Shown here: one piece after another, positions 1 to 64,000 of the stretch
Position numbering within the stretch: the first letter of the stretch is position 1
Layout: each line of letters begins with the position of its first letter
Assembly (NCBI RefSeq): GCF_004310335.1
Contig: NZ_SIRS01000007.1
Location: forward strand, 1-64,000
From: Hyunsoonleella pacifica
Lineage (GTDB): Bacteria > Bacteroidota > Bacteroidia > Flavobacteriales > Flavobacteriaceae
Length of the DNA stretch: 64,000 nt
Direction of reading: 5' to 3'
Position numbers and translations under genes: made by a program
Notes under the pieces: model-generated
Databases searched by the model: none
What the model saw: only the letters and a program-made list of their open reading frames with translations
Told to the model about the DNA's origin: nothing

Positions 1-9
1 TTGCGGGTG

Positions 10-39
10 CAAACATACTACCTATTTTTAATTACACAA
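10..39 (-). promoter_or_regulatory. Minus-strand promoter reading off the left edge
   Basis: On the minus strand a -33 TTG (37-39) is followed after exactly 19 bases by TATGTTTG (10-17), matching the Bacteroidota consensus TTG-N17-20-TAnnTTTG. The bases after the -7 box (CACCCGC) are the same as those after the promoter of tRNA-Lys in this window (TATATTTG then CACCCGC near 36357). A stable RNA gene just outside the window is therefore a reasonable guess, but the gene itself cannot be seen. Confidence 0.55.
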
Positions 40-683
40 TGACTTTTTTAATATTTTTTTACCCCTTTTTTTTACACGCTTTTAATACCCTATAAATCTG
101 TGTTTTATGTCATGAGAAAAATTCCGCTTCCTCTCAAAACTAAAACGCTTCTTATCTATATGCTTTAATATCTCAAACCTTTAAAATCAAATGAGAACCT
201 ATTAACTCTCATAAAGACGCAATGACGTAAAAGAATCATCTAGTAAGACTAATCTTTATATGTATCTCAATATTACATATTCGCTTTGTATTATTCTTAA
301 CTACAATTGAACTAACGACGGAATGAATTACACACAATATATCCAATTTCTTTTCTTATAATATATATGTCTATTTTTTATTGATGTACTATCTAAATAA
401 AAGTATACTCTGAATATTTTTATTTGAATACATGGAAATAAAAGATCATATCAATCTAAGGAAATTAATAAAGCACTTATCGCTCACGAAATTTCATGCC
501 CGATAATTTGTATCTCACTGAAATTTGTTCTCTTACTTTGTCTTACGTTCATGAAATAAGGGTTTGACTTCTTTACAAAACTCAGCACTTGGTTTAACTT
601 TATTTTCTTTCTACAGACTACGCCATAATGGCTCCTGAAAAACCATGGAGTCGTGGATTAAAGCTTACACCAGCAAATACCCT

Positions 684-885
684 CGAGTTAGGAATTGCAG
701 TGGCATCCTATTTTGCGTTGACACACAAGCCGTCATTACGAGGAGGCACGACGAAGTAATCTCCTTGGATGACGAGATTGCTTCACTACATTCGCAATAA
801 CGTTCGTGGTGAGTAACAAAAGACCTGCCTGCCGGCTGGCAGGTATAGCGGAAAGCCCGACCCCGACCTAAGGAGGTTAACGCCC
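684..885 (+). repeat. Dispersed intergenic repeat, copy A
   Basis: This is the longest of five related copies. The head resembles GTTAGGAATTGCAGTGGCATCC and the tail reads TATAGCGGAAAGCC, then GACCCC and GGTTAACGCCC. It contains a 32-nt block (731-762, starting CGTCATTACGAGG) that is identical to one in copy B, and a GC-rich palindrome at 823-844. The tail ends 76 bases before the thrS start codon. Confidence 0.7.
823..844. repeat. GC-rich palindrome inside repeat A
   Basis: A 22-bp near-perfect inverted repeat begins ACCTGCC and ends GGCAGGT, with one mismatched pair between the arms. It stands out in an AT-rich background. It lies just before the tail of repeat copy A and would fold into a strong hairpin in RNA from either strand. 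Confidence 0.6.
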
Positions 886-908
886 AAAAAATTATAATTA
901 CTTATATA

Positions 909-938
909 TTGTATGGATTTGTTTATATATTATCTTTG
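909..938 (+). promoter_or_regulatory. thrS promoter
   Basis: TTG at 909-911 and TATCTTTG at 931-938 are separated by 19 bases, a full match to the Bacteroidota sigma-A pattern. Transcription would start near 945, leaving a leader of about 15-20 nt before the thrS ATG at 962. This is probably the main promoter of thrS-infC-rpmI-rplT. Confidence 0.65.
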
Positions 939-961
939 CAGCCTATTTTTAAATTGATTTA

Positions 962-2896
962 ATGATACAGATTACTTTGCCTGATGGCAGTGTGAAGGCG
1001 TTTGAGGAAAACGTTACACCAATGGATGTTGCGAAAAGCATTAGTGAAGGTTTGGCTAGAAATGTAATTTCGGCTAGTTTTAATGGTAGAACTGTTGAAA
1101 CTATAACCCCTCTAACCACCGATGGTTCGTTAGTGCTTTACACATGGAGAGATGATGAAGGGAAACAGGCGTTTTGGCATTCTTCGGCTCATGTTTTGGC
1201 ACAGGCTATTGAGGAGCTGTATCCTGGATCTAAATTAACCATTGGCCCTGCGATTGAAAATGGGTTTTACTATGATGTTGATTTTGGCGAACATAGTATT
1301 TCTGAAAAGGATGCTAAGACTATTGAGGATAAAATGCTAGAAATTGCTCGTGGTAAACATGATTTTAAAATGCGCTCTGCTACCAAGGCTGAGGCTTTAA
1401 ATCTTTATAAGGATAATGCCTTTAAGACTGAACTTATTGAAAACCTTGAAGATGGTACGATTACTTTTTGCGACCACAGTACATTTACAGATTTATGCCG
1501 CGGTGGACACATACCTAATACTGGTATTATAAAAGCTGTTAAGGTTACTAGTATTGCTGGTGCTTATTGGCGTGGTGATGAGAATAAACCTCAGTTAACT
1601 CGTGTTTACGGTATTAGTTTCCCGAAGCAAAAGGAACTTAAGGAATATTTAGAATTAATTGAAGAAGCTAAAAAACGTGATCATAGAAAACTAGGGAGAG
1701 AGTTGGAACTTTTTACGTTTTCTCAAAAAGTGGGACAGGGCTTACCTTTATGGCTACCTAAGGGTGCTGCTTTGCGTGAACGTTTAGAGAACTTTTTAAA
1801 GATTGCACAAAGGAAAGCTGGTTATGATATGGTGGTATCTCCACATATTGGACAGAAAGAACTATACGTTACTTCTGGACATTATGCTAAATATGGAGAA
1901 GATAGTTTTCAACCCATTACTACTCCTAAAGATGATGAAGAGTTTTTATTAAAGCCTATGAATTGCCCACATCATTGTGAAATGTATAACAGTTTCCAAT
2001 GGAGTTACAAAGATTTACCTGTGCGTTATGCTGAATTTGGTACAGTATATAGATATGAACAAAGTGGCGAACTTCATGGACTAACACGTGTTAGAGGCTT
2101 TACTCAAGATGATGCACATATTTTTTGTACTTCGGAGCAGTTAGATGACGAATTTAAAAACGTTATAGATTTAGTACTTTATGTATTTACATCTCTAGGA
2201 TTTGAAAACTTTACCGCACAGGTTTCTATTAGAGATCCGAAAAACCCAGAAAAATATATTGGTGATGCTGCAAATTGGGAAAAAGCAGAACAGGCGATTA
2301 TTAATGCTACTAAGGACAAAGGGTTAGATTATATTATTGAAGAAGGCGAGGCTGCTTTTTATGGACCTAAACTGGATTTTATGGTAAAAGATGCTTTAGG
2401 TAGACAATGGCAACTAGGTACAATTCAAGTGGATTACAACTTGCCTGAACGTTTTAATCTATCTTATAAGGGTAGTGATAATGAGGAACATAGACCTGTA
2501 ATGATTCATAGAGCACCTTTTGGAAGTATGGAACGTTTTATTGCTATTCTTCTAGAACATACTGGTGGAAACTTTCCTATTTGGTTAATGCCTGTTCAAG
2601 CTAAAATATTATCGCTCAGCGAGAAATATGAAAATTATTCTGAAAAAGTTTTAAATTTGCTTGAAAATCACGAAATTCGCGCCCTTGTTGACCATAGAAA
2701 TGAGACTATAGGGAAGAAAATTCGGGAAGCCGAAATACAAAAACACCCTTACATGCTCATCATTGGAGAGCAAGAGGAAAAAGAAAACAAAATTACTGTG
2801 CGTAAGCATGGTGGCGAAGATTTAGGTATGATTTCTATAGATGAATTCGCCAAAATAATAAAAGAGGATATTAGTAAAACGTTAAAATCGTTCTAG
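962..2896 (+). CDS. thrS: Threonine-tRNA ligase
   Basis: Charges tRNA-Thr with threonine in the cytoplasm. The 644 residues match the normal full length. An N-terminal TGS domain (about 1-60) is followed by the editing domain with the HSSAH motif (residues 73-77) and DLCRGGH, then the class II catalytic core. The core carries the zinc and substrate motifs NCPHHCEMY, RYEQSGELHGLTRVRGFTQD with DDAHIF, and MIHRAPFGSMERF; the C-terminal anticodon-binding domain starts at about LMPVQAKIL. The catalytic zinc ligands (Cys, His, His) are all present. It is the first gene of the conserved thrS-infC-rpmI-rplT cluster. The ATG at 962 fits the promoter just upstream. Confidence 0.97.
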   Translation: MIQITLPDGSVKAFEENVTPMDVAKSISEGLARNVISASFNGRTVETITPLTTDGSLVLYTWRDDEGKQAFWHSSAHVLAQAIEELYPGSKLTIGPAIENGFYYDVDFGEHSISEKDAKTIEDKMLEIARGKHDFKMRSATKAEALNLYKDNAFKTELIENLEDGTITFCDHSTFTDLCRGGHIPNTGIIKAVKVTSIAGAYWRGDENKPQLTRVYGISFPKQKELKEYLELIEEAKKRDHRKLGRELELFTFSQKVGQGLPLWLPKGAALRERLENFLKIAQRKAGYDMVVSPHIGQKELYVTSGHYAKYGEDSFQPITTPKDDEEFLLKPMNCPHHCEMYNSFQWSYKDLPVRYAEFGTVYRYEQSGELHGLTRVRGFTQDDAHIFCTSEQLDDEFKNVIDLVLYVFTSLGFENFTAQVSIRDPKNPEKYIGDAANWEKAEQAIINATKDKGLDYIIEEGEAAFYGPKLDFMVKDALGRQWQLGTIQVDYNLPERFNLSYKGSDNEEHRPVMIHRAPFGSMERFIAILLEHTGGNFPIWLMPVQAKILSLSEKYENYSEKVLNLLENHEIRALVDHRNETIGKKIREAEIQKHPYMLIIGEQEEKENKITVRKHGGEDLGMISIDEFAKIIKEDISKTLKSF

Positions 2897-2927
2897 AAAT
2901 AAAGTTTAATTAAAAAAAGAAGTAGCC

Positions 2928-3485
2928 ATAGCAATTAGAAGAAGAAGACAGCCCAATAGAAGGGTTATTCAAGAAGACAAACACAAGATTAACTCCAAAA
3001 TTACAGCGCAAAAATTGCGTTTAGTTGGAGATAATGTAGAAGTAGGTATTTATACTAAAGGTGATGCCATGAGGCTTGCCGACGAACTAGGCTTAGATCT
3101 AGTTGAAATTTCGCCAAAAGCGGATCCTCCTGTTTGTAAAGTTATGGATTACAAAAAGTTTCTTTACGAGCAAAAGAAACGTGAAAAGGCTTTAAAAGCA
3201 AAAGCTTCTAAAGTAGTAGTTAAAGAAATTAGATTTGGACCACAAACTGATGACCATGACTACGAGTTTAAAAAGAAACATGCTGAGAAGTTCTTAAAAG
3301 ACGGTGCTAAATTAAAAGCATTTGTATTCTTTAAAGGGCGCTCTATTATATTTAAAGAGCAAGGACAAATTTTATTATTACGTTTAGCTCAAGATTTAGA
3401 AGAGTTTGGTAAGGTTGAGCAAATGCCAAAACTAGAAGGAAAACGTATGACGATGTTTATTGCTCCAAAGAAAGAAAAGAAATAA
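2928..3485 (+). CDS. infC: Translation initiation factor IF-3 (non-AUG start)
   Basis: Binds the 30S subunit and checks start-codon/initiator-tRNA pairing. The frame encodes the usual IF3 N-domain ([21 protein letters not shown]) and C-domain ([20 protein letters not shown], ending [16 protein letters not shown]). The first conventional start in frame is TTG at 3015, but that would remove the conserved N-terminal helix (ending [15 protein letters not shown]). Between the in-frame stop at 2907-2909 and 3015 there is no ATG, GTG or TTG. I place the start at ATA 2928 (reads [11 protein letters not shown], 185 aa); ATT at 2934 is the alternative. A rare start on infC is known from the E. coli AUU codon, which permits autoregulation. 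The gene begins 31 bases after thrS. Confidence 0.85.
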
Positions 3486-3490
3486 ATGAG

Positions 3491-3511
3491 ATGCTGAAAC
3501 AAATTCAGCAT
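3491..3511 (+). promoter_or_regulatory. infC-rpmI intergenic hairpin
   Basis: ATGCTGAA (3491-3498) and TTCAGCAT (3504-3511) form a perfect 8-bp stem with a 5-nt loop directly after the infC stop. It has no U-run, so it is not a classical terminator. It may be a processing or mRNA-stability element separating infC from the ribosomal protein genes. Confidence 0.4.
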
Positions 3512-3543
3512 TACAAAAATATTAAGCGCAATAATTAAAACCT

Positions 3544-3548
3544 AGGAG
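3544..3548 (+). promoter_or_regulatory. Shine-Dalgarno-like site before rpmI
   Basis: AGGAG sits 5 bases before the rpmI ATG at 3554. Classical Shine-Dalgarno sites are rare in this phylum and I do not see comparable ones before most genes here, so this one may mark unusually strong or regulated initiation of L35. Confidence 0.45.
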
Positions 3549-3553
3549 AAGAA

Positions 3554-3751
3554 ATGCCTAAAATGAAAACAAAATCTAGTGCCAAAAAACGTTTTAAGTT
3601 AACGGGTACTGGTAAAATTAAAAGAAAGCACGCTTTTAAGAGTCATATCTTAACAAAGAAGTCTAAAAAGCGTAAGCTTGCGTTAACTCATGACACATTA
3701 GTGCATAAGGCTGACGAAGATAATATTAAAACAATGTTACGTTTAAAGTAA
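3554..3751 (+). CDS. rpmI: 50S ribosomal protein L35
   Basis: A small, very basic protein of the large ribosomal subunit. The 65 residues show the family signature [20 protein letters not shown], then [20 protein letters not shown]-like positions, and end in MLRLK. The length is normal. It lies between infC and rplT, the standard order. The ATG start is preceded by an AGGAG sequence and there is no alternative. Confidence 0.97.
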
Positions 3752-3764
3752 CACTAGTTTTAAT

Positions 3765-3825
3765 CGGTTAAAACAATTTATAAACCCTGGAGTTAGGCTC
3801 AATAAAAGTGTTAGTTATCTAACCG
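3765..3825 (+). promoter_or_regulatory. Possible rplT leader with competing helices
   Basis: In the 99-base rpmI-rplT gap, CGGTTA (3765-3770) can pair with TAACCG (3820-3825). The second strand also overlaps the 3' arm of a local hairpin, GTTAG (3810-3814) with CTAAC (3819-3823). The two helices exclude each other. Since L20 represses its own operon in other bacteria by binding mRNA, this could be an autoregulatory switch, but the helices are short. Confidence 0.25.
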
Positions 3826-3850
3826 CCTACTACAAAACACATTTAAAATT

Positions 3851-4195
3851 ATGCCAAGATCAGTAAATTCTGTAGCAAAAAGAGCCCGAAGAAAAAAGGT
3901 TCTTAAACAAGCAAAAGGTTACTTTGGAAGACGTAAAAACGTTTGGACAGTAGCTAAAAATGCGGTTGATAAAGCGATGCAATACTCGTACAGAGACCGT
4001 AGAAACAAAAAGAGAACATTCCGCGCTTTATGGATAACGCGTATTAACGCAGGCGCCAGAGAACACGGTTTATCTTATTCTCAATTTATGGGGAAACTTA
4101 AAGCTAACAATATCGAATTGAACCGTAAAGTTCTTGCAGATTTAGCTATGAACAACCCAGAAGCTTTTAAAGCAGTTGTAGATAAAGTAAAATAA
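3851..4195 (+). CDS. rplT: 50S ribosomal protein L20
   Basis: Binds 23S rRNA early in large-subunit assembly and commonly autoregulates its operon. The 114 residues have the expected N-terminal basic extension ([19 protein letters not shown]), the [19 protein letters not shown] segment and the [30 protein letters not shown]-type core. The length is normal. It ends the translation cluster and is followed 40 bases later by an intrinsic terminator. Confidence 0.97.
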
Positions 4196-4234
4196 GGCGC
4201 TTAGCCTATTGTAAAACATATTATTCGCTTAATA

Positions 4235-4266
4235 AAAATCCGATTCGAAAGAGTCGGATTTTTTTT
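4235..4266 (+). terminator. Intrinsic terminator after rplT
   Basis: AATCCGATTC (4237-4246) pairs with GAGTCGGATT (4251-4260) with one G-T pair across a GAAA loop, followed by a run of T's. It ends the thrS-infC-rpmI-rplT unit. Confidence 0.85.
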
Positions 4267-4278
4267 GTGTTTTATTTA

Positions 4279-4463
4279 GGCGTTTCCCTCCTAATGTCGG
4301 GTCGGGCTATCCGTTATATCTTTTTAAAACTTACCAGTTAACGTCATTGTTAACTTCAAAAAGCAATCTTCTTCAATTAAAACAGATTACTTCGTCGTGC
4401 CTCCTCGTAATGACGACTAATTTGCAAAAGTTTTAAAAAGGATGCCACTACTATCCCTAACGC
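4279..4463 (-). repeat. Dispersed intergenic repeat, copy B
   Basis: Read on the minus strand, it starts GCGTTAGGGATAGTAGTGGCATCC-like and ends TATAACGGATAGCC, then GACCCGACATTAGGAGG and AAACGCC. It shares an identical 32-nt inner block with copy A (here 4384-4415). It fills the gap between the rplT terminator and the convergent cyclase gene. Confidence 0.7.
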
Positions 4464-4477
4464 ACTTGCCTACTAAC

Positions 4478-5560
4478 TTAGTTAATGCCCTTACCTTGTA
4501 GCACTTCATAAACTTCGAGTTTATCCTTTTTACCTCTTAATTCTATATCTCCTAACAAATTAACCTCGTACTTAAGAGTTATTAATGATCTATCTAAAAA
4601 GGACTTAGATACTAACAACTCTGCATTAAACTGATTACATAAGCCTTGAATTCTAGATGCTGTATTGATAACATCGCCATGAAATGCCAATTCCTTTTTA
4701 ATTGTACCCACCTCAGCAATCATTAATTTCCCGCAATGTAATCCTGCTTTAAATTGTGGAGACACACTATATGTTTGTAAATAGCGTTGCGAGCTCTTAT
4801 TAAGCTTTTCTTGAAATGCAAAAAATAGATTAACACAATTATTTTTCCTAAACCCTTTTTTAGTAGTCCAACTTAGCACAGCCTCGTCTCCTACATATTG
4901 ATAGACATCAGCTTCATGTTTTCTAAGCACACTATTTAAATCGGAAAAACAATCTTGAATAAACCTACTATAGGTTTCATGTCCTAATTTTTCGGCAATT
5001 TTAGTAGAATCCTTCAAATCAATAAACATTAATACACGTTCTTCTTCTCTTGGTCTTCTATATTTTCCTAAAAGCATGTTTAAAAATACGCCAGGACCAA
5101 ATTTATCATTAGCTATTTTTAAAAGCGAGAAAATTATTGAGGTTATTGAAAAATAAAGAATAGTAGTCCAAAAAAATGGATCATCATGCCACCAACCTCG
5201 TTCGTTAGGTAAATCAATATCTATCTGTTCTTCAATAAATAGTGAAAATATGCTAAGTAACACAACTATGAGTATAAAATAAATTATGGACTTTACCATA
5301 ATATTGATACCAAGTATCATTTTTTTACTTAAATACTCATCAAATAAAAACTCTATTATACCATAAAATATGCCAATGATAGCGCCTAATAGTAGCCCAA
5401 ATTGATAAAACTCTGGAATTGGTAAATTAAGTACATCATCAGTATAAATTTCAAGTTCTGCTTCTATTCCATTGTACTTTATAAAAATAAATATGAAAAA
5501 AGCTAGTATCCAAAATACTACAGATTGAAAAACCGAAATTAAAAACTTTTTTACGCGCAT
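4478..5560 (-). CDS. Membrane adenylate/guanylate cyclase
   Basis: A class III nucleotidyl cyclase that makes a cyclic nucleotide from ATP or GTP at the inner membrane. Four hydrophobic segments (about residues 7-27, 51-73, 83-108 and 129-149) precede a cytoplasmic cyclase domain (about 174-355). The two metal-binding aspartates are visible in MFIDLKDST (D181) and YVGDEAVLSW (D225), and the transition-state Asn/Arg pair in DVINTASRIQG (N299, R303), so the enzyme should be active. ATP versus GTP preference cannot be decided by eye. The gene is 12 bases upstream-adjacent to yjbQ on the same strand and likely cotranscribed. The Crp-like regulator at 48062 lacks a cyclic-nucleotide motif, so no effector is evident here. 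Confidence 0.85.
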   Translation of the reverse strand: MRVKKFLISVFQSVVFWILAFFIFIFIKYNGIEAELEIYTDDVLNLPIPEFYQFGLLLGAIIGIFYGIIEFLFDEYLSKKMILGINIMVKSIIYFILIVVLLSIFSLFIEEQIDIDLPNERGWWHDDPFFWTTILYFSITSIIFSLLKIANDKFGPGVFLNMLLGKYRRPREEERVLMFIDLKDSTKIAEKLGHETYSRFIQDCFSDLNSVLRKHEADVYQYVGDEAVLSWTTKKGFRKNNCVNLFFAFQEKLNKSSQRYLQTYSVSPQFKAGLHCGKLMIAEVGTIKKELAFHGDVINTASRIQGLCNQFNAELLVSKSFLDRSLITLKYEVNLLGDIELRGKKDKLEVYEVLQGKGIN

Positions 5561-5572
5561 TAATATATTACT

Positions 5573-5995
5573 TTAAACGCCATAAGCTGTGATAACTAAA
5601 TTTCGCCCACCCGCATGGTTACGGTGTTCGCAGAGATAAATACCTTGCCATATTCCTAAATTTAATCTTCCATTGGTAATAGGGATTTGCACTGAAACTC
5701 CTAACAATGATGCTTTGATATGGGCGGGCATATCATCAGATCCTTCATAAGTATGCTCATAATACGGGGCATTTTCTGGCACCATTTTATTGAAGTGGCT
5801 CTCAAAATCGGTTCTTACCGTATAATCAGCATTTTCGTTGATGGTTAAACTTGCAGACGTATGCTTTATAAAAACCTGTAGCTGACCTGTTTGTATTTCT
5901 CTTATTTCTTGTATAGCCGACAAAACTTCATTTGTAATTAAATGAAACCCTCTAGCGTAAGATCTCAATTTAATTTCTTTTTGAAAACATTTCAT
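5573..5995 (-). CDS. YjbQ/UPF0047 family protein
   Basis: A small cytoplasmic protein of the YjbQ family, members of which have been reported to have thiamine-phosphate synthase side activity; the true substrate is uncertain. The 140 residues carry the family blocks HTSASLTINENAD, DDMPAHIKASLLG, GRLNLGIWQGIYLCEHRNH and end in VITAYGV. The conserved histidines and the LGIWQGIYLCEHR segment are intact and the length is normal. It lies directly before the cyclase gene on the same strand with a 12-base gap. Confidence 0.85.
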   Translation of the reverse strand: MKCFQKEIKLRSYARGFHLITNEVLSAIQEIREIQTGQLQVFIKHTSASLTINENADYTVRTDFESHFNKMVPENAPYYEHTYEGSDDMPAHIKASLLGVSVQIPITNGRLNLGIWQGIYLCEHRNHAGGRNLVITAYGV

Positions 5996-6396
5996 ATTTT
6001 ATATAATAATTCCTTTAGATTAACTTTAATAGATTCTTGACCTCGCAGGAATGACAGAACGTTTCATTATACCTGTTCAACGTCTCTAGCCATTTCTTTT
6101 AAGGTAAGTATAATTTGAAGCATCTTAATGATTGTTTTCTTTGAAGCCATGGTTACTTTTAGATGTTTATAATCTGGATCAATTTAAGAAAAAGACGTTA
6201 ACAAACCATCGCTACATTGAATAAAGTATAATAGTTAGCAGATAGGCTGCGTTAGGGATTGCAGAGGAAATCCCACAGCGTAGCTAAAGCGAAGCGAGGA
6301 ATTGGAACGTAAAGCCTGACCCGACTACGCTTATTACAAATTACACGTAAAAAATTCTTGGAGGGTAACGCCCAAATAGTGGATACTTTTTACTGC
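5996..6396. other. Gene-poor spacer with repeat C
   Basis: This 401-bp gap separates yjbQ from the sprF-like gene. The right third is repeat copy C (6249-6373). The left part has a 27-codon minus-strand frame (6150 down to about 6067, peptide starting MASKKTIIKMLQ) preceded in frame by ten more open codons. It may be a remnant of a lost gene, but I cannot assign it. I see nothing else. Confidence 0.5.
6249..6373 (+). repeat. Dispersed intergenic repeat, copy C
   Basis: The head is GCGTTAGGGATTGCAG (6249-6264) and the tail contains AAAGCCTGACCCGAC and ends GGAGGGTAACGCCC. The interior differs from copies A and B and includes a block resembling GCGTAGCTAAAGCGAAGCGAGG. The tail stops 23 bases before the stop codon of the minus-strand sprF-like gene. 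Confidence 0.65.
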
Positions 6397-7374
6397 TTAA
6401 TCGTGTACTGGATCTTGAGTACAAGGACAATTACTAATACCTTGTAAAAAGTTTATACCAATGGTTATAACATGAGTTCCTGAGTTATATGCTGCTAACT
6501 CATTGGTTGTGATTTGATAAGCATAACCAAAGTAAAATATGTTTTTTTGAAAACCAACCATTGGACCTACATTTAATGGCTTTAAAACTTGATCGTTTAG
6601 GAAACGATAGGAAAGCCCGCCCCAATAATAATCGCCATAGCGGTTGTACTTTCTAAATTTAAAGTTTAAATCTGTAGCAGAACGGTCGTCACTATCAAAC
6701 CATTGAAAGAACACTGAGGGTTCATATTCAATCCCACTCTTCTTTGGTCCTCTAAAGGTGTAACCTGAATATATTTGATAGTTTAATAGTAGCCCTGGTT
6801 CCCGGGTTCTAATAAATTCATCAAAATTCTTAGGCAGTAGATTATTCACATTAAGACTTAAAAAATAGCCTCCATATCTGTAAAGTGCCCCAACATCAAA
6901 GTTATGATTAGCTGTTCTTCTATCGTCAGTAACAAAAGGGTCTATAGTAGGGGTTTCAAATGTGGTATTAAAATTATTAATATCTATTCTAAAGTTATTC
7001 AAATTATATGAAATACCAAAGGACAAGTATTGCTTTGAATAATAGTCTAAAATTAAATGATGTGCAAAAGTAAACTTGGCTCCAGATTGAATGGTGTTTC
7101 CATTTCTATCTCGATAGAAAGATGCTCCTATTCCTGTTCTATCAGCAATTCTCACATCTCCATAAATGGATGCGTTATCTGGTGCGCCTTTGATACCAAC
7201 CCATTGCGTTAATCCATTTGCTCTAATTTTTAAATTATCTCCAATACCTGCATAGGTTGGTGACACAACAAAATTGTTGTCAGCCAAATACTGTGTAAAT
7301 ACTGGTAAGTTTAACTCTTGTCCGTAACTATTTACTACAGATAATAGTAACAAGGCTATTATTACTTTTCGCAT
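6397..7374 (-). CDS. sprF: PorP/SprF family T9SS outer-membrane protein
   Basis: An outer-membrane beta-barrel protein of the PorP/SprF family, whose members help type IX secretion deliver or anchor a specific partner. A signal peptide starts MRKVIIALLLLSVVNSYGQ, which favours the ATG at 7374 over one 13 codons upstream at 7413. The mature protein begins with the family hallmark LPVFTQYLADNNFVVSPTYAGIG and shows alternating amphipathic strands (GIGASFYRDRNG, YLSFGISYNL, GALYRYGGYFLSLNVNNLLP). It sits directly downstream of the SprB-repeat adhesin, as sprF does in F. johnsoniae, where it is needed for SprB export. The symbol rests on family and position. Confidence 0.85.
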   Translation of the reverse strand: MRKVIIALLLLSVVNSYGQELNLPVFTQYLADNNFVVSPTYAGIGDNLKIRANGLTQWVGIKGAPDNASIYGDVRIADRTGIGASFYRDRNGNTIQSGAKFTFAHHLILDYYSKQYLSFGISYNLNNFRIDINNFNTTFETPTIDPFVTDDRRTANHNFDVGALYRYGGYFLSLNVNNLLPKNFDEFIRTREPGLLLNYQIYSGYTFRGPKKSGIEYEPSVFFQWFDSDDRSATDLNFKFRKYNRYGDYYWGGLSYRFLNDQVLKPLNVGPMVGFQKNIFYFGYAYQITTNELAAYNSGTHVITIGINFLQGISNCPCTQDPVHD

Positions 7375-7414
7375 CTTAATATATTTTATGTCTTTCCTCA
7401 CCACCTTCTTCATG

Positions 7415-10400
7415 TTATCTATAGAGGGTAAAATGCCCTACGAATTCTTTATCGTTTCTACTATCGTTTAACTTTACTACAAACCAATAATCTCCTGTTG
7501 GTAACTCTTTCCCCTTGTATCTTCCATCCCATTTTTCATTTACATTAAGGGTTGCAATTTTTCTACCATATCTATCAAAAATATCAAAGGTTAAATCGTC
7601 ATATTGAGACGCACAACCTATACCCCATCCATCTAAAGTCCCATCATCATTTGGTGTAAAGTAATTAGGAATACAGATATCTATAAACTCCATTGGTATT
7701 GAGGCTTCAACTTGACATCCATTAGTATCTACAACTGTTACAGTGTATGTTCCTGTTTCATAAATAATAAATGTATTTGTACTACCGTAAGATTCTCCAT
7801 TAAGGAAATACTCATAGTTTCCTGTACCACCAGTAGTTGTTGCTTCTATTTCGTTTAAACCACTTTCTCTTAACACTAAAGCCAACGGTTGGTAGTCATC
7901 AATATCAAACAAAGCACTGCGCTGTATACAACCATTAATATGTCTAACATCTATATAATGATCTAACCCTGGTGCTATATTTGTAAATGTATTGCTTGAT
8001 TGATATGTACCACCATCTAGTGCGTATTCCAATTCGGCAGGATCTACAGTATCGTTTTCATTTAGGTTTACTGTAACTGTATTAGTTGAGGCGTTATTAA
8101 CACATCCATATTCGATAACCAATTCTGGGTTAAACGCGATGGATTCAGGGAAATCTATTTCAAACTCTACTTCACAACCTTCATTATCTCTAATATAAAT
8201 CACATGATTTCCACCTGCTAAATTTGTGAAATCGAAAATAGTTTGTGTACTAGTTCCCGTTGTATATGGGCCATCATAGTTATCTAAACTCACACTATAT
8301 GGTAAACTTCCTCCTGAAACCTCTACACTAAATGCACCATTAAGTTCTCCTGTACATAATTCTGGAACTATGGAGTTTGGAACTACAGTTAGAAATACTG
8401 GAGCAGGCTCATTAATACTAAAATCAATGATTACAAAACATCCTAACTCATCTTGTACTACTGCTTGATATGTACCCGGTGCTAAATCTTCAAAAATTGG
8501 TTCATCAAAGAATTGATTCATTTGTGGAGATATTGCATATTTAATAATTCCTGTACCTCCAGTAGCTAAAATCTCTATTGAACCATTATTTTCTGCTGTA
8601 CAGGTTACATCTGTTGTATTAAAGGTTACTTCTAGTGGTAAAGACGGCTCTGTAATAGGAATAGTTGCAGAAGTTGTTAAGCAATCTCCACTATCTACTC
8701 TTACCTGATAGTTTCCGGCTGGAAGCTCTGTAAATACACCAGGACTATTTTGTGTTGCAGGAATTGCATTTCCAGAAGTATCTTGTAGGGTATATACATA
8801 ATTACCCAATCCGCCTTCTGCTGTAGCTATAATTACGCCAGTGATATCTCCAGTACAGTTAATATTAGCATTCATTGCATCTATACTAACTGTTAAATCT
8901 GGTAATGGATCAATAGTAATCTGATTTGATACATCAGTGATACAACCATTAGCGTCTCTTACATAATATTGATAATCGCCAGCCGGTACCGAGAATGTTA
9001 TTGAAGTTGCAAATGTGCCTATTACGGATGAAAAGTTACTATCTGTACTATAACTGTAAGGACCATTACCTCCTAAAGCACTTAAAGTTAGTGTTGCTTC
9101 TGTTAAACATGTTTGCGATGTTGCTTTTACTAAAGTTGCTTGTACTTCTGTAGGCTCATCAATTACAATATTTGGTGTATTGAATTCGCAATTATAACCA
9201 TCGGTTACAGTAACGTTATATGTTCCTGCTCCTAAATTATCAAAAACAGTAGATGTTTGCGGTCCTGAACTTGATACTGTTGGCAATACTTGATTAAGCG
9301 TATAAGTATAATTTGAACCTTGTCCGCCTATTGTACTTGTAACTGTAATGGTAGCATTTGTATCTCCAAAACATGATAATAATGTTGTATTTGCTGAAAT
9401 TGTGGCATCAATTGGATTTGGAATAATTAGTGTCACATTGTCTGTAGCTATACAACCTCCAGCATCTCTAACGTTTACTGTATAGACACCTGCTTCTAAA
9501 TTTGTAAACGTACCGTTTGGAGTGTATGCTACTATAGCTGCTCCTGTTAATTCATATTCGTAAGTACCATAACCGCCACTAGCTACTGCTGTTATTGTCC
9601 CTTGGTTGTTATCACATGTAACATTTGATGTTTCTGTAGCCACTACAGTTAAAGCTTCTGGTGGAGATTGAATAATTACATTAGTAGTTGTAGTACAAAA
9701 TGGGTTTGCCGTTTGTATAATTTCTACACTATAAGTTCCTGATGTCATTCCTGAAACTAATACTGGGTTTGTAGAGGTATTTGCATTAACAACACCAGTT
9801 ACCGAAGCTAAAGTACTATCAAAAACTTCATAAGTATATGGTCCAGAATAGCCACTTAAACTAAGTTCAAAACTTCCTGTGTTATCTCCAAAACAGGTTA
9901 CTGCATTTGGTGTTGTGGTTACTGTAGGCGGTATTGCCTCAGGCAAAATAACTTCTACTTCGGCGAAACAAGTGTTTGCATCGCTAAGTGTAATGGTATA
10001 TGTTCCTGATGGTACATTTGAAAACACATTTCCACTTAAGCTTATGCCTGTTGGATTTGGACTAATGGTATATGTATATACTCCTGTACCGCCTGTTCCA
10101 TTTATGGTAATTTGTCCATCGTCATTACTACATGTTGGTAATGTGGTTATACTAGGTGTTAGGTTAACTGGAGGTGCAATATCAACAGTTACTAAATTTC
10201 CACAACCATTGACATCTTGAATTTCTATAGTATGTGTTCCTGAAGCTAAATTAGATATACTAAATGGTGCTGTTCTTGTTTGAAATGCACCACCATCAAT
10301 ACTATAACTGTAAGGTGCAATTCCTGCTGTTGCTAAAGCAACATCAATTTCAAACTCTCCTTCTGCTACTGTACATTGATTATTTAATGTTGTAGAGATA

Positions 10401-13400
10401 GCTGGTTCTGGGTCTTGCGGTAAAACAATCGCTGTAGTTGTTCTTATACAATTGTATGCATCTTTTACATGAACATAATACGTGTTTGCATCAACATTAA
10501 ATGTATTTGCAGAAGCCCATGAAGGATCTGTTTCTAATGGTGCTGTACTTGACGTTGTAATTTGATAGGTATATGGTGGTGTACCATCTCTCGCAATAGC
10601 ACTGATTAATCCTGAATTAGCATTACAATTTGCATTTCTGTCTACTGTCGCAGTTATACTTAAATCTATAGCTGACTCTGAAATATTGAATGGTACAGTT
10701 ACCACACCACAACCTGCATTTAGTCCTGATGTTTCTGTTATAGAAACAAAATAGGTTCCAAAAGGTAATGCTCCTAGATTGGCAACAGGTAAACTTCCTC
10801 CAGCTGGCACTACTCCAGAACCTGTGATTCCTGTTGTAACTATAGATAGAGCGTTGAATATTTCATAATCTACATTTGTAGGAACTCCATAAACACTGTT
10901 GATTGTAAATGATACATTTCCATCAGCACTTCCAACACAAGTAATATTATTTGAGGTTACAGCTGATGCTGTTAATGTTGAATTTGTTGGTATTGATGCT
11001 GTAGCTGTTTCATAATAACTACATCCTGTAGAATCGTCATAAACAATAAATGTGTATGTAATTCCTGGCAATAATCCTGTAAAGGTTGCTGTTTGACTAC
11101 CTGGAGTATCCTCAGCCACCCATGTACCTCCTGGTGGCGGAGGTGGAATTACGCCTGTATAAATATCAAAGAAAAATGGTCCTGTACTTACTAAAGTAGT
11201 TCCAATACTCACTATCGCTTCTCCCCCTGTTGTACAATCAACAGTTGTATTTACTAAAATATCTAAATCGTTTGGTGGAGACGCTACTAATACATCTTGT
11301 ACTAAAACAGAACAACCGTTGGCATCTACTACGTTGATTTGATACAAGCCAAAATCTACGACATCAAAGGTTGTTGATGTTGTTCCTGAAGCATTTAATT
11401 CTGTTGCTGAATACCCATTTGTTCCTGTAACATAGTAATTATATGGTGCTGTTCCTCCACTAACACTTTGTACAATTACAGAACCTTTAGAGATTCCGCC
11501 ACTTAAAACATCACAAGTAATTGGTAGCGATGTATGCAAAACACTAATTGGTGTTGGTTCAGCAATAGTTATAGTTTCTGTATCCTCACAAGAATTAGCA
11601 TCTGTTAATGTGATTGTATAAGTACCTGCTGGCAAACCTGAAGTTTGTGTACCAAAATTTGTTCCTGTTGTATCGTTATTAACATTTATAACGAATGGTG
11701 GTGTCCCTACTGTACTATTAATAGTGATATCAATTGCAGCATTAGCATCTCCATTACATAAATTATCAGCAGTTTGTATTACAGAAGTGATGTCTGGTAA
11801 TGAAATGGCGTTTATAGTTTCTACTGCTGAATCTGTAGTACAATTATTAGTATCAGCTATACGGAATTGATAAGTACCATCAGTTGTTACTGTATAGTTA
11901 AATGTAGTAGCTGTAGTTCCTAAACTAGTGAAACCGCCTCCATTTATTGAAACTTCATAAGTAAATGGTGCAACTCCTCCAGAAATTGTGCCTTGAATAG
12001 TTCCATCTGGAGAGGCCGTACAATCTAAATTCTTTGTTATTACTGTTCCTACTGTTAATGGTGGTAATGGATCTATAGTGTATGTTTCAGCATAAGTACA
12101 TTGATTGGCATCCCTTACTTGAAACGTGTATGTTCCTGGTACCAATCCTATAAATGTACTTGATGGTTGGTAAGCTGTTACTGCACTAGCTGGTGCTATT
12201 ATTTGATATTCTAATGGACTTAATCCTCCAGTAGTTGTAATAGTAATATCTGAAGTGTTTGCTGGACATGTTATAGGCGTACTGCTAAAATTTAAATCTG
12301 TAGGTGGATTTAACGCATCAATTGTTATTGGTGCTGCTACAAATGTACATACATTAGCATCTCTTACTGTAACTGTATACGTACCATTGGTTAATCCTGT
12401 AAATGTTGTACCAGGTTGAAAGTTTACACCATCAATACTATATTGATAAGGAGGAAATCCTCCTGTTACTCCAGAGACAGTGATTATACCACTTGTTGTA
12501 CAAGTGTATGGTGTTGTTAGAGCAACTGTACCATTAATAGCTGTTGCTGTAGTGATGGTAATTGTCTGTGGTGTAGTTGTACAAACATCTGTTCCCAAAG
12601 TGTATTCTACTATTACATCATAATCTCCTGCTGTTAGATTTGTAAAGTTTGGAGAATTCTGATATGTAGTTCCATTATCAACACTATAACGTAGCGTATT
12701 ACCATTTGGATTAGTTACGTTAACCGTAATAGTTCCACTATCTGGATCATCAGAACATAAAATATCGGTTTGGGCAACTGTGAAATCTGGTGCTGGAATG
12801 GCATCTATAGAAATAATTGTCTCTACTTCACAATTATTGAAATCAACTACTCTAATCGTATATGTTGCTGCTGTAGGAGCATTAATTATTGGAGTGCTTT
12901 GAAATGTTGCACTACCATTTACAAAGTAATAATAAGGTGGTGTTCCTCCTGTTGGATACACTGTAATTTCCCCATCAGTACAAGTAATAGGCTTGGTTAT
13001 TGCTGATGTTGCCTCAAGTATAGGAGGCTCAATAATTTCAACATTGCCTGTATATGTACATCCATCCTCTGTTGAAACATTTACTATGTATGTTCCTGGA
13101 TTTAAGTTTTCAAAAGTATAATTATCATCCGTAATTGGTCCAACACTATTTACTAATGTTACACCATCATAAATCGAAAAGAAATACTGTGGACGCGCAT
13201 CATTGGCAGCTAAAACTACACTTCCTAACTCACCATAACATATAGGCTGTGTAACTGTAGTTTGAACCGCGAAATCTCTCTCTCTAATTTGAACATCTGG
13301 AACAGTGAATATACATGGATTAGGTGTTACACCAACTTGTCTTATATAAGCTGAATAAATACCAGGTGTATTCACTACAAAAGTATTGCTAACTTGATAA

Positions 13401-15661
13401 TTAATTCCATCAATACTATATTCATAACCACTAGGCACTCCTCCAATAATAATTTCTCCAGGTGTGGTACAAATAATATCACGTGATGCAACATTAGGAA
13501 CCAACAAGTTTTCGTAAACATTGAAGTAAAACTGATTGAAGCACCCTCCATCATAATTAAGTGTTAACCTATATTGTCCAGCAGTATCAGCAGTATAACT
13601 TGCTCCTGTAGCAACTTGATTCCATGAACAAGTATCACTTTCATTAGCACAGTCCTGATTTAAAACAGCTGTACAGCTTGATTCATCTAACACTTCCCAA
13701 ATCATTGAAGATGTATCCGTGATATTGGTTTGTATAAATCTTGAATCGTTTGCACCACATAAAAAGATATTTGGTAATTCTTTACCATCATTAGGACATA
13801 TTACCACTTCATCAGCAAAAGGTATTACTGGATTTGTAACATTAGATCCAAAAAGTGTAACATCAAATTGTTGGGTTATTGATTGACATGGTGCAGTTGC
13901 AGCATTGTATACATAATAGGTGCCTGTTGAAGTAACCGTAATCGATTGTCCAGTTCCAATAACAGGTGTGCCACTAGGACTTGTTGACCAAGTATATGAA
14001 TCGTATCCATTACCAGCCGTTAGTGTTGTAGAATCTCCACAAAGCACTACATTTTCATCAAACGTACAGTTTAAATTTCCTAAAAAGTTTGTAGCTCTTG
14101 GCGTGATTAAACACCCAGTATTACTATTATAACTTGGGTCATCAGAAATTTCAAAAGTATCATTTATAGTACCTCGATAAGTTACATAAGCCTGATTACT
14201 AATTATGTTAGAACAAGCATCGGTTAACAAACTACAATCTGACACTACAGTTACACTAAAACGAATTTCTTGTACAGGATCGTTTTCCTCTACAAGGGAT
14301 TCATCTACTTGAAAAATTATTTCACGTGTACTAGCATCATAACTTTTTACTGTAACTCCAGGAGGTAGTGATACAATGTCGGCAGGATAATTGAATATAA
14401 TATTGATTGGTAGTATATCTCTTATTATGATTCCTGTTTCACCTACTGGCGGTCTAGCATCATCATTACCTGTGTTTTGAAATCCTATAACATAATTTAA
14501 TTCATCTCCCAGATCTACTTCCTGTCCCTCTATGTCTGTACCAAATTCATCTTCAACAATTTTGGTAAGCACTATATTTGGTGCAATAATTTCAATAGCA
14601 AAGGCACTGAAATAATAGTAATATATATCCAAATTACTTCCTAAACTTATAGTTGCATTAGTGTCTCCATTTCCAATAATGGTATTACCTGCATTTGGTA
14701 TGTTTATAATTCCCGCATCGAATCCTAATGTGTTTGTACCTGCAGGATTTCTGTCAAAAAATAATTCTGGTGTGTTGGTAACTGGGTCAATTATGGAAAC
14801 TGTACTGTTAAAGAAATTATTACCAGGACGAATTACCGTTCCTGAATTGTCGGTAGCATTAATGATATTGTTATTTAATTCTAAATAATCACCTGTATAA
14901 CGTCTATCTCCTTCAATAGTACTAAATGCAAATTTTGCACGAACTGGCCCTACTGGAATGGTTTGAAAACCAGAAATAGGAAAGGTTTCATTTATGGCAC
15001 TGGTAATTTTTGTAAATCCATCAAATGATGTAATGTATTTACTTGGTAATAGTGGGTCTTCATAAATAACGAAAAGAGACCAACCTGCCGAAAGCCCTTC
15101 TGAATTAGGTTTGGGACCTACTAATGATGATATATTTGCTACACCATAAGTTCCTTCTGGATTAGGTAAAGCAGTTAGTATATCGGTTACGTCATGATAA
15201 TATACATAAGTATTTGAATTTCTGTTATTTGCTGCATTTTGAAAATAAATTTGTGTTCCTGTAATATCTTGATAAGCTGTACTTCCAGGGACTCTAAATT
15301 TAATATCTGATATTGGTTCAGCACCATTAACTACTGCACTCCAATACAATCCTGCATATACAATTTGATAGCAATTTGTATCGCTTGGCACATCTAAATC
15401 TGCTGTACTAGAATTAAATGTAGTGGGGTCGCTGTCAATATCTACATAAACTGCAGCATCTATTCTGTCATTTGTGTTATTTCCATTATAAGGGTTAGTA
15501 ATATGTAGCCCAACATTACTATTTCCAATTAAAAGCATATCACCCTTAATAGCCTCGTCATATCTAGGTAAAAATGGAACAACATTTTGTGCAAAACACT
15601 GTATACCTATTAAGAGCATCAAAGCAAGGATACAGTTATTTACATAAGTAGGTGTTTTCAT
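7415..15661 (-). CDS. sprB: Giant SprB-repeat adhesin, T9SS type B cargo
   Basis: A 2748-residue cell-surface protein, likely a gliding or attachment adhesin. It has a signal peptide (MKTPTYVNNCILALMLLIGIQCFAQ). Next comes a globular N-region and a DUF11-like segment (about 365-500), then roughly 21 tandem SprB-type modules of 80-95 residues. Most modules have the pattern ITC...GG.PPY.YSIDG...F..L..GTYTV.V.DANGC. Each usually has one Cys near its start and one in the final DANxC, suggesting one disulfide per module. The last ~85 residues (CIPNYFTPNDDG onward, FDIFDRYGRKI, ending GHFTLYR) form the CHU_C sorting domain read by the T9SS. Flanked by two PorP/SprF genes. It is shorter than F. johnsoniae SprB; the symbol is by analogy and could mark a paralogous adhesin. 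Confidence 0.85.
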   Translation of the reverse strand: MKTPTYVNNCILALMLLIGIQCFAQNVVPFLPRYDEAIKGDMLLIGNSNVGLHITNPYNGNNTNDRIDAAVYVDIDSDPTTFNSSTADLDVPSDTNCYQIVYAGLYWSAVVNGAEPISDIKFRVPGSTAYQDITGTQIYFQNAANNRNSNTYVYYHDVTDILTALPNPEGTYGVANISSLVGPKPNSEGLSAGWSLFVIYEDPLLPSKYITSFDGFTKITSAINETFPISGFQTIPVGPVRAKFAFSTIEGDRRYTGDYLELNNNIINATDNSGTVIRPGNNFFNSTVSIIDPVTNTPELFFDRNPAGTNTLGFDAGIINIPNAGNTIIGNGDTNATISLGSNLDIYYYYFSAFAIEIIAPNIVLTKIVEDEFGTDIEGQEVDLGDELNYVIGFQNTGNDDARPPVGETGIIIRDILPINIIFNYPADIVSLPPGVTVKSYDASTREIIFQVDESLVEENDPVQEIRFSVTVVSDCSLLTDACSNIISNQAYVTYRGTINDTFEISDDPSYNSNTGCLITPRATNFLGNLNCTFDENVVLCGDSTTLTAGNGYDSYTWSTSPSGTPVIGTGQSITVTSTGTYYVYNAATAPCQSITQQFDVTLFGSNVTNPVIPFADEVVICPNDGKELPNIFLCGANDSRFIQTNITDTSSMIWEVLDESSCTAVLNQDCANESDTCSWNQVATGASYTADTAGQYRLTLNYDGGCFNQFYFNVYENLLVPNVASRDIICTTPGEIIIGGVPSGYEYSIDGINYQVSNTFVVNTPGIYSAYIRQVGVTPNPCIFTVPDVQIRERDFAVQTTVTQPICYGELGSVVLAANDARPQYFFSIYDGVTLVNSVGPITDDNYTFENLNPGTYIVNVSTEDGCTYTGNVEIIEPPILEATSAITKPITCTDGEITVYPTGGTPPYYYFVNGSATFQSTPIINAPTAATYTIRVVDFNNCEVETIISIDAIPAPDFTVAQTDILCSDDPDSGTITVNVTNPNGNTLRYSVDNGTTYQNSPNFTNLTAGDYDVIVEYTLGTDVCTTTPQTITITTATAINGTVALTTPYTCTTSGIITVSGVTGGFPPYQYSIDGVNFQPGTTFTGLTNGTYTVTVRDANVCTFVAAPITIDALNPPTDLNFSSTPITCPANTSDITITTTGGLSPLEYQIIAPASAVTAYQPSSTFIGLVPGTYTFQVRDANQCTYAETYTIDPLPPLTVGTVITKNLDCTASPDGTIQGTISGGVAPFTYEVSINGGGFTSLGTTATTFNYTVTTDGTYQFRIADTNNCTTDSAVETINAISLPDITSVIQTADNLCNGDANAAIDITINSTVGTPPFVINVNNDTTGTNFGTQTSGLPAGTYTITLTDANSCEDTETITIAEPTPISVLHTSLPITCDVLSGGISKGSVIVQSVSGGTAPYNYYVTGTNGYSATELNASGTTSTTFDVVDFGLYQINVVDANGCSVLVQDVLVASPPNDLDILVNTTVDCTTGGEAIVSIGTTLVSTGPFFFDIYTGVIPPPPPGGTWVAEDTPGSQTATFTGLLPGITYTFIVYDDSTGCSYYETATASIPTNSTLTASAVTSNNITCVGSADGNVSFTINSVYGVPTNVDYEIFNALSIVTTGITGSGVVPAGGSLPVANLGALPFGTYFVSITETSGLNAGCGVVTVPFNISESAIDLSITATVDRNANCNANSGLISAIARDGTPPYTYQITTSSTAPLETDPSWASANTFNVDANTYYVHVKDAYNCIRTTTAIVLPQDPEPAISTTLNNQCTVAEGEFEIDVALATAGIAPYSYSIDGGAFQTRTAPFSISNLASGTHTIEIQDVNGCGNLVTVDIAPPVNLTPSITTLPTCSNDDGQITINGTGGTGVYTYTISPNPTGISLSGNVFSNVPSGTYTITLSDANTCFAEVEVILPEAIPPTVTTTPNAVTCFGDNTGSFELSLSGYSGPYTYEVFDSTLASVTGVVNANTSTNPVLVSGMTSGTYSVEIIQTANPFCTTTTNVIIQSPPEALTVVATETSNVTCDNNQGTITAVASGGYGTYEYELTGAAIVAYTPNGTFTNLEAGVYTVNVRDAGGCIATDNVTLIIPNPIDATISANTTLLSCFGDTNATITVTSTIGGQGSNYTYTLNQVLPTVSSSGPQTSTVFDNLGAGTYNVTVTDGYNCEFNTPNIVIDEPTEVQATLVKATSQTCLTEATLTLSALGGNGPYSYSTDSNFSSVIGTFATSITFSVPAGDYQYYVRDANGCITDVSNQITIDPLPDLTVSIDAMNANINCTGDITGVIIATAEGGLGNYVYTLQDTSGNAIPATQNSPGVFTELPAGNYQVRVDSGDCLTTSATIPITEPSLPLEVTFNTTDVTCTAENNGSIEILATGGTGIIKYAISPQMNQFFDEPIFEDLAPGTYQAVVQDELGCFVIIDFSINEPAPVFLTVVPNSIVPELCTGELNGAFSVEVSGGSLPYSVSLDNYDGPYTTGTSTQTIFDFTNLAGGNHVIYIRDNEGCEVEFEIDFPESIAFNPELVIEYGCVNNASTNTVTVNLNENDTVDPAELEYALDGGTYQSSNTFTNIAPGLDHYIDVRHINGCIQRSALFDIDDYQPLALVLRESGLNEIEATTTGGTGNYEYFLNGESYGSTNTFIIYETGTYTVTVVDTNGCQVEASIPMEFIDICIPNYFTPNDDGTLDGWGIGCASQYDDLTFDIFDRYGRKIATLNVNEKWDGRYKGKELPTGDYWFVVKLNDSRNDKEFVGHFTLYR

Positions 15662-15731
15662 AGTTGTTAGTTTTTCTATTTCAGTTCATTTGGGGTTGAG
15701 AGAAATAGCAATCTGTTTTTATCTAATTCTT

Positions 15732-18515
15732 CTAATTATCAATTTTAACAAGGGACATTTTACCATTATAAGGTTTACTTCCTTTTTGTTCTAAAGCCTT
15801 TTTTGCTTGACTAATGGAATTAAACTTTTCATAGTATATAAAATATTTATTCGTGTTTACATCAAAGAAAAAGTTCACATTCTTCTCTCCTGATGCTACA
15901 ACTTTAGTTACAAAATCATCTCGTTTCTCAACAGTATTATGTACTGCGATTACCATATAATAACCAGGTTCTTCATTCAATACATTTTTAACAATTTGAA
16001 TGTTTTTAGTTTGTTCTTCTCCAAAATCAAAATCCTTTTCTAGTAATTGGGTCGCTCTTTCATCTGTAAATTTTTTAATTCTAGCTAAAGCTGCTTTATC
16101 TTTGTTATACCTGTCTTGTTGGTTATCATAAGCTGCACGACGAATTCTTCGTTTTCTCTCAAAATCTGTAGCTTCATTTATTTGCTCTAAATTCAGTATC
16201 AAATCTCTTTTAGCACTTAATAGTTGTTGTTGTTCAGACTTCAATCGTTCTAAAGCATCTAAATAAAATTCATTTACAGAATCATTTTTATCTTTTACTT
16301 TTCTTTTGCGTTTTAGATAAACCGTTTCCAACTCAATAATTTTTATTTGTTGCTCTTCTAATTTTTTATCTATTTCATCTTTTAGAGTTTCAAGCTCTTG
16401 ATTTTCTGCTGTTAAACTTTTAAAAGGCTTAGGTGCTAGATAAATTCCTTTTTCACTTAAATCGTTTTCTTCTTTTAAATCATCTAAGTCTTTTTGCTTA
16501 ATATCAATTTTTTCAGATAACCTTTTCATCAATTCATCCTGAACCTCTTTGGCATCACTGGTTTCATTTACCAAAGCATTCATTAATTTGGCTGCTTCGT
16601 CATTTGCTACAGGAATTTCTACTTCATTATTAGCAGTATCTTTTTCTGCTGCTTCAGCTATTTTACGATCCTCTTCAGCTTTTTTCTCAGCTTCAAGTTT
16701 TAACCTTTCTTCTTGTAACTTTTTCTCCTCTTCAACTTTTCTTTGTTGCTCTAGTTCAAGTTTCTCACGGGCTTCTTCTTCTATTCTTTTTCTTTCCGCT
16801 TCTTGTCGTAATTTTTCTTCTTCTTGGGCTTGGCGTTTAACTGCTTCAGCTTTTTTCTCTGCCTCCAATTTTAATCTTTCTTTTTCTGCTGCTTCTGCTA
16901 TTTTACGAGCTTCTTCAGCCTTTTTCTCAGCTTCAAGTTTTAACCTTTCTTCTTGTAATTTTTTCTCCTCTTCAGCTTTTCTTTGCTGTTCTAATTCAAG
17001 TTTCTTACGAGCTTCTTCTTCTATTCTTTTTCTTTCAGCCTCTTGTCGTAATTTTTCTTCTTCTTGGGCTTGGCGTTTAGCTGCTTCAGCTTTTTTCTCT
17101 GCCTCTAATCTTAATCTTTCTTTTTCTGCTTCTATTTTAGCCTTAGCTAAAGCTTCAGCTTCTAATTTTTCGGTTTCTAGCTTTTTACGTGCCTCTTCTT
17201 GAGACTTAATCTTAGCTTCTTCTTCTATTCTCTTTTTCTCTGCTTCTGCGAGTTTTCTCTCCTCTTCAGCTTTCAATTTCGACTGTTCTTCGGCTTCTTT
17301 TCTTTTTGCTTCTTGTTCTAGTTGCTCTTGCTCATCAACCACAGGAATCTCTTTAGTTGTTTTTTTAGTTATAGTTTCATCGCTATTATCTATGGATGTT
17401 TCCTTAGAAATTTCAGGTTTTTCAATTTTTGCATTAGCTTGTTCTTTTTTAGCTTCAGCTCGCCTTTTTGCTTCAATTTCTACTCTTCGTTCTGCTATTC
17501 TAGTACGGTCTTCGTCAGTTAAGCTATTACTTTTTTTAGGTCTTCGCTTTTTAGTAGTATTGAAAACAGATTGTTCCTCATCATCATTGCCATAACTGTA
17601 TCTATATTTATTATTAAAGCGATACGCAAGTGTAATTTCATGTGAGCTTCCAAACTCGGAGAAATCTCCCATAGACTGTTCATAATTATATTCAATAGCA
17701 ATATTATTGGTAACATTAATACCAATACCTGCCGATGCTCCATATAAAGTATTGTATCCTGCTTGTCCCCAAATTCCTTTTGGCACATTTAGCATTGCTA
17801 GTCCAGAAATAACCGTTTGGTCTTTTTTAAATTCACTCCTTATTAATGTTGAAAACTTACTGTTATTAAAAAAGCCTCTTGAGTTCATATATCCCGTATA
17901 CATTACATGGGCCTGAAGTGCTTGTTCTGGGTTATCTTCTATTATCTGAGATTCATTTAAATTATACGTTACTAAATTGTTTATAGATAAACCAAAATCA
18001 AAAAAATCTGTACCATAATTTATTCCTGGGTTTATTGCTATTAAAAAGTTAGATGGTATATTTTGTAAAGATGGATCAGATACATTAACAACTACTCTAC
18101 CTTCATTCAATCCACTCTGGTAAGCACCAATATTCAATCCAAAAGTTAAGTTACTCTCCCTACTAATATTTACATTATATGCGAAGTTTAAAATACCCCC
18201 AAAAGTGGTTAAAACACCAAAATCTTGTTGAAATAAACCAATACCAGCACCTACATTCTCTGAAAAACGACCTGAATAACTGAATAAATATGACTGTGGC
18301 GCATCACTAAATTGTGCCCACTGTTTTTTATTAGTAAAACTTATATATTTATTTTGCTCTCTAACAAAACTAAAGGTTGGGTTAATGGCATATCTATTAA
18401 ACTTTAATGAGTTTCTAACGGGTAATGCTAAAGCAACAACACCATTACTCTCTTGAGAATGGAATTGTTGAATGATAGATAACATTAGAAACATATATAA
18501 TAGATATTTGTTCAT
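15732..18515 (-). CDS. PorP/SprF protein fused to coiled coil and SPOR-like end
   Basis: A 927-residue envelope protein. A signal peptide (MNKYLLYMFLMLSIIQQFHS) leads into a PorP/SprF-type barrel (about 25-320, with NRYAINPTFSFVREQNKYISF). A very long charged coiled coil rich in Glu, Lys, Ala and Arg follows (about 330-650), then a second helical part (650-845). The C-terminal module (about 845-927, GYYMVIAVHNTVEKR to SQAKKALEQKG) resembles a SPOR-type peptidoglycan-binding fold. It could link an outer-membrane T9SS partner to the wall or periplasm. It ends one base before the upstream gene's stop, hence one operon, and its position matches sprD of the F. johnsoniae sprCDBF operon. The coil contains a recent 240-bp duplication. 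Confidence 0.8.
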   Translation of the reverse strand: MNKYLLYMFLMLSIIQQFHSQESNGVVALALPVRNSLKFNRYAINPTFSFVREQNKYISFTNKKQWAQFSDAPQSYLFSYSGRFSENVGAGIGLFQQDFGVLTTFGGILNFAYNVNISRESNLTFGLNIGAYQSGLNEGRVVVNVSDPSLQNIPSNFLIAINPGINYGTDFFDFGLSINNLVTYNLNESQIIEDNPEQALQAHVMYTGYMNSRGFFNNSKFSTLIRSEFKKDQTVISGLAMLNVPKGIWGQAGYNTLYGASAGIGINVTNNIAIEYNYEQSMGDFSEFGSSHEITLAYRFNNKYRYSYGNDDEEQSVFNTTKKRRPKKSNSLTDEDRTRIAERRVEIEAKRRAEAKKEQANAKIEKPEISKETSIDNSDETITKKTTKEIPVVDEQEQLEQEAKRKEAEEQSKLKAEEERKLAEAEKKRIEEEAKIKSQEEARKKLETEKLEAEALAKAKIEAEKERLRLEAEKKAEAAKRQAQEEEKLRQEAERKRIEEEARKKLELEQQRKAEEEKKLQEERLKLEAEKKAEEARKIAEAAEKERLKLEAEKKAEAVKRQAQEEEKLRQEAERKRIEEEAREKLELEQQRKVEEEKKLQEERLKLEAEKKAEEDRKIAEAAEKDTANNEVEIPVANDEAAKLMNALVNETSDAKEVQDELMKRLSEKIDIKQKDLDDLKEENDLSEKGIYLAPKPFKSLTAENQELETLKDEIDKKLEEQQIKIIELETVYLKRKRKVKDKNDSVNEFYLDALERLKSEQQQLLSAKRDLILNLEQINEATDFERKRRIRRAAYDNQQDRYNKDKAALARIKKFTDERATQLLEKDFDFGEEQTKNIQIVKNVLNEEPGYYMVIAVHNTVEKRDDFVTKVVASGEKNVNFFFDVNTNKYFIYYEKFNSISQAKKALEQKGSKPYNGKMSLVKIDN
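16641..17120 (-). repeat. 240-bp tandem duplication in the coiled coil
   Basis: Two consecutive 240-bp units (16641-16880 and 16881-17120) are almost identical; for example 16801-16860 and 17041-17100 differ at a single base. They encode an 80-residue coiled-coil unit (KRQAQEEEKLRQEAERKRIE onward) twice. The near-identity at synonymous sites indicates a recent duplication or ongoing unequal recombination that changes coil length in 80-residue steps. Confidence 0.9.
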
Positions 18516-18516
18516 T

Positions 18517-19956
18517 TTACTTTAGAACTGTGATAGATCCTTTTTTTATATTTTTATTTGAGGTTTTAATGATGTAATAGTAAATAGGGTTTACGTCTTT
18601 AAAACTTAATTCTTTTTCAGGCCAATTATTTTGATAGTTGTTTGTACTTAACACTACTTTTCCTTGAGCGCTTATTAATGTAACTTCAGTGTTTGTTCCA
18701 CTCACAAATTCTTGAGGAATAACCCAAGTATCATTTATACCATCTCCATTAGGTGTAATTACATTAGGTATATTTGCTACATTAGGAAAAGGTTCTGTTA
18801 CCCTAAAACTTATTTCTTGTGTTGCGTTACAACCTTCAGTTTGTGTAATCTTTACTTTATAATTGCCTTGTTCTGTTACTTCATAATTACTTTCATTGGC
18901 ACTAGCAATACGTACATCATTTATATACCATTCAAATATTGGATTAGTTGCTGATGTAGTTACATTTACCATAAGTCTTTCTCCTGACTCTAATCTGTTA
19001 TTTTCATCAACATCAATCTCACTTGTAAAATCTCTATTAATTAAATCGATAGATGCTGAGGCGGTACAACTATTCAAATCTACTCTTACATCGTATTTAC
19101 CTGCTTCATTAGTTTCATACATCTGGCTCGTTGCTCCATCGATCTCTTCTCCGTTTCTAAACCATTGATAGGATACTCCATTAATTGCACTTAATATTGT
19201 TGGACCATTTGCTGAACAATAAGGGTTACCTAAACTAGAACTAATAGAAGATGAGTTTGAACCTGAGTTGGCTTCACTTACTGTTACTCTATTTGAAAAT
19301 GAATCTGAAGTACATGTTCCATAATTAGTTTCAACAAAATAAGTACCTTCAGCACTTACCTCTAAACTTTCTCCTGATGCAATAAGAACAGATGTTGTAG
19401 GGCTAGTCTCTTTATACCAATTAAAAGTTAAACTAGGATATTGCAGAGGTGAATCGTTCATAGCATCACCTGGATTATCAATAGTTAGCAAATAGCTACC
19501 ACCAGCACAAAACACACCTGTATCTATTAAATTATTGATGGTAAATGGGCTATCTTGAATTTTATAATAAGCAGCAAACCCATTTGAAGCACTACTGGTA
19601 GCTTCAGGAGCCGTACTTTTTACCCTTACTTTGTAACCTTCTCCAGCAGTTTCATTTGGTATTGAAAAACTTAAGGTAACAGGTGAGGTAGTAACATTTC
19701 CTGCTTCAGTAGAAAACACAATTTTGGCATTGGAAAAACTACCATTTGCATCAGATAATTCTATAATAAATTTGTTAGATGCTTCTAAATCTCCCTCAGG
19801 AGAGAACGAAAATGTAACCTCGTAAGCATTAAAAGAAGAACTAGCACAAGCCTGTGTAAACCCTAAATTGGGTTTACTTATTGCTATCTGTGCATTTAGG
19901 GTTGTACTTAAACCTAAAACGATAATAAGAAAATTAAAAATAGTAAAATTCCGCAT
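18517..19956 (-). CDS. Gliding-associated CHU_C domain protein
   Basis: A 479-residue secreted protein with a signal peptide (MRNFTIFNFLIIVLGLSTTLNAQ), several immunoglobulin-like segments (for example YQWFRNGEEIDGATSQMYET and FEWYINDVRIASANESNYEV) and a C-terminal CHU_C type B sorting domain beginning NIPNVITPNGDGINDTWVIP. It should leave the cell through the T9SS. It is the first gene of the run continuing into the PorP-coiled-coil gene (one-base gap), the SprB-repeat gene and sprF; by position it corresponds to sprC. Its exact role is unknown, but a partner or accessory of the adhesin is the natural guess. Confidence 0.8.
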   Translation of the reverse strand: MRNFTIFNFLIIVLGLSTTLNAQIAISKPNLGFTQACASSSFNAYEVTFSFSPEGDLEASNKFIIELSDANGSFSNAKIVFSTEAGNVTTSPVTLSFSIPNETAGEGYKVRVKSTAPEATSSASNGFAAYYKIQDSPFTINNLIDTGVFCAGGSYLLTIDNPGDAMNDSPLQYPSLTFNWYKETSPTTSVLIASGESLEVSAEGTYFVETNYGTCTSDSFSNRVTVSEANSGSNSSSISSSLGNPYCSANGPTILSAINGVSYQWFRNGEEIDGATSQMYETNEAGKYDVRVDLNSCTASASIDLINRDFTSEIDVDENNRLESGERLMVNVTTSATNPIFEWYINDVRIASANESNYEVTEQGNYKVKITQTEGCNATQEISFRVTEPFPNVANIPNVITPNGDGINDTWVIPQEFVSGTNTEVTLISAQGKVVLSTNNYQNNWPEKELSFKDVNPIYYYIIKTSNKNIKKGSITVLK

Positions 19957-20074
19957 GCAGTTCTATCATTTAATAAAACCTCTAGGAATTAGATTTTGTC
20001 CAAATAAGCTTTGGATTTGTATTACAAGATTAAATACCTAGAGTTATATCATACATTATTAGTTAATACTTTTT

Positions 20075-21397
20075 TTAGTCATCTAATGATTCTCTATCAA
20101 TATTAGATGCTATAATTTTGTTTATTCTAAGTCTATAGTCTGGTCGTTTATAATTATCTGCTGCTATAAAAGTTTCAGTGTTATTACTCTTAGAATACAC
20201 ATTGAAAAAAGCTCTATTCCCATACCAATTCTCTAAATCATCATTATTAGCATTATTTTCAACAAAAATGTTACCATTACAATTATTAAAATACATCTCC
20301 TTTAATCCTATTTTTTCCAAATTGTTCTGATTTACATGAATGTTTTCATCTAAAACAACGGCTGGATTAAAACCAGAAATCACACTTTTTGACATGTTTA
20401 ATTCAGCATCTACTCCTACGTAAATAGCTTCATGTACTAAGTTCATCTTAATATCTGCTTCTAAATCTTTACTAGAATTTAAAAAAGTTAAATTTGTAGC
20501 CTCTATTGTAGTTTTGCTTTTTTCAAAATCTATTTCCTCCTTTTTATAATATGACAGTACTTCTAAACACCTATCTCCACTACCATTAGAAACATAAGGT
20601 GATCTAATAGCCAATGAATTTGAAATTATTGACGCTGTACCATAATTAAATTTAAAATCCGTTCCTTTTGATTTGTATGACACTGTATTTGATAAGGAAA
20701 CATTTCCTCCCCAAACTTCAAATCCATCCTCACCAGAATTACTAATCATTACATGATCAATTTCAGTAGCTGCACCAACACTGGCTAATAAGAGTCCATT
20801 AAAATATTTATCTTGAGATATACGCTTTCCTGCGTATTCTACACGAACATACCTCAAAATACCTGAAGACCCCAATATTTCATCTCCTCCATAATTGGTA
20901 TTTGCATAATCTGCAGGACTAAGATTAGGGTAAAAAGATGCTACAGAACCAGAGCCATATCTGTTAATAGGAGCGTCTCCAAGAAGTATTAAACCTCCCC
21001 AATCTCCAGCTCTTTTAACACTTCTATTGGAAGTAAATATTATAGGATCTGTAGATTTACCTTCAGCCAAAATTTTAGCCCCTTTAGAAATTGTTAATGA
21101 TCCATTTGTCTTGTAATCACCTAAAATTACAGAGCCTGGTTCAATAGTTAAAGTAATGTTTGGGGCCACAAAAACACTTCCTAAAAGCAAATAGATTTCT
21201 CCCTTTTTTAATGTTTCATTTTCAGATATAGTTCCTGCCAAAATTTGTGTAGGCTCTCCATAATCAATTTTATTGGATTTAAATTGTGTCCAATTGTTTA
21301 ACCAATTATTTTCTCCAACTATACCTTTTTCCTGTTGCGCATAACAACTTAAGGTAATCAGGAATACTAAGATAATTTGAGTAATGTTTTTCATCAT
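20075..21397 (-). CDS. Secreted beta-helix family surface protein
   Basis: About 440 residues with a Sec signal peptide (MMKNITQIILVFLITLSCYAQQ). I therefore start at 21397 rather than at the frame's first ATG at 21448. The mature part is rich in short hydrophobic strands and turns (LTIEPGSVILGDYKTNGSLT, IDHVMISNSGEDGFEVWGG, LSNTVSYKSKGTDFKF), which resembles a right-handed parallel beta-helix seen in Bacteroidota cell-surface proteins. The block GDWGGLILLGDAPIN is typical of that group. No C-terminal sorting domain is obvious, and there is no enzyme motif. It lies 118 bases upstream of the adhesin locus on the same strand and may be cotranscribed. Function unknown. Confidence 0.65.
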   Translation of the reverse strand: MMKNITQIILVFLITLSCYAQQEKGIVGENNWLNNWTQFKSNKIDYGEPTQILAGTISENETLKKGEIYLLLGSVFVAPNITLTIEPGSVILGDYKTNGSLTISKGAKILAEGKSTDPIIFTSNRSVKRAGDWGGLILLGDAPINRYGSGSVASFYPNLSPADYANTNYGGDEILGSSGILRYVRVEYAGKRISQDKYFNGLLLASVGAATEIDHVMISNSGEDGFEVWGGNVSLSNTVSYKSKGTDFKFNYGTASIISNSLAIRSPYVSNGSGDRCLEVLSYYKKEEIDFEKSKTTIEATNLTFLNSSKDLEADIKMNLVHEAIYVGVDAELNMSKSVISGFNPAVVLDENIHVNQNNLEKIGLKEMYFNNCNGNIFVENNANNDDLENWYGNRAFFNVYSKSNNTETFIAADNYKRPDYRLRINKIIASNIDRESLDD

Positions 21398-21612
21398 ACT
21401 TATATTTTTTCTGTTGAGGGATAAATACCTACAATTCAACATAATCAAAAATAATAGAATTATCTATGAAATACCAAATATTTCGATGAAACACATATTT
21501 ATTCATAGAATTATCTCAAAATAATCGATGAAATACATTAAATAAAGATATAAAACAATAAAGAAAGAATAATCTTTCTTTATAAAAATTGAAGTATCAT
21601 AAAACGGAAGAC

Positions 21613-21641
21613 AATAAAAAACCCAATAATAAAATTGGGTT
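21613..21641 (-). terminator. Intrinsic terminator after the small exported protein gene
   Basis: On the minus strand AACCCAAT (21641-21634) pairs with ATTGGGTT (21627-21620) and is followed by a T-rich tract. It ends transcription of the 21672-22118 gene, so the downstream 20075 gene needs its own promoter. Confidence 0.7.
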
Positions 21642-21671
21642 GTACTACATTATAACTAACAAAAAATTCAC

Positions 21672-22118
21672 TTAATGAAATTCGCTATATTCGTGTAAAG
21701 ACTTCAATGTTTCTTCATAAAAAATGATGGCTGAAACTAAATCATCAGTATCAGAATAAGGTAATATTCTTTCTTGAAATTCTGATGTTCTTTCTAAAAA
21801 CTCATCTGTAGCATCAAACTGATCATCTAAAGCTTTTCTATTATCACTATCGTTTGGTATACCTAAAGTAGACATTGTAACTCCAGGCTTAGTGGCGAAG
21901 GCAATGTAAGGCATTAATTTTACTAAGCTTTCAATTCTTTCAACGTAAAGTACTAATAACTCTCCTTTTGCCATTCTATCTAGCTCATCTTTACTATGAT
22001 ATTTTTTTATAGCAACGTTATCACTAATAATACTTTTTGGCTGTTTCTTTTTTTGAGCAAAACCAATACCAGAAATTAGTATAAAGCAAAAACTAAGGAA
22101 GAATAATTTCGTTTTCAT
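21672..22118 (-). CDS. Small exported protein of unknown function
   Basis: 148 residues with a clear signal peptide (MKTKLFFLSFCFILISGIGFAQ), giving a mature protein of about 125 residues that is mostly helical and acidic (ALDDQFDATDEFLERTSEFQ). I recognise no domain. The gene has its own terminator and faces away from the HAD phosphatase gene, with a 200-bp AT-rich gap between the two starts. It is a real gene judging by signal peptide and codon use, but nothing links it to a pathway. Confidence 0.7.
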   Translation of the reverse strand: MKTKLFFLSFCFILISGIGFAQKKKQPKSIISDNVAIKKYHSKDELDRMAKGELLVLYVERIESLVKLMPYIAFATKPGVTMSTLGIPNDSDNRKALDDQFDATDEFLERTSEFQERILPYSDTDDLVSAIIFYEETLKSLHEYSEFH

Positions 22119-22321
22119 GGATTATGATTTGGGTTTAGGTTGCTAAATTATGTAATTTATCGTAAAAAACAAGCGTTTTGTCGATTTTTTTAAAATATTT
22201 TTACTTGAATAATAATTCCTTTAAATTCTAATATGATTAAAAAATATCTTCTAGAGAATTAATTAATTTATATAAATTTAAAATGCATAAATAAAGTATT
22301 TTTACGATTTAAAACAAATGC

Positions 22322-23128
22322 ATGAATTTATCAAAAGTTAGACTTGTAGTTACTGATATGGATGGTACACTACTTAATACCAACCATGAAGTAAGTCCTT
22401 TATTTTTACAACTTTTTCAAAAATTAATTAAGCACGATATAATTTTTGTTGCAGCCAGCGGGAGACCATATTATGGTATGGTAGAAAAATTGTCTGAAAT
22501 AAAAGACAATATGATTTTTGTTGCAGAAAATGGAGGTTTAGCTATTCATCAAAATAGTGTATTTCTTTCTAATCCTATAAATGAAAACAATTTAAAGAGA
22601 ATAATAACAATAATAAGTACAGTTGAAAATGCACATCCTGTTTTTTGCACTCGAAATAGGGCTTATGTGATGAGTAGGTCTCAACAATTATTAAATCTAC
22701 TCTCTGAATATTACCATAACTATAAAGTAATAAATGATACAAATGAAATTAAAGATGAAGTATATAAAGTTGCTTTATTTCATGAGGAAAGCTCGGAAAA
22801 GTATATATATCCACACATTAAGGAATTAGAATCTAATTTTAAAGTAAAATTATCTGCCACACATTGGGTTGATATATCTGAAAATATTGCTAATAAAGGC
22901 ACCGCTATTAAACAAATACAGCAACGCTATAATATTAGTACAGAAGAAACTCTGGCTTTTGGAGATTATAATAATGACCTTGAAATGTTAGAAAGTGCAT
23001 ATTTTAGTTTTGCTATGGAAAATGCTCATCCTAAAGTAAAATCTACGGCAAGATTTCAGACAAAAAGTAACAACGATTTAGGTGTTGAAACTGTACTTCA
23101 AAAACTCTTGTTAGAAAAAGAAAAATAA
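22322..23128 (+). CDS. Cof-type HAD phosphatase
   Basis: A cytoplasmic haloacid-dehalogenase superfamily hydrolase of the Cof/type IIB group, which dephosphorylates sugar phosphates, nucleotides or cofactors. Motif I is VVTDMDGTLLN (nucleophile and acid/base Asp, residues about 9-19). Motif II is in VAASGRP, the motif III lysine is in NKGTAIKQ, and motif IV is FGDYNNDLEML. The C2B cap lies between motifs II and III. The length of 268 is normal. The substrate cannot be predicted. It stands alone on the plus strand. Confidence 0.88.
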   Translation: MNLSKVRLVVTDMDGTLLNTNHEVSPLFLQLFQKLIKHDIIFVAASGRPYYGMVEKLSEIKDNMIFVAENGGLAIHQNSVFLSNPINENNLKRIITIISTVENAHPVFCTRNRAYVMSRSQQLLNLLSEYYHNYKVINDTNEIKDEVYKVALFHEESSEKYIYPHIKELESNFKVKLSATHWVDISENIANKGTAIKQIQQRYNISTEETLAFGDYNNDLEMLESAYFSFAMENAHPKVKSTARFQTKSNNDLGVETVLQKLLLEKEK

Positions 23129-23211
23129 ACCTCTAAGCTTTAAGTTTTATATTTAATACGCAACCTTTCTTTATTTTTACCATCTTTAAAGTAAAAAGTA
23201 TTTTTTTTACT

Positions 23212-23682
23212 ATGAAATTTAAGTTTTTAATTCCCATTATATCATTATTTTTTCTACTTAGTTGTAGTATTGGTAATGATGATAGTTTAGATTTTCAAGC
23301 AGTTCAAAATGAAGAGATATTCCAATGGCATTTAACCAATGTTTCTGGAGGTATTGCTGGTATTGACATTGATTTTAAAATGGATACTATTGTATGGGTT
23401 TTTAATGTTGATCTTGTAGGTAGTGGCGAACTACAAGTACAAAATAATAATACGGATATATCTTTAGAAGATGGTTTAGATACAGGAACCTACCCTATTT
23501 CTATACCAGTATACGACACACAATCCATCCTTTTTATTGATGGAAATGAATATGCTGGGTTACTCACTCCTAGTGAAAATGACTTAATTATTAGCCAGAA
23601 TATAAAATCGGACGGAAATACTATCTCAGATGGCTTTGTTTATACTTTTAAACGCAAAGTAATCACTGAATCTGACAATTAA
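23212..23682 (+). CDS. Putative lipoprotein
   Basis: 156 residues beginning with a lipoprotein signal peptide (MKFKFLIPIISLFFLLSCSIG, lipobox LLSC), so probably anchored in the outer or inner membrane. The mature part looks like a small beta-rich domain (FKMDTIVWVFNVDLVGSGELQ). I recognise no family. Its stop codon directly abuts that of the convergent gene at 23683. Confidence 0.65.
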   Translation: MKFKFLIPIISLFFLLSCSIGNDDSLDFQAVQNEEIFQWHLTNVSGGIAGIDIDFKMDTIVWVFNVDLVGSGELQVQNNNTDISLEDGLDTGTYPISIPVYDTQSILFIDGNEYAGLLTPSENDLIISQNIKSDGNTISDGFVYTFKRKVITESDN

Positions 23683-24942
23683 TTAAGTTTTTTGCTTTTT
23701 CTTTTTTGCTGCAGGAAATAATACATTGTTAAGAATTAAGCGATAACCAGGTGAGGTTGGATGTAAATCTAATTCCGTTTTCGCATCGCCTACTCTATGC
23801 TGGTAATCTTCAGGATCATGCCCTCCATAAAATGTAAAGAATCCTTTTCCTTTAATACCGTGAATGTATTTGGCTTCTCCATTAGTACGATTTTCTCCCA
23901 TTACTAGTACATTTGATTTTATCTCATCTCGTGTAAACGCAGTAGTTTGCCCCATAAATCCCTTAACCAATGCTGTATGACTTTGACATAACATGGTTGG
24001 GATAGGATCCCATTTTGCTGAAAACTCCATTAATGAAAAATAGTCTGTTGTCTTAGATATAGCCCTCTTTCTAGTAGTATCTATAGATGAGAACTCATAA
24101 ACCTTAGGGCTTCTTTCTAATAGAAAGTCTGTGAAAGCAAAAGTTTTATTATAATCAATTCTATTCTGATACGCTGGATCGCTTCCATCTCCATCAAACA
24201 TAGGTTCACAAATATCAATACCTTCTACTGCAAGTGCAATATCAAAACTATCCGTGGCACTACACATAGCAAACATAAAACCTCCTCCTAAAACGTAGTT
24301 TCTTATTTTTAATGCTACATCTAATTTTGCATCAGACACTTTCGCATATCCTAACTTTACTGCAAGAGCTTCTGCTTCTTTTTTTTCTTGTATATACCAT
24401 GAAGAAGAACGATACATCCCATAAAATTTACCATACTGTCCTGTAAAATCTTCATGATGTAAATGTAGCCAATCGAATAGTAGAAGGCCATCATTTAAAA
24501 CTTCTTCATCATAAACTGTTTCGTAGGGAATCTCAGCATACTTTAAAACCATTGTAACAGCATCATCCCAAGGTAATTTACCTTTAGGCGTATACACTGC
24601 TATTTTTGGTGCCTTTTCTAATACTACGGCTTCCATATTCTGGCTTGGGCTTGCTATTTCTTCAAGAATATTTTCTGCTTTTCCATTTGAAATAACTTCA
24701 AAAGACACGCCTCGAATTTGACATTCTTGTTGGATTACGTCAGTGTCAGGTAATAAAAAAGACCCGCCTCTATAATTTAATAGCCACTTTACTTTTAATT
24801 GTTTCTCTAACGTCCAATAGGTTATCCCATAAGCTTTCAAATGATTTTTTTGGCTTTCTGCATCCATTGGAATGAGAATGTAGGATGCGTGAATTTTGAT
24901 GCTAAAAAATAATATTATAGAAAATATCAGGGCTTTCTTCAT
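23683..24942 (-). CDS. Exported protein, asparagine synthetase B-like by label only
   Basis: 419 residues with a signal peptide (MKKALIFSIILFFSIKIHAS). From memory, relatives in flavobacteria are often labelled asparagine synthetase B because of an N-terminal ILIPMDAESQKNHLKAYGIT block. I see neither an N-terminal catalytic Cys nor the SGGLDS ATP-binding loop of AsnB, and the protein is exported, so that label is probably wrong. The regions KIAVYTPKGKLPWDDAVTM and YVLGGGFMFAMCSATDSFD look like a class I glutamine-amidotransferase-type fold, with a Cys after the glycine turn and a histidine-rich stretch (LHLHHEDFTG). A hydrolase- or sugar-binding-like role is possible. Function unknown. Confidence 0.6.
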   Translation of the reverse strand: MKKALIFSIILFFSIKIHASYILIPMDAESQKNHLKAYGITYWTLEKQLKVKWLLNYRGGSFLLPDTDVIQQECQIRGVSFEVISNGKAENILEEIASPSQNMEAVVLEKAPKIAVYTPKGKLPWDDAVTMVLKYAEIPYETVYDEEVLNDGLLLFDWLHLHHEDFTGQYGKFYGMYRSSSWYIQEKKEAEALAVKLGYAKVSDAKLDVALKIRNYVLGGGFMFAMCSATDSFDIALAVEGIDICEPMFDGDGSDPAYQNRIDYNKTFAFTDFLLERSPKVYEFSSIDTTRKRAISKTTDYFSLMEFSAKWDPIPTMLCQSHTALVKGFMGQTTAFTRDEIKSNVLVMGENRTNGEAKYIHGIKGKGFFTFYGGHDPEDYQHRVGDAKTELDLHPTSPGYRLILNNVLFPAAKKKKQKT

Positions 24943-24989
24943 AAGTCGAAAGATAAAGAAAAAAACAACCTAAGCGAATTAATCAAATG

Positions 24990-26531
24990 TTAAAAAGGAA
25001 CATCGTTATCATCATCATCGTTAAACGAGCTTCCAAAGGCTTGGTCTGGGCTTGCTGTAAAATTATCGGCTTTAAATGTATCATCATTAGCAGCTGCATT
25101 CATTTTACTATGAAACTCAAAAGGAGAATCAAAATCATCTAAATTATCAAACTTACCTAAGTGCCCAATAAACTTTAGTCTAATGTTTTCTAAACCACCA
25201 TTTCTGTGTTTTGCAATAATAAATTCTGCTTGTCCTTCAGTAGGAGATCTTTCTTCATCGTCCCATTCGTCAATCTTATAATATTCTGGTCTGTAAATAA
25301 AACTCACAATATCCGCATCCTGCTCAATCGCACCAGATTCACGTAAATCAGACAGTAAAGGTCGTTTACTTCCTCCACGAGTTTCAACGGCTCTAGATAA
25401 CTGCGATAAAGCAATAACTGGCACATTTAACTCTTTAGCCAATGCTTTTAGGTTTCTGGAAATCATAGAGATTTCCTGCTCACGATTTCCTGCATGGCTA
25501 CTACCTCCCGTCATTAACTGCAAATAATCAATCATTATCAGTTTAATACCATGCTGGGATGATAAACGACGTGCTTTTGCTCTTAAATCAAAAATTGATA
25601 ATGATGGTGTATCATCAATGAATAATGGGGCTTTTTCTAAATCTTTAACTTTTACATTGAGTTGTTCCCATTCGTGTTTTTCAAGCTTACCAGTTCTTAA
25701 TTTCTCTGAAGATAGTCCTGTTTCACTAGATATTAAACGTGTTATAAGTTGTACTGATGCCATCTCTAATGAAAAGAACGCCACTGGAATATTTTGATCT
25801 ACAGCTATATTTCTAGCCATTGACAAGGTAAGTGCTGTTTTACCCATACCTGGCCTTGCTGCAACTATAATTAAATCTGAAGGTTGCCATCCAGAAGTTA
25901 ATTTATCTAATTTATGAAACCCTGTAGGAATACCACTTAAACCTTCTTTATTGGAAATCTCCTCAATTTTCTTTTTGGCCTGAATTACTAATTCCTGTGC
26001 TGTTTCACTGGATTTTTTAATATTACCTTGTGTAACTTCGTATAGTTTTGATTCCGCTTTATCTAATAAATCAAAAACATCCTTTGTTTCATCATACGAA
26101 TCTTCAATAATTTCATTAGAAATTTTAATTAAACTTCTTTGAATAAATTTTTGAAGTATGATGCGCGCATGAAACTCAATATGAGCAGAAGATGATACTT
26201 TTTGTGTTAAAGAAATAAGATAAAAATCCCCCCCTATCATCTCTAACCTTCCGTTTTTCTTGAGTTGTGTTGAAACGGTTAATAAGTCTATAGGTTCGCT
26301 TCCTTCAAATAACTGAAAAATCGCTTCAAAAATCAACTGATGCGCCTCTTTATAAAATGCATCAGGGCTTAAAATATCAATTACCTCATCAACACCCTTT
26401 TTGTCAATCATCATTGCACCAAGCACAACCTCTTCTAAATCAATAGCTTGAGGTGGTATTTTTCCTTTTTCAAGGTTAATGATTGTACTTTTATCTACTT
26501 TAAATCCCTTTATTTGGTTAGGTTGTTTCAT
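24990..26531 (-). CDS. dnaB: Replicative DNA helicase
   Basis: The hexameric helicase that unwinds DNA at the replication fork. The N-terminal primase-interaction domain (about 25-150, EEVVLGAMMIDKKGVDEV) is followed by the RecA-like motor with Walker A ARPGMGKTAL, FSLEM, Walker B LIMIDYLQLM, ISRNLKALAKEL and LSDLRESGAIEQDADIV. I start at the ATG at 26531 (MKQPNQIKG), giving 513 residues; six codons upstream the frame begins with an unlikely hydrophobic leader. The C-terminus is a short acidic tail ending DDDDNDVPF, resembling the acidic tips of SSB-type interaction tails. No intein is present. Confidence 0.96.
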   Translation of the reverse strand: MKQPNQIKGFKVDKSTIINLEKGKIPPQAIDLEEVVLGAMMIDKKGVDEVIDILSPDAFYKEAHQLIFEAIFQLFEGSEPIDLLTVSTQLKKNGRLEMIGGDFYLISLTQKVSSSAHIEFHARIILQKFIQRSLIKISNEIIEDSYDETKDVFDLLDKAESKLYEVTQGNIKKSSETAQELVIQAKKKIEEISNKEGLSGIPTGFHKLDKLTSGWQPSDLIIVAARPGMGKTALTLSMARNIAVDQNIPVAFFSLEMASVQLITRLISSETGLSSEKLRTGKLEKHEWEQLNVKVKDLEKAPLFIDDTPSLSIFDLRAKARRLSSQHGIKLIMIDYLQLMTGGSSHAGNREQEISMISRNLKALAKELNVPVIALSQLSRAVETRGGSKRPLLSDLRESGAIEQDADIVSFIYRPEYYKIDEWDDEERSPTEGQAEFIIAKHRNGGLENIRLKFIGHLGKFDNLDDFDSPFEFHSKMNAAANDDTFKADNFTASPDQAFGSSFNDDDDNDVPF

Positions 26532-26643
26532 AACTACGAAAATATACAAATAAAGAATTGTATTTTAAAAATTATGTGTTTGGTTGTACACGCTTCATCA
26601 ACAATATTAATGTTGATAACTTAATTATCTTGTGGATAACCAT

Positions 26644-26677
26644 AAAAAAAAACCTGAAGCCTAAACTCCAGATTTTT
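26644..26677 (-). terminator. Intrinsic terminator after accA
   Basis: On the minus strand ATCTGGAG and CTTCAGGT form a stem with one G-T pair around a short TTTAGG loop, followed by nine T's. It lies 22 bases past the accA stop and before the dnaB start region. Confidence 0.7.
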
Positions 26678-26698
26678 TATCTTTTGGTTTTAAAGAAG

Positions 26699-27652
26699 TT
26701 ATCCTTTATACACTCCCATATTGGAGTATTTTTCCATACGTTGGTTTACAAGATCTGTTGGTGATAAGTTTTTTAACTCACTGTAATGTTTTTCAATAGC
26801 AGTAATTACAGCTTTAAAAGTTTTTTCCCTATCCCTATGAGCTCCTCCTAGAGGTTCTTTAATAATATCGTCTACTATTTTTAGTTTTTTCATATCTGTA
26901 GCAGTTAGCTTTAAAGCTTCTGCTGCTCTTTCTTTATGTTCCCAACTACGCCATAAAATAGAAGAGCATGATTCTGGAGAAATAACTGAATACCATGTGT
27001 TTTCTAGCATTAATACTTTATCTCCAACACCTATTCCTAAAGCGCCTCCAGATGCACCTTCTCCTATTACTATTGTTATTACAGGTACTTTAAGGCGAGT
27101 CATTTCTAAAATATTTCGAGCTATGGCTTCTCCTTGACCTCTTTCTTCTGCTTCAAGTCCTGGGTAAGCCCCTGGCGTATCTAATAGTGTTACTACAGGT
27201 ATCCCGAATTTCTCAGCAGATTTCATTAAGCGCAGGGCTTTTCTATACCCTTCAGGATTAGCCATTCCAAAATTTCTGTATTGTCGCGTTTTAGTATTAT
27301 ATCCTTTTTGCTGTCCAATAAACATGTAACTTTGGTCTCCTATTTTCCCTAGACCTCCAATCATTGCTTTATCATCTTTAAAACTTCTATCCCCATGAAG
27401 TTCTAAAAATGTATCTCCACAAATGGCCTTTATATAGTCTAACGTATATGGTCTATTAGGATGCCTTGATAACTGTACACGTTGCCATGGGCTAAGGTTT
27501 TTATAAATATCTGTAGTTGTCTTTTTAAGCTTTTGCTCTATTTGCTCGCAAGTTTCAGAGACATCAACTTCACTTTCTTCTCCAATAACCTTACATTTTT
27601 GAAGTTGATCTTCGAGCTCTTTTATTGGTAATTCAAATTCTAAATATTCCAT
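26699..27652 (-). CDS. accA: Acetyl-CoA carboxylase carboxyltransferase subunit alpha
   Basis: Works with AccD to move the carboxyl group from biotin to acetyl-CoA, making malonyl-CoA for fatty acid synthesis. The 317 residues have the usual order: an N-terminal helical part ([11 protein letters not shown]), RPYTLDYI, the crotonase-like core with [29 protein letters not shown]-like residues ([27 protein letters not shown]) and [18 protein letters not shown], then [10 protein letters not shown]. The length is normal. It has its own promoter-like sequence upstream and a terminator downstream, so it looks monocistronic. Confidence 0.96.
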
Positions 27653-27682
27653 AAGAATTTAACTCAGTTTTTGGTTAGCGTA

Positions 27683-27710
27683 CAAAATTAAGGAATTTAT
27701 TTTGTTTCAA
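27683..27710 (-). promoter_or_regulatory. accA promoter candidate
   Basis: On the minus strand TTG (27710-27708) and TAATTTTG (27690-27683) are separated by 17 bases, fitting the Bacteroidota pattern. The -7 box is about 30 bases before the accA start. Confidence 0.45.
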
Positions 27711-27719
27711 TTTTAGAAA

Positions 27720-28619
27720 TTAATGTATTTGTTTTCGTTTGAATGCATGTTTATTTTTTAAAATACCATTTAGCACAACGGTACTAATGATTATCATAGC
27801 TCCATAATAAAAATTAGTACTCATTCTTTCTGTTTCAGGATATAAGATTATTGCTAGTATTATGCCATAAATAGGTTCTAAGTTATAAGTAAGTACTACT
27901 GTGAATGGACTTATAAATTTCATAACATAAACAGCCGCAATAAAAGCATAAGCTGTACATATAGAAGCTAGTATAAACAGATACAAAACATCTTTCCCGC
28001 TTAGCTGAAAAAAGCCTACTGAAAAGCCTTCTCCAAAACATAAGATAAATATAGAAATGAATATTACGCCACTGATAAATTCATAAAACGATATTACTGT
28101 TGCAGAGTATTTTTTGAGAAAAACACCATTTAAAACAGCAAAGAATGATGAAAAAAATGCAGATGAAACACCTAATATTATACCTTTTAGATATTTTATT
28201 TCACTTTGCATAATTATAAAGACACCTACTATAACCAAAATTCCAAATAGTATTTCATACCCTATAATTTTTCTCTTATAAAAAATAGGCTCAATAATGG
28301 AAGCAAAAAAAGCTCCTGTTGAAAACATAGCTAACGCAATAGAAACGTTAGCAGCATCAATGGCTGCAAAAAAAGTAATCCAGTGTAATGCTATGATAAT
28401 ACCTGCTAAGCATAATTTTACTAATGATGTTTTGTCTATTTTTAATTTAACTTTTCTAACTACTATATAGAGGTACATTAGTATAGCAGCTATAGACATG
28501 CGAAACCAAACTAAAGGAATAGCTGTAATTGAGATTTCTTTTCCTAAAATGGCTGTAAAACCCGCAATAAAAACTAAAAGATGTAAATGAAGATAGTTCT
28601 TAAATTTAGCGCTTAGCAT
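27720..28619 (-). CDS. EamA/DMT-family transporter
   Basis: An inner-membrane exporter-type protein of the drug/metabolite transporter superfamily with two EamA repeats. The 299 residues have about ten hydrophobic segments, including LLVFIAGFTAILGKEISITAIP near the start and the second-half block FTVVLTYNLEPIYGIILAIILYPE, the characteristic signature before helix 9. The substrate is unknown. Its start overlaps the end of the LptF/G-type gene by 14 bases, so it is the last gene of a tgt-permease-transporter unit. Confidence 0.85.
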   Translation of the reverse strand: MLSAKFKNYLHLHLLVFIAGFTAILGKEISITAIPLVWFRMSIAAILMYLYIVVRKVKLKIDKTSLVKLCLAGIIIALHWITFFAAIDAANVSIALAMFSTGAFFASIIEPIFYKRKIIGYEILFGILVIVGVFIIMQSEIKYLKGIILGVSSAFFSSFFAVLNGVFLKKYSATVISFYEFISGVIFISIFILCFGEGFSVGFFQLSGKDVLYLFILASICTAYAFIAAVYVMKFISPFTVVLTYNLEPIYGIILAIILYPETERMSTNFYYGAMIIISTVVLNGILKNKHAFKRKQIH

Positions 28620-29682
28620 TATATAATAGATATATAGCTAAAATACCAAAAATGAAATTGGGAAACCATACTGCTATTACTGGCGGGAAGTTAGATTGTT
28701 GAGCCATTACACCAAAAATCTTATCAAAAAACACAAATATCATAGCAATACAAATTCCAAGTGCTAAGTTTACTCCCATACCACCTCTTCGCTTTATAGA
28801 TGATACTGCCACAGCTATAATGGTTAATATAAAAATAGAAACTGGCAAACTCCATTTTCTGTATAGTACTAACTTGTAGCGCCCTATGTTTGAAGACCCT
28901 CTAGCTTCTTCTTTTTTTATAAAATCTACTAGTTCTGGATAAGGTAATGTTTCTGCTATGTAAATTACTGGAGTAAGATCTTCAGCTTCAAAAGAAAATA
29001 AAGTATCTTTTCTTCTTTCAATCTCTAGGGTATCTCCTAGAGTACCTATTTTGCGTTTTACATAATCTATTAGTCTATATGTAGTATCCTTTTCTACATA
29101 TTGTATACTTCGGGAACTGATTTTATACTTCAATTCATTATCCTCTAAATGCTCCAGAGTAAAGTTTTGTCCCTTTTTATTCTTTGAATCATAACTACTT
29201 ACATAAATAAAATCGGTATCATTTATTTGACGATATACATTTTTATTATCAACTGCACTCTTACCTCTTTTAAAATATTTATAATCAAACTCATTAAATC
29301 CTTTGCTAGCCTCTGGTGCTAAAAACATTCCGAGAATAAGGGCAAAAATCGATACAATTGTAGCACCATATATATAAGGCTTTAAAAACCTTGAAAAAGA
29401 TACCCCTGAACTCAAAAATGCAACGATTTCTGTATTATTGGCAAGCTTTGATGTAAACCAAATTACAGATAGAAACAAAAATAGAGGAAATAGTAAGTTG
29501 GCAAAATAAATTGTAAAATCTAAATAAAACAATGCCACTTCATTAAAAGGTACATCGTTATCTAAAATCTTACCTATTTTTTCAGCTAAATTTACTGTAA
29601 TTCCAATTGGAATAAACAGTAATAACATCATCAAAAATGTAAATAAATAACGCTTTAATATGTACCAGTCTAATATTTTCAC
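28606..29682 (-). CDS. LptF/LptG family permease
   Basis: An inner-membrane permease of the YjgP/YjgQ type, part of the ABC machine that extracts lipopolysaccharide for transport to the outer membrane. The 358 residues have three hydrophobic segments at each end (ILKRYLFTFLMMLLLFIPIGITVNLAEKI at the N-terminus; SLPVSIFILTIIAVAVSSI and later helices at the C-terminus) around a periplasmic jellyroll region (about 120-265). LptF and LptG are hard to tell apart by eye, so I give no symbol. It overlaps the EamA gene by 14 bases and follows tgt by 12 bases. Confidence 0.88.
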   Translation of the reverse strand: MKILDWYILKRYLFTFLMMLLLFIPIGITVNLAEKIGKILDNDVPFNEVALFYLDFTIYFANLLFPLFLFLSVIWFTSKLANNTEIVAFLSSGVSFSRFLKPYIYGATIVSIFALILGMFLAPEASKGFNEFDYKYFKRGKSAVDNKNVYRQINDTDFIYVSSYDSKNKKGQNFTLEHLEDNELKYKISSRSIQYVEKDTTYRLIDYVKRKIGTLGDTLEIERRKDTLFSFEAEDLTPVIYIAETLPYPELVDFIKKEEARGSSNIGRYKLVLYRKWSLPVSIFILTIIAVAVSSIKRRGGMGVNLALGICIAMIFVFFDKIFGVMAQQSNFPPVIAVWFPNFIFGILAIYLLYNAKR

Positions 29683-29694
29683 GCTGTATAATTA

Positions 29695-30825
29695 TTATAA
29701 CCTCTTATCCATTTGTTTTACCATTATATTTTTCCATTCCGAAAAATCTCCTGCTAAAATATGTTTTCTTGCTTCTCTAACCAACCACAAATAAAATCCT
29801 AAATTATGTATCGTTGCTATTTGTTTTCCTAATAATTCGTTTACTGTAAACAAATGTCTTAAATAAGCTTTACTATACTCTGTATCCACAAAAGTGATAC
29901 CCATTCCATCAATAGGAGAAAAATCATCCTCCCATTTCTTGTTTTTTATATTTATGGTACCATGAGCCGTAAATAACATACCATTTCTCGCATTTCGTGT
30001 TGGCATTACACAATCAAACATATCAATACCTAACGCAATATTTTCTAAAATATTGATTGGTGTGCCAACTCCCATCAAATATCTAGGTTTATCTTCTGGT
30101 AAAACATTACAAACAACTTCTGTCATGGCATACATTTCCTCAGCAGGCTCTCCTACTGATAATCCTCCAATGGCATTACCTACTGCTCCTGCATTTGCTA
30201 TATATTCAGCAGATTGTATTCGTAAATCTTTATAAGTACTTCCTTGAACTATTGGAAAAAATGCTTGATTGTAATCATACTTTAATGGTGTTTTTTCCAA
30301 ATGCTTAATGCATCTATCCAGCCACCGATGCGTCATGTGCATGGAGCGCTTAGCATAATTATAATCACAAGGATAAGGTGTACACTCATCAAAAGCCATA
30401 ATAATATCAGCACCAATGGTACGCTGAATTTCCATGACATTCTCTGGTGTAAATGTGTGGTAACTGCCGTCTATATGAGATTTAAATTTCACACCTTCTT
30501 CTTTAATTTTTCTATTAGCAGAAAGAGAATACACTTGATAGCCTCCAGAATCGGTTAAAATATTTCTATCCCAATTCATAAACTTATGTAAACCACCAGC
30601 CTTTTCAATTATATTGGTTTGTGGACGTAAATACAAATGATATGTATTTCCTAATATGACATCCGGATTAATATCATTCTTCAGTTCACGTTGATGTACT
30701 CCTTTAACAGTTGCTACTGTGCCAACAGGCATAAAAATAGGAGTTTCAATTATACCATGATCAGTAGTAATCTTTCCTCCTCTCGCTTTACTGTTTACAT
30801 CTTTATGTTTTAAATCGAATTTCAT
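29695..30825 (-). CDS. tgt: tRNA-guanine transglycosylase, zinc-site variant
   Basis: Exchanges guanine-34 for a queuine precursor in GU(N)-anticodon tRNAs. The 376 residues carry the catalytic blocks: ILTDSGGYQVYSL, AFDECTPYP, GGLSVGEPAEEM, and the nucleophile region GIDMFDCVMPTRNARNGML. The segment that in E. coli Tgt holds the CxCxxC zinc cysteines is replaced here by DGMGITFVDTEYSKAYLRH, so the structural zinc site is missing, although the following IHNL histidine is kept. I recall the same in other Bacteroidota, so it looks like a lineage variant rather than damage. First gene of the tgt-LptF/G-EamA unit. Confidence 0.94.
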   Translation of the reverse strand: MKFDLKHKDVNSKARGGKITTDHGIIETPIFMPVGTVATVKGVHQRELKNDINPDVILGNTYHLYLRPQTNIIEKAGGLHKFMNWDRNILTDSGGYQVYSLSANRKIKEEGVKFKSHIDGSYHTFTPENVMEIQRTIGADIIMAFDECTPYPCDYNYAKRSMHMTHRWLDRCIKHLEKTPLKYDYNQAFFPIVQGSTYKDLRIQSAEYIANAGAVGNAIGGLSVGEPAEEMYAMTEVVCNVLPEDKPRYLMGVGTPINILENIALGIDMFDCVMPTRNARNGMLFTAHGTINIKNKKWEDDFSPIDGMGITFVDTEYSKAYLRHLFTVNELLGKQIATIHNLGFYLWLVREARKHILAGDFSEWKNIMVKQMDKRL

Positions 30826-30842
30826 AACCTTTTACCAATGCG

Positions 30843-30850
30843 CAAACCTA
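30843..30850 (-). promoter_or_regulatory. tgt -7 element candidate
   Basis: TAGGTTTG on the minus strand fits TAnnTTTG and ends 18 bases before the tgt ATG. I find no TTG at the right distance for a -33 box, so this is a weak call. Confidence 0.35.
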
Positions 30851-30931
30851 CATATTTTATGGCAAAAAAAATAAACTAATCAACACTACTTAACGTTTAA
30901 GTAGTTTTATAAAAAATAGAATGTTAATACT

Positions 30932-30961
30932 TTGTAAAACTGTTCTAATCCCCTATTTTTG
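30932..30961 (+). promoter_or_regulatory. Transketolase promoter
   Basis: TTG at 30932-30934 and TATTTTTG at 30954-30961 are 19 bases apart. The leader to the ATG at 30986 would be short. It should drive both transketolase subunit genes. Confidence 0.6.
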
Positions 30962-30985
30962 TCGCGCAAAAAATAATCATTTAAC

Positions 30986-31831
30986 ATGCCAAACATTAAA
31001 CACTTAGAAGATATCTGCACACAAGTACGAAGAGATATCTTAAGACAGGTGCATAAAGTAAATTCTGGGCATCCAGGAGGGTCTTTAGGTTGTACCGAAT
31101 TTTTCGTTGCGCTTTACAACGAAATTATGGATAGAAAGGACACATTTGATATGGACGGAATTGGAGAGGATTTATTCTTTTTATCTAACGGACATATTTC
31201 TCCTGTGTTTTATAGTGTTTTGGCAAGAGCAGGATATTTTCCTGTTGAAGAATTAAATACGTTTAGATTGATTGATTCTCGCCTTCAAGGTCACCCAACT
31301 ACTCATGAAGGCTTACCTGGCGTAAGGATTGCTTCTGGTTCTTTAGGGCAAGGTATGTCTGTTGCTATTGGTGCTGCTCAAGCTAAGAAAATGAACAACG
31401 ATGATAAGATTGTATATTCTTTACATGGCGATGGTGAGTTGCAAGAAGGACAAAATTGGGAAGCCATTATGTATGCTTCAGCTAAAAAAGTGGATAATTT
31501 AATTTCTACTATAGATTTAAATGGTCAACAAATTGACGGCTCTACAGATGATGTTTTACCTATGGGAAGTATAAAAGCTAAGTTTGAAGCTTTTGGATGG
31601 ACTGTATTGGAAATTGAAGAAGGTAATAATCTTGATGCTGTTATAGACGGTATGGCTAAAGCTAAAGCTGAAACTGGTAAAGGAAAACCTATTTGTGTTT
31701 TACTTAAAACTGTTATGGGGAATGGCGTAGATTTTATGATGCATACACATGCTTGGCATGGTAAAGCACCAAACGATGAGCAATTAGCTGTTGGTTTAGA
31801 ACAAAACCCTGAAACTTTAGGCGATTATTAA
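30986..31831 (+). CDS. Transketolase, N-terminal subunit
   Basis: The thiamine-diphosphate-binding half of a two-gene transketolase, which moves two-carbon units in the pentose phosphate pathway. The 281 residues include VNSGHPGGSLGCTEFF, SNGHISPVFYSVLARAG, GSLGQGMSVAIGAAQA and the ThDP/metal-binding motif HGDGELQEGQNWEAIMYAS with DLNGQQIDG. It ends where single-chain enzymes continue into the Pyr domain. The partner subunit follows 18 bases downstream, so the enzyme is assembled from two proteins. Confidence 0.94.
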   Translation: MPNIKHLEDICTQVRRDILRQVHKVNSGHPGGSLGCTEFFVALYNEIMDRKDTFDMDGIGEDLFFLSNGHISPVFYSVLARAGYFPVEELNTFRLIDSRLQGHPTTHEGLPGVRIASGSLGQGMSVAIGAAQAKKMNNDDKIVYSLHGDGELQEGQNWEAIMYASAKKVDNLISTIDLNGQQIDGSTDDVLPMGSIKAKFEAFGWTVLEIEEGNNLDAVIDGMAKAKAETGKGKPICVLLKTVMGNGVDFMMHTHAWHGKAPNDEQLAVGLEQNPETLGDY

Positions 31832-31849
31832 CCACTTACTTAAAAACAA

Positions 31850-32803
31850 ATGAAAACATATACGTACACAGAAAAAAAAGATACTAGAAGTGGTTTTGGT
31901 GCTGGTTTAGCAGAACTTGGAAGAACCAACCCTAATGTAGTTGCCCTATGTGCAGACCTTATTGGATCTTTAAAAATGAACGAATTTATTAAAGAAAACC
32001 CAGAACGTTTTTTCCAAATAGGTATTGCAGAAGCAAACATGATGGGGATAGCTGCAGGACTAACCATTGGAGGTAAAATTCCGTTTACTGGAACTTTCGC
32101 CAACTTTTCTACTGGAAGGGTTTATGATCAAATTCGTCAATCTATTGCTTATTCTGGTAAGAATGTAAAAATATGTGCTTCGCATGCTGGTTTAACCTTA
32201 GGTGAAGATGGGGCAACACATCAAATACTTGAAGATATTGGTTTGATGAAAATGTTACCTGGTATGACGGTAATTAACCCATGTGATTTTAATCAAACAA
32301 AAGCTGCAACTATTGCTATTGCAGAATATGACGGGCCAGTATATTTACGTTTTGGTCGTCCATCTGTTCCAATTTTCACACCAGCTGATCAAAAATTTGA
32401 AATTGGTAAAGCTGTTAAATTTACAGAAGGTACCGATGTTACCATTGTTGCAACTGGACATTTAGTTTGGGAAGCTTTAGAAGCTTCTAAAGTTTTAAAT
32501 GAAGCTGGAATTTCTGCTGAAGTGATAAATATTCATACCATTAAACCTTTAGATGAAACTGCTATTTTAGAATCAGTATCTAAAACAGGATGCATCGTTA
32601 CTGCTGAAGAGCATAATATTTTAGGAGGTTTGGGCGAAAGTGTTGCTAGATTATTAGCTACTAATACTCCTACCCCTCAAGAATTTGTTGGTACTAACGA
32701 CACTTTTGGCGAGTCTGGAACTCCTGCTCAATTAATGGAAAAGTACGGATTAAACAGTGCTACCATTGTTGAAAAATCTAAGGCAGTTATTAAAAGAAAG
32801 TAA
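31850..32803 (+). CDS. Transketolase, C-terminal subunit
   Basis: The pyrimidine-binding and C-terminal half of transketolase. The 317 residues start with the Pyr domain: [30 protein letters not shown], the cofactor-activating glutamate in [36 protein letters not shown] and [15 protein letters not shown]. The C-terminal domain follows, with [16 protein letters not shown] and [15 protein letters not shown]. It needs the subunit encoded just upstream. A strong terminator follows. Confidence 0.94.
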
Positions 32804-32823
32804 CATTTATTTTAAATATTATA

Positions 32824-32861
32824 AAAGGTTCTTTCTAGTTACTAGAAAGAACCTTTTTTTG
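32824..32861 (+). terminator. Strong intrinsic terminator after transketolase
   Basis: A perfect 16-bp inverted repeat (AAAGGTTCTTTCTAGT at 32824-32839, its complement at 32841-32856) with a single central base is followed by a T-run. It ends the transketolase operon. Confidence 0.9.
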
Positions 32862-32946
32862 TCTATTCTATTTCTTTGTTAAAATATTTAACGTTTGGCA
32901 ACGTTTTTGATATTATACTTGACATCAAATCTAAAAACGAATAATT

Positions 32947-33582
32947 ATGAAAAGTACAAATGAATTGCAAAGCGAACTAAAAAACCAATTTTCTACTGTA
33001 AAACTGTTTTTATTTCTAGCAGCAGTTTTACTTCTATCACTGTCTAGCTTTGGCCAAACGCAAACTGGTTTTGGTTTAAAAGTTGGTTTAAATTATAATG
33101 CTAATGGCAACTACTTTGATGCTGTCCAAAATAATGCTGAAAACCCAGACAGAAATATTGGTTATCATGTTGGTATTTTTGGAAAGGTTGGCCAAAAAGT
33201 ATATTTAAGACCAGAGTTGGTTTATACCAGAACTAAAAGTGATTATAGAAACGACAGTTTTGAAATGAGTAAACTAGATGCGCCTGTACTTGTTGGAGTA
33301 AAAGTGTTAGGACCATTAAGCGTATTTGGAGGTCCTTCGTTTCAGTATATCCTAGATTCAGAGTTTGACAATGTCTCTATAAGTAATATTGAAAACGACT
33401 TTTCCGTAGGACTAAATTTTGGAATAGGCTTTAATTTAAAGAAATTAGGAATAGATTTAAGGTATGAGCGTGGTTTTAGTAATAATGAAGCTACGTTTTT
33501 ACAAAACAATAATATAAATGTACAAGATAGATTGGATACCAGACCAGACCAACTTATTTTAAGTTTATCCTTAATATTATAA
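32947..33582 (+). CDS. Outer-membrane beta-barrel protein
   Basis: 211 residues of a small porin-like barrel. A positively charged N-terminus of about 20 residues precedes the hydrophobic core LFLFLAAVLLLSLSSFGQ, so the signal peptide is longer than usual; no internal ATG offers a better start. The mature part shows alternating strands (GFGLKVGLNYNANGNYF, GYHVGIFGKVGQKVYLRPELVYTRT, FSVGLNFGIGFNLKKLGIDLRYERG) and ends in an aromatic-poor but hydrophobic LILSLSLIL strand. It is typical of the OmpW/OprF-like outer membrane beta-barrel group in Bacteroidota. The substrate is unknown. Confidence 0.78.
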   Translation: MKSTNELQSELKNQFSTVKLFLFLAAVLLLSLSSFGQTQTGFGLKVGLNYNANGNYFDAVQNNAENPDRNIGYHVGIFGKVGQKVYLRPELVYTRTKSDYRNDSFEMSKLDAPVLVGVKVLGPLSVFGGPSFQYILDSEFDNVSISNIENDFSVGLNFGIGFNLKKLGIDLRYERGFSNNEATFLQNNNINVQDRLDTRPDQLILSLSLIL

Positions 33583-33607
33583 TACACTTATATGGTTTAT
33601 ATAAAAC

Positions 33608-33639
33608 AAAAAAAACTTACCAGATTGGTAAGTTTTTTT
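33608..33639. terminator. Bidirectional terminator between convergent genes
   Basis: AAACTTACCA and TGGTAAGTTT flank a GAT loop, with an A-run on the left and a T-run on the right. It can stop transcription of the barrel gene from the left and of the FKBP gene from the right. Confidence 0.85.
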
Positions 33640-33664
33640 GTTTAAAATTCCCTGTACTTTTAAT

Positions 33665-34753
33665 TTAATCTGCATCCAGATAATCAGGTGTATTATCATT
33701 ATCTGTATCAATAAAATCAATAATAATTCCAATGTATTTCTGAGTAGCTACATCATAGTTAATACTAACTAACATCTCATTATTATTTAAGGGTGTATTA
33801 TTTAATTCTTCCTCACTATCCCCTATAACTTCACGAACTACAATTTCATCTTGCGTTAAAATACCGTCTCCATCATCATCAGTATCAACATAATTTGGGA
33901 AATTATTACTATCTGTATCATCATCTAACTGACCTTCTTCTTGAAACACTACGAATTGATCCGCAAACTCACCTTCATTTAAAAACTTTTCTAAATAAGA
34001 AGGTATTCCATCATTATCATGATCAGTAACAAAACTTTGCAATAATTCAAACTCAAAAATTAAAGGAGAATAAGCAGGGATATCTATTGATGGAGGGCTT
34101 GCAAAATATGCCAAACCAGAAGGTAAAAACATTACACCTGTACCAGCATTGGTGTAGGATACAGTACCATCCCCATTATCAACAAAAGATTCTGCAACAT
34201 TAAATAATGGAAAAACTTTTCTCCAGCCTGTAATAGTACCAAAAGTGTTAGTCCCATCTCCAATTAAATTTAAATCTACTGGTGTTACAGCACTATCAAA
34301 TACTGAACCATCAAGTAAAAACCCTTGATAAACAACTCTAATTCTATCTGAAAAATTTGGAGAAGTTGCTCCTCCTCCTTTATTCAATTCTAAGAGATAA
34401 TACTTGTATTCTGTTTCAGCAAAAGTGGTGGTTACTATTTGTACCGCATCATTATTTTCATCTCCATCATCAGTATACAATAATCTATCAGTAGCATTTG
34501 GTAGAACACCGCTACTAGGCACTTCACTTATAATTAAATCAGCAATTCCACTGTTCGAGTTACCATCAAAATCTCCAGCATTGTAATAATGGGTTGATAA
34601 ATACTCAATTAACGCAGCATCATCTGTTGTTTGTTGTTCCCCTCTATCCCTAATTACTACCTCTGGAATTTCTGTACTATCATCATCGCTTTTACATCCG
34701 ACCAATACTAAAGTAATTGTTGATATAATAAAACCTATTTTTCTTAAACTCAT
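33665..34753 (-). CDS. FKBP-type PPIase lipoprotein with Ca-binding repeats
   Basis: A 362-residue lipoprotein (signal ending LVLVGCKSDD, Cys about 20). The middle (about 95-245) is an FKBP-type prolyl isomerase domain (DRIRVVYQGFLLDGSVFDS, TITGWRKVFPLF, PSGLAYFASPP, PLIFEFELLQ), with some FKBP active-site aromatic positions altered. The C-terminal third holds aspartate-rich thrombospondin-type-3-like loops (DHDNDGIPSYLEKF, VDTDDDGDGILTQDEI, DTDNDNTPDYLDAD) that probably bind calcium. It likely assists folding of envelope or secreted proteins. It is distantly like the gliding lipoprotein GldI in its PPIase fold, but the calcium repeats set it apart. Confidence 0.82.
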   Translation of the reverse strand: MSLRKIGFIISTITLVLVGCKSDDDSTEIPEVVIRDRGEQQTTDDAALIEYLSTHYYNAGDFDGNSNSGIADLIISEVPSSGVLPNATDRLLYTDDGDENNDAVQIVTTTFAETEYKYYLLELNKGGGATSPNFSDRIRVVYQGFLLDGSVFDSAVTPVDLNLIGDGTNTFGTITGWRKVFPLFNVAESFVDNGDGTVSYTNAGTGVMFLPSGLAYFASPPSIDIPAYSPLIFEFELLQSFVTDHDNDGIPSYLEKFLNEGEFADQFVVFQEEGQLDDDTDSNNFPNYVDTDDDGDGILTQDEIVVREVIGDSEEELNNTPLNNNEMLVSINYDVATQKYIGIIIDFIDTDNDNTPDYLDAD

Positions 34754-34791
34754 TATTGCTTATTTTTGACGCGCAAGATACAATTTAAATG

Positions 34792-34799
34792 TAATTTTG
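34792..34799 (+). promoter_or_regulatory. -7 element candidate for the S4-domain gene
   Basis: TAATTTTG matches TAnnTTTG, 35 bases before the ATG at 34835. The nearest TTG upstream is 23 bases away, longer than ideal. A second match (TATTTTTG, 34761-34768) is also present. Confidence 0.35.
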
Positions 34800-34834
34800 C
34801 ACAACTACATTAACGTTGTTTTTACATAAATTGT

Positions 34835-35206
34835 ATGCGAATAGATAAGTATTTATGGTGTGTTAGATACTACAAAACAAGAACTTTAGCGTCTACTGCT
34901 TGCAAAAAGGGACAAGTAAGGGTTAATGGTAGCATAGTTAAACCCAGTAGGGAAGTTTATGCTACTGATAAAATTTCCCTACGGAAGAATCAAATTAATT
35001 ACCAACTTACAGTTAAAGACATTCCACCTAATAGAGTGTCTGCTAAACTTGTTGATATATATAGAGTAGACACTACACCTAAAACTGAATTTGAAGCTCA
35101 AGAATTACTTAAATATTCTAAAGATTATTATAGAAAGAAAGGAACAGGAAGACCCACAAAAAAAGATAGAAGAGATATAGATGATTTTAATACTGAAAAT
35201 GATTAA
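34835..35206 (+). CDS. S4-domain RNA-binding protein (Hsp15-like)
   Basis: 123 residues with an N-terminal S4 fold (MRIDKYLWCVRYYKTRTLAST, KKGQVRVNGSIVKPSREV) and a basic C-terminal tail (YYRKKGTGRPTKKDRRDID). This arrangement matches the Hsp15/RNA-binding S4 family, which in E. coli rescues stalled 50S-nascent chain complexes. The next gene starts 27 bases downstream, so the two are probably cotranscribed. Confidence 0.85.
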   Translation: MRIDKYLWCVRYYKTRTLASTACKKGQVRVNGSIVKPSREVYATDKISLRKNQINYQLTVKDIPPNRVSAKLVDIYRVDTTPKTEFEAQELLKYSKDYYRKKGTGRPTKKDRRDIDDFNTEND

Positions 35207-35233
35207 TTTAGAAATTAAATAGGGATAAGTATC

Positions 35234-35737
35234 ATGGAGTTAAAAAACAATATTATTTTAAGTCATAAAGAAATTCAACACAAGATAAGACGTATAGCAT
35301 TTCAAATATATGAAACCAATGTAGATGAAGAGGAAGTAATAATTGCTGGTATAGGTAATAATGGTTATATCTTAGCTAAAAAACTTAAATCCACACTCGA
35401 AAAGATTTCTAGTATCAATCCTATACTCTGTAAAGTTACTATTGACAAAGAAAACCCTCTGGCTCCAATACTTACATCTTTAACGCCAGAAGAATATATA
35501 AATAAATCTATCGTTTTAGTTGACGATGTTTTAAATTCAGGTACGACATTAATCTATGGTGTGAAGCATTTTTTAAATGTACCTTTGAAGAAATTTAAAA
35601 CGGCTATTTTAGTTAACAGAAATCATAAAAAATATCCTGTAAAAGCTGATTTTAAAGGTATTTCTTTGTCTACTTCCTTACATGAACATGTACAAGTAAA
35701 TTTAGTAGGAAAGAATAATCAAGTTGTTTTAGAATAG
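35234..35737 (+). CDS. Phosphoribosyltransferase family protein
   Basis: 167 residues of the type I phosphoribosyltransferase fold. The PRPP-binding loop is SIVLVDDVLNSGTTLIYGV (about residues 95-113), with an ILSHKEIQHKIRRIAFQIYE N-terminus resembling PyrR and hypoxanthine phosphoribosyltransferase proteins. PyrR both regulates pyr operons and has weak uracil phosphoribosyltransferase activity, but the RNA-binding residues cannot be judged by eye, so I give only the family. Its last nine bases overlap the convergent aroK. Confidence 0.82.
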   Translation: MELKNNIILSHKEIQHKIRRIAFQIYETNVDEEEVIIAGIGNNGYILAKKLKSTLEKISSINPILCKVTIDKENPLAPILTSLTPEEYINKSIVLVDDVLNSGTTLIYGVKHFLNVPLKKFKTAILVNRNHKKYPVKADFKGISLSTSLHEHVQVNLVGKNNQVVLE

Positions 35738-36250
35738 TTTTAAAATAATATCTTCAACAATCTCAATTTTTTCTTTGTTATCAGTAATAATATGGTGCTC
35801 AGCTTTACTATAAAAATGAGAACGTTCAAAAAGATGTTTTCCAATAAACTCAGTCATCAACTCTTCGGTTTCTATATGCGCAATTAAGGGGCGTTTAGCT
35901 TTTTTCTTGAACAACTTTTTAGAAAGAAACGGTAAAGATCCCTTTAAATAGATAGAAACCGCATTATCTGAGGCCAAAATTGCTTCCATATTGCCAGCAA
36001 AACATGGTGTTCCGCCTCCTAAAGCTAAAACAGTATTTTCTTGAAGCCCTAGTAAATCTTTTAGATACTCTGTTTCTTTTTTTCTAAAGTAGATTTCACC
36101 TTTAGTTTTAAAGATTTCTTTTACCGAAGCATTTTCTTTTTCTACTATATAATCATCTAAATCAATTAAATTGTAGTCTAATTTTTTTGACAAAATTTTT
36201 CCAACGGAAGACTTTCCCGACCCCATATATCCTAATAAAACTATGATCAT
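35729..36250 (-). CDS. aroK: Shikimate kinase
   Basis: Phosphorylates shikimate at O3 in the aromatic amino acid pathway. The 173 residues begin with the Walker A loop LLGYMGSGKSSVGK, then LIDLDDYI (shikimate-binding Asp), FRKKETEYL (Arg and Glu contacts), LALGGGTPC and the lid KKAKRPLIA. The length is normal. The 3' end overlaps the phosphoribosyltransferase gene by nine bases in convergent orientation. Confidence 0.95.
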   Translation of the reverse strand: MIIVLLGYMGSGKSSVGKILSKKLDYNLIDLDDYIVEKENASVKEIFKTKGEIYFRKKETEYLKDLLGLQENTVLALGGGTPCFAGNMEAILASDNAVSIYLKGSLPFLSKKLFKKKAKRPLIAHIETEELMTEFIGKHLFERSHFYSKAEHHIITDNKEKIEIVEDIILKLF

Positions 36251-36326
36251 TTTAGTGCTTGTAATTGATTATTAAAAACATAGATAATTTGAGCACAAAA
36301 AAACAAAAAAATATATTAAAAAAGCA

Positions 36327-36356
36327 TTGTTTTATTAATTAAACATTATATATTTG
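36327..36356 (+). promoter_or_regulatory. tRNA promoter
   Basis: TTG at 36327-36329 and TATATTTG at 36349-36356 are 19 bases apart. The -7 box is followed by CACCCGC. It lies about 34 bases before tRNA-Lys and probably serves both tRNA genes by partial read-through of the hairpin between them. Confidence 0.65.
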
Positions 36357-36390
36357 CACCCGCTAACAACAAAGATATTTGTTTTAGTAA

Positions 36391-36463
36391 GACCGGGTAG
36401 CTCAGTTGGTAGAGCATCTCCCTTTTAAGGAGAGGGTCCTGGGTTCGAGCCCCAGCCCGGTCA
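36391..36463 (+). tRNA. tRNA-Lys (UUU)
   Basis: A 73-nt cloverleaf: acceptor GACCGGG with CCCGGTC, D-arm AGCTCAGTTGGTAGAGC, anticodon stem TCTCC/GGAGA with loop CTTTTAA giving anticodon UUU, and T-arm CTGGGTTCGAGCCCCAG. The discriminator is A and CCA is not encoded. Confidence 0.96.
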
Positions 36464-36464
36464 C

Positions 36465-36498
36465 AAAAAAGTTAAGCATTATCGCTTAACTTTTTTTA
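36465..36498 (+). terminator. Terminator-like hairpin between the tRNAs
   Basis: AAAGTTAAGC (36468-36477) pairs with GCTTAACTTT (36484-36493) with an A-run before and a T-run after. It could end the tRNA-Lys transcript or reduce transcription into tRNA-Leu. Confidence 0.75.
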
Positions 36499-36517
36499 TT
36501 TTAGCATACTTCAAAAA

Positions 36518-36601
36518 GCACACGTGGCGGAATTGGTAGACGCGCTGCCTTGAGGGGGCAGTGTCCTTATGGACGTGGAAGTTCGAATCTTCTCGTGTGC
36601 A
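36518..36601 (+). tRNA. tRNA-Leu (GAG)
   Basis: An 84-nt class II tRNA: acceptor GCACACG with CGTGTGC, D-arm GGCGGAATTGGTAGACGC, anticodon stem CTGCC/GGCAG with loop TTGAGGG giving anticodon GAG, a long variable arm (TGTCCTTATGGACG) and T-arm with GTTCGAATC. CCA is not encoded. Confidence 0.95.
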
Positions 36602-36650
36602 CTTTAAAAATCTTTACAAGAAGTTCTTTATAAATTTTAAGATTTTAGTC

Positions 36651-38894
36651 TTATCTATTTGGCGCATTCAATTGCTGATAAAATTGCTGGTATTGTTGAT
36701 TTCCTGGATATAATTGTACCAATCTAGATGCCATATTTCTGGCCTTAACTAAATCGCCTTGTTTTTGAAAAATATAAGCCATAACATAAAGTAAACTATC
36801 ATTATTAGCATCTAACTTCAACCCTTTTGCCGCAATCTCCTCTGCTTTCTTTAAGTTATTTGCTTTCTCATAAAGCAAACTTAAATTATAATAAAACCTT
36901 ATGTTTTCTGGCATATATTTTATCGCCAATTCCATTTGATCTATAGCTTCATCTACTCTATTTTGTTCTGCTAATAATAGTGCATAAGAGTAGTAAGTTT
37001 GCCCAAAATCAGGCTCTTGTTGGATAATGGTTTTAAAGGCTTCTTCCGCTTTCGCCATATCTTTACTTCTGTAATATAAATTAGCAAGATTAGTGCGAAT
37101 CATATTATTCATACCATCAATTTGTAGTGCTTTTTCATACCATTTTATTGCATTTGCTACATCTCCCTTGTTAAGAAAATACAATGCCTTTTTTGCTCTT
37201 CCCCCAGTAAAGTCAGATGTAACACTTAAATGAGTTTCAAACTCTTTTTTAACGATGCTATAAACCGCTTTATAATCCTTTGGTATTTGAAATTCATTTA
37301 GGCTAGCAACTGCCAAAAAGGCTTTTACTCTCACTGCTCGTTTTTCATCTTTAAGTAAGGGCAAAAAGTAATCAATATAGTCTACAGAATTTATATCATT
37401 AAATGCATCTATAGTTGCACCTCTTACAAGTGGCGAATCATCATTTAAAAATGTCAGCATATTTTCTATAGCTGTTTTACTCAAGTAATTTGGCATTGCT
37501 CTTACAGCAGATGCCCTAGCTATCTCAGGGTAAATAGTATCTTTTGATAATTCTAATAGTTTTTCAAAACCGTGAGGGTCTCCTGTAAGCGCTGGTGTCA
37601 ATAACTCGGAAAAATGTTTGTTTTTAGGAGTACCATGCGATTTCTTATAATTTTCCCATGCCCATTCATCATCTTTATCTGTATGGCATTGAGTACATGC
37701 GTTAGGTGTGCCATATTTTAAACTTAAATCTGGACGAGGAATTCTAAAACTATGATCTCTTCTGTAATCATTACCCATATAAGTTTTTCCAGTCATATGA
37801 CAATTAATACACTGTGCACCTTCTGAATTTTCTTTATGAAAATGATGAGAAGGGACGTTATAAGTTTGTGGCTCATGACATTGCGCACATAACAAATTAC
37901 CCTCAAACTTTAATTCTAAAGAATGTGGATTATGGCAGTCTGTACATGTTACGTTATTCTGATACATTTTACTTTGAAGAAATGATCCATAAACATAAAC
38001 TTCATCTAGAATTTGTCCATCTGTATGATACAATCCGTTAGTAATTAACTGCGGGAAATAATGATCCAAAAACGTGCCTTCAAAATTGTAATACTCTGAA
38101 TATTGTTCGCGTCTAACATGACATCTTGCACATTCATCAACCAACGTTTTAGGCAAAGTAGCATGCGTCATTTTTAAATCTCCAGTAGGCTTATATTCAT
38201 TCCCAAGCTTATTAACTTGTAGCACATGGTTTTTTCCAGGACCATGACACGCTTCACAACTTACATTAATTAGTGCGTATTCTGTATTGTAACTATGGTT
38301 ATCAATATTATAGTTTTTTCTAACATTGGTAGAGTGACAATCCGCACACATATTATTCCAATTAAGCCCTCCTCTAGACCAATGCAACCATTCAGAATGC
38401 ACTACTTTAAAATCTGGATATAAATCAAACCATACCTTTTTTTCAGTATCCCAAGCCGTTCGTAAACACTGATAATGACCATCTGGAAATTTAACTATAT
38501 ATTGCTGTAAAGGAGTAATACCAAAAGTATATTCAATTTTATAATCATGATACTTACCATCTCTACCTTCAGTATTTACATAGTGATTTCCTTCTCTTTT
38601 AAAAAACCTAGAGGTAATTCCTTGACTTTTAAAAACCGAGTTATCAAAATTTCCTAAAATTGTAGAATCACCGGCTATTTGCATTGCCTTATCGTGATGT
38701 GAACCTTCCCAATCTTTAAATTGCTCTTTATGGCAACTAGCACAAGTTTCATCACCCAAAAAATGACTATCTGGGATTAAATGCGTAGATGAGAAACCTT
38801 TACCTGTAACATACTGTTTATCAACATATTCAAACTTATCATTCTTACAAGAAAAAAACAATAAAAATGTTAAAATCAAAACTATCCAACGCAT
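36651..38894 (-). CDS. Octaheme cytochrome c-TPR lipoprotein
   Basis: About 747 residues starting at MRWIVLILTFLLFFSCKND, a lipoprotein signal; the first in-frame ATG at 38954 would bury that signal. Eight CxxCH heme motifs are spread over about residues 55-405 (CASCH, CADCH, CEACH, CARCH, CTDCH, CAQCH, CINCH, CTQCH). A helical HEAT-like segment (about 430-560, RASAVRAMPNYLS, SPLVRGATIDAFNDI) follows, then tetratricopeptide repeats to the end (ALYFLNKGDVANAIKWYEKALQ). It is probably a periplasm- or surface-facing electron-transfer protein with a protein-binding scaffold. It resembles multiheme cytochromes of the c554/NrfA-like pool, but its redox partner is not encoded nearby. Confidence 0.85.
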   Translation of the reverse strand: MRWIVLILTFLLFFSCKNDKFEYVDKQYVTGKGFSSTHLIPDSHFLGDETCASCHKEQFKDWEGSHHDKAMQIAGDSTILGNFDNSVFKSQGITSRFFKREGNHYVNTEGRDGKYHDYKIEYTFGITPLQQYIVKFPDGHYQCLRTAWDTEKKVWFDLYPDFKVVHSEWLHWSRGGLNWNNMCADCHSTNVRKNYNIDNHSYNTEYALINVSCEACHGPGKNHVLQVNKLGNEYKPTGDLKMTHATLPKTLVDECARCHVRREQYSEYYNFEGTFLDHYFPQLITNGLYHTDGQILDEVYVYGSFLQSKMYQNNVTCTDCHNPHSLELKFEGNLLCAQCHEPQTYNVPSHHFHKENSEGAQCINCHMTGKTYMGNDYRRDHSFRIPRPDLSLKYGTPNACTQCHTDKDDEWAWENYKKSHGTPKNKHFSELLTPALTGDPHGFEKLLELSKDTIYPEIARASAVRAMPNYLSKTAIENMLTFLNDDSPLVRGATIDAFNDINSVDYIDYFLPLLKDEKRAVRVKAFLAVASLNEFQIPKDYKAVYSIVKKEFETHLSVTSDFTGGRAKKALYFLNKGDVANAIKWYEKALQIDGMNNMIRTNLANLYYRSKDMAKAEEAFKTIIQQEPDFGQTYYSYALLLAEQNRVDEAIDQMELAIKYMPENIRFYYNLSLLYEKANNLKKAEEIAAKGLKLDANNDSLLYVMAYIFQKQGDLVKARNMASRLVQLYPGNQQYQQFYQQLNAPNR

Positions 38895-39113
38895 AGATAA
38901 AAACTGTAAAATTCTAAAGTGATATTTAAATAGTGAATAATCAAAAATACTCAATAATCTCAGAGTGACAAAGGTTTTTGAAAGGAAAACAGCTTAAACA
39001 AATTATTAAAAAAATTAAAAAATAAATTGTAAAAAACGACTTAATATAAACTTGCCTTTGTTAATTTTTTATTTTTTTCGTGTCTTTTTTAAGGTTTATT
39101 CAATAGGTATTCG

Positions 39114-39121
39114 TAATTTTG
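39114..39121 (+). promoter_or_regulatory. merR/crt operon -7 element
   Basis: TAATTTTG fits TAnnTTTG and lies 21 bases before the ATG at 39143; no TTG sits at the ideal -33 spacing, as often seen for regulated promoters. Its last bases form TTTGTTTAAG, the same word repeated before crtI. It overlaps a TTG start in the same frame at 39119, which argues for the downstream ATG. Confidence 0.45.
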
Positions 39122-39142
39122 TTTAAGAAAAATTGCTTTTTA

Positions 39143-40045
39143 ATGAACAATGTGCAAGTAAATTTTAGTATTAAAGATCTTGAAAACCTAACAGGTATAA
39201 AGGCTCATACTATAAGAATATGGGAAAAGCGATATAATTTATTGCAGCCTAATAGGTCTGAAACAAACATTAGAAATTACAGTTTAGCCAGCCTTCAAAA
39301 GCTACTAAATATATCTTTTTTAAATAATAGTGGCTATAAAATATCTAAAATAGCAAAATTAAGTGAAGAAGAAATTCCTATTAAAGTAAGAGAAATAGCA
39401 TCTAGAGCTAAAGTAGAAGATCATGCTATAAATGCTTTTAAGCTCTCAATGCTTAATTTTGATCAAGTATTATTTTACAACACTTACAACAATCTTATAG
39501 AAAACAAATCTTTTAATGATATTTTCTATGATATATTTCTCCCTCTATTACATGAAATTGGGCTTTTATGGCAAACAGATACTATAACCCCAGCCCATGA
39601 ACACTTTTTAACATCACACATAAAACAGAAAATTCTATTAAATATAGAACGACTCCAAAGTTTAGAACCTAAACCTGTTTCTACAACTTTTATATTGTTT
39701 CTACCTGATAATGAAGTACATGATATTGGTCTACTCTTTATCAATTATCAGCTTAGAAGTAAAGGCTACCATACTATATTTTTAGGAGAAAGTGTTCCTA
39801 TGTCTAGTTTAGTTAGTGTCTTAGAATTTTTTGACGAAATAACTTTTATAACATATTTTACAGTTAAACCTGAAATTGAAGAAATTCCAAATTACATTAA
39901 GGAATTTAATGAATTACTACTAGGTAACTCTAAAATTAATTTAATGCTTTTAGGCCCTAAATTAGTTTCACTAGATGAAAACATAAGTTTACCTGAGCGC
40001 GTTAAAATGTATGATTCTATCGAAAATTTAGTTAAAGATTTATAA
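39143..40045 (+). CDS. MerR-type B12-binding photoreceptor regulator (CarH/LitR-like)
   Basis: A 300-residue transcription regulator heading the carotenoid operon. The N-terminal MerR winged helix (about 8-75, IKDLENLTGIKAHTIRIWEKRYNLLQPNR) is followed by a helical bundle with the W-x9-EH signature (W143, E153-H154). The B12-binding domain carries the E-x-H-x-x-G motif (E191-V-H193-D-I-G196) and the GYHTIFLGESVP loop. In Thermus CarH and Myxococcus CarA/CarH these residues cap and bind adenosylcobalamin; light breaks the tetramer and frees carotenoid genes. By analogy, this protein should repress the crt genes in the dark. I chose the ATG at 39143 because the upstream TTG overlaps the -7 box. 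The gap to crtI is 42 bases. Confidence 0.85.
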   Translation: MNNVQVNFSIKDLENLTGIKAHTIRIWEKRYNLLQPNRSETNIRNYSLASLQKLLNISFLNNSGYKISKIAKLSEEEIPIKVREIASRAKVEDHAINAFKLSMLNFDQVLFYNTYNNLIENKSFNDIFYDIFLPLLHEIGLLWQTDTITPAHEHFLTSHIKQKILLNIERLQSLEPKPVSTTFILFLPDNEVHDIGLLFINYQLRSKGYHTIFLGESVPMSSLVSVLEFFDEITFITYFTVKPEIEEIPNYIKEFNELLLGNSKINLMLLGPKLVSLDENISLPERVKMYDSIENLVKDL

Positions 40046-40056
40046 ATAGATTTATT

Positions 40057-40087
40057 TTTGTTTAACTTTTAATTATATTTGTTAAAC
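40057..40087 (+). promoter_or_regulatory. crtI upstream direct repeat, candidate operator
   Basis: TTTGTTTAAC (40057-40066) and TTTGTTAAAC (40078-40087) are direct repeats 21 bp apart. Their complements fit the nnTnnACAnn core that I recall for CarH operator repeats. The second copy overlaps a -7 match TATATTTG (40074-40081) that ends seven bases before the crtI ATG, so a bound regulator would block a promoter there. Confidence 0.4.
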
Positions 40088-41551
40088 ATGAATAAAACAA
40101 TAGCCATAATCGGTTCTGGATTTTCAGCACTCTCTGCTAGTAGTTATTTAAAACAGTATGGATTTGAAGTATCTGTATTTGAAAAAAACAGCACAGTTGG
40201 TGGACGTGCAAGACAGTTAAAAAAAGACGGTTTTACTTTTGATATAGGCCCCAGTTGGTATTGGATGCCAGATATATTCGAAAAGTTTTTCAACGATTTT
40301 GGCAAATCAACCTCTGATTATTATCAGTTGGATAAATTAAGTCCTGCGTACAAAATATTCTTCAAAGATGAAATCATTACTATTGGAGATACTATGGACA
40401 AAATATGTGCAGAATTTGAGCGTATTGAACCAGGCAGCTCTAAACCTCTACAAAAATTTATCAATAAAGCAGCTACAAATTATGATATAGCTATTAATAA
40501 AGTAGTGTTAAAACCTGGAGTATCTCCTTTTGAATTAATCACTCCTGAAACAGCTACAAGAGTAGATCAGTTTTTTAAAACCATAAGTGGAGATGTTAGA
40601 AAAAAATTTAAAAACCCTAAGCTAATTTCCACCCTAGAATTCCCAGTACTCTTCTTAGGTGCTAAACCTAGTAATACACCATCATTCTACAGTTTTATGA
40701 ATTATGCTGATTTTGGTTTAGGCACATGGCATCCCAAAGGTGGGATGTATGAAGTGATTAAAGCTATGAAGGCTCTAGCTGAAAGCTTGGGTGTTAAAAT
40801 ATATACTGATAGTGCAGTTGAAAAAATAAATGTAAAGCAAAAAACTGCAACCTCGATAAAAGTAAATAATGAAATTAAAACATTTGATATTGTTTTAAGT
40901 GGTGCAGATTATCATCATTCTGAATCTTTACTTGATAAAGTGCATAGACAATATTCCGAAACCTATTGGTCTAAAAAAACGTTTGCTCCTTCCTCCTTAT
41001 TATTTTATGTAGGCTTCAATAAAAAGCTTAAGAATATTGAACACCATAATTTATTTTTTGATACAAGTTTTGAAACCCATGCTGAAGAAATTTATGATAA
41101 TCCTAAATGGCCTAAAGACCCTTTATTTTATGCTAATTTCCCTTCTGTAACTGATGCCTCAATGGCTCCAAAAGATTGTGAAACAGGTTTTTTCTTAATA
41201 CCTATAGCTCCTGGGATTGAAGACACAAATGAAATTAGAGCTCAATATTTTGATATTATTATATCCCGATTTAACAAATTAACACAACAAGATGTTACAA
41301 ATAATATTATCTTTAAAGAGTCCTTCTGTGTTAAGGATTTTATTAAGGAATACAATTCCTATAAAGGTAACGCCTATGGAATGGCAAACACACTCTCTCA
41401 AACTGCCTTTCTTAGACCTAAACTAAAAAGTAAAAAAGTAAAAAATTTGTATTTCACTGGTCAGCTTACTGTACCAGGACCTGGAGTACCACCATCGCTA
41501 ATTTCTGGAAAGTTAGTAGCACAACTTATTAATAAACACCATAATCAATAA
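40088..41551 (+). CDS. crtI: Phytoene desaturase
   Basis: Converts phytoene to lycopene by four FAD-dependent desaturations at the membrane. About 487 residues with an N-terminal dinucleotide-binding fold (IAIIGSGFSALSASSYLKQYGFEVSVFEKN), FDIGPSWYWMPDIFEKFF and the C-terminal CrtI signature (NLYFTGQLTVPGPGVPPSLISGK). The start is ATG 40088 (MNKTIAIIG); a TTG three codons upstream overlaps the candidate promoter. One base separates its stop from crtB, so they are cotranscribed. Confidence 0.95.
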   Translation: MNKTIAIIGSGFSALSASSYLKQYGFEVSVFEKNSTVGGRARQLKKDGFTFDIGPSWYWMPDIFEKFFNDFGKSTSDYYQLDKLSPAYKIFFKDEIITIGDTMDKICAEFERIEPGSSKPLQKFINKAATNYDIAINKVVLKPGVSPFELITPETATRVDQFFKTISGDVRKKFKNPKLISTLEFPVLFLGAKPSNTPSFYSFMNYADFGLGTWHPKGGMYEVIKAMKALAESLGVKIYTDSAVEKINVKQKTATSIKVNNEIKTFDIVLSGADYHHSESLLDKVHRQYSETYWSKKTFAPSSLLFYVGFNKKLKNIEHHNLFFDTSFETHAEEIYDNPKWPKDPLFYANFPSVTDASMAPKDCETGFFLIPIAPGIEDTNEIRAQYFDIIISRFNKLTQQDVTNNIIFKESFCVKDFIKEYNSYKGNAYGMANTLSQTAFLRPKLKSKKVKNLYFTGQLTVPGPGVPPSLISGKLVAQLINKHHNQ

Positions 41552-41552
41552 T

Positions 41553-42392
41553 ATGAAAGCATTATTTGATACCGTTTCATACAATTGCAGTAAAGTAGTA
41601 ACTAAAAGTTATAGTACTTCATTTTCATTAGCCACTAAAATGCTATCTAATTCCATTAGAATGCATATTTACAATATATATGGATTTGTAAGGTTTGCAG
41701 ATGAAATTGTAGATTCTTTCCATAGTTACGATAAAGAAGATTTATTTGAGCGTTTTTCTGAAGATTTAGAAAATGCACTCAAAGATAGAATAAGTCTTAA
41801 CCCAATTTTAAATTCATTCCAGTATACTTATCATAAGTTTAATATTGATAAGAGTATGGTTGATGCTTTTATGAGAAGTATGCGATTAGATTTGCATAAA
41901 AGTGATTATCTATCTGACGAAGAATACAAAGACTATATCTATGGTTCTGCTGATGTGGTTGGGTTAATGTGTCTGAAGGTATTTGTAAAAGGAGATGAAA
42001 ATAAATTTAATGAGTTAAAAGATACTGCAATGTCGTTAGGATCTGCTTTTCAAAAAGTAAACTTTTTAAGAGATTTAAAAGCTGATTTTAATGAATTAAA
42101 CAGAAGTTATTTTCCAAATATTGATTTAGATAATCTAGATGAAAATTCTAAACAGCAAATTATTGACGATATAGAAAGTGATTTTGAAAAAGGTTTGAGT
42201 GGTATAAAAAAATTGCCAATGGAAGCTAAATTTGGTGTTTTTATGGCCTATCGCTATTACAGCCAACTTCTTAAAAAACTAAAGAAAACGCCCGCGTTAA
42301 GAATAAAAGATACTCGCATTAGAGTTTCTAACCCTAAAAAAATTGAACTCTTGATGCGTAGTTATGTAAAATATCAATTAAATTTAATGTAA
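41553..42392 (+). CDS. crtB: Phytoene synthase
   Basis: Condenses two geranylgeranyl diphosphates into phytoene. The 279 residues carry both aspartate-rich motifs of the squalene/phytoene synthase fold, FVRFADEIVDSF and NFLRDLKADFNELNRSYFPN, and the early SFSLATKMLS segment. The length is normal. It lies between crtI and crtZ in the same operon. The GGPP synthase (crtE) that would feed it is not in this window. Confidence 0.95.
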   Translation: MKALFDTVSYNCSKVVTKSYSTSFSLATKMLSNSIRMHIYNIYGFVRFADEIVDSFHSYDKEDLFERFSEDLENALKDRISLNPILNSFQYTYHKFNIDKSMVDAFMRSMRLDLHKSDYLSDEEYKDYIYGSADVVGLMCLKVFVKGDENKFNELKDTAMSLGSAFQKVNFLRDLKADFNELNRSYFPNIDLDNLDENSKQQIIDDIESDFEKGLSGIKKLPMEAKFGVFMAYRYYSQLLKKLKKTPALRIKDTRIRVSNPKKIELLMRSYVKYQLNLM

Positions 42393-42401
42393 TTTTATAC
42401 T

Positions 42402-42854
42402 ATGCAAGTTGTACTGTGGATATTGGTTTTTTTAGCAACATTCTGCTTCATGGAATTCATGGCTTGGTTTACTCATAAATATATTATGCATGGGTTTTTA
42501 TGGAGTTTACATAAAGATCATCATCACAAAGACCATGAAAGCTGGTTTGAACGTAATGATGCATTTTTTATTTTTTATGCTGTAGTAAGCATTGGTTTCT
42601 TTTTACTTTGGAAATACGAAATCTTATGGGTTGGATTCCCAATAGGTGTAGGTATTTTTGCTTATGGTTTATGCTACTTTTTGGTACATGATATTTTTAT
42701 TCATCAGCGTTTTAAAATGTTTAGAAATGCTAACAACTGGTATGCTCGTGGTGTACGTAGAGCACACAAAATCCATCATAAACACTTAGGTAAAGGTGAT
42801 GGTGAGTGCTTTGGCATGCTATTCGTCCCTTTTAAATACTTCAAAAAGAAATAA
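42402..42854 (+). CDS. crtZ: Beta-carotene hydroxylase
   Basis: A di-iron membrane hydroxylase that adds OH at C3 and C3' of beta-carotene to give zeaxanthin. The 150 residues have the four histidine motifs of the fatty acid hydroxylase superfamily: HKYIMH, HKDHHHKDHE, HDIFIHQRF and HKIHHKH. Hydrophobic helices precede and separate them. The length is normal for CrtZ. No crtW ketolase is next to it, so zeaxanthin is the expected end product of this cluster. Confidence 0.94.
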   Translation: MQVVLWILVFLATFCFMEFMAWFTHKYIMHGFLWSLHKDHHHKDHESWFERNDAFFIFYAVVSIGFFLLWKYEILWVGFPIGVGIFAYGLCYFLVHDIFIHQRFKMFRNANNWYARGVRRAHKIHHKHLGKGDGECFGMLFVPFKYFKKK

Positions 42855-42860
42855 TTATAA

Positions 42861-44003
42861 ATGGTGTTTGGTTCCCATTTTGACTATATCATTATTGGCA
42901 ATGGTTTAGCTGGTTTGCAATTGGTTTTAAAAATGGCTTCTGATACTTTTTTTGATGATAAACAAATTGCATTAATAGACCCTTCTGAAAAAAAAACTAA
43001 CGATAAAACTTGGAGTTTTTGGGAAACCGAACCTTCTCAATGGTATAACCTACCCTACAAAACATGGGAAAAAGCAAAGATTATAACTTTTGAAAAGTCT
43101 ATCTATTTAAATCTTTCTCCTTACACTTACAAATCTATTAAGGCTATTGACTTTTATAATTACGCTAAACAACAATTAAAAAGTCATAATAATATTCACT
43201 TTATAATTGATGAAGTGGTCTCCTTATCTGAAAACGAAACTTTAACCATCAATACTAAAAAAAATAGTTTTTCTGCAAATCATGTTTTTGATAGTAGAAT
43301 ACCAGAATCTTTCTATCAAGATTCTAAAAGTATCAAGATAAATCAGCATTTTAAAGGTATTGTCATCAAAACCGAAAGTGATGTTTTTGATGTAGATACT
43401 TTTACTATGATGGATTACCGTTTAAAAGATGGCAAACAAACTACATTTACTTATGTTTTACCTTTTTCAAAAAATAAGGGCTTAGTGGAGTTTACATATT
43501 TTACAGAAAATACTGTTGATGAATGTGTATATGATGATTATGTAAAGACATATATTAAAAACCACCTGCAAATTGAAAACTACCAAGTTATAGAATCTGA
43601 AATGGGAAATATACCCATGACAACCTTTCCATTTGATAGTTACAATACTAAAAATATCACAAAAATTGGTACTGGTGGTGGTTGGGTAAAACCTTCATCA
43701 GGATACTCATTTAAACATACAGAACAGAAAGTAGCAAAAATTATAACTAACATTAAAGCAAATAAAAGACCTTCGCACCATCTCTTTAAAAAGAAATATA
43801 AGTTTTATGACAAAGTGTTTCTTAAAGTTTTAAAAGATGAAAACCACAAAGGCGAGTGGATATTTAAACAGTTTTATGCTAAAAATGATATTGAAACTAT
43901 GTTTCGTTTTTTAGATGAAGAATCTACCTTTTTAGAAGAGTTAAAAATTATGTCTTCACTTTTTTCTTGGAGTTTTATAAAGGCTTTTTTTAAAACACTA
44001 TAA
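42861..44003 (+). CDS. crtY: Lycopene beta-cyclase
   Basis: Cyclises both ends of lycopene to give beta-carotene. The 380 residues start with an FAD-binding fold (DYIIIGNGLAGLQLVLKMASD), then KTWSFWETEPSQW, FDSRIP, the cyclase motif region (QHFKGIVIKT, MMDYRL, TYVLPFSKNKGLVEFTYF) and GTGGGWVKPSSGYSFKH. The length is normal for the CrtY type. It is the last gene of the crt operon; the convergent glycosyltransferase gene ends only 14 bases away. Confidence 0.93.
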   Translation: MVFGSHFDYIIIGNGLAGLQLVLKMASDTFFDDKQIALIDPSEKKTNDKTWSFWETEPSQWYNLPYKTWEKAKIITFEKSIYLNLSPYTYKSIKAIDFYNYAKQQLKSHNNIHFIIDEVVSLSENETLTINTKKNSFSANHVFDSRIPESFYQDSKSIKINQHFKGIVIKTESDVFDVDTFTMMDYRLKDGKQTTFTYVLPFSKNKGLVEFTYFTENTVDECVYDDYVKTYIKNHLQIENYQVIESEMGNIPMTTFPFDSYNTKNITKIGTGGGWVKPSSGYSFKHTEQKVAKIITNIKANKRPSHHLFKKKYKFYDKVFLKVLKDENHKGEWIFKQFYAKNDIETMFRFLDEESTFLEELKIMSSLFSWSFIKAFFKTL

Positions 44004-44017
44004 TTAGCATTAATACG

Positions 44018-45490
44018 CTACTTTTTTTTATAAATTTCCACATTACCTACAACTTTTTCTAAATAATAATTTTCAACAAAATAAGCATAGATAGTATTAC
44101 CATAAATTGATACAATCTCACTATTCTCTTTTAGTTTTAATATAAATAATGGAGGACGATTCAATAAATCATCCATAATAACACTTTGTTCCTTAAAGCT
44201 CTTTACAAACATTAAATTAAAGAATTTACTAGAAGATACCCTATTTGATTCATACAACGCATGCATCAAACTAATATCACCACCTAACAAGAATATATTA
44301 TCATTTTTAGAAGAGTTATTCTCAATCCAACCTTGCATATCAACATATGGAGCATTTGGATAATCTAAAAACGACTTCCCTATTTTGGCTATTTGGTAGT
44401 AAGGAAAAAAATAGATAACCACCAAAATTATAAATTTAAAACTATGTAATCCTTTTAGTTTTTTAATGTGGCTTAGTCTAACTTTCAATCTACAAAATAC
44501 TAAAGCCAATAAAATTGAAAGTACTGGTAACATTTGTTTTAACTGATGCCCATAGTAATTTCCTGATAGATTTGCCCCTAAAAAATCAAAGAAAAGCCAT
44601 ACTAGAAGAAGTATTAATAGTTCTCTGTTGTATAATTTTCTGTCTATCCAGAAAAGAAAAATAAATGGATAAATACATAAAAACCTTGTAGTAAAAAAAA
44701 CATCAAAAAACCTACTGAAACGTAACTCACTAAGCCCTTGCCCTGACCCTTGATTAAATAAAATACTCCAAGCTCCTTCTAGATATTCTCTTACAGATAC
44801 CCCATTTAAATATAAAACCAAATAACAAATTATGTTTATTATAAAAGCACCTAGTATAATAGTACCAATGTCTAAAAATCTACTCTTAAATGATTGTTCT
44901 TTATTGATTAGAAAAACGATAATAATTAGAGCTACTAGACTTAAAATTGCTATTTGCTTAAAAACAATAGAACTTCCAATAAAAATCCCAGCGAGTAGTA
45001 AGTAATATATATTTGCACTTATATCTCTATACTTAAAAATAACATAAAATGAGGCCACAGTAAACAAAGACATGAAAACCTCTGTATAAGAAAGTGCAAC
45101 TCCGTCCATTACATGCCAACTCATTATGAGTCCGTATATATACATACATAAAACCCCACATAATTTACTATCTATTAACCTTCCTAAAAGATATAATAAG
45201 TAGGAAGTCCCAATAATACAAACTGCCCCTAAAAGCCTAATGGAGAGAATACTTCCATTAAACACAAAATTATTTATTACGTTTAAAAAGTAAATCCCCG
45301 GAGTTTTATTTTCTACAGCGTATTTATAAGGTGCCAACCCATCCTCTTCCCATATTCTGCCAATATAAGCCCAGATAATTTCATCATATAGTAAATAGGG
45401 ATAGAGAGCGATAAAAATTAGAATTAAAAATAAACCTAAACCAATAAACAACGGAGATAAGGCTATATTTTCATAACTACTTTTCCTCAT
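44018..45490 (-). CDS. Membrane GT-C glycosyltransferase (GT39-like)
   Basis: 490 residues with about ten to twelve membrane helices. An early acidic motif lies after the first helix ([24 protein letters not shown], then KTPGIYFL), as in the ArnT/dolichyl-phosphate mannosyltransferase (GT39/GT83) families, where acidic residues in the first loop bind the lipid-phosphate sugar donor. It probably transfers a sugar from an undecaprenyl-phosphate carrier to a periplasmic target. Its start overlaps the end of the FAD oxidoreductase gene by 14 bases, implying joint expression and perhaps one glycan pathway. Donor and acceptor are unknown. Confidence 0.75.
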
Positions 45491-47036
45491 GGTACTCTTT
45501 TTCCAAGTTAATATCCCATATATTGGCTTTACTCTTAATATTATTTTTAATGTTGTTTACAGCTGTTATAGCCGTCATCATAGAGTGGTCTTGGTTATTA
45601 TACTTATGCATGCCGTTTCTTCCAATTAAAAATAAATTTTCGATTTTATCAGTAAAATCTCTTATTTTATCAAATTCATTATAAGTCCCAAAATAAGCAG
45701 GATAAGCTTTAGGCATCTTGATGATTGTACTATCAAGAACGGCATCTCTTTGGATAATATCTATGGAAACTAATTCATCAATTGCAAATTCAATAAATTT
45801 TGCATCCTCCATGCGCCACAGTTCATCTCCTACATTAGAAAAATACTCAAGTCCTATCCAAACATTATCTGGTTGTGCAACCAAGTATGGAGACCAATTA
45901 TTAAATATTTGTAATCTACCAACCTTAACTTCTTTTTCTTGAATATATATCCAGTTATCTTTAATGAGGTTCTCTCGATCTCCTATTTTTAAATCCTTAA
46001 GAAGCAACCCAACAGTAATAAAATCTCTATACACCAAACCTTCACTAACTCTCTTTACATTATTAGGGACTATCGTGCTAGACATACTTCTAATTAAATG
46101 TTTTACAGGCATTGAAGAGAAAAAATAACTCCCTTCTACAGTTGTATCTTTATTGCTAGAAATATCTTTGTAGGATACACTATTTATCAATCCATCAGTA
46201 AGTTGTATGCCAATAACTTCTGCATTAATTATTACCTGACCTCCTTTTTCTTTTACAAGTTTAGCGACAGTCTCCCACATTTGTCCAGGTCCTAACTTAG
46301 GATACATAAATTGCTCAATTAAACTTGTGTCTAATTTTTTCTGATCAATAGACTGATTACTTGTAAAAAGAGATTTTACAAAATGAATAATGGTACGAGA
46401 GATAGAAAGCTTTTTAATACGTTGTGACCCCCAATTTGCATCAATTTGAGAACAAGGCACTCCCCAAACCTTTTCTGTATAATCCTTAAAAAACGTCTCG
46501 TACAGTTCTTTTCCAAACCTACTAATAAAAAATTGTTCCAAGTTTTGGATATTCTTAATTGGAAAAAATCGTATTTGTAGATAAGTCCATCCAATTTTTA
46601 AAATCTTCTTAAAACCTAACGAGGATAAAGTCTCCCAGTTTATTGCTATCGGGTAATCAAAAAACTTTCTTAAAAAAAAGATTCTAGATAATCGTGATCT
46701 TATTAGCATTACCAGATCTTCTTTTTCTGGGTCTGGACCTCCTTTTTTAAATTTTGATATATTATTCTTTTTTGTGTTAGTAATTTCATCTTTTGATGGA
46801 AATCCTTGGACAGGTAGAATATTTCGCCACCAATCCATAACAGTATCAGACTTGGAAAAAAAACGATGACCTCCGATATCAATTCTATTACCCTTATAAA
46901 CCTCAGTTCTTGAAATTCCTCCTATTTTATCAGTCTTTTCCAAAACGATAGGAACAATATCAGTTTTAGTCAAAAATTCATAAGCTGCAGTAAGCCCAGC
47001 TGGTCCTGCTCCTATTATTATAGCATATTTATTCAT
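45477..47036 (-). CDS. FAD-dependent oxidoreductase, UDP-Galp mutase/PPO-like
   Basis: 519 residues with an N-terminal FAD fold ([38 protein letters not shown]) and [12 protein letters not shown], followed by [21 protein letters not shown], and a C-terminal FAD end ([23 protein letters not shown]). This arrangement is typical of proteins annotated as protoporphyrinogen oxidase-like or UDP-galactopyranose mutase-like, often found beside glycosyltransferases. The 14-base overlap with a membrane glycosyltransferase favours a sugar-related reaction over haem synthesis. The substrate cannot be fixed. Confidence 0.75.
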
Positions 47037-47088
47037 ATCTTCTTATTGCAACTTCTTACTCTTTATAATTGCAAATCATATAGTATTA

Positions 47089-47868
47089 TTATTTAAACTG
47101 CCCTTTTGCTTCCTCCCAAAACACATCCATTTCAGCAAGTGTCATATCGGTTAGCGGTTTATTTAATTCCTTTGCTTTTTCTTCTAGATATTGAAAGCGC
47201 TTTGAGAATTTTTTATTAGTACGTTCTAAAGCATTCTCTGGGTTTACATTTAAAAACCTAGCATAATTTACCATAGAAAATAATACATCTCCAAACTCGC
47301 TTTCTATGTTGTCTGGGTTACCTATTTTAATTTCGGTATTTAGTTCATTTAGTTCTTCTTGTACTTTTTCCCAAACTTGTTCTGGTTGTTCCCAATCAAA
47401 ACCAACGCCTGCTACTTTTTCTTGAATACGATTGGCTTTTACCAGTGCTGGTAAACTTTTTGGCACTCCTTCTAAAACGCTTTTTTTACCTTCTTTTAGT
47501 TTTAAATTTTCCCAATTACGTTTTACATCATCTTCGTTTTCAACAGCTACATCTCCGTATATGTGCGGATGCCTATTTATTAATTTTTCGCATATAGCAT
47601 GACATACATCGGCTATATCAAAATCGTTGGTCTCACTCCCTATTTTAGAATAAAATACAATATGCAGTAATACATCTCCTAACTCTTTTTTAACTTCCTC
47701 TAAATCCTTATCTAAAATAGCATTGCCTAATTCATAAGTCTCTTCAATGGTAAGGTGCCGTAACGTTTCCATGGTTTGCTTTTTATCCCATGGGCATTGT
47801 TCCCTTAACTCATCCATAATGGTTAGCAATCTATCAAAAGCTTTGAGTTGATCTTGTCTAGAATTCAT
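47089..47868 (-). CDS. mazG: Nucleoside triphosphate pyrophosphohydrolase
   Basis: Hydrolyses (d)NTPs to monophosphates and pyrophosphate, as a house-cleaning enzyme. The 259 residues contain two MazG-type four-helix repeats: CPWDKKQTMETLRHLTIEETYEL with LEEVKKELGDVLLHIVFYSKI, then VGFDWEQPEQVWEKVQEEL with ESEFGDVLFSMVNYARF. The EExxE and ExxD metal-binding motifs of the first repeat are visible. The length matches E. coli MazG. It is 52 bases upstream of the oxidoreductase on the same strand. Confidence 0.95.
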   Translation of the reverse strand: MNSRQDQLKAFDRLLTIMDELREQCPWDKKQTMETLRHLTIEETYELGNAILDKDLEEVKKELGDVLLHIVFYSKIGSETNDFDIADVCHAICEKLINRHPHIYGDVAVENEDDVKRNWENLKLKEGKKSVLEGVPKSLPALVKANRIQEKVAGVGFDWEQPEQVWEKVQEELNELNTEIKIGNPDNIESEFGDVLFSMVNYARFLNVNPENALERTNKKFSKRFQYLEEKAKELNKPLTDMTLAEMDVFWEEAKGQFK

Positions 47869-48012
47869 ATAAGATGTTTTGGTAAAAATACAATTTGGTT
47901 ATGTTTGGTCTGTTACAATTCGCTTAAAAAATTAATATATCAATCAAGGGTTGTAATAAATTAGTGCAATAAAAGAATATCTACATGTAAATAGCCTGTA
48001 AAGAAAACATTT

Positions 48013-48028
48013 TTTACCAATTGGTAAA
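48013..48028. promoter_or_regulatory. Palindromic operator upstream of the Crp-type gene
   Basis: TTTACCAATTGGTAAA is a perfect 16-bp palindrome centred 41 bases before the ATG at 48062. The same arms with a different 2-base centre recur before the neighbouring hydrolase gene (48624-48647). This is the layout expected for an autoregulated regulator. Confidence 0.65.
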
Positions 48029-48061
48029 TTCTTATTGGGTAAACTTTTTTAAATTGTTCCA

Positions 48062-48619
48062 ATGGAAGAATTTATAGAATACATATTACAATATGGTAAT
48101 TTAAACCAGCAACAAATAGACCTCATATCTAAAAAAGCCAAAGAAATAAAACTCTGTAAAGAACAGTATTTTGTAGAAGCTGGTAGTGTATTAAAACAAG
48201 TGGGATTTGTCCTTGATGGCATACTCAGGATATGTTACTATAACAATAAAGGAGACGAGATTGCAAAAATTTTCATTGAAGAACACCACTTATTATTTAA
48301 CTTAAACAATGTACCTTCTACTGAATATATTCAAGCTGCAACTGATTGTAAGTTACTTGTATTTTCCAATTCCGATTGGAATGAAATATCAGACACAATT
48401 ATTGATTGGAAAAATATAATTCAAAGAATTACTAACAAGGCTTTATCCCAGAAACTCGAAAGAGTATCTCCTTTAGTATCTCAAAATGCTACTACTCGAT
48501 ATTTAGAGTTTATGAAAAAATACCCTATGCTAGCTAATAGAATTCCGCTTTCTTACATAGCATCATACTTAGGAATTACCCAACAATCTCTCAGTAGAAT
48601 AAGAAGAAATATTCACTAG
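48062..48619 (+). CDS. Crp/Fnr-family transcription regulator
   Basis: 185 residues. The N-terminal cyclic-nucleotide-binding-like barrel (about 15-125, LCKEQYFVEAGSVLKQVGFVLDG, RICYYNNKGDEIAKIFI) lacks the phosphate-binding GExxxR motif of cAMP receptors and the cysteine cluster of Fnr, so its signal is unknown. The C-terminal helix-turn-helix is IPLSYIASYLGITQQSLSRIR (about 160-180). A perfect palindrome lies upstream of its own start and another in front of the hydrolase gene just downstream, which suggests autoregulation plus control of that neighbour. Confidence 0.85.
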   Translation: MEEFIEYILQYGNLNQQQIDLISKKAKEIKLCKEQYFVEAGSVLKQVGFVLDGILRICYYNNKGDEIAKIFIEEHHLLFNLNNVPSTEYIQAATDCKLLVFSNSDWNEISDTIIDWKNIIQRITNKALSQKLERVSPLVSQNATTRYLEFMKKYPMLANRIPLSYIASYLGITQQSLSRIRRNIH

Positions 48620-48623
48620 AATC

Positions 48624-48647
48624 ATTATTTACCAAATGGTAAATAAT
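48624..48647. promoter_or_regulatory. Palindromic operator upstream of the hydrolase gene
   Basis: ATTATTTACCA (48624-48634) and TGGTAAATAAT (48637-48647) form a perfect 11-bp inverted repeat around AA. The core TTTACCA-N2-TGGTAAA is the same as at 48013-48028. It lies five bases after the regulator stop and about 50 before the hydrolase ATG. Confidence 0.65.
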
Positions 48648-48697
48648 TTAATTGTTATACCCTACATATTTGTTGTATTAATCTTAAAATCTATAAA

Positions 48698-49666
48698 ATG
48701 ATACATCAAAGTAAGGTATTAGAAGTTAATTTAACGCAAAACTCAATAATTTCTTTAAGCCCAATAGAAATTACTATTCCTGAAAGACCAGTAAAATTGC
48801 AATTGAGAATTTCAGCCACAATACAAGGAGAAAACTTACCAGTTATTTTGTTTTCTCATGGACATGGGATGTCAAATTACCTCTCATCTTTAAATGGAAA
48901 TTTGCCTCTTACCAATTATTGGGCAGAACAAGGTTTTATTGTTATACAACCCACACATTTAGATTCTAAAACCCTAAAGTTAGGGGAAAATATAACTGGT
49001 TGGCCCTTATTTTGGAGATCCAGAGCCGAAGATATGATACATATTTTAAATCAGCTTAAAAGGATAGAATCTATTATACCTGAAATAAAAAACAGAGTGG
49101 ATTATGATAAAATAGTCGCAGCTGGCTTATCAATGGGAGCACACACTACTAGCCTATTACTAGGAGCAGAATATGACGATCCTGAAGATGGTAATTCAGT
49201 AATAAGTTTAAGGGATAACCGAATTAAAGCTGGAATATTGTTCTCTTCAGTTGGAAATGGGAATGGAGGAAAAGATTTGAGTAAAATTGCTAATGAAAAT
49301 TATCCTTTTTTAAAAAATTCTAATTTCACTACTATGAAAACAAACACTTTAGTTATAGCAGGCGATAATGACATTTCTACGTATTTAAGTATTCGAGAAG
49401 CAGATTGGGCTACTGATCCCTATTTTTTAAGTCCAAGGCCTAAAGCATTAGTTACTGTATTTGGTGGAGAACATTTACTTGGGGGCCTTTCGGGATATGA
49501 TGCTGCAGAAACAACAGACGAAAATCCTGAACGTGTATCTTTTATTCAAAAATTAACCACAGCCTATTTAAAATCACAACTATATCACAAAAATAGGGAT
49601 TGGGAACACATAAAAACAGAACTTTCTTTAACAGAAAATCCTCTTGGAAAAATTGAAACAAAATAA
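48698..49666 (+). CDS. Alpha/beta hydrolase (dienelactone/PAF-hydrolase type)
   Basis: 322 residues without a clear signal peptide, so probably cytoplasmic. The alpha/beta-hydrolase elements are the oxyanion strand PVILFSHGHGMSNYLSSL, the nucleophile elbow GLSMGAHTTSLLLG (Ser in GxSxG), the acid region TLVIAGDNDIS and the histidine in VFGGEHLLGGLSGYDAAET. The early block ITIPERPVKLQLRISAT is typical of relatives annotated as chlorophyllase- or PAF-acetylhydrolase-like. The substrate is unknown. It is likely controlled by the Crp-type regulator upstream through a shared palindrome. A strong terminator follows. Confidence 0.8.
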   Translation: MIHQSKVLEVNLTQNSIISLSPIEITIPERPVKLQLRISATIQGENLPVILFSHGHGMSNYLSSLNGNLPLTNYWAEQGFIVIQPTHLDSKTLKLGENITGWPLFWRSRAEDMIHILNQLKRIESIIPEIKNRVDYDKIVAAGLSMGAHTTSLLLGAEYDDPEDGNSVISLRDNRIKAGILFSSVGNGNGGKDLSKIANENYPFLKNSNFTTMKTNTLVIAGDNDISTYLSIREADWATDPYFLSPRPKALVTVFGGEHLLGGLSGYDAAETTDENPERVSFIQKLTTAYLKSQLYHKNRDWEHIKTELSLTENPLGKIETK

Positions 49667-49675
49667 TTATATAAT

Positions 49676-49710
49676 AAAAAGCATAAACCTATTTCAGGTT
49701 TATGCTTTTT
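49676..49710 (+). terminator. Strong intrinsic terminator after the hydrolase gene
   Basis: A perfect 15-bp inverted repeat (AAAAAGCATAAACCT at 49676-49690 and its complement at 49696-49710) surrounds a five-base loop and ends in a T-run. The A-run on the left makes it bidirectional in principle. Confidence 0.9.
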
Positions 49711-49803
49711 ATTATTTTGAAATTCAATAGAGAAGATTGATTAATTCCTCTTCTTTGTGATGTAACAATGTAAAGATCATCATAAATACTAAAAATATTA
49801 ATG

Positions 49804-49918
49804 TATCTTTGCCGATCTAATTCCTCAGGGTGAGGATGTGTTGCTAGAAGTTTAGGTTACGTATGTCGATGCGCTTCTTATGCAACACCGCATAATAAAT
49901 ATCGCATACATAATACAC
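49804..49918 (+). promoter_or_regulatory. DEAD-box gene promoter and structured leader
   Basis: TATCTTTG (49804-49811) is a -7 box, giving an mRNA leader of about 100 nt before the ATG at 49919. The leader holds two hairpins: TCCTCA/TGAGGA (49822-49836) and TTATGC/GCATAA (49878-49895). Long leaders are common for cold-induced RNA helicase genes, so a temperature- or self-regulated leader is plausible. Confidence 0.45.
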
Positions 49919-51682
49919 ATGAGCACATTCCAAGATTTAGGTCTAAATAACGATCTATTACAAGCTATTACTGATTTAGGTTTTGAGAAACCTAGTGAAG
50001 TCCAAGAAAAAGCCATCCCCATTTTATTAAATTCCGAAACTGATTTAGTTGCGTTAGCACAGACGGGAACAGGTAAAACCGCCGCATTTGGTTTCCCTAT
50101 GCTTCAAAAAATTGATGTTAACAGTCGTACAACACAAGGCTTAATTTTATCACCTACCAGAGAACTTTGTCTGCAAATTACTAACGAAATGAAGCTTTAT
50201 GGTAAATACTGTAAAGGTTTAAATGTAGTTGCTGTTTATGGTGGTGCGAGTATTACGGAACAAGCTAGAGAGATAAAACGTGGTGCCCAAATTATTGTTG
50301 CCACTCCTGGTCGTATGAAAGATATGATTAACAGACGTTTGGTAGATATTTCTAAAATTGAATATTCAGTTTTAGATGAGGCTGATGAAATGTTAAATAT
50401 GGGGTTTAAAGAAGATATTACTTCAATTTTATCGCATACTCCTGAAGATAAAAACACATGGCTATTTTCGGCTACTATGCCACGCGAAGTAGCTGCAATT
50501 GCTAAGAACTTTATGTATGACCCACAGGAAATTACTGTGGGACGTAAAAATGAAAGTACTAGCCAAGTTTCGCACGAATATTATCTAGTTAATGCTAGAG
50601 ACCGTTACCAAGCTTTAAAACGTTTAGCTGATGCTAACCCAGATATTTTTTCTGTAATTTTTTGTAGAACAAAGCGCGATACCCAAAAAGTAGCTGAGCG
50701 TTTAATTGAAGATGGATATAGCGCTGGAGCATTGCATGGTGATTTGAGTCAGAATCAGCGAGATTTGGTTATGAAATCTTTTAGAAATAAGCAAATACAA
50801 ATGTTAGTTGCTACTGATGTAGCTGCTCGTGGGATTGATGTGGACGATATTACTCATGTAATTAATTATCAATTACCTGATGAGATTGAAACCTATACAC
50901 ATCGCTCTGGACGAACAGGTCGTGCAGGAAAAACGGGGGTTTCTATGGTTATTGTTTCTAAAAGTGAAGTACGCAAAATTAAGGGTATAGAACGTATTAT
51001 AAAGAGACAATTTGAAAAGAAAGACATCCCAAATGGAATGCAAATTTGCGAAGTGCAATTAATGTCTCTTGCTAAAAAAGTACACCATACTGAGGTTAAT
51101 CATGATATTGATACTTACTTAGGGGATATTAATGCCTTATTTGAAGATACCAGCAAAGACGAATTGATTAAAAAATTCTTCTCTGTTGAGTTTTCTAGGT
51201 TTTATAATTATTACCAAAAAGCTTTAGACTTAAATATTTCTACATCTAACGACGATCATAAGGATTCTGGAAATTCAGTTCGTTACTTCATTAATGTTGG
51301 AAAGAAAGACGGTTTTGACTGGATGAGCTTAAAGGACTTTCTAAAAGAAGTCTTAGAATTGGGACAAGATGATGTGTTTAAGGTAGAAGCCAAGGATACG
51401 TTTTCATTTTTTAATACAGAAAAAGAACTACAAGAAAAAATACTCGGGTTCTTTACCGATTTTAAATATAATGGACGCTTTGTGAATGTAGAGATTTCTG
51501 AAAATCGTGGGAGGGGCAGAAAACGTGACAGAAATAGAGGTAGACGTCGAGATGACAGAAAAGCAAACTTTAGTTCTGGCGGCAGAAAAGATGATCGCAA
51601 ACGCGATAATAAATCAAAATCCAGACGTTCTAAGTCGGGAGGAGATTTTGCAAGTTCTAGACCTAGACGTTCTAGACGTTAA
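49919..51682 (+). CDS. DEAD-box ATP-dependent RNA helicase
   Basis: Unwinds RNA duplexes, probably in ribosome assembly and cold adaptation. About 587 residues: Q motif FQDLGL...GFEKPSEVQEKAIP, Walker A AQTGTGKT, PTRELCLQI, TPGR, LDEADEML, SAT, and in the second domain IFCRTKRDTQKVAERL, ATDVAARGIDVDDITHVINY, HRSGRTGRAGKTG. A DbpA/CsdA-type RNA-binding domain (about 450-550, RYFINVGKKDGFDWMSLKDFL) and a highly basic tail (RGRGRKRDRNRGRRRDDRKA) follow. I start at ATG 49919 (MSTFQDLGL), since the upstream ATG at 49880 lies in a leader hairpin and adds an unconserved stretch. CsdA/DeaD-like in layout. Confidence 0.93.
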   Translation: MSTFQDLGLNNDLLQAITDLGFEKPSEVQEKAIPILLNSETDLVALAQTGTGKTAAFGFPMLQKIDVNSRTTQGLILSPTRELCLQITNEMKLYGKYCKGLNVVAVYGGASITEQAREIKRGAQIIVATPGRMKDMINRRLVDISKIEYSVLDEADEMLNMGFKEDITSILSHTPEDKNTWLFSATMPREVAAIAKNFMYDPQEITVGRKNESTSQVSHEYYLVNARDRYQALKRLADANPDIFSVIFCRTKRDTQKVAERLIEDGYSAGALHGDLSQNQRDLVMKSFRNKQIQMLVATDVAARGIDVDDITHVINYQLPDEIETYTHRSGRTGRAGKTGVSMVIVSKSEVRKIKGIERIIKRQFEKKDIPNGMQICEVQLMSLAKKVHHTEVNHDIDTYLGDINALFEDTSKDELIKKFFSVEFSRFYNYYQKALDLNISTSNDDHKDSGNSVRYFINVGKKDGFDWMSLKDFLKEVLELGQDDVFKVEAKDTFSFFNTEKELQEKILGFFTDFKYNGRFVNVEISENRGRGRKRDRNRGRRRDDRKANFSSGGRKDDRKRDNKSKSRRSKSGGDFASSRPRRSRR

Positions 51683-51829
51683 GTTTTTTATGAGAAAACC
51701 GACTAACAACATAAAACTACCATTTAGGTATGCTTTTTGTTAATTTTTAGTCAAATTAAAACCATAACACCAACATGTTAGGGTTTTGTTTAGTATTTTT
51801 AACATCTCATAACTGTGATTATACCACTC

Positions 51830-52606
51830 ATGAAACGCATTTTAAGTATTATTATACTACTTTTTGTCAGTACAATTGTATTTGCTCAACAGGATGATGC
51901 TAAGGCCATTGGTGTAGTGGTAAATGCAGCAGATGATAAACCCTTAGAAAGTGTTAATATTGTTAACTTGAATAAAGTTAAAGGTACTACCACCAATAGT
52001 AAAGGAGAATTTGCGATTACTGCTGAAGTAAATGATACTTTACACTTCTCCTTTATTGGATTTAAATCTATAAAAGTTAGAGTAACGAATGACTGGTTGA
52101 AATATGGAAGTTCTACTATTGAATTAACAGAACTGGCTTTGGCTTTAGAAGAGGTTGTTGTAAATCAACTAAAACTAACGGGTTATCTGGAAGTAGACAT
52201 TAAACAAGTACCGCAAATAAATGATAATTATCGTTATCAAATTGCTGGTTTATCAAAAGGATATGAGGCTGGTAAAAAATCCGGATTAACTAAGATTATT
52301 GGATCTATTTTTAATCCGGCTGACTTTTTACATCGTATGTTTGGCAAAAAGCCTAATGAGCTTAGAAAACTTAAGCAAATGAAAAAAAATGACGAGATAC
52401 GTAATTTACTAGCTTCTCGTTTTGACAGAGAAATGTTAACTGCACTTTTAAAAGTTGAACGTGTAGATCTTGATGAAATAGTAAGTCAATGTAACTATTC
52501 TAAAGGCTTTATTCAAACAGCAAATGACTTGCAAATACTGGATGCCATAAGTGAATGCTACGAAGAGTACAAATTACTAAGTAATAGACGAAAAGACCGT
52601 ATTTAG
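51830..52606 (+). CDS. Carboxypeptidase-like regulatory domain protein
   Basis: 258 residues with a signal peptide (MKRILSIIILLFVSTIVFAQ), which is why I start at ATG 51830 rather than at the GTG five codons upstream. A CarboxypepD_reg-like beta-sandwich follows (GVVVNAADDKPLESVNIVNLNKVKGTTTNSKGEFAI, FIGFKSIKVRV), as in TonB-dependent receptor N-domains, but there is no barrel. The C-terminal half is basic and helical (KKPNELRKLKQMKKNDEIRN, ERVDLDEIVSQCNYSKGFIQ). It is an exported protein widespread in the family by appearance; role unknown. Confidence 0.7.
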   Translation: MKRILSIIILLFVSTIVFAQQDDAKAIGVVVNAADDKPLESVNIVNLNKVKGTTTNSKGEFAITAEVNDTLHFSFIGFKSIKVRVTNDWLKYGSSTIELTELALALEEVVVNQLKLTGYLEVDIKQVPQINDNYRYQIAGLSKGYEAGKKSGLTKIIGSIFNPADFLHRMFGKKPNELRKLKQMKKNDEIRNLLASRFDREMLTALLKVERVDLDEIVSQCNYSKGFIQTANDLQILDAISECYEEYKLLSNRRKDRI

Positions 52607-52613
52607 TAAGAAG

Positions 52614-53276
52614 TTATATATTTTTAGTGTGATGAAAACGCTCTACAATCTCATCAAAGCTCTTAATCGTTTTTTTACACCAATCAATTCGCTTTTCTAA
52701 CTGTTCATTTTCAGATAATTGCCAAGGTATTTTAGTGATTTTCAACTCACTTGTAATATGCTGTAATATAATGGCAGCAGATACTGATATGTTTAAACTT
52801 TCTGTAAAACCTACCATTGGAATTTTTAAAAAGCTATCGGCTGCATTTAAAACCTCATCTGATAAGCCTTCAGTTTCCCGTCCAAAAAAAATACAAGCCT
52901 TCTCAGTAACATCAAAATCTTGTAAATCACAATCGTTTTTATGAGGTGTTGTAGCTACTATTTGATAGCCATTTTGTTTCAAATCTGTAATACAAGACTT
53001 TACAGAATTATATCTATTTAAATCTACCCACTTCTGAGCACCCATGGCTATTTCTCTGTCTATACGTTTAGTGTTTTGCTCTTCTATAATATTAACGTCT
53101 TGTATTCCAAACACATCACAACTTCTTATTACAGCACTAGTATTATGTAATTGGTACACATCTTCAATAGCAACAGTAAAATGTTTTGTACGCTGGGCAA
53201 GTACTTTTATAAATTTATTTCTTCTGTTTTCGGTTAAATATCCTTCTAAATGATGCAGTAAATCTTGATCTATCAT
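52614..53276 (-). CDS. TrmH-type tRNA/rRNA 2'-O-methyltransferase
   Basis: A SPOUT-fold methyltransferase that puts a methyl group on a ribose 2'-OH, most likely tRNA Gm18. The 220 residues carry motif 1 NTSAVIRSCDVFGIQDV (with the catalytic Arg), motif 2 IFFGRETEGLSDEV and motif 3 LKIPMVGFTESLNISVSAAIIL with the topological knot. The start is ATG 53276 (MIDQDLLHHL), four codons inside the open frame. The C-terminal extension resembles TrmH. The gene converges with the exported-protein gene seven bases away. Confidence 0.88.
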   Translation of the reverse strand: MIDQDLLHHLEGYLTENRRNKFIKVLAQRTKHFTVAIEDVYQLHNTSAVIRSCDVFGIQDVNIIEEQNTKRIDREIAMGAQKWVDLNRYNSVKSCITDLKQNGYQIVATTPHKNDCDLQDFDVTEKACIFFGRETEGLSDEVLNAADSFLKIPMVGFTESLNISVSAAIILQHITSELKITKIPWQLSENEQLEKRIDWCKKTIKSFDEIVERFHHTKNI

Positions 53277-53411
53277 GTAATTCAACAATATTTATTGGAT
53301 AAAGATACAATTTAACGCATGATGCATATAATTGGTGTTTTAAAGGTTGTTGAAGAGAATATTTTATTAGCTTTAGCATACCCTAAGTTATGTAGTGCAT
53401 AGAAAAATAAT

Positions 53412-54092
53412 ATGAAGAAAAAACATATAGTTATACTTACTGGTGCTGGCATGAGTGCTGAAAGTGGCGTAAAGACCTTTAGAGATGAAAACGGATTATG
53501 GGAAGGTCATGATGTTATGGAAGTAGCAACTCCCGAAGGGTTTGCGAAAAATCCAGAATTAGTTTTAGATTTTTATAATCAACGGCGACGACAGCTGTTT
53601 GAAGTTACCCCTAATGCTGCACATATAGATATTGCTAAATTAGAAAACGAACATAACATTACCATAATCACACAAAATGTTGATGACTTGCATGAACGCG
53701 CTGGTAGCACAAATGTAATACACTTACATGGCGAATTATTAAAAGTACGTAGCACCTTTGATTCAAATGATATACAAGAATGGAAAACTGATTTAGTTTT
53801 GGGAGATTTTTGTAAAAAAGGACATCAATTACGCCCACATATTGTTTGGTTTGGGGAAGATGTCCCGCTTATTGAAAAAGCTGCTCAAATTTGTGAAACA
53901 GCAGATATTTTATTAATTGTTGGGACATCTATGCAAGTGTATCCTGCTGCTGGTTTAATGCATTATGCACCAAGCAATACTCCTATTTATTTTATTGATC
54001 CAAAGCCCAATATTGAGAGTAACAACCGTATTACTGTAATTGCTGAAACAGCCACAGTTGGTATGCAAGAGTTTATTAATTTATTGAATTAG
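53412..54092 (+). CDS. Sir2 NAD-dependent deacylase, zinc-less variant
   Basis: Removes acyl groups from protein lysines, using NAD+. The 226 residues have the NAD-binding LTGAGMSAESGVKTFRDENGLWEG, TQNVDDLHERAGS, the catalytic histidine in HLHGE (H106) and GTSMQVYPAAGL. The Tyr-x-x-Arg pair of the SIRT5/CobB desuccinylase pocket is visible in FYNQRR (Y55, R58), favouring succinyl- or other acidic acyl-lysines. The four cysteines of the usual structural zinc site are missing: only C134 remains in that region (KVRSTF and GDFCKKGHQLRPHIVWFGE). I recall this from other Bacteroidota sirtuins as well. It is a single gene. Confidence 0.9.
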   Translation: MKKKHIVILTGAGMSAESGVKTFRDENGLWEGHDVMEVATPEGFAKNPELVLDFYNQRRRQLFEVTPNAAHIDIAKLENEHNITIITQNVDDLHERAGSTNVIHLHGELLKVRSTFDSNDIQEWKTDLVLGDFCKKGHQLRPHIVWFGEDVPLIEKAAQICETADILLIVGTSMQVYPAAGLMHYAPSNTPIYFIDPKPNIESNNRITVIAETATVGMQEFINLLN

Positions 54093-54142
54093 TACTTCCA
54101 ATATACATATATAAAACCTCATGTAAATATAGATCCGAATCT

Positions 54143-54296
54143 GCGTTAAGGATTGCAGCGGCATCCTTTTTTAAATTTTGAAAACCAAAGTTTATTTAGA
54201 ACTCATATCATTGAGGTTAGCACTTACAGCTCCCAATAATGATGTATTCTTTAAAAAAGATATAGCGGAAAGCCTGACCCCTTGTGGGTAACGCCC
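54143..54296 (+). repeat. Dispersed intergenic repeat, copy D
   Basis: The head is GCGTTAAGGATTGCAGCGGC then ATCC, and the tail TATAGCGGAAAGCCTGACCC then CTTGTGGGTAACGCCC. The interior is AT-rich and unrelated to the others. It lies between the convergent sirtuin and dehydrogenase genes; the tail ends 20 bases before the dehydrogenase stop codon. Confidence 0.7.
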
Positions 54297-54316
54297 AAAA
54301 CATCATAAAAATATTA

Positions 54317-55780
54317 TTATTGCTCTGGCACAAGCCTTATAAGTCTTCCTGGTCCTTCAACTAAAACGTACATATATCCGTCAATACCCATATGAACATC
54401 CCTAACACGACCTATATCGTTGAGTAACTCTTCATGCCCTATAACTTCATTTCCGTTCATTTTTAAACGATGTAAATATCTAAATTTTAAAGACCCTACG
54501 AAAAGATCATTTTGCCATTTGCCATAAAAGTTACCAGACATAAAATCCATACCACATGGCGCAATTGAGGGCACCCAATAGTGAATTGGTTGTTCCATTC
54601 CCGCCATTGCAGTTTGATCTGTAATAGGTGTCCCATTATAATTAATACCGTAAGTAATTGTAGGCCAACCATAATTATTTCCAGAATCTAAAATATTAAT
54701 TTCATCGCCTCCTTGAGGGCCATGCTCTCCCTCCCAAATAGCACCAGTAACGGGATGTTTTGTTAAACCTTGAGGGTTTCTAACGCCATAGCTAAAAACA
54801 GACCATTCGTGATCTTGCATATTGTAAAATGGATTATCAGTTGGTATTGTCCCGTCATCCACTAACCTATGCACCTTGCCTACACCATTATTTAAAGCTT
54901 GAGGATACGTATCTCTATTACCACGGTCTCCTACTGTTACATAAAGGTAACCTGCATTATCAAATACCAATCTTGAACCAAAATGGTTTCCACTAGTAAG
55001 ATATGGTAAGGCCGTAAAAATTTCCTGGCCCCCTTCTAAAGTATTGCCAGACAAACGTCCACGCGCTACAGCTGTTGTCCTTTGATTGGAGTTATTTGGG
55101 TTTGGGCTAGAATAAGATAAATATATATAAGTATTATTCTCAAAATCAGGATGCAACGTTACATCTAGTAAACCGCCTTGACCTTGTGCAACAACATTGG
55201 GAGTACCGCTAATTTCTGATATTACACCTTCACTGGTAACCCTAAAAAGGTTTCCTTCTCGTTGTGTAACTAAAAAATCTCCGTTTGGTAGCTGTACCAT
55301 ACCCCAAGGCACACCGTTAATTTCATTAGTTATTGTTTCTAATCTAAAAATAAGATCGTCTGATTCTATAATCCCAGAAAGGTTAGGGTTTTCAACTTCA
55401 ATATCAGCTTTGGTTTTCCCTTCGATTTCTTGAAGAATATAATCTGCCAAATCCTTTATTTCTTGTGTAGAAAACGTGTTTTCGTAAGCAGGCATACCAT
55501 TGGGCTCATATCCAACAGTAATGGAGTTAGCAATATCGGCAGAGGCATTGCCATATAGCCATTGCCTTTCTATAAAAGACTCAAATTTCTGTCCATGACA
55601 ACCACCACAATGGTTTGTATAATTTACAGCTGCTTTAGTTAAGTCAGTTACTACTTCTTCCTCCTCTTCTTCTTGTAAATCATCTTGACTAGTAGTCTCT
55701 GTTTGATTAGAGCAATTAAATACAAAAGTAATGAGGAGAACGCTTAAAAAAGCTAATTTAAAATGGTTAAGATATTTCAT
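54317..55780 (-). CDS. Cytochrome c-PQQ sugar dehydrogenase fusion lipoprotein
   Basis: 487 residues with a lipoprotein signal (LLITFVFNCSNQTE) and an acidic linker. A small cytochrome c domain follows (about 45-125, haem motif CGGCH, axial Met region NGMPAYENTFS). The rest is a six-bladed propeller of the glucose/sorbosone dehydrogenase family (WGMVQLPNGDFLVTQREGN, QGGLLDVTLHPDFENNTYIY, WEGEHGPQGGDEINIL, NYGWPTITYG). It should oxidise a sugar with PQQ in the periplasm and pass electrons to its own haem. No PQQ synthesis genes are here. The substrate is uncertain. Confidence 0.88.
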   Translation of the reverse strand: MKYLNHFKLAFLSVLLITFVFNCSNQTETTSQDDLQEEEEEEVVTDLTKAAVNYTNHCGGCHGQKFESFIERQWLYGNASADIANSITVGYEPNGMPAYENTFSTQEIKDLADYILQEIEGKTKADIEVENPNLSGIIESDDLIFRLETITNEINGVPWGMVQLPNGDFLVTQREGNLFRVTSEGVISEISGTPNVVAQGQGGLLDVTLHPDFENNTYIYLSYSSPNPNNSNQRTTAVARGRLSGNTLEGGQEIFTALPYLTSGNHFGSRLVFDNAGYLYVTVGDRGNRDTYPQALNNGVGKVHRLVDDGTIPTDNPFYNMQDHEWSVFSYGVRNPQGLTKHPVTGAIWEGEHGPQGGDEINILDSGNNYGWPTITYGINYNGTPITDQTAMAGMEQPIHYWVPSIAPCGMDFMSGNFYGKWQNDLFVGSLKFRYLHRLKMNGNEVIGHEELLNDIGRVRDVHMGIDGYMYVLVEGPGRLIRLVPEQ

Positions 55781-55941
55781 AGCAGATAGGTTTTGGGGTT
55801 GCCGCTAGCTCTGATCTAAATCCTAAAAAACACAAGTTTATAGAACTAACAGTCTAACAATTTTGCAATACTAATATAACGAATTTTATTGTTAAATTAT
55901 TGCAAATCAAAATACTATATCATTTTTTCAATTAAAACGGA

Positions 55942-56739
55942 CTACCATTCTCGTAGTTTATCTAATTCAAGCTGGGCTTTCAACTCTTTTTCTGGAATAA
56001 CTTTTAGGAAAGATGGATGCTGCTCAATAGCAAATTCTATTTTCTTTACAATTTCATCAGTAGTTTCATTATCGTAATCAATCTCTAAAGGCGCTTTTAT
56101 TTCCATACTTTGTAGTATGTTTTTCTTTTTTATGCGAAGCCCTTTCTTATCGAACGAACGTCTAAAACCATCTATTACAATAGGAACAACAATAGGTTTA
56201 TAGCGCTTTATAATATGTGCTGTACCCTTTCTAATGGGCTTAAATGGTGTTGTGGTGCCTTGCGGAAAAGTAATCACCCAACCATCATCTAGCGCTTTCC
56301 CTATATTAGAAATATCACTCATTTTAACCTGTCGCTGTACATCTTTACCTTCTGAACGCCATGTACGCTCTATACTCACTGACCCCACATAAGCGAGAAC
56401 TTTTGGCAATAAACCAGCCTTCATAGTTTCTTTAGCCGCTACATAATATATATTGAGTTTTGGATTCCAGAGGTAACCTACATTTTTTATAGAATCTGTA
56501 CGTCCACTTAAACTCGCATTAAACACATGAAACATTGCTACAACATCTGCAAAATAGGTTTGATGATTAGATATAAAAAGTACCTTTCTATCCGGAAGAC
56601 CTTTTATAATTTCCGAGCCTTCTATTTGTAGCTCGTTAAACCCTCTAAAACGTCTGTGGGTCATGGCTCCTAAAATACGAATGAGCCATTTTTTGAGAAA
56701 TAATATGTGTCCGAAAGGATTTTTTTTAAACAATCCCAT
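55942..56739 (-). CDS. 1-acylglycerol-3-phosphate acyltransferase-like, variant motif
   Basis: 265 residues of the PlsC family, which acylates lysophosphatidate in membrane lipid synthesis. The catalytic box reads SNHQTYFADV (H59 and D65), that is H-x5-D instead of the usual H-x4-D. The substrate motif reads FPQGTTTPFKPIRKG (Q160 in place of the usual Glu). Both changes look deliberate rather than damaged, since the rest is intact (VVPIVIDGFRRSF). It may be a diverged Bacteroidota acyltransferase with another acceptor, such as an aminolipid precursor. It is separated from the Nudix gene by 49 bases and probably cotranscribed. Confidence 0.78.
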   Translation of the reverse strand: MGLFKKNPFGHILFLKKWLIRILGAMTHRRFRGFNELQIEGSEIIKGLPDRKVLFISNHQTYFADVVAMFHVFNASLSGRTDSIKNVGYLWNPKLNIYYVAAKETMKAGLLPKVLAYVGSVSIERTWRSEGKDVQRQVKMSDISNIGKALDDGWVITFPQGTTTPFKPIRKGTAHIIKRYKPIVVPIVIDGFRRSFDKKGLRIKKKNILQSMEIKAPLEIDYDNETTDEIVKKIEFAIEQHPSFLKVIPEKELKAQLELDKLREW

Positions 56740-56788
56740 GTACTGCTATCTTGTTAGAGTTGGACGGCAAAGGTAATAAAACTATTAT

Positions 56789-57430
56789 CTATGTCAATTT
56801 TGTAAGTACATCTTTAACTTCGCTTAACATCATAGCTGTTGCCCCCCAAACAATAAACCCATTAAGAACAAATGCAGGTACCTCTATACCAATACTATAT
56901 GAAGTTTTCATGGTAGTTTGAGTAAAGTTGTCATCATTCATTAAATCAGATAATTTTACTTCAATTATTTGTTCAACTTCATTTTCCTCCTTTTTAAAAA
57001 CAGGAGGTTTCTCTAAAATACCAACAAAAGGCTGTACACAAAAATTACTTGGTGGTATATACACTTGAGATAATGGTCTTATCACTTCAATATCTGATAT
57101 TGGCACACCAACTTCCTCAAATGTTTCTCTCAAGGCAGTTTCTTCTATATTTTTGTCATCTGGTTCTAACTTCCCTCCCGGAAAGGATACTTGAGCAGAA
57201 TGTACGCCTTTATAGGTTTTTCGTAACATAAGCACAAAATATGTTTCATTTATATTATTCGGATAAAATAATGCCAGAACTCCAGCTCTTTTAGCATTTT
57301 CTAGCTGTTCTTTCGAGTATTTTGCAAAATCTTTTCTAGTTGGCGGCACCATTTTAAAATGTGATGATTCGGCTGGTAGCTCTATATTTTTTATTTTTGA
57401 AAGCAATGTTACGAACTCATCAAAATTCAT
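56789..57430 (-). CDS. Nudix hydrolase, CoA pyrophosphatase type
   Basis: 213 residues with a Nudix box in VSFPGGKLEPDDKNIEETALRE, continuing TFEEVGV, preceded by the Nudix CoA signature LMLRKTYKGVHSAQVSFPGG. It probably cleaves CoA or acyl-CoA to phosphopantetheine and 3',5'-ADP. The later segment VYIPPSNFCVQPFVG fits the family. Its ATG is just five bases from the ATG of the divergent PPIase gene. Confidence 0.88.
   Translation of the reverse strand: MNFDEFVTLLSKIKNIELPAESSHFKMVPPTRKDFAKYSKEQLENAKRAGVLALFYPNNINETYFVLMLRKTYKGVHSAQVSFPGGKLEPDDKNIEETALRETFEEVGVPISDIEVIRPLSQVYIPPSNFCVQPFVGILEKPPVFKKEENEVEQIIEVKLSDLMNDDNFTQTTMKTSYSIGIEVPAFVLNGFIVWGATAMMLSEVKDVLTKLT
57392..57399 (+). promoter_or_regulatory. 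-7 candidate for the PPIase gene inside the Nudix ORF
   Basis: TATTTTTG fits TAnnTTTG and ends 36 bases before the PPIase ATG at 57436. It lies within the first codons of the opposite Nudix gene, the only place a promoter can be given the five-base gap. No good TTG at -33. Confidence 0.35.
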
Positions 57431-57435
57431 TCTTT

Positions 57436-58134
57436 ATGCGTATTATAGTTTTGTTAAGTCTCTTTTTATGTCTTTTCAATTGTGAAGATAAACAATCTAA
57501 AAGCAAAGCAAAAGATACTACTACAGTAAAAAAGCAAGCAAAAAAGATAAAGGATACTATAACAAAGAAAGCTGAAGAATTTCCTTTACTAGACAGTAAA
57601 ATGGCAATGGAATTCTTTTTACAATACGATACAGAAAACAAAGAAAATAAAGTTAGAATTTCTACAGATTATGGTGATATAGACATTCTATTATTTAACG
57701 AAACCAAATTCCACCGATCAAACTTCATCTACTTAACTAAAAGACACTATTTTGATAACACACAATTCTTTAGGGTAATTAATAACTTTATGATACAAGG
57801 TGGTAATGGAGATGATATGGCAACTGCAATTAAGCGACGAAAAATTGGGAAATATTTACTCCCAAGAGACACGAATAGAGGTTTTAAACACGATCGTGGT
57901 ACGGTTTCAATGCCTAGCAGTGATATCGAAAACCCACACAAATTAGCATCTCCTTATCAATTTTTTATAGTACAACAAAACGGTGGTGCACATCATTTAA
58001 ATGGCGACTACACTGTTTTTGGTAAAGTAATAAAAGGAATGGATGTTGTAGATAAAATTGCAGCAGTAAAAACCGACGAAGCTGATTGGCCACTTAAAAA
58101 TGTATTTATAAAAAAAGTAGAAATTCTAGAATAA
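57436..58134 (+). CDS. Cyclophilin-type PPIase lipoprotein
   Basis: 232 residues: a lipoprotein signal (MRIIVLLSLFLCLFNCEDKQ), a lysine-rich linker (KSKAKDTTTVKKQAKKIKD) and a cyclophilin domain (about 65-230). Visible elements are VRISTDYGDIDILLF, FRVINNFMIQGGNGDD, GTVSMPSS, QFFIVQQNG, and HHLNGDYTVFGKVIKGMDVVDKI. It isomerises prolyl bonds, likely in envelope proteins. The open frame begins 25 codons upstream inside the Nudix gene, but the lipoprotein signal fixes the start at 57436. Confidence 0.88.
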   Translation: MRIIVLLSLFLCLFNCEDKQSKSKAKDTTTVKKQAKKIKDTITKKAEEFPLLDSKMAMEFFLQYDTENKENKVRISTDYGDIDILLFNETKFHRSNFIYLTKRHYFDNTQFFRVINNFMIQGGNGDDMATAIKRRKIGKYLLPRDTNRGFKHDRGTVSMPSSDIENPHKLASPYQFFIVQQNGGAHHLNGDYTVFGKVIKGMDVVDKIAAVKTDEADWPLKNVFIKKVEILE

Positions 58135-58137
58135 ACA

Positions 58138-58746
58138 CTACGTTTCCTTAGTATAAATATTTGGTAAAGTTATTTTAAATTTTACGGCAAGTAATCTAGA
58201 TATAATAACAACCAAACCAGAAATTATAAATACAAAATCCGTCTTTATTGGGAATTCTATTAAAACAAAATATGTTAAACCACCCAAAATGCAAGCAGTA
58301 GCATAAATTTCTTTTCTAAAAATCACAGGAATTTCATTGCATAAAATATCACGTATTACACCACCAAAACTAGCAGTCATAGTACCTAAAGCTATACAAA
58401 TAATAGGATGTAAATTAGCATTTAATCCTTTCTCTATACCAACTACAGTATATAAACCAATACCAATGGTATCAAATAAAAACAAAGAAGTTCTCAAGTA
58501 ATTTATCTTTTTTCTAAAAATTATGGCAAAAACAGCAGAAGCCAGAATAGCATACGTATAATTCATATCTAACATCCAACTTACAGGTGTATTTCCAATT
58601 AATAAATCCCTAAGCGTACCACCGCCAACAGCAGTTACAAATGCTATAATAAGTATACCAAATACATCCATTCTCTTGTGGAAAGCAACCAATACACCAG
58701 ATATTGCAAAAGCAATGGTTCCTAATATGTCTAAAGTGTAAAACAT
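58138..58746 (-). CDS. TRIC/UPF0126-family membrane protein (YicG-like)
   Basis: 202 residues with seven hydrophobic segments and the two-fold repeat of the UPF0126 family (AFVTAVGGGTLRDLLIGNTPVSWM and TMTASFGGVIRDILCNEIPVIF), each with the GGG.RD signature. Family members have been structurally likened to trimeric intracellular cation channels; one relative has been tied to glycine uptake, so the substrate is open. The gene ends three bases from the convergent PPIase gene. Confidence 0.87.
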   Translation of the reverse strand: MFYTLDILGTIAFAISGVLVAFHKRMDVFGILIIAFVTAVGGGTLRDLLIGNTPVSWMLDMNYTYAILASAVFAIIFRKKINYLRTSLFLFDTIGIGLYTVVGIEKGLNANLHPIICIALGTMTASFGGVIRDILCNEIPVIFRKEIYATACILGGLTYFVLIEFPIKTDFVFIISGLVVIISRLLAVKFKITLPNIYTKET

Positions 58747-58762
58747 TGTAATTTATTATTAT

Positions 58763-58846
58763 GGCGTTACCCACAAGGGGTCAGGCTTTCACTACTCAAT
58801 CCCTCCTGCGTCGGGGATTTCAAACATGCCGTTCAATCCTTAACGC
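58763..58846 (-). repeat. Dispersed intergenic repeat, copy E
   Basis: Read on the minus strand, the head is GCGTTAAGGATTGAACGGC and the tail AAAGCCTGACCCCTTGTGGG then TAACGCC, almost the same tail as copy D. At 84 bp it is the shortest copy. The tail ends 17 bases before the start codon of the UPF0126 gene. Confidence 0.65.
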
Positions 58847-58893
58847 ACTTATCTGCTAAGATCTTTTCAATCTTAATGATTTTTCTTTTTGAG

Positions 58894-58959
58894 ATCACGC
58901 CTTTGGCGTGATAAGCAATTCGCACGCTATAACAGCCAATTACATTGGCTGCTATAGCG
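58894..58959. repeat. Two strong hairpins downstream of the RDD gene
   Basis: ATCACGCC/GGCGTGAT (58894-58912, 3-base loop) is followed by a 16-bp inverted repeat, CGCTATAACAGCCAAT (58925-58940) with ATTGGCTGCTATAGCG (58944-58959), one mismatch, 3-base loop. They lie directly after the RDD stop on the minus strand, without a strong U-run next to the large stem. They may stabilise or end the RDD transcript. Confidence 0.6.
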
Positions 58960-58969
58960 GCCTCTCTGC

Positions 58970-59689
58970 TTACATGTCTTGAGTATAAAAATTATAATCT
59001 TTCAAAATTACATCTATAAACTCAATATCGCTGCTTTGCTTTACTTCTTTAATACCTACAACCTCAATAAGCTTAGTTCTAAGTTTTATTAAAGTTGAAT
59101 AGTCTTTAGCTGCTCTAGCCCTTGTAAATGTATCTTTAATAATACGCGCATCATTATCAGAAAGTTTAATAACATTGGGATATGTGGGTTTGTAATCCGT
59201 CTTTAATTGCTCTAAAATGGTATGGCTTATATTAACCTTATCCTTCAAGCTAATCACTCCAGTACCCGCAGCCATATCTCCAATACGTTGAAGTTTTTTA
59301 CTAAAAATAATCACAAAAAAGCCAATACCAAATATCCAAACATCTACAATTCTAAAAAACCAACGCACTACATAATCTGAAAAAGTTGCTTGAAACCCAT
59401 CAATTTTTACCACTCTAATTTTTAAAGCCCTCTTCCCAAGAGTTTGTCCATCTAAAAACGTTTCTAAAGCCAATGTATAAAACATCACAGGGAAACTCAA
59501 CACTGTATTAATACCTATTTGTGACCACTCATCCATGCCCTCAAATACTCCAAAAACTTTATTTAAAATAAGTAAGTAGCCAATTTTTATGGCTGTATCA
59601 ATAATAAAAGCAACCAATCGTTCTCCAACTCCAGCTGCGGTAAACTTTATTTTTACATTTTGAGTCGTGTTAATTTGTAACTCTGACAT
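58970..59689 (-). CDS. RDD-family membrane protein
   Basis: 239 residues from ATG 59689 (MSELQINTTQNVKIKF); the frame is open 17 codons further, into the divergent gene, without support. The RDD domain (about 15-165) has the signature arginine in GVGERLVAFIIDTAIKIGYL, the aspartates in DGQTLGKRALKIRVV, and membrane segments FPVMFYTLALETFL and VVRWFFRIVDVWIFGIGFFVIIF. The C-terminal part is soluble and helical. Function unknown, but this gene type is usually found beside SpoIIM/MoxR/DUF58 genes, as here. The SpoIIM start is 24 bases away on the other strand. Confidence 0.85.
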   Translation of the reverse strand: MSELQINTTQNVKIKFTAAGVGERLVAFIIDTAIKIGYLLILNKVFGVFEGMDEWSQIGINTVLSFPVMFYTLALETFLDGQTLGKRALKIRVVKIDGFQATFSDYVVRWFFRIVDVWIFGIGFFVIIFSKKLQRIGDMAAGTGVISLKDKVNISHTILEQLKTDYKPTYPNVIKLSDNDARIIKDTFTRARAAKDYSTLIKLRTKLIEVVGIKEVKQSSDIEFIDVILKDYNFYTQDM

Positions 59690-59713
59690 TTTATATTTTA
59701 ATTTATCTCGTAT

Positions 59714-60697
59714 ATGAGAGAAGTTGCATTTATTAAGCAAAATAAAGAAAAATGGCTGAGTTTTGAGACTGCTATTTTTAATAATGATTTTAAAGACCCT
59801 GACGAACTTGCCTCAAACTACATTCAACTCGTAAACGATTTAGCTTACGCACAAACCTACTACCCTAAAAGTAAGGTAATTACCTATTTAAATCAGCTAG
59901 CAGCTAAAGCATTTCAAAAAATTTACAAAACTAAAAGACAAGATACTAATAGGATTATTGGATTTTGGAAAACAGAGGTGCCTCTAATTTGCTACCAATA
60001 CCGTAAATTTATTTACGTTGCTTTTATCGTTTTTACAGTATTTACACTAATTGGAGTTATATCTGCAGCCAATAACGCTGAATTTCTAAGATCAGTTGTT
60101 GGCGATAATTATGTTGACCAAACCATAGCAAATATTGAAGCTGGCGATCCTGTTGCTGTATATAAAAGTGGCAGTAATTGGGGGAGTTTTATTGGTATAA
60201 CAATAAATAATCTTCGTGTTGGGATTATTGCATTTATACTCGGCGTGTTTTTAGGTATTGGAACACTATATATTATGTTTAAAAACTGTATCATGCTAGG
60301 TTCTTTTCAATACTTCTTCTATGAAAAAGAAGTGTTTTGGGAAAGTGTTCGAGGTATTTGGATACATGGTGCTATGGAAATATTTGCTATAGTTATAGAA
60401 TGTGCAGCTGGTCTAATTTTAGGTGCTAGTATTTTATTTCCTGCAACGCACTCTCGTTATACGTCATTCAAATCTGGCGCCAAAACAGGCATAAAAATTC
60501 TGATTAGCACATTCCCTTTTACGTTTTCTGCAGGGTTTCTAGAAGGTTTCATTACCAGATATTCTAATATTATGCCCAATTGGCTATCTGTAGGCATCAT
60601 CTTAGTAACCTTATCTGTAATAAGTTACTATTATTTAATTTACCCATTTAAAGTTCAAAAACAAATTACTCAAACCCCTTTATCTACTGTAATTTAA
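59714..60697 (+). CDS. SpoIIM-family (stage II sporulation M-like) membrane protein
   Basis: 327 residues. An N-terminal cytoplasmic part (MREVAFIKQNKEKWLSFETA) is followed by about five or six membrane helices (FIYVAFIVFTVFTLIGVISAA, NLRVGIIAFILGVFLGIGTLYIMFKN, WIHGAMEIFAIVIECAAGLILGASI). This matches DUF95/SpoIIM proteins, which in non-sporulating Bacteroidota pair with RDD and MoxR genes. Its role here is probably in envelope organisation rather than sporulation. The stop overlaps the next start by one base (TAATG). Confidence 0.85.
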   Translation: MREVAFIKQNKEKWLSFETAIFNNDFKDPDELASNYIQLVNDLAYAQTYYPKSKVITYLNQLAAKAFQKIYKTKRQDTNRIIGFWKTEVPLICYQYRKFIYVAFIVFTVFTLIGVISAANNAEFLRSVVGDNYVDQTIANIEAGDPVAVYKSGSNWGSFIGITINNLRVGIIAFILGVFLGIGTLYIMFKNCIMLGSFQYFFYEKEVFWESVRGIWIHGAMEIFAIVIECAAGLILGASILFPATHSRYTSFKSGAKTGIKILISTFPFTFSAGFLEGFITRYSNIMPNWLSVGIILVTLSVISYYYLIYPFKVQKQITQTPLSTVI

Positions 60698-61425
60698 TGG
60701 CACAAAAGCACACTCATATTTTCTTAGTTTTAGTGTTCTTGCTATTTAGCTATAAAGGGTGGTCTGTATCAATTATACCAGTACAAGAACCAGAGGTGTA
60801 TCGTACTTTTGATGATGATTTTAAGGAGCGCTACTCTAGCGATAAATACAATTATGAAGGCACCAAAATAGTAAATAGAACAAAACCTGGCTCTGGACAA
60901 TACGAAGATTATAAAAAAGAAAAAATAAAAAATAAAGAACAGGACAATTCAGAAAGTATAGTTATAAACTTAGGTCCGTTTTGGTGGATATTTATTTTTA
61001 TTCTCATTGGTGCAGTACTTTATTTAGCCTATGTTTTATTGAATGAAGGTGGTACAGGTTTATTTGCTAAGGGTAAAAACAAAACGATTCACAACCATGA
61101 TGAAATTACTGCAGAAAATATTGAACATGCAGATATTCTTTCTTTAATAAAAAAAGCCGAAAACGATAATGACTACAGGCTAGCGATTCGTTATTATTAC
61201 CTCTTAACGCTAAAAACCTTATCTCTTAAAAAACACATTAAATTTGAAGATGATAAAACTAATGCAGAATATTTAAATGAAATAAGCGATAAACCTTTTA
61301 GTAAAGGGTTTTCGTATGCATCTTACCTATATAACTACATTTGGTATGGTAAGTTTAACTTAGAAGCATTACAATATGCTAAGGCGAAAGATAATTTCAC
61401 TTCACTATTAAATCAGGTAAAATAA
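60697..61425 (+). CDS. DUF4129-type membrane protein
   Basis: 242 residues with a signal-like helix (HIFLVLVFLLFSYKGWSVS), a charged periplasmic part, a membrane helix (FWWIFIFILIGAVLYLAYVLL) and a C-terminal helical domain with DYRLAIRYYYLLTLKTLSLK and YIWYGKFNLEALQYAKAKDNF, as in DUF4129. This domain recurs in clusters with MoxR and DUF58 genes. It overlaps both neighbours by one base (TAATG), so the cluster is translationally coupled. The molecular function is unknown. Confidence 0.78.
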   Translation: MAQKHTHIFLVLVFLLFSYKGWSVSIIPVQEPEVYRTFDDDFKERYSSDKYNYEGTKIVNRTKPGSGQYEDYKKEKIKNKEQDNSESIVINLGPFWWIFIFILIGAVLYLAYVLLNEGGTGLFAKGKNKTIHNHDEITAENIEHADILSLIKKAENDNDYRLAIRYYYLLTLKTLSLKKHIKFEDDKTNAEYLNEISDKPFSKGFSYASYLYNYIWYGKFNLEALQYAKAKDNFTSLLNQVK

Positions 61426-62630
61426 TGAAGAAGCTTTTACCTGTAATATTAGTCATCATCGCTCTTATAGTAGTAATAGCACTAACGTTTAACGTAAAGC
61501 AAACCCGAACCATTGATTGGGAAGAATCCTTTAACGAAAAAAGCAATAAGCCCTATGGTGTAAGTGTACTTTACAAGGAATTACCAAAACTATTTAAAGA
61601 TTATAAATTAAGAACCGTTTATCATCAACCCTCAAGTTATCTCACTGCAAATTCCAAAAATGGATATGGAGATCATGAAGCAAAAGGCAACTATATTATT
61701 ATCGGAAACTCAGATTACCTAACCGAGTTTTCTGTAGAAAAGCTTTTAGAATTTGTAGATACAGGTAATACGCTTTTTATTTCTGATTATTACTTTGCAC
61801 AACAACTTCATGATACACTTAATATTGATGTTGACTTTGAGTATAATCTAAAGAACGACAGTATCTCATATTTATCCTTTCAGAATAAAAACTTAAATGC
61901 TATTAAAATAGATAAAAATGAAGGCGACTACTTTTTCTCAAGTTTTGATAGTATTAACTACACCATTTTAGGGCATTCTAAAACCGATAAAAAACGTGTT
62001 AATTTTATTAAAGTTCCTTTTGGAAAAGGCGTTATTTTGCTGCATACAGAACCCAAAGCCTTCACAAATTACCATATACTAAAAGGTGACAGGTATCACT
62101 ATGTAGAAAGTGTATTATCGTATTTACCTGATAATGATGTATATTTTGATTCTTATGCAAAAAGACAAACTCCTTATGGAGATGCCGAAGAGGAATCTAA
62201 CTTAAGTTGGTTTTTAGACCAGTTATCATTTCGTTGGGCGTGGTATACAGCTATTATTTTTATGATTTTATTTATGATCTTTAATGCGAAACGTCGCCAG
62301 CGGATTATTAAAATTATAAAACCACTACAAAATACCTCTTTGGCTTTTGTAAAAACAATTTCTAATTTATACATAGAAACCAAAGACTACAAAAATCTGA
62401 TAGATAAAAAAATAACTTACTTTTTAGAAAAAGTAAGAACTGATTTTAACCTCGACACCTCTGTTTTAAATGATGAGTTTATTAAGAAATTAGCAGCTAA
62501 AGCAGGAAGAAAAAAAGAAGATGTAAAACAACTAGTTAATTATATTAAGTGGTTGCAAACAAAAGACGAACTTTCTGAGCAAAGTCTCGTTAAATTAAAT
62601 AGATTTATAGAAGATTTTTACGCACAATAA
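61425..62630 (+). CDS. DUF4350-type membrane protein
   Basis: 401 residues. An N-terminal helix (LPVILVIIALIVVIALTF) is followed by an exported domain (about 30-270) with NKPYGVSVLYKELPKLF, YIIIGNSDYLTEFSVEKLLEFVDTGNTLFISDYYF and LHTEPKAFTNYHIL, matching the DUF4350 glutamine-amidotransferase-like fold without an obvious catalytic Cys. A second helix (FRWAWYTAIIFMILFMIFNA) and a cytoplasmic helical end complete it. Function unknown; conserved position between DUF4129 and MoxR. Confidence 0.78.
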   Translation: MKKLLPVILVIIALIVVIALTFNVKQTRTIDWEESFNEKSNKPYGVSVLYKELPKLFKDYKLRTVYHQPSSYLTANSKNGYGDHEAKGNYIIIGNSDYLTEFSVEKLLEFVDTGNTLFISDYYFAQQLHDTLNIDVDFEYNLKNDSISYLSFQNKNLNAIKIDKNEGDYFFSSFDSINYTILGHSKTDKKRVNFIKVPFGKGVILLHTEPKAFTNYHILKGDRYHYVESVLSYLPDNDVYFDSYAKRQTPYGDAEEESNLSWFLDQLSFRWAWYTAIIFMILFMIFNAKRRQRIIKIIKPLQNTSLAFVKTISNLYIETKDYKNLIDKKITYFLEKVRTDFNLDTSVLNDEFIKKLAAKAGRKKEDVKQLVNYIKWLQTKDELSEQSLVKLNRFIEDFYAQ

Positions 62631-62632
62631 TT

Positions 62633-63709
62633 ATGGACGAAAACAAAGCACAAGAAAACCACGAAGATTTTTTACCAAAACCAGAGCAAAACATTGTCTC
62701 GTCTATAGACGATAGTGCTTTAAAAGATGAATCTAAAGACTTAGAGTTTAAAAATCGATTGGATTTATCAGAACTACAACAGAGTGTAGCTAAAATAAAA
62801 GCTGAAGTTGGAAAAGTAATTGTGGGCCAAAAAGATATGGTAGACATGCTAATAGCATCACTTTTAGCAAAAGGGCATTCTTTAATTGAAGGCGTTCCTG
62901 GTGTAGCAAAAACTGTAACCGCAAAGTTATTGGCAAAATCTTTAAGTGTAGATTTTAGTAGAATTCAATTCACACCAGATTTGATGCCTAGTGATATTTT
63001 AGGAACTTCTGTTTTTAACTTAAAAGATTCTGAATTCGAATTTAAAAAAGGCCCTATTTTTTCTAATATGGTATTGATAGATGAAATTAATAGGGCACCT
63101 GCCAAAACTCAAGCTGCATTGTTTGAAGTTATGGAAGAGCAACAAATTACCATAGATGGCCATAAATATTTATTAGATATACCATTTATGGTGTTAGCAA
63201 CGCAAAACCCTGTAGAGCAAGAAGGTACATATCGTTTGCCAGAAGCGCAGTTAGATAGATTTTTATTTAAAATTGATGTTGATTATCCAAATCTTGAAGA
63301 AGAAATAGAAATTCTATCTCGTGAACATGAACTAAAAGAAAATACCAAAACAGAACAGATTACCTCCTTTTTAACAGCAAAACAAATAGCCACATATCAA
63401 AGTCTTGTAAGCAAAGTAATAGTTGAAAAACATTTATTGAAATATATTGCTGAACTCATCGTGGCTACAAGGAGTAATCGCTTTTTATATTTAGGTGCCT
63501 CACCTAGAGCATCCATTTCTGTGTTAAAGGCCAGTAAAGCTTTTGCTGCTATGGGCGGACGCGATTTTGTAACGCCAGAAGATATTAAACGTGCTGTAGT
63601 TCCAGTTTTGCACCACAGAGTTATTGTAACTCCAGAACGTGAAATGGAAGGTGTTACCAGTAAACAAATCATTCAACAAATTATTGAAACAGTTGAAATA
63701 CCTAGATAA
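62633..63709 (+). CDS. MoxR-family AAA+ ATPase
   Basis: 358 residues of the MoxR chaperone-like ATPase group, which acts on partner proteins, often with von Willebrand A domains encoded nearby. Walker A is GVPGVAKT (residues 87-94), Walker B VLIDEINRAP (D150, E151), sensor 1 ATQNP, arginine-rich LPEAQLDRF and sensor 2 in ASPRASISVLKASKAFA. The first 45 residues form an acidic extension. It is followed 42 bases later by a DUF58 gene, the usual partner. It may insert cofactors or assist assembly in the envelope. Confidence 0.93.
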   Translation: MDENKAQENHEDFLPKPEQNIVSSIDDSALKDESKDLEFKNRLDLSELQQSVAKIKAEVGKVIVGQKDMVDMLIASLLAKGHSLIEGVPGVAKTVTAKLLAKSLSVDFSRIQFTPDLMPSDILGTSVFNLKDSEFEFKKGPIFSNMVLIDEINRAPAKTQAALFEVMEEQQITIDGHKYLLDIPFMVLATQNPVEQEGTYRLPEAQLDRFLFKIDVDYPNLEEEIEILSREHELKENTKTEQITSFLTAKQIATYQSLVSKVIVEKHLLKYIAELIVATRSNRFLYLGASPRASISVLKASKAFAAMGGRDFVTPEDIKRAVVPVLHHRVIVTPEREMEGVTSKQIIQQIIETVEIPR

Positions 63710-63751
63710 GGTATTAGTAAGTAATCACAGTATTTACCAATAACCAATTTA

Positions 63752-64000
63752 TTGAAATTCTTTAAACCCTTTTACATACAACCTCGTTTTTTTTATGCTG
63801 GTATAGGCATTGTAGTACTTTTTGCTATGAGCTACTTTATTCCTGTACTTTTTAATATTGCACAACTATGCATTTTGGTATTATTGGGTTTATTTTTTCT
63901 TGATGTTTTAATTGTATTTATAGGACATCAAAAAATTGAAGCTGAAAGGGTCGTACCCGATAAATTTTCTAATGGAGATGCTAATGGTATTACTCTAAAT
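63752..64000 (+). CDS. DUF58-family protein, cut by the window end
   Basis: Only the first 83 codons are present. The frame opens with TTG at 63752 (reads KFFKPFYIQPRFFYAGIGI), then two membrane helices (GIVVLFAMSYFIPVLF and ICIL-type LCILVLLGLFFLDVLIVFIG) and EAERVVPDKFSNGDANGI. This is the typical start of DUF58 proteins, which normally carry a VWA-like domain later and work with MoxR. The TTG start is a guess, as no ATG gives the first helix. Confidence 0.75.
   Translation, partial: MKFFKPFYIQPRFFYAGIGIVVLFAMSYFIPVLFNIAQLCILVLLGLFFLDVLIVFIGHQKIEAERVVPDKFSNGDANGITLN

Follow-up and report, generated by a model that had tools for sequence, protein, structure and literature searches.

Whether the MerR-type protein encoded beside the carotenoid genes of Hyunsoonleella pacifica is a light sensor of the CarH kind, as a first-pass annotation had proposed, is the question that this locus raises, together with which DNA such a protein would bind and which genes it would control. 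Coordinates given without a contig prefix are those of the window, that is, the whole stretch of 64,000 nucleotides that was analysed, and published sources are cited by PMC identifier for those of their passages that bear on the point made.

The regulator and its predicted fold and cofactor pocket

The open reading frame at 39143..40045 of the forward strand is, as had been claimed, a real gene for a MerR protein of 300 residues. Its longest form begins at TTG 39119, but the ATG at 39143 is favoured as the start because TTTGTTTA stands at a fixed distance, exactly 25 bp 5' of the merR ATG, in 64 of the 80 named loci. The protein comprises a winged helix-turn-helix (about residues 8-75), a helical cap with W143-x9-E153-H154 and a Rossmann domain with E191-x-H193-x2-G196. 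Pfam recognises MerR_1 (1.4e-14) and B12-binding_2, which is the helical cap (1.3e-8), both over cut-off, with no match at E 0.001 for a separate Rossmann B12-binding domain. A phmmer search of the PDB placed Thermus CarH/LitR at the top (E 2.7e-14), a protein of H. flava (L099) is 93% identical, and the regulator is the single strong match in its own genome, followed by two weak ones (E 0.019 and 0.47). Two results count against a CarH assignment, namely an identity of 23.2% over 73% of the query with CarH of T. thermophilus HB27 (reference sequence taken from plasmid pTT27), and a score of 66.9 bits (E 1.7e-18) with the NCBIfam CarH equivalog NF052513, below its 400-bit cut-off.

The fold was predicted with AlphaFold2 (pLDDT 86.6, pTM 0.83; alignment of 52 sequences), and the comparison with Thermus CarH bore out the first-pass expectation: the best solved match in VIA is the cobalamin domain of TtCarH (Z 20.7, rmsd 2.5, 194 residues aligned), so that the model has a cobalamin-domain fold of the TtCarH type. 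After the TtCarH rows come CtMerR (19.6) and SasPcob (19.5); proteins other than photoreceptors begin with methionine synthase (Z 16.9). The residues named at first pass (W143, E153, H154, E191, H193 and G196) are all present, and the first five of them align with W131, E141, H142, E175 and H177 of T. thermophilus CarH. Among 110 orthologues (the window protein, 29 from kin genomes and those of the 80 named loci), W143, E153, E191 and H193 are found in every sequence and H154 and G196 in 108. A cofactor pocket of the CarH type is thus backed by the residue alignment, from which its geometry was judged, and by the predicted fold.

The further statement that every diagnostic residue is kept holds for the named pocket residues and fails at two other places: Gln144 stands at the position of His132, and in the classic B12 motif this protein has G-P instead of GG. 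CarH homologues are defined by carrying two signature motifs (PMC8156234). The first, W-x9-EH in the helical cap, is present (110, 110 and 108 of the 110 orthologues), as is the lower-ligand part of the second, E-x-H-x2-G, but the remaining x41-SxV/T-x22-27-GG part was not found in the alignment of the 110 orthologues. In that alignment the SxV/T position is occupied, after 40 residues, by S/T237-Y-F, and in 107 sequences the residue after G271, itself kept in 109 of 110, is R, K, H, P, Q, N, Y or S. Since the first motif is carried whole and the second in part, while the NCBI cut-off for CarH is missed, we name the protein CarH-like; it probably works like CarH, but as a variant.

At the position of His132, Gln is found in 108 of the 110 orthologues, with a single His (L105, from Kordia) and a single Leu (L106). 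A search of 296 genomes of the phylum, 77 of which matched, provided a wider set of 70 proteins (65 from the search and 5 from kin genomes, the window's own protein being included and the G012 protein entering a second time); here the position is Gln in 39 and His in none, and 69 of the 70 have Trp131, all have Glu141 and 66 have His177. In TtCarH, His132 is the upper ligand of the bis-His light state and ligates cobalt after illumination; an H132A variant was mostly tetrameric in light, although an earlier report cited in the same paper saw disassembly (PMC10442372). The equivalent His is described for "many", not all, myxobacterial CarH proteins (PMC9304148), while CtMerR, which has Arg at this position, changes in light from a tetramer into a monomer, and Gln is found in SasPcob (PMC11796333). 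Because CtMerR responds with Arg and SasPcob has Gln, the change of His132 to Gln speaks against the release route of TtCarH and not against light sensing. The dimer salt bridge Arg176-Asp201 is also gone, the pair being I/V in 106 and S/T in 109 of the 110 orthologues; at the dimer-dimer interface the Gly160 position is Pro in 69 of 110 and Gly192 is kept in 108 of 110. Gln144 in place of His132 and the lost salt bridge together suggest that the protein probably uses a route other than bis-His ligation, and an oligomer other than the head-to-tail tetramer of Thermus.

The carotenoid genes and a candidate operator

The order given at first pass, with the regulator directly upstream of crtI-crtB-crtZ-crtY, is correct, and crtI is the next gene after merR in 79 of the 80 named loci. 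All four genes lie on the forward strand: crtI (phytoene desaturase family, by Pfam and NCBIfam) at 40088..41551, crtB (squalene/phytoene synthase family, by Pfam) at 41553..42392, and crtY (lycopene cyclase family, by Pfam, with an NCBIfam match under cut-off) at 42861..44003. The His-rich open reading frame between the last two, at 42402..42854, has no Pfam or NCBIfam match, and we take it to be crtZ from its His-rich motifs and its position. Zeaxanthin as the product is uncertain: CrtI scores 717.2 bits against a cut-off of 640 for the NCBIfam family CrtID, the bifunctional phytoene/3,4-desaturase, so that the pathway may end in something other than plain zeaxanthin. That the regulator heads the operon likewise needs qualification; it lies upstream of the crt genes, but a second putative promoter with a putative operator of its own is located between merR and crtI.

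This candidate operator is an inverted repeat, TGTTTAAC-N14-GTTAAACA (40059..40088, forward strand), which is conserved across loci and constitutes the single exact match in the genome to a longer pattern, TTTGTTTAAC-N11-TTTGTTAAAC. Its right arm is abutted by a putative crtI -7 element, TATATTTG (40074..40081, forward strand), the consensus for such elements being TAnnTTTG. The crtI ATG comes 7 bases past the end of this element (window 40074-40090), a closeness at which the crtI transcript may have little or no leader. A similar closeness was seen in other loci with the repeat. The merR promoter, TAATTTTG (39114..39126, forward strand), which we presume to be of the Bacteroidetes -7 type, overlaps a half-site, TTTGTTTAA, beginning 25 bp 5' of the ATG.

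The half-site TTTGTTTA was found within 60 bp 5' of merR in 68 of the 80 named loci, against 1.14 expected from shuffles. In the 38 loci where merR and crtI are separated by at least 40 bp, the repeat is present with at most 3 mismatches of 16 in 35 (shuffle rate 0.0012), the missing ones being L050, L074 and L076; at no more than 2 mismatches the spacer is 14 in 34 loci and 15 in one (L076). Against the light-released repressor proposed below counts the fact that, in the 41 loci with a gap shorter than 40 bp, a spacer-14 repeat (at most 4 mismatches) lies before merR in fewer than 6. In place of the spacer-14 repeat, many loci in which merR and crtI nearly touch (L054-L110) carry another half-site, located around -61 or -67. 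Within the arm GTTAAACA, TAAACA agrees with the TnnACA core of the known CarH sites, which are 11-bp direct repeats (PMC9304148, PMC8156234). From its position and conservation we infer that the crtI inverted repeat is a candidate operator for the MerR protein.

Other features were noticed in the window. Divergent from merR, at 36651-38954, is a gene for a large protein in which TPR repeats and a multihaem-cytochrome-like region were recognised (both below cut-offs), a match to which lies near merR in 5 of the 80 named loci; two tRNA genes are located at 36391-36463 and 36518-36601, two Flavo-1 RNA matches above the Rfam gathering score at 4296-4475 and 54127-54283, and an open reading frame of 2748 codons, ending in a T9SS type B sorting domain, at 7415-15661.

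Recurrence of the repeat and other candidate targets

When 60 genomes were searched for exact arms separated by 4-24 bases, 44 places were found, against 8 for the reversed pattern, and 39 of the 44 have a spacer of 14. These counts are of sequences and not of independent events, since L003 and L099 are apparently one genome and 12 of the 60 genomes belong to one genus. Exact spacer-14 sites occur in 23 of the 43 genomes with the regulator and in none of the 17 without it (Fisher 5.8e-5; by genus, 12 of 31 against 0 of 14, p 0.0085), and that 20 of the 43 regulator-positive genomes have no such site counts against the regulator as the protein that reads it. The pattern was first spotted beside the regulator, so that sites at crtI favour the association by construction; the count was therefore also made with those sites left out, which rendered 15 of 43 against 0 of 17 genomes (p 0.006) and 8 of 31 against 0 of 14 genera (p 0.044), 23 of the 28 places still having a spacer of 14. 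Placed by hand from their coordinates, the 39 exact sites comprise 16 at crtI, 12 before a TetR gene, 5 inside photolyase clusters, 2 before a lipoprotein-like gene (fasciclin by eye) and 4 left unassigned. The longer pattern with one mismatch gave 52 matches in 40 genomes, corresponding to 50 distinct places because two are read on both strands; they are distributed over 19 genomes, all regulator-positive, with none in the 9 regulator-negative genomes and 2 for the reversed control. At 3 mismatches the H. pacifica genome has 18 sites against 12 for the reversed control, so that single weak sites mean nothing. Sites before GLPGLI, fasciclin, YceI-like and TonB receptor genes (named by eye) were set aside as candidate targets.

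Outside the crt locus, the longer pattern is found repeatedly in front of two kinds of genes, a TetR-ABC1 pair and a mevalonate-kinase-like gene. In H. pacifica, the TetR pair, fronted by the inverted repeat, opens a same-strand run of genes at C1:808884-823295 (L343), which consists of TetR, ABC1 kinase, flavin reductase, DUF2867/epimerase, photolyase, a DPRP photolyase-related protein and photolyase; then, after a weaker second repeat (2 mismatches of 16), a family-less open reading frame, TIGR03643 and FolE; and, at the end, a short-chain dehydrogenase, an open reading frame, a TspO-like protein (below cut-off), an open reading frame with no NCBIfam match and a photolyase. With at most 4 mismatches of 20, the repeat precedes the TetR gene in 22 of 28 regulator-positive genomes and in neither of 2 regulator-negative ones, at a distance of 28-39 bp in 21 genomes and 58 bp in G023; the misses are G012, G018, G021, G025, G031 and G042 (5-9 mismatches), and G039, scored later, has 8. 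Genes of the photolyase family PF03441 lie within 15 kb of the TetR site in G001, G002, G003, G005, G007, G008, G009 and G020, and within 8 kb of the regulator gene itself in G018, G025, G026, G039, G043, G049, G050 and G056. That the same putative operator fronts photolyase gene clusters points to light as the common theme. A photolyase proximity cluster enriched in proteorhodopsin-bearing Flavobacteriia had been noticed earlier (PMC5932025). Single one-mismatch repeats were also seen 112 bp before a photolyase-like gene pair in G023 (L130) and 60 bp before genes resembling TspO and SRPBCC by eye in G038 (L163).

The other recurrent site, a one-mismatch match to the longer pattern at C29:349060-350043 (L142) of the H. 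pacifica genome, precedes mevalonate-kinase-like and UbiA-like genes, both named from NCBIfam matches below cut-off. With at most 4 mismatches of 20 it was found in 12 of 48 genomes, that is, in 10 of the 12 of the genus, in G017 and, at 4 mismatches, in G013, and in none of the 14 regulator-negative genomes among the 48. This restriction to 12 of 48 led us to reject the mevalonate-kinase-like gene as a general target.

A supply of adenosylcobalamin (AdoCbl) in H. pacifica is supported by its gene content, which includes a PduO-type adenosyltransferase, methylmalonyl-CoA mutase and one cobalamin riboswitch. The adenosyltransferase (PF01923) is present in 54 of the 60 genomes searched, that of H. 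pacifica included; among the 6 with no match is one, G019 (L210), that has the regulator, which counts against a general dependence on AdoCbl. In G019 the repeat is kept as well, and the TetR gene match holds one in-frame TAA.

Proposed mechanism, other explanations and known systems

The regulator is likely to be an AdoCbl-dependent, light-released repressor of a photoprotection regulon, and a variant of CarH. What was read from sequence are the pocket residues, the predicted fold, the gene order and the repeat with its recurrence; AdoCbl binding, release by light, repression and binding to the repeat are what we infer from them. The cofactor would be held between the helical cap (W143, E153 and H154) and the Rossmann domain (H193). 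With AdoCbl bound, the protein would in darkness occupy both TGTTTAAC-N14-GTTAAACA over the crtI promoter and the half-site in its own merR promoter, and block transcription. Upon illumination the Co-C bond would break, the repressor would let go, probably by a route other than bis-His ligation and with an oligomer unlike that of Thermus, and the carotenoid enzymes would be made. The same switch may act on the photolyase/cryptochrome gene cluster and, in this genus, on the mevalonate-kinase-like gene, which would be a matter of carotenoid precursor supply.

It can also be thought, though we find it improbable, that what the MerR protein reports by binding cobalamin is the B12 supply, or that it works independently of B12 in the manner of CarA, and that it does not respond to light. 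The loss of GG, an NCBIfam CarH score far under its cut-off and Gln in the place of the light-state His would all fit. Myxococcus CarA functions without B12 and lacks the Trp of W-x9-EH (PMC9304148), whereas the adenosyl-capping W-x9-EH is kept in 108-110 of the 110 orthologues studied here, and the candidate targets are carotenoid and photolyase genes, which argues for light as the signal.

The remaining doubts concern the repeat. It could be the site of the TetR protein encoded at the head of the photolyase cluster, MerR controlling only itself, or nothing via the repeat; TetR proteins often have an inverted repeat upstream of their own operon as binding site, and a repeat with at most 4 mismatches of 20 lies 5' of the TetR gene in 22 of 30 genomes. 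However, G030, G032 and G038 keep the crtI repeat (0-1 mismatches of 16) with no TetR match at E 0.001, while G040 and G053, which have the TetR gene and no MerR orthologue, have at best 8 and 6 mismatches before it, the score of G053 being equalled by 2 of 60 shuffles. Across genomes the repeat goes with the MerR gene, and the merR promoter contains a half-site; we hold assignment of the repeat to TetR to be very improbable. Hardly any credence can be given to the repeat as a mere feature of the flavobacterial housekeeping promoter, and no operator. Its right arm does overlap an element of the TAnnTTTG -7 type in the crtI and mevalonate-kinase-like promoters, but at TetR promoters the repeat is located upstream of a TATCTTT-type element with the spacer of 14 still kept, the right arm there often stands with no preceding TTTG, and the exact spacer-14 repeat is absent from all 17 genomes lacking the regulator.

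Beyond the light-released repressor of H. pacifica, a broader reading seems to us evenly poised, namely that Flavobacteriaceae possess a distinct class of B12 photoreceptor-repressors that do without bis-His ligation, read an inverted repeat and run a photoprotection regulon. This regulon would comprise carotenoids, isoprenoid precursor supply, photolyases, FolE and a TspO-like protein, and the repeat arms would lie two helical turns apart; a symmetric inverted repeat instead of direct repeats would imply that the DNA-binding domains pair differently from those of Thermus CarH. If so, many marine flavobacteria would have a light switch whose DNA site and target genes are specified, B12 supply would be linked to sun protection, and natural photoreceptors devoid of the ligand thought to drive CarH disassembly would test how far that mechanism is needed.

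Parts of this picture had been anticipated. It has already been reported in print that zeaxanthin genes of flavobacteria can lie downstream of a gene for a MerR protein with a B12-binding domain; CarH-like control of crt genes in flavobacteria was hinted at earlier (PMC6974559), and MerR as the first gene of the crt cluster was noted in Nonlabens (PMC11855829). For the MerR protein of Flavobacteriaceae bacterium GF1 (peg.3275; L110 is apparently the same strain, its protein being 56% identical to the regulator), the published passages concerned give an annotation and a suggested control by photooxidative stress, with no mention of residues, operator or regulon. This operator or regulon appears in no title or abstract start among the open-licence PMC papers that our searches listed, and the nearly invariant Gln, the crt operator and the shared regulon are the parts that we did not find in print. 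MliR of Bizionia was rejected as a studied orthologue, as it is described, in the passages concerned, without an effector domain and in connection with iron (PMC9478572), and a Chryseobacterium whose crt genes are light-induced was rejected as support, as it is reported to lack car and lit genes (PMC7064467).

Of the known systems, class I CarH/LitR of Thermus (PDB 5C8D, 3WHP) shares with the regulator the domain order, the W-x9-EH cap, E-x-H-x2-G, the cobalamin-domain fold and the linkage to carotenoid genes, and Thermus carH lies two genes from a photolyase gene. The regulator differs from it in having Gln for His132, no Arg176-Asp201 pair, an unconserved Gly160 position and no GG, and the Thermus operator is made of 11-bp direct repeats (PMC9304148, PMC8156234), whereas the candidate here is an inverted repeat with a 14-base spacer. 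The class II LitR regulon of Pseudomonas, with light-induced photolyase, FolE, cryptochrome and an adjacent short-chain dehydrogenase, resembles the photolyase cluster described above, but of the B12 domain class II LitR retains just the helical bundle, and it responds to LOV proteins (PMC9758184). CtMerR of Chloracidobacterium thermophilum (PDB 8JBS/8JBT; Z 19.4-19.6) is, like the regulator, a MerR protein with a cobalamin domain and a residue other than His at position 132, Arg in its case against Gln here, and its cobalamin domain is light-responsive (PMC11796333); the passages concerned mention neither target genes nor an operator for it. The photocobilin SasPcob (PDB 8J2W; Z 19.5), a cobalamin photoreceptor, has the same Gln at position 132 as the regulator, is presented in the passages concerned with no mention of a MerR HTH, and differs from the regulator in a biliverdin-binding region (PMC11796333).
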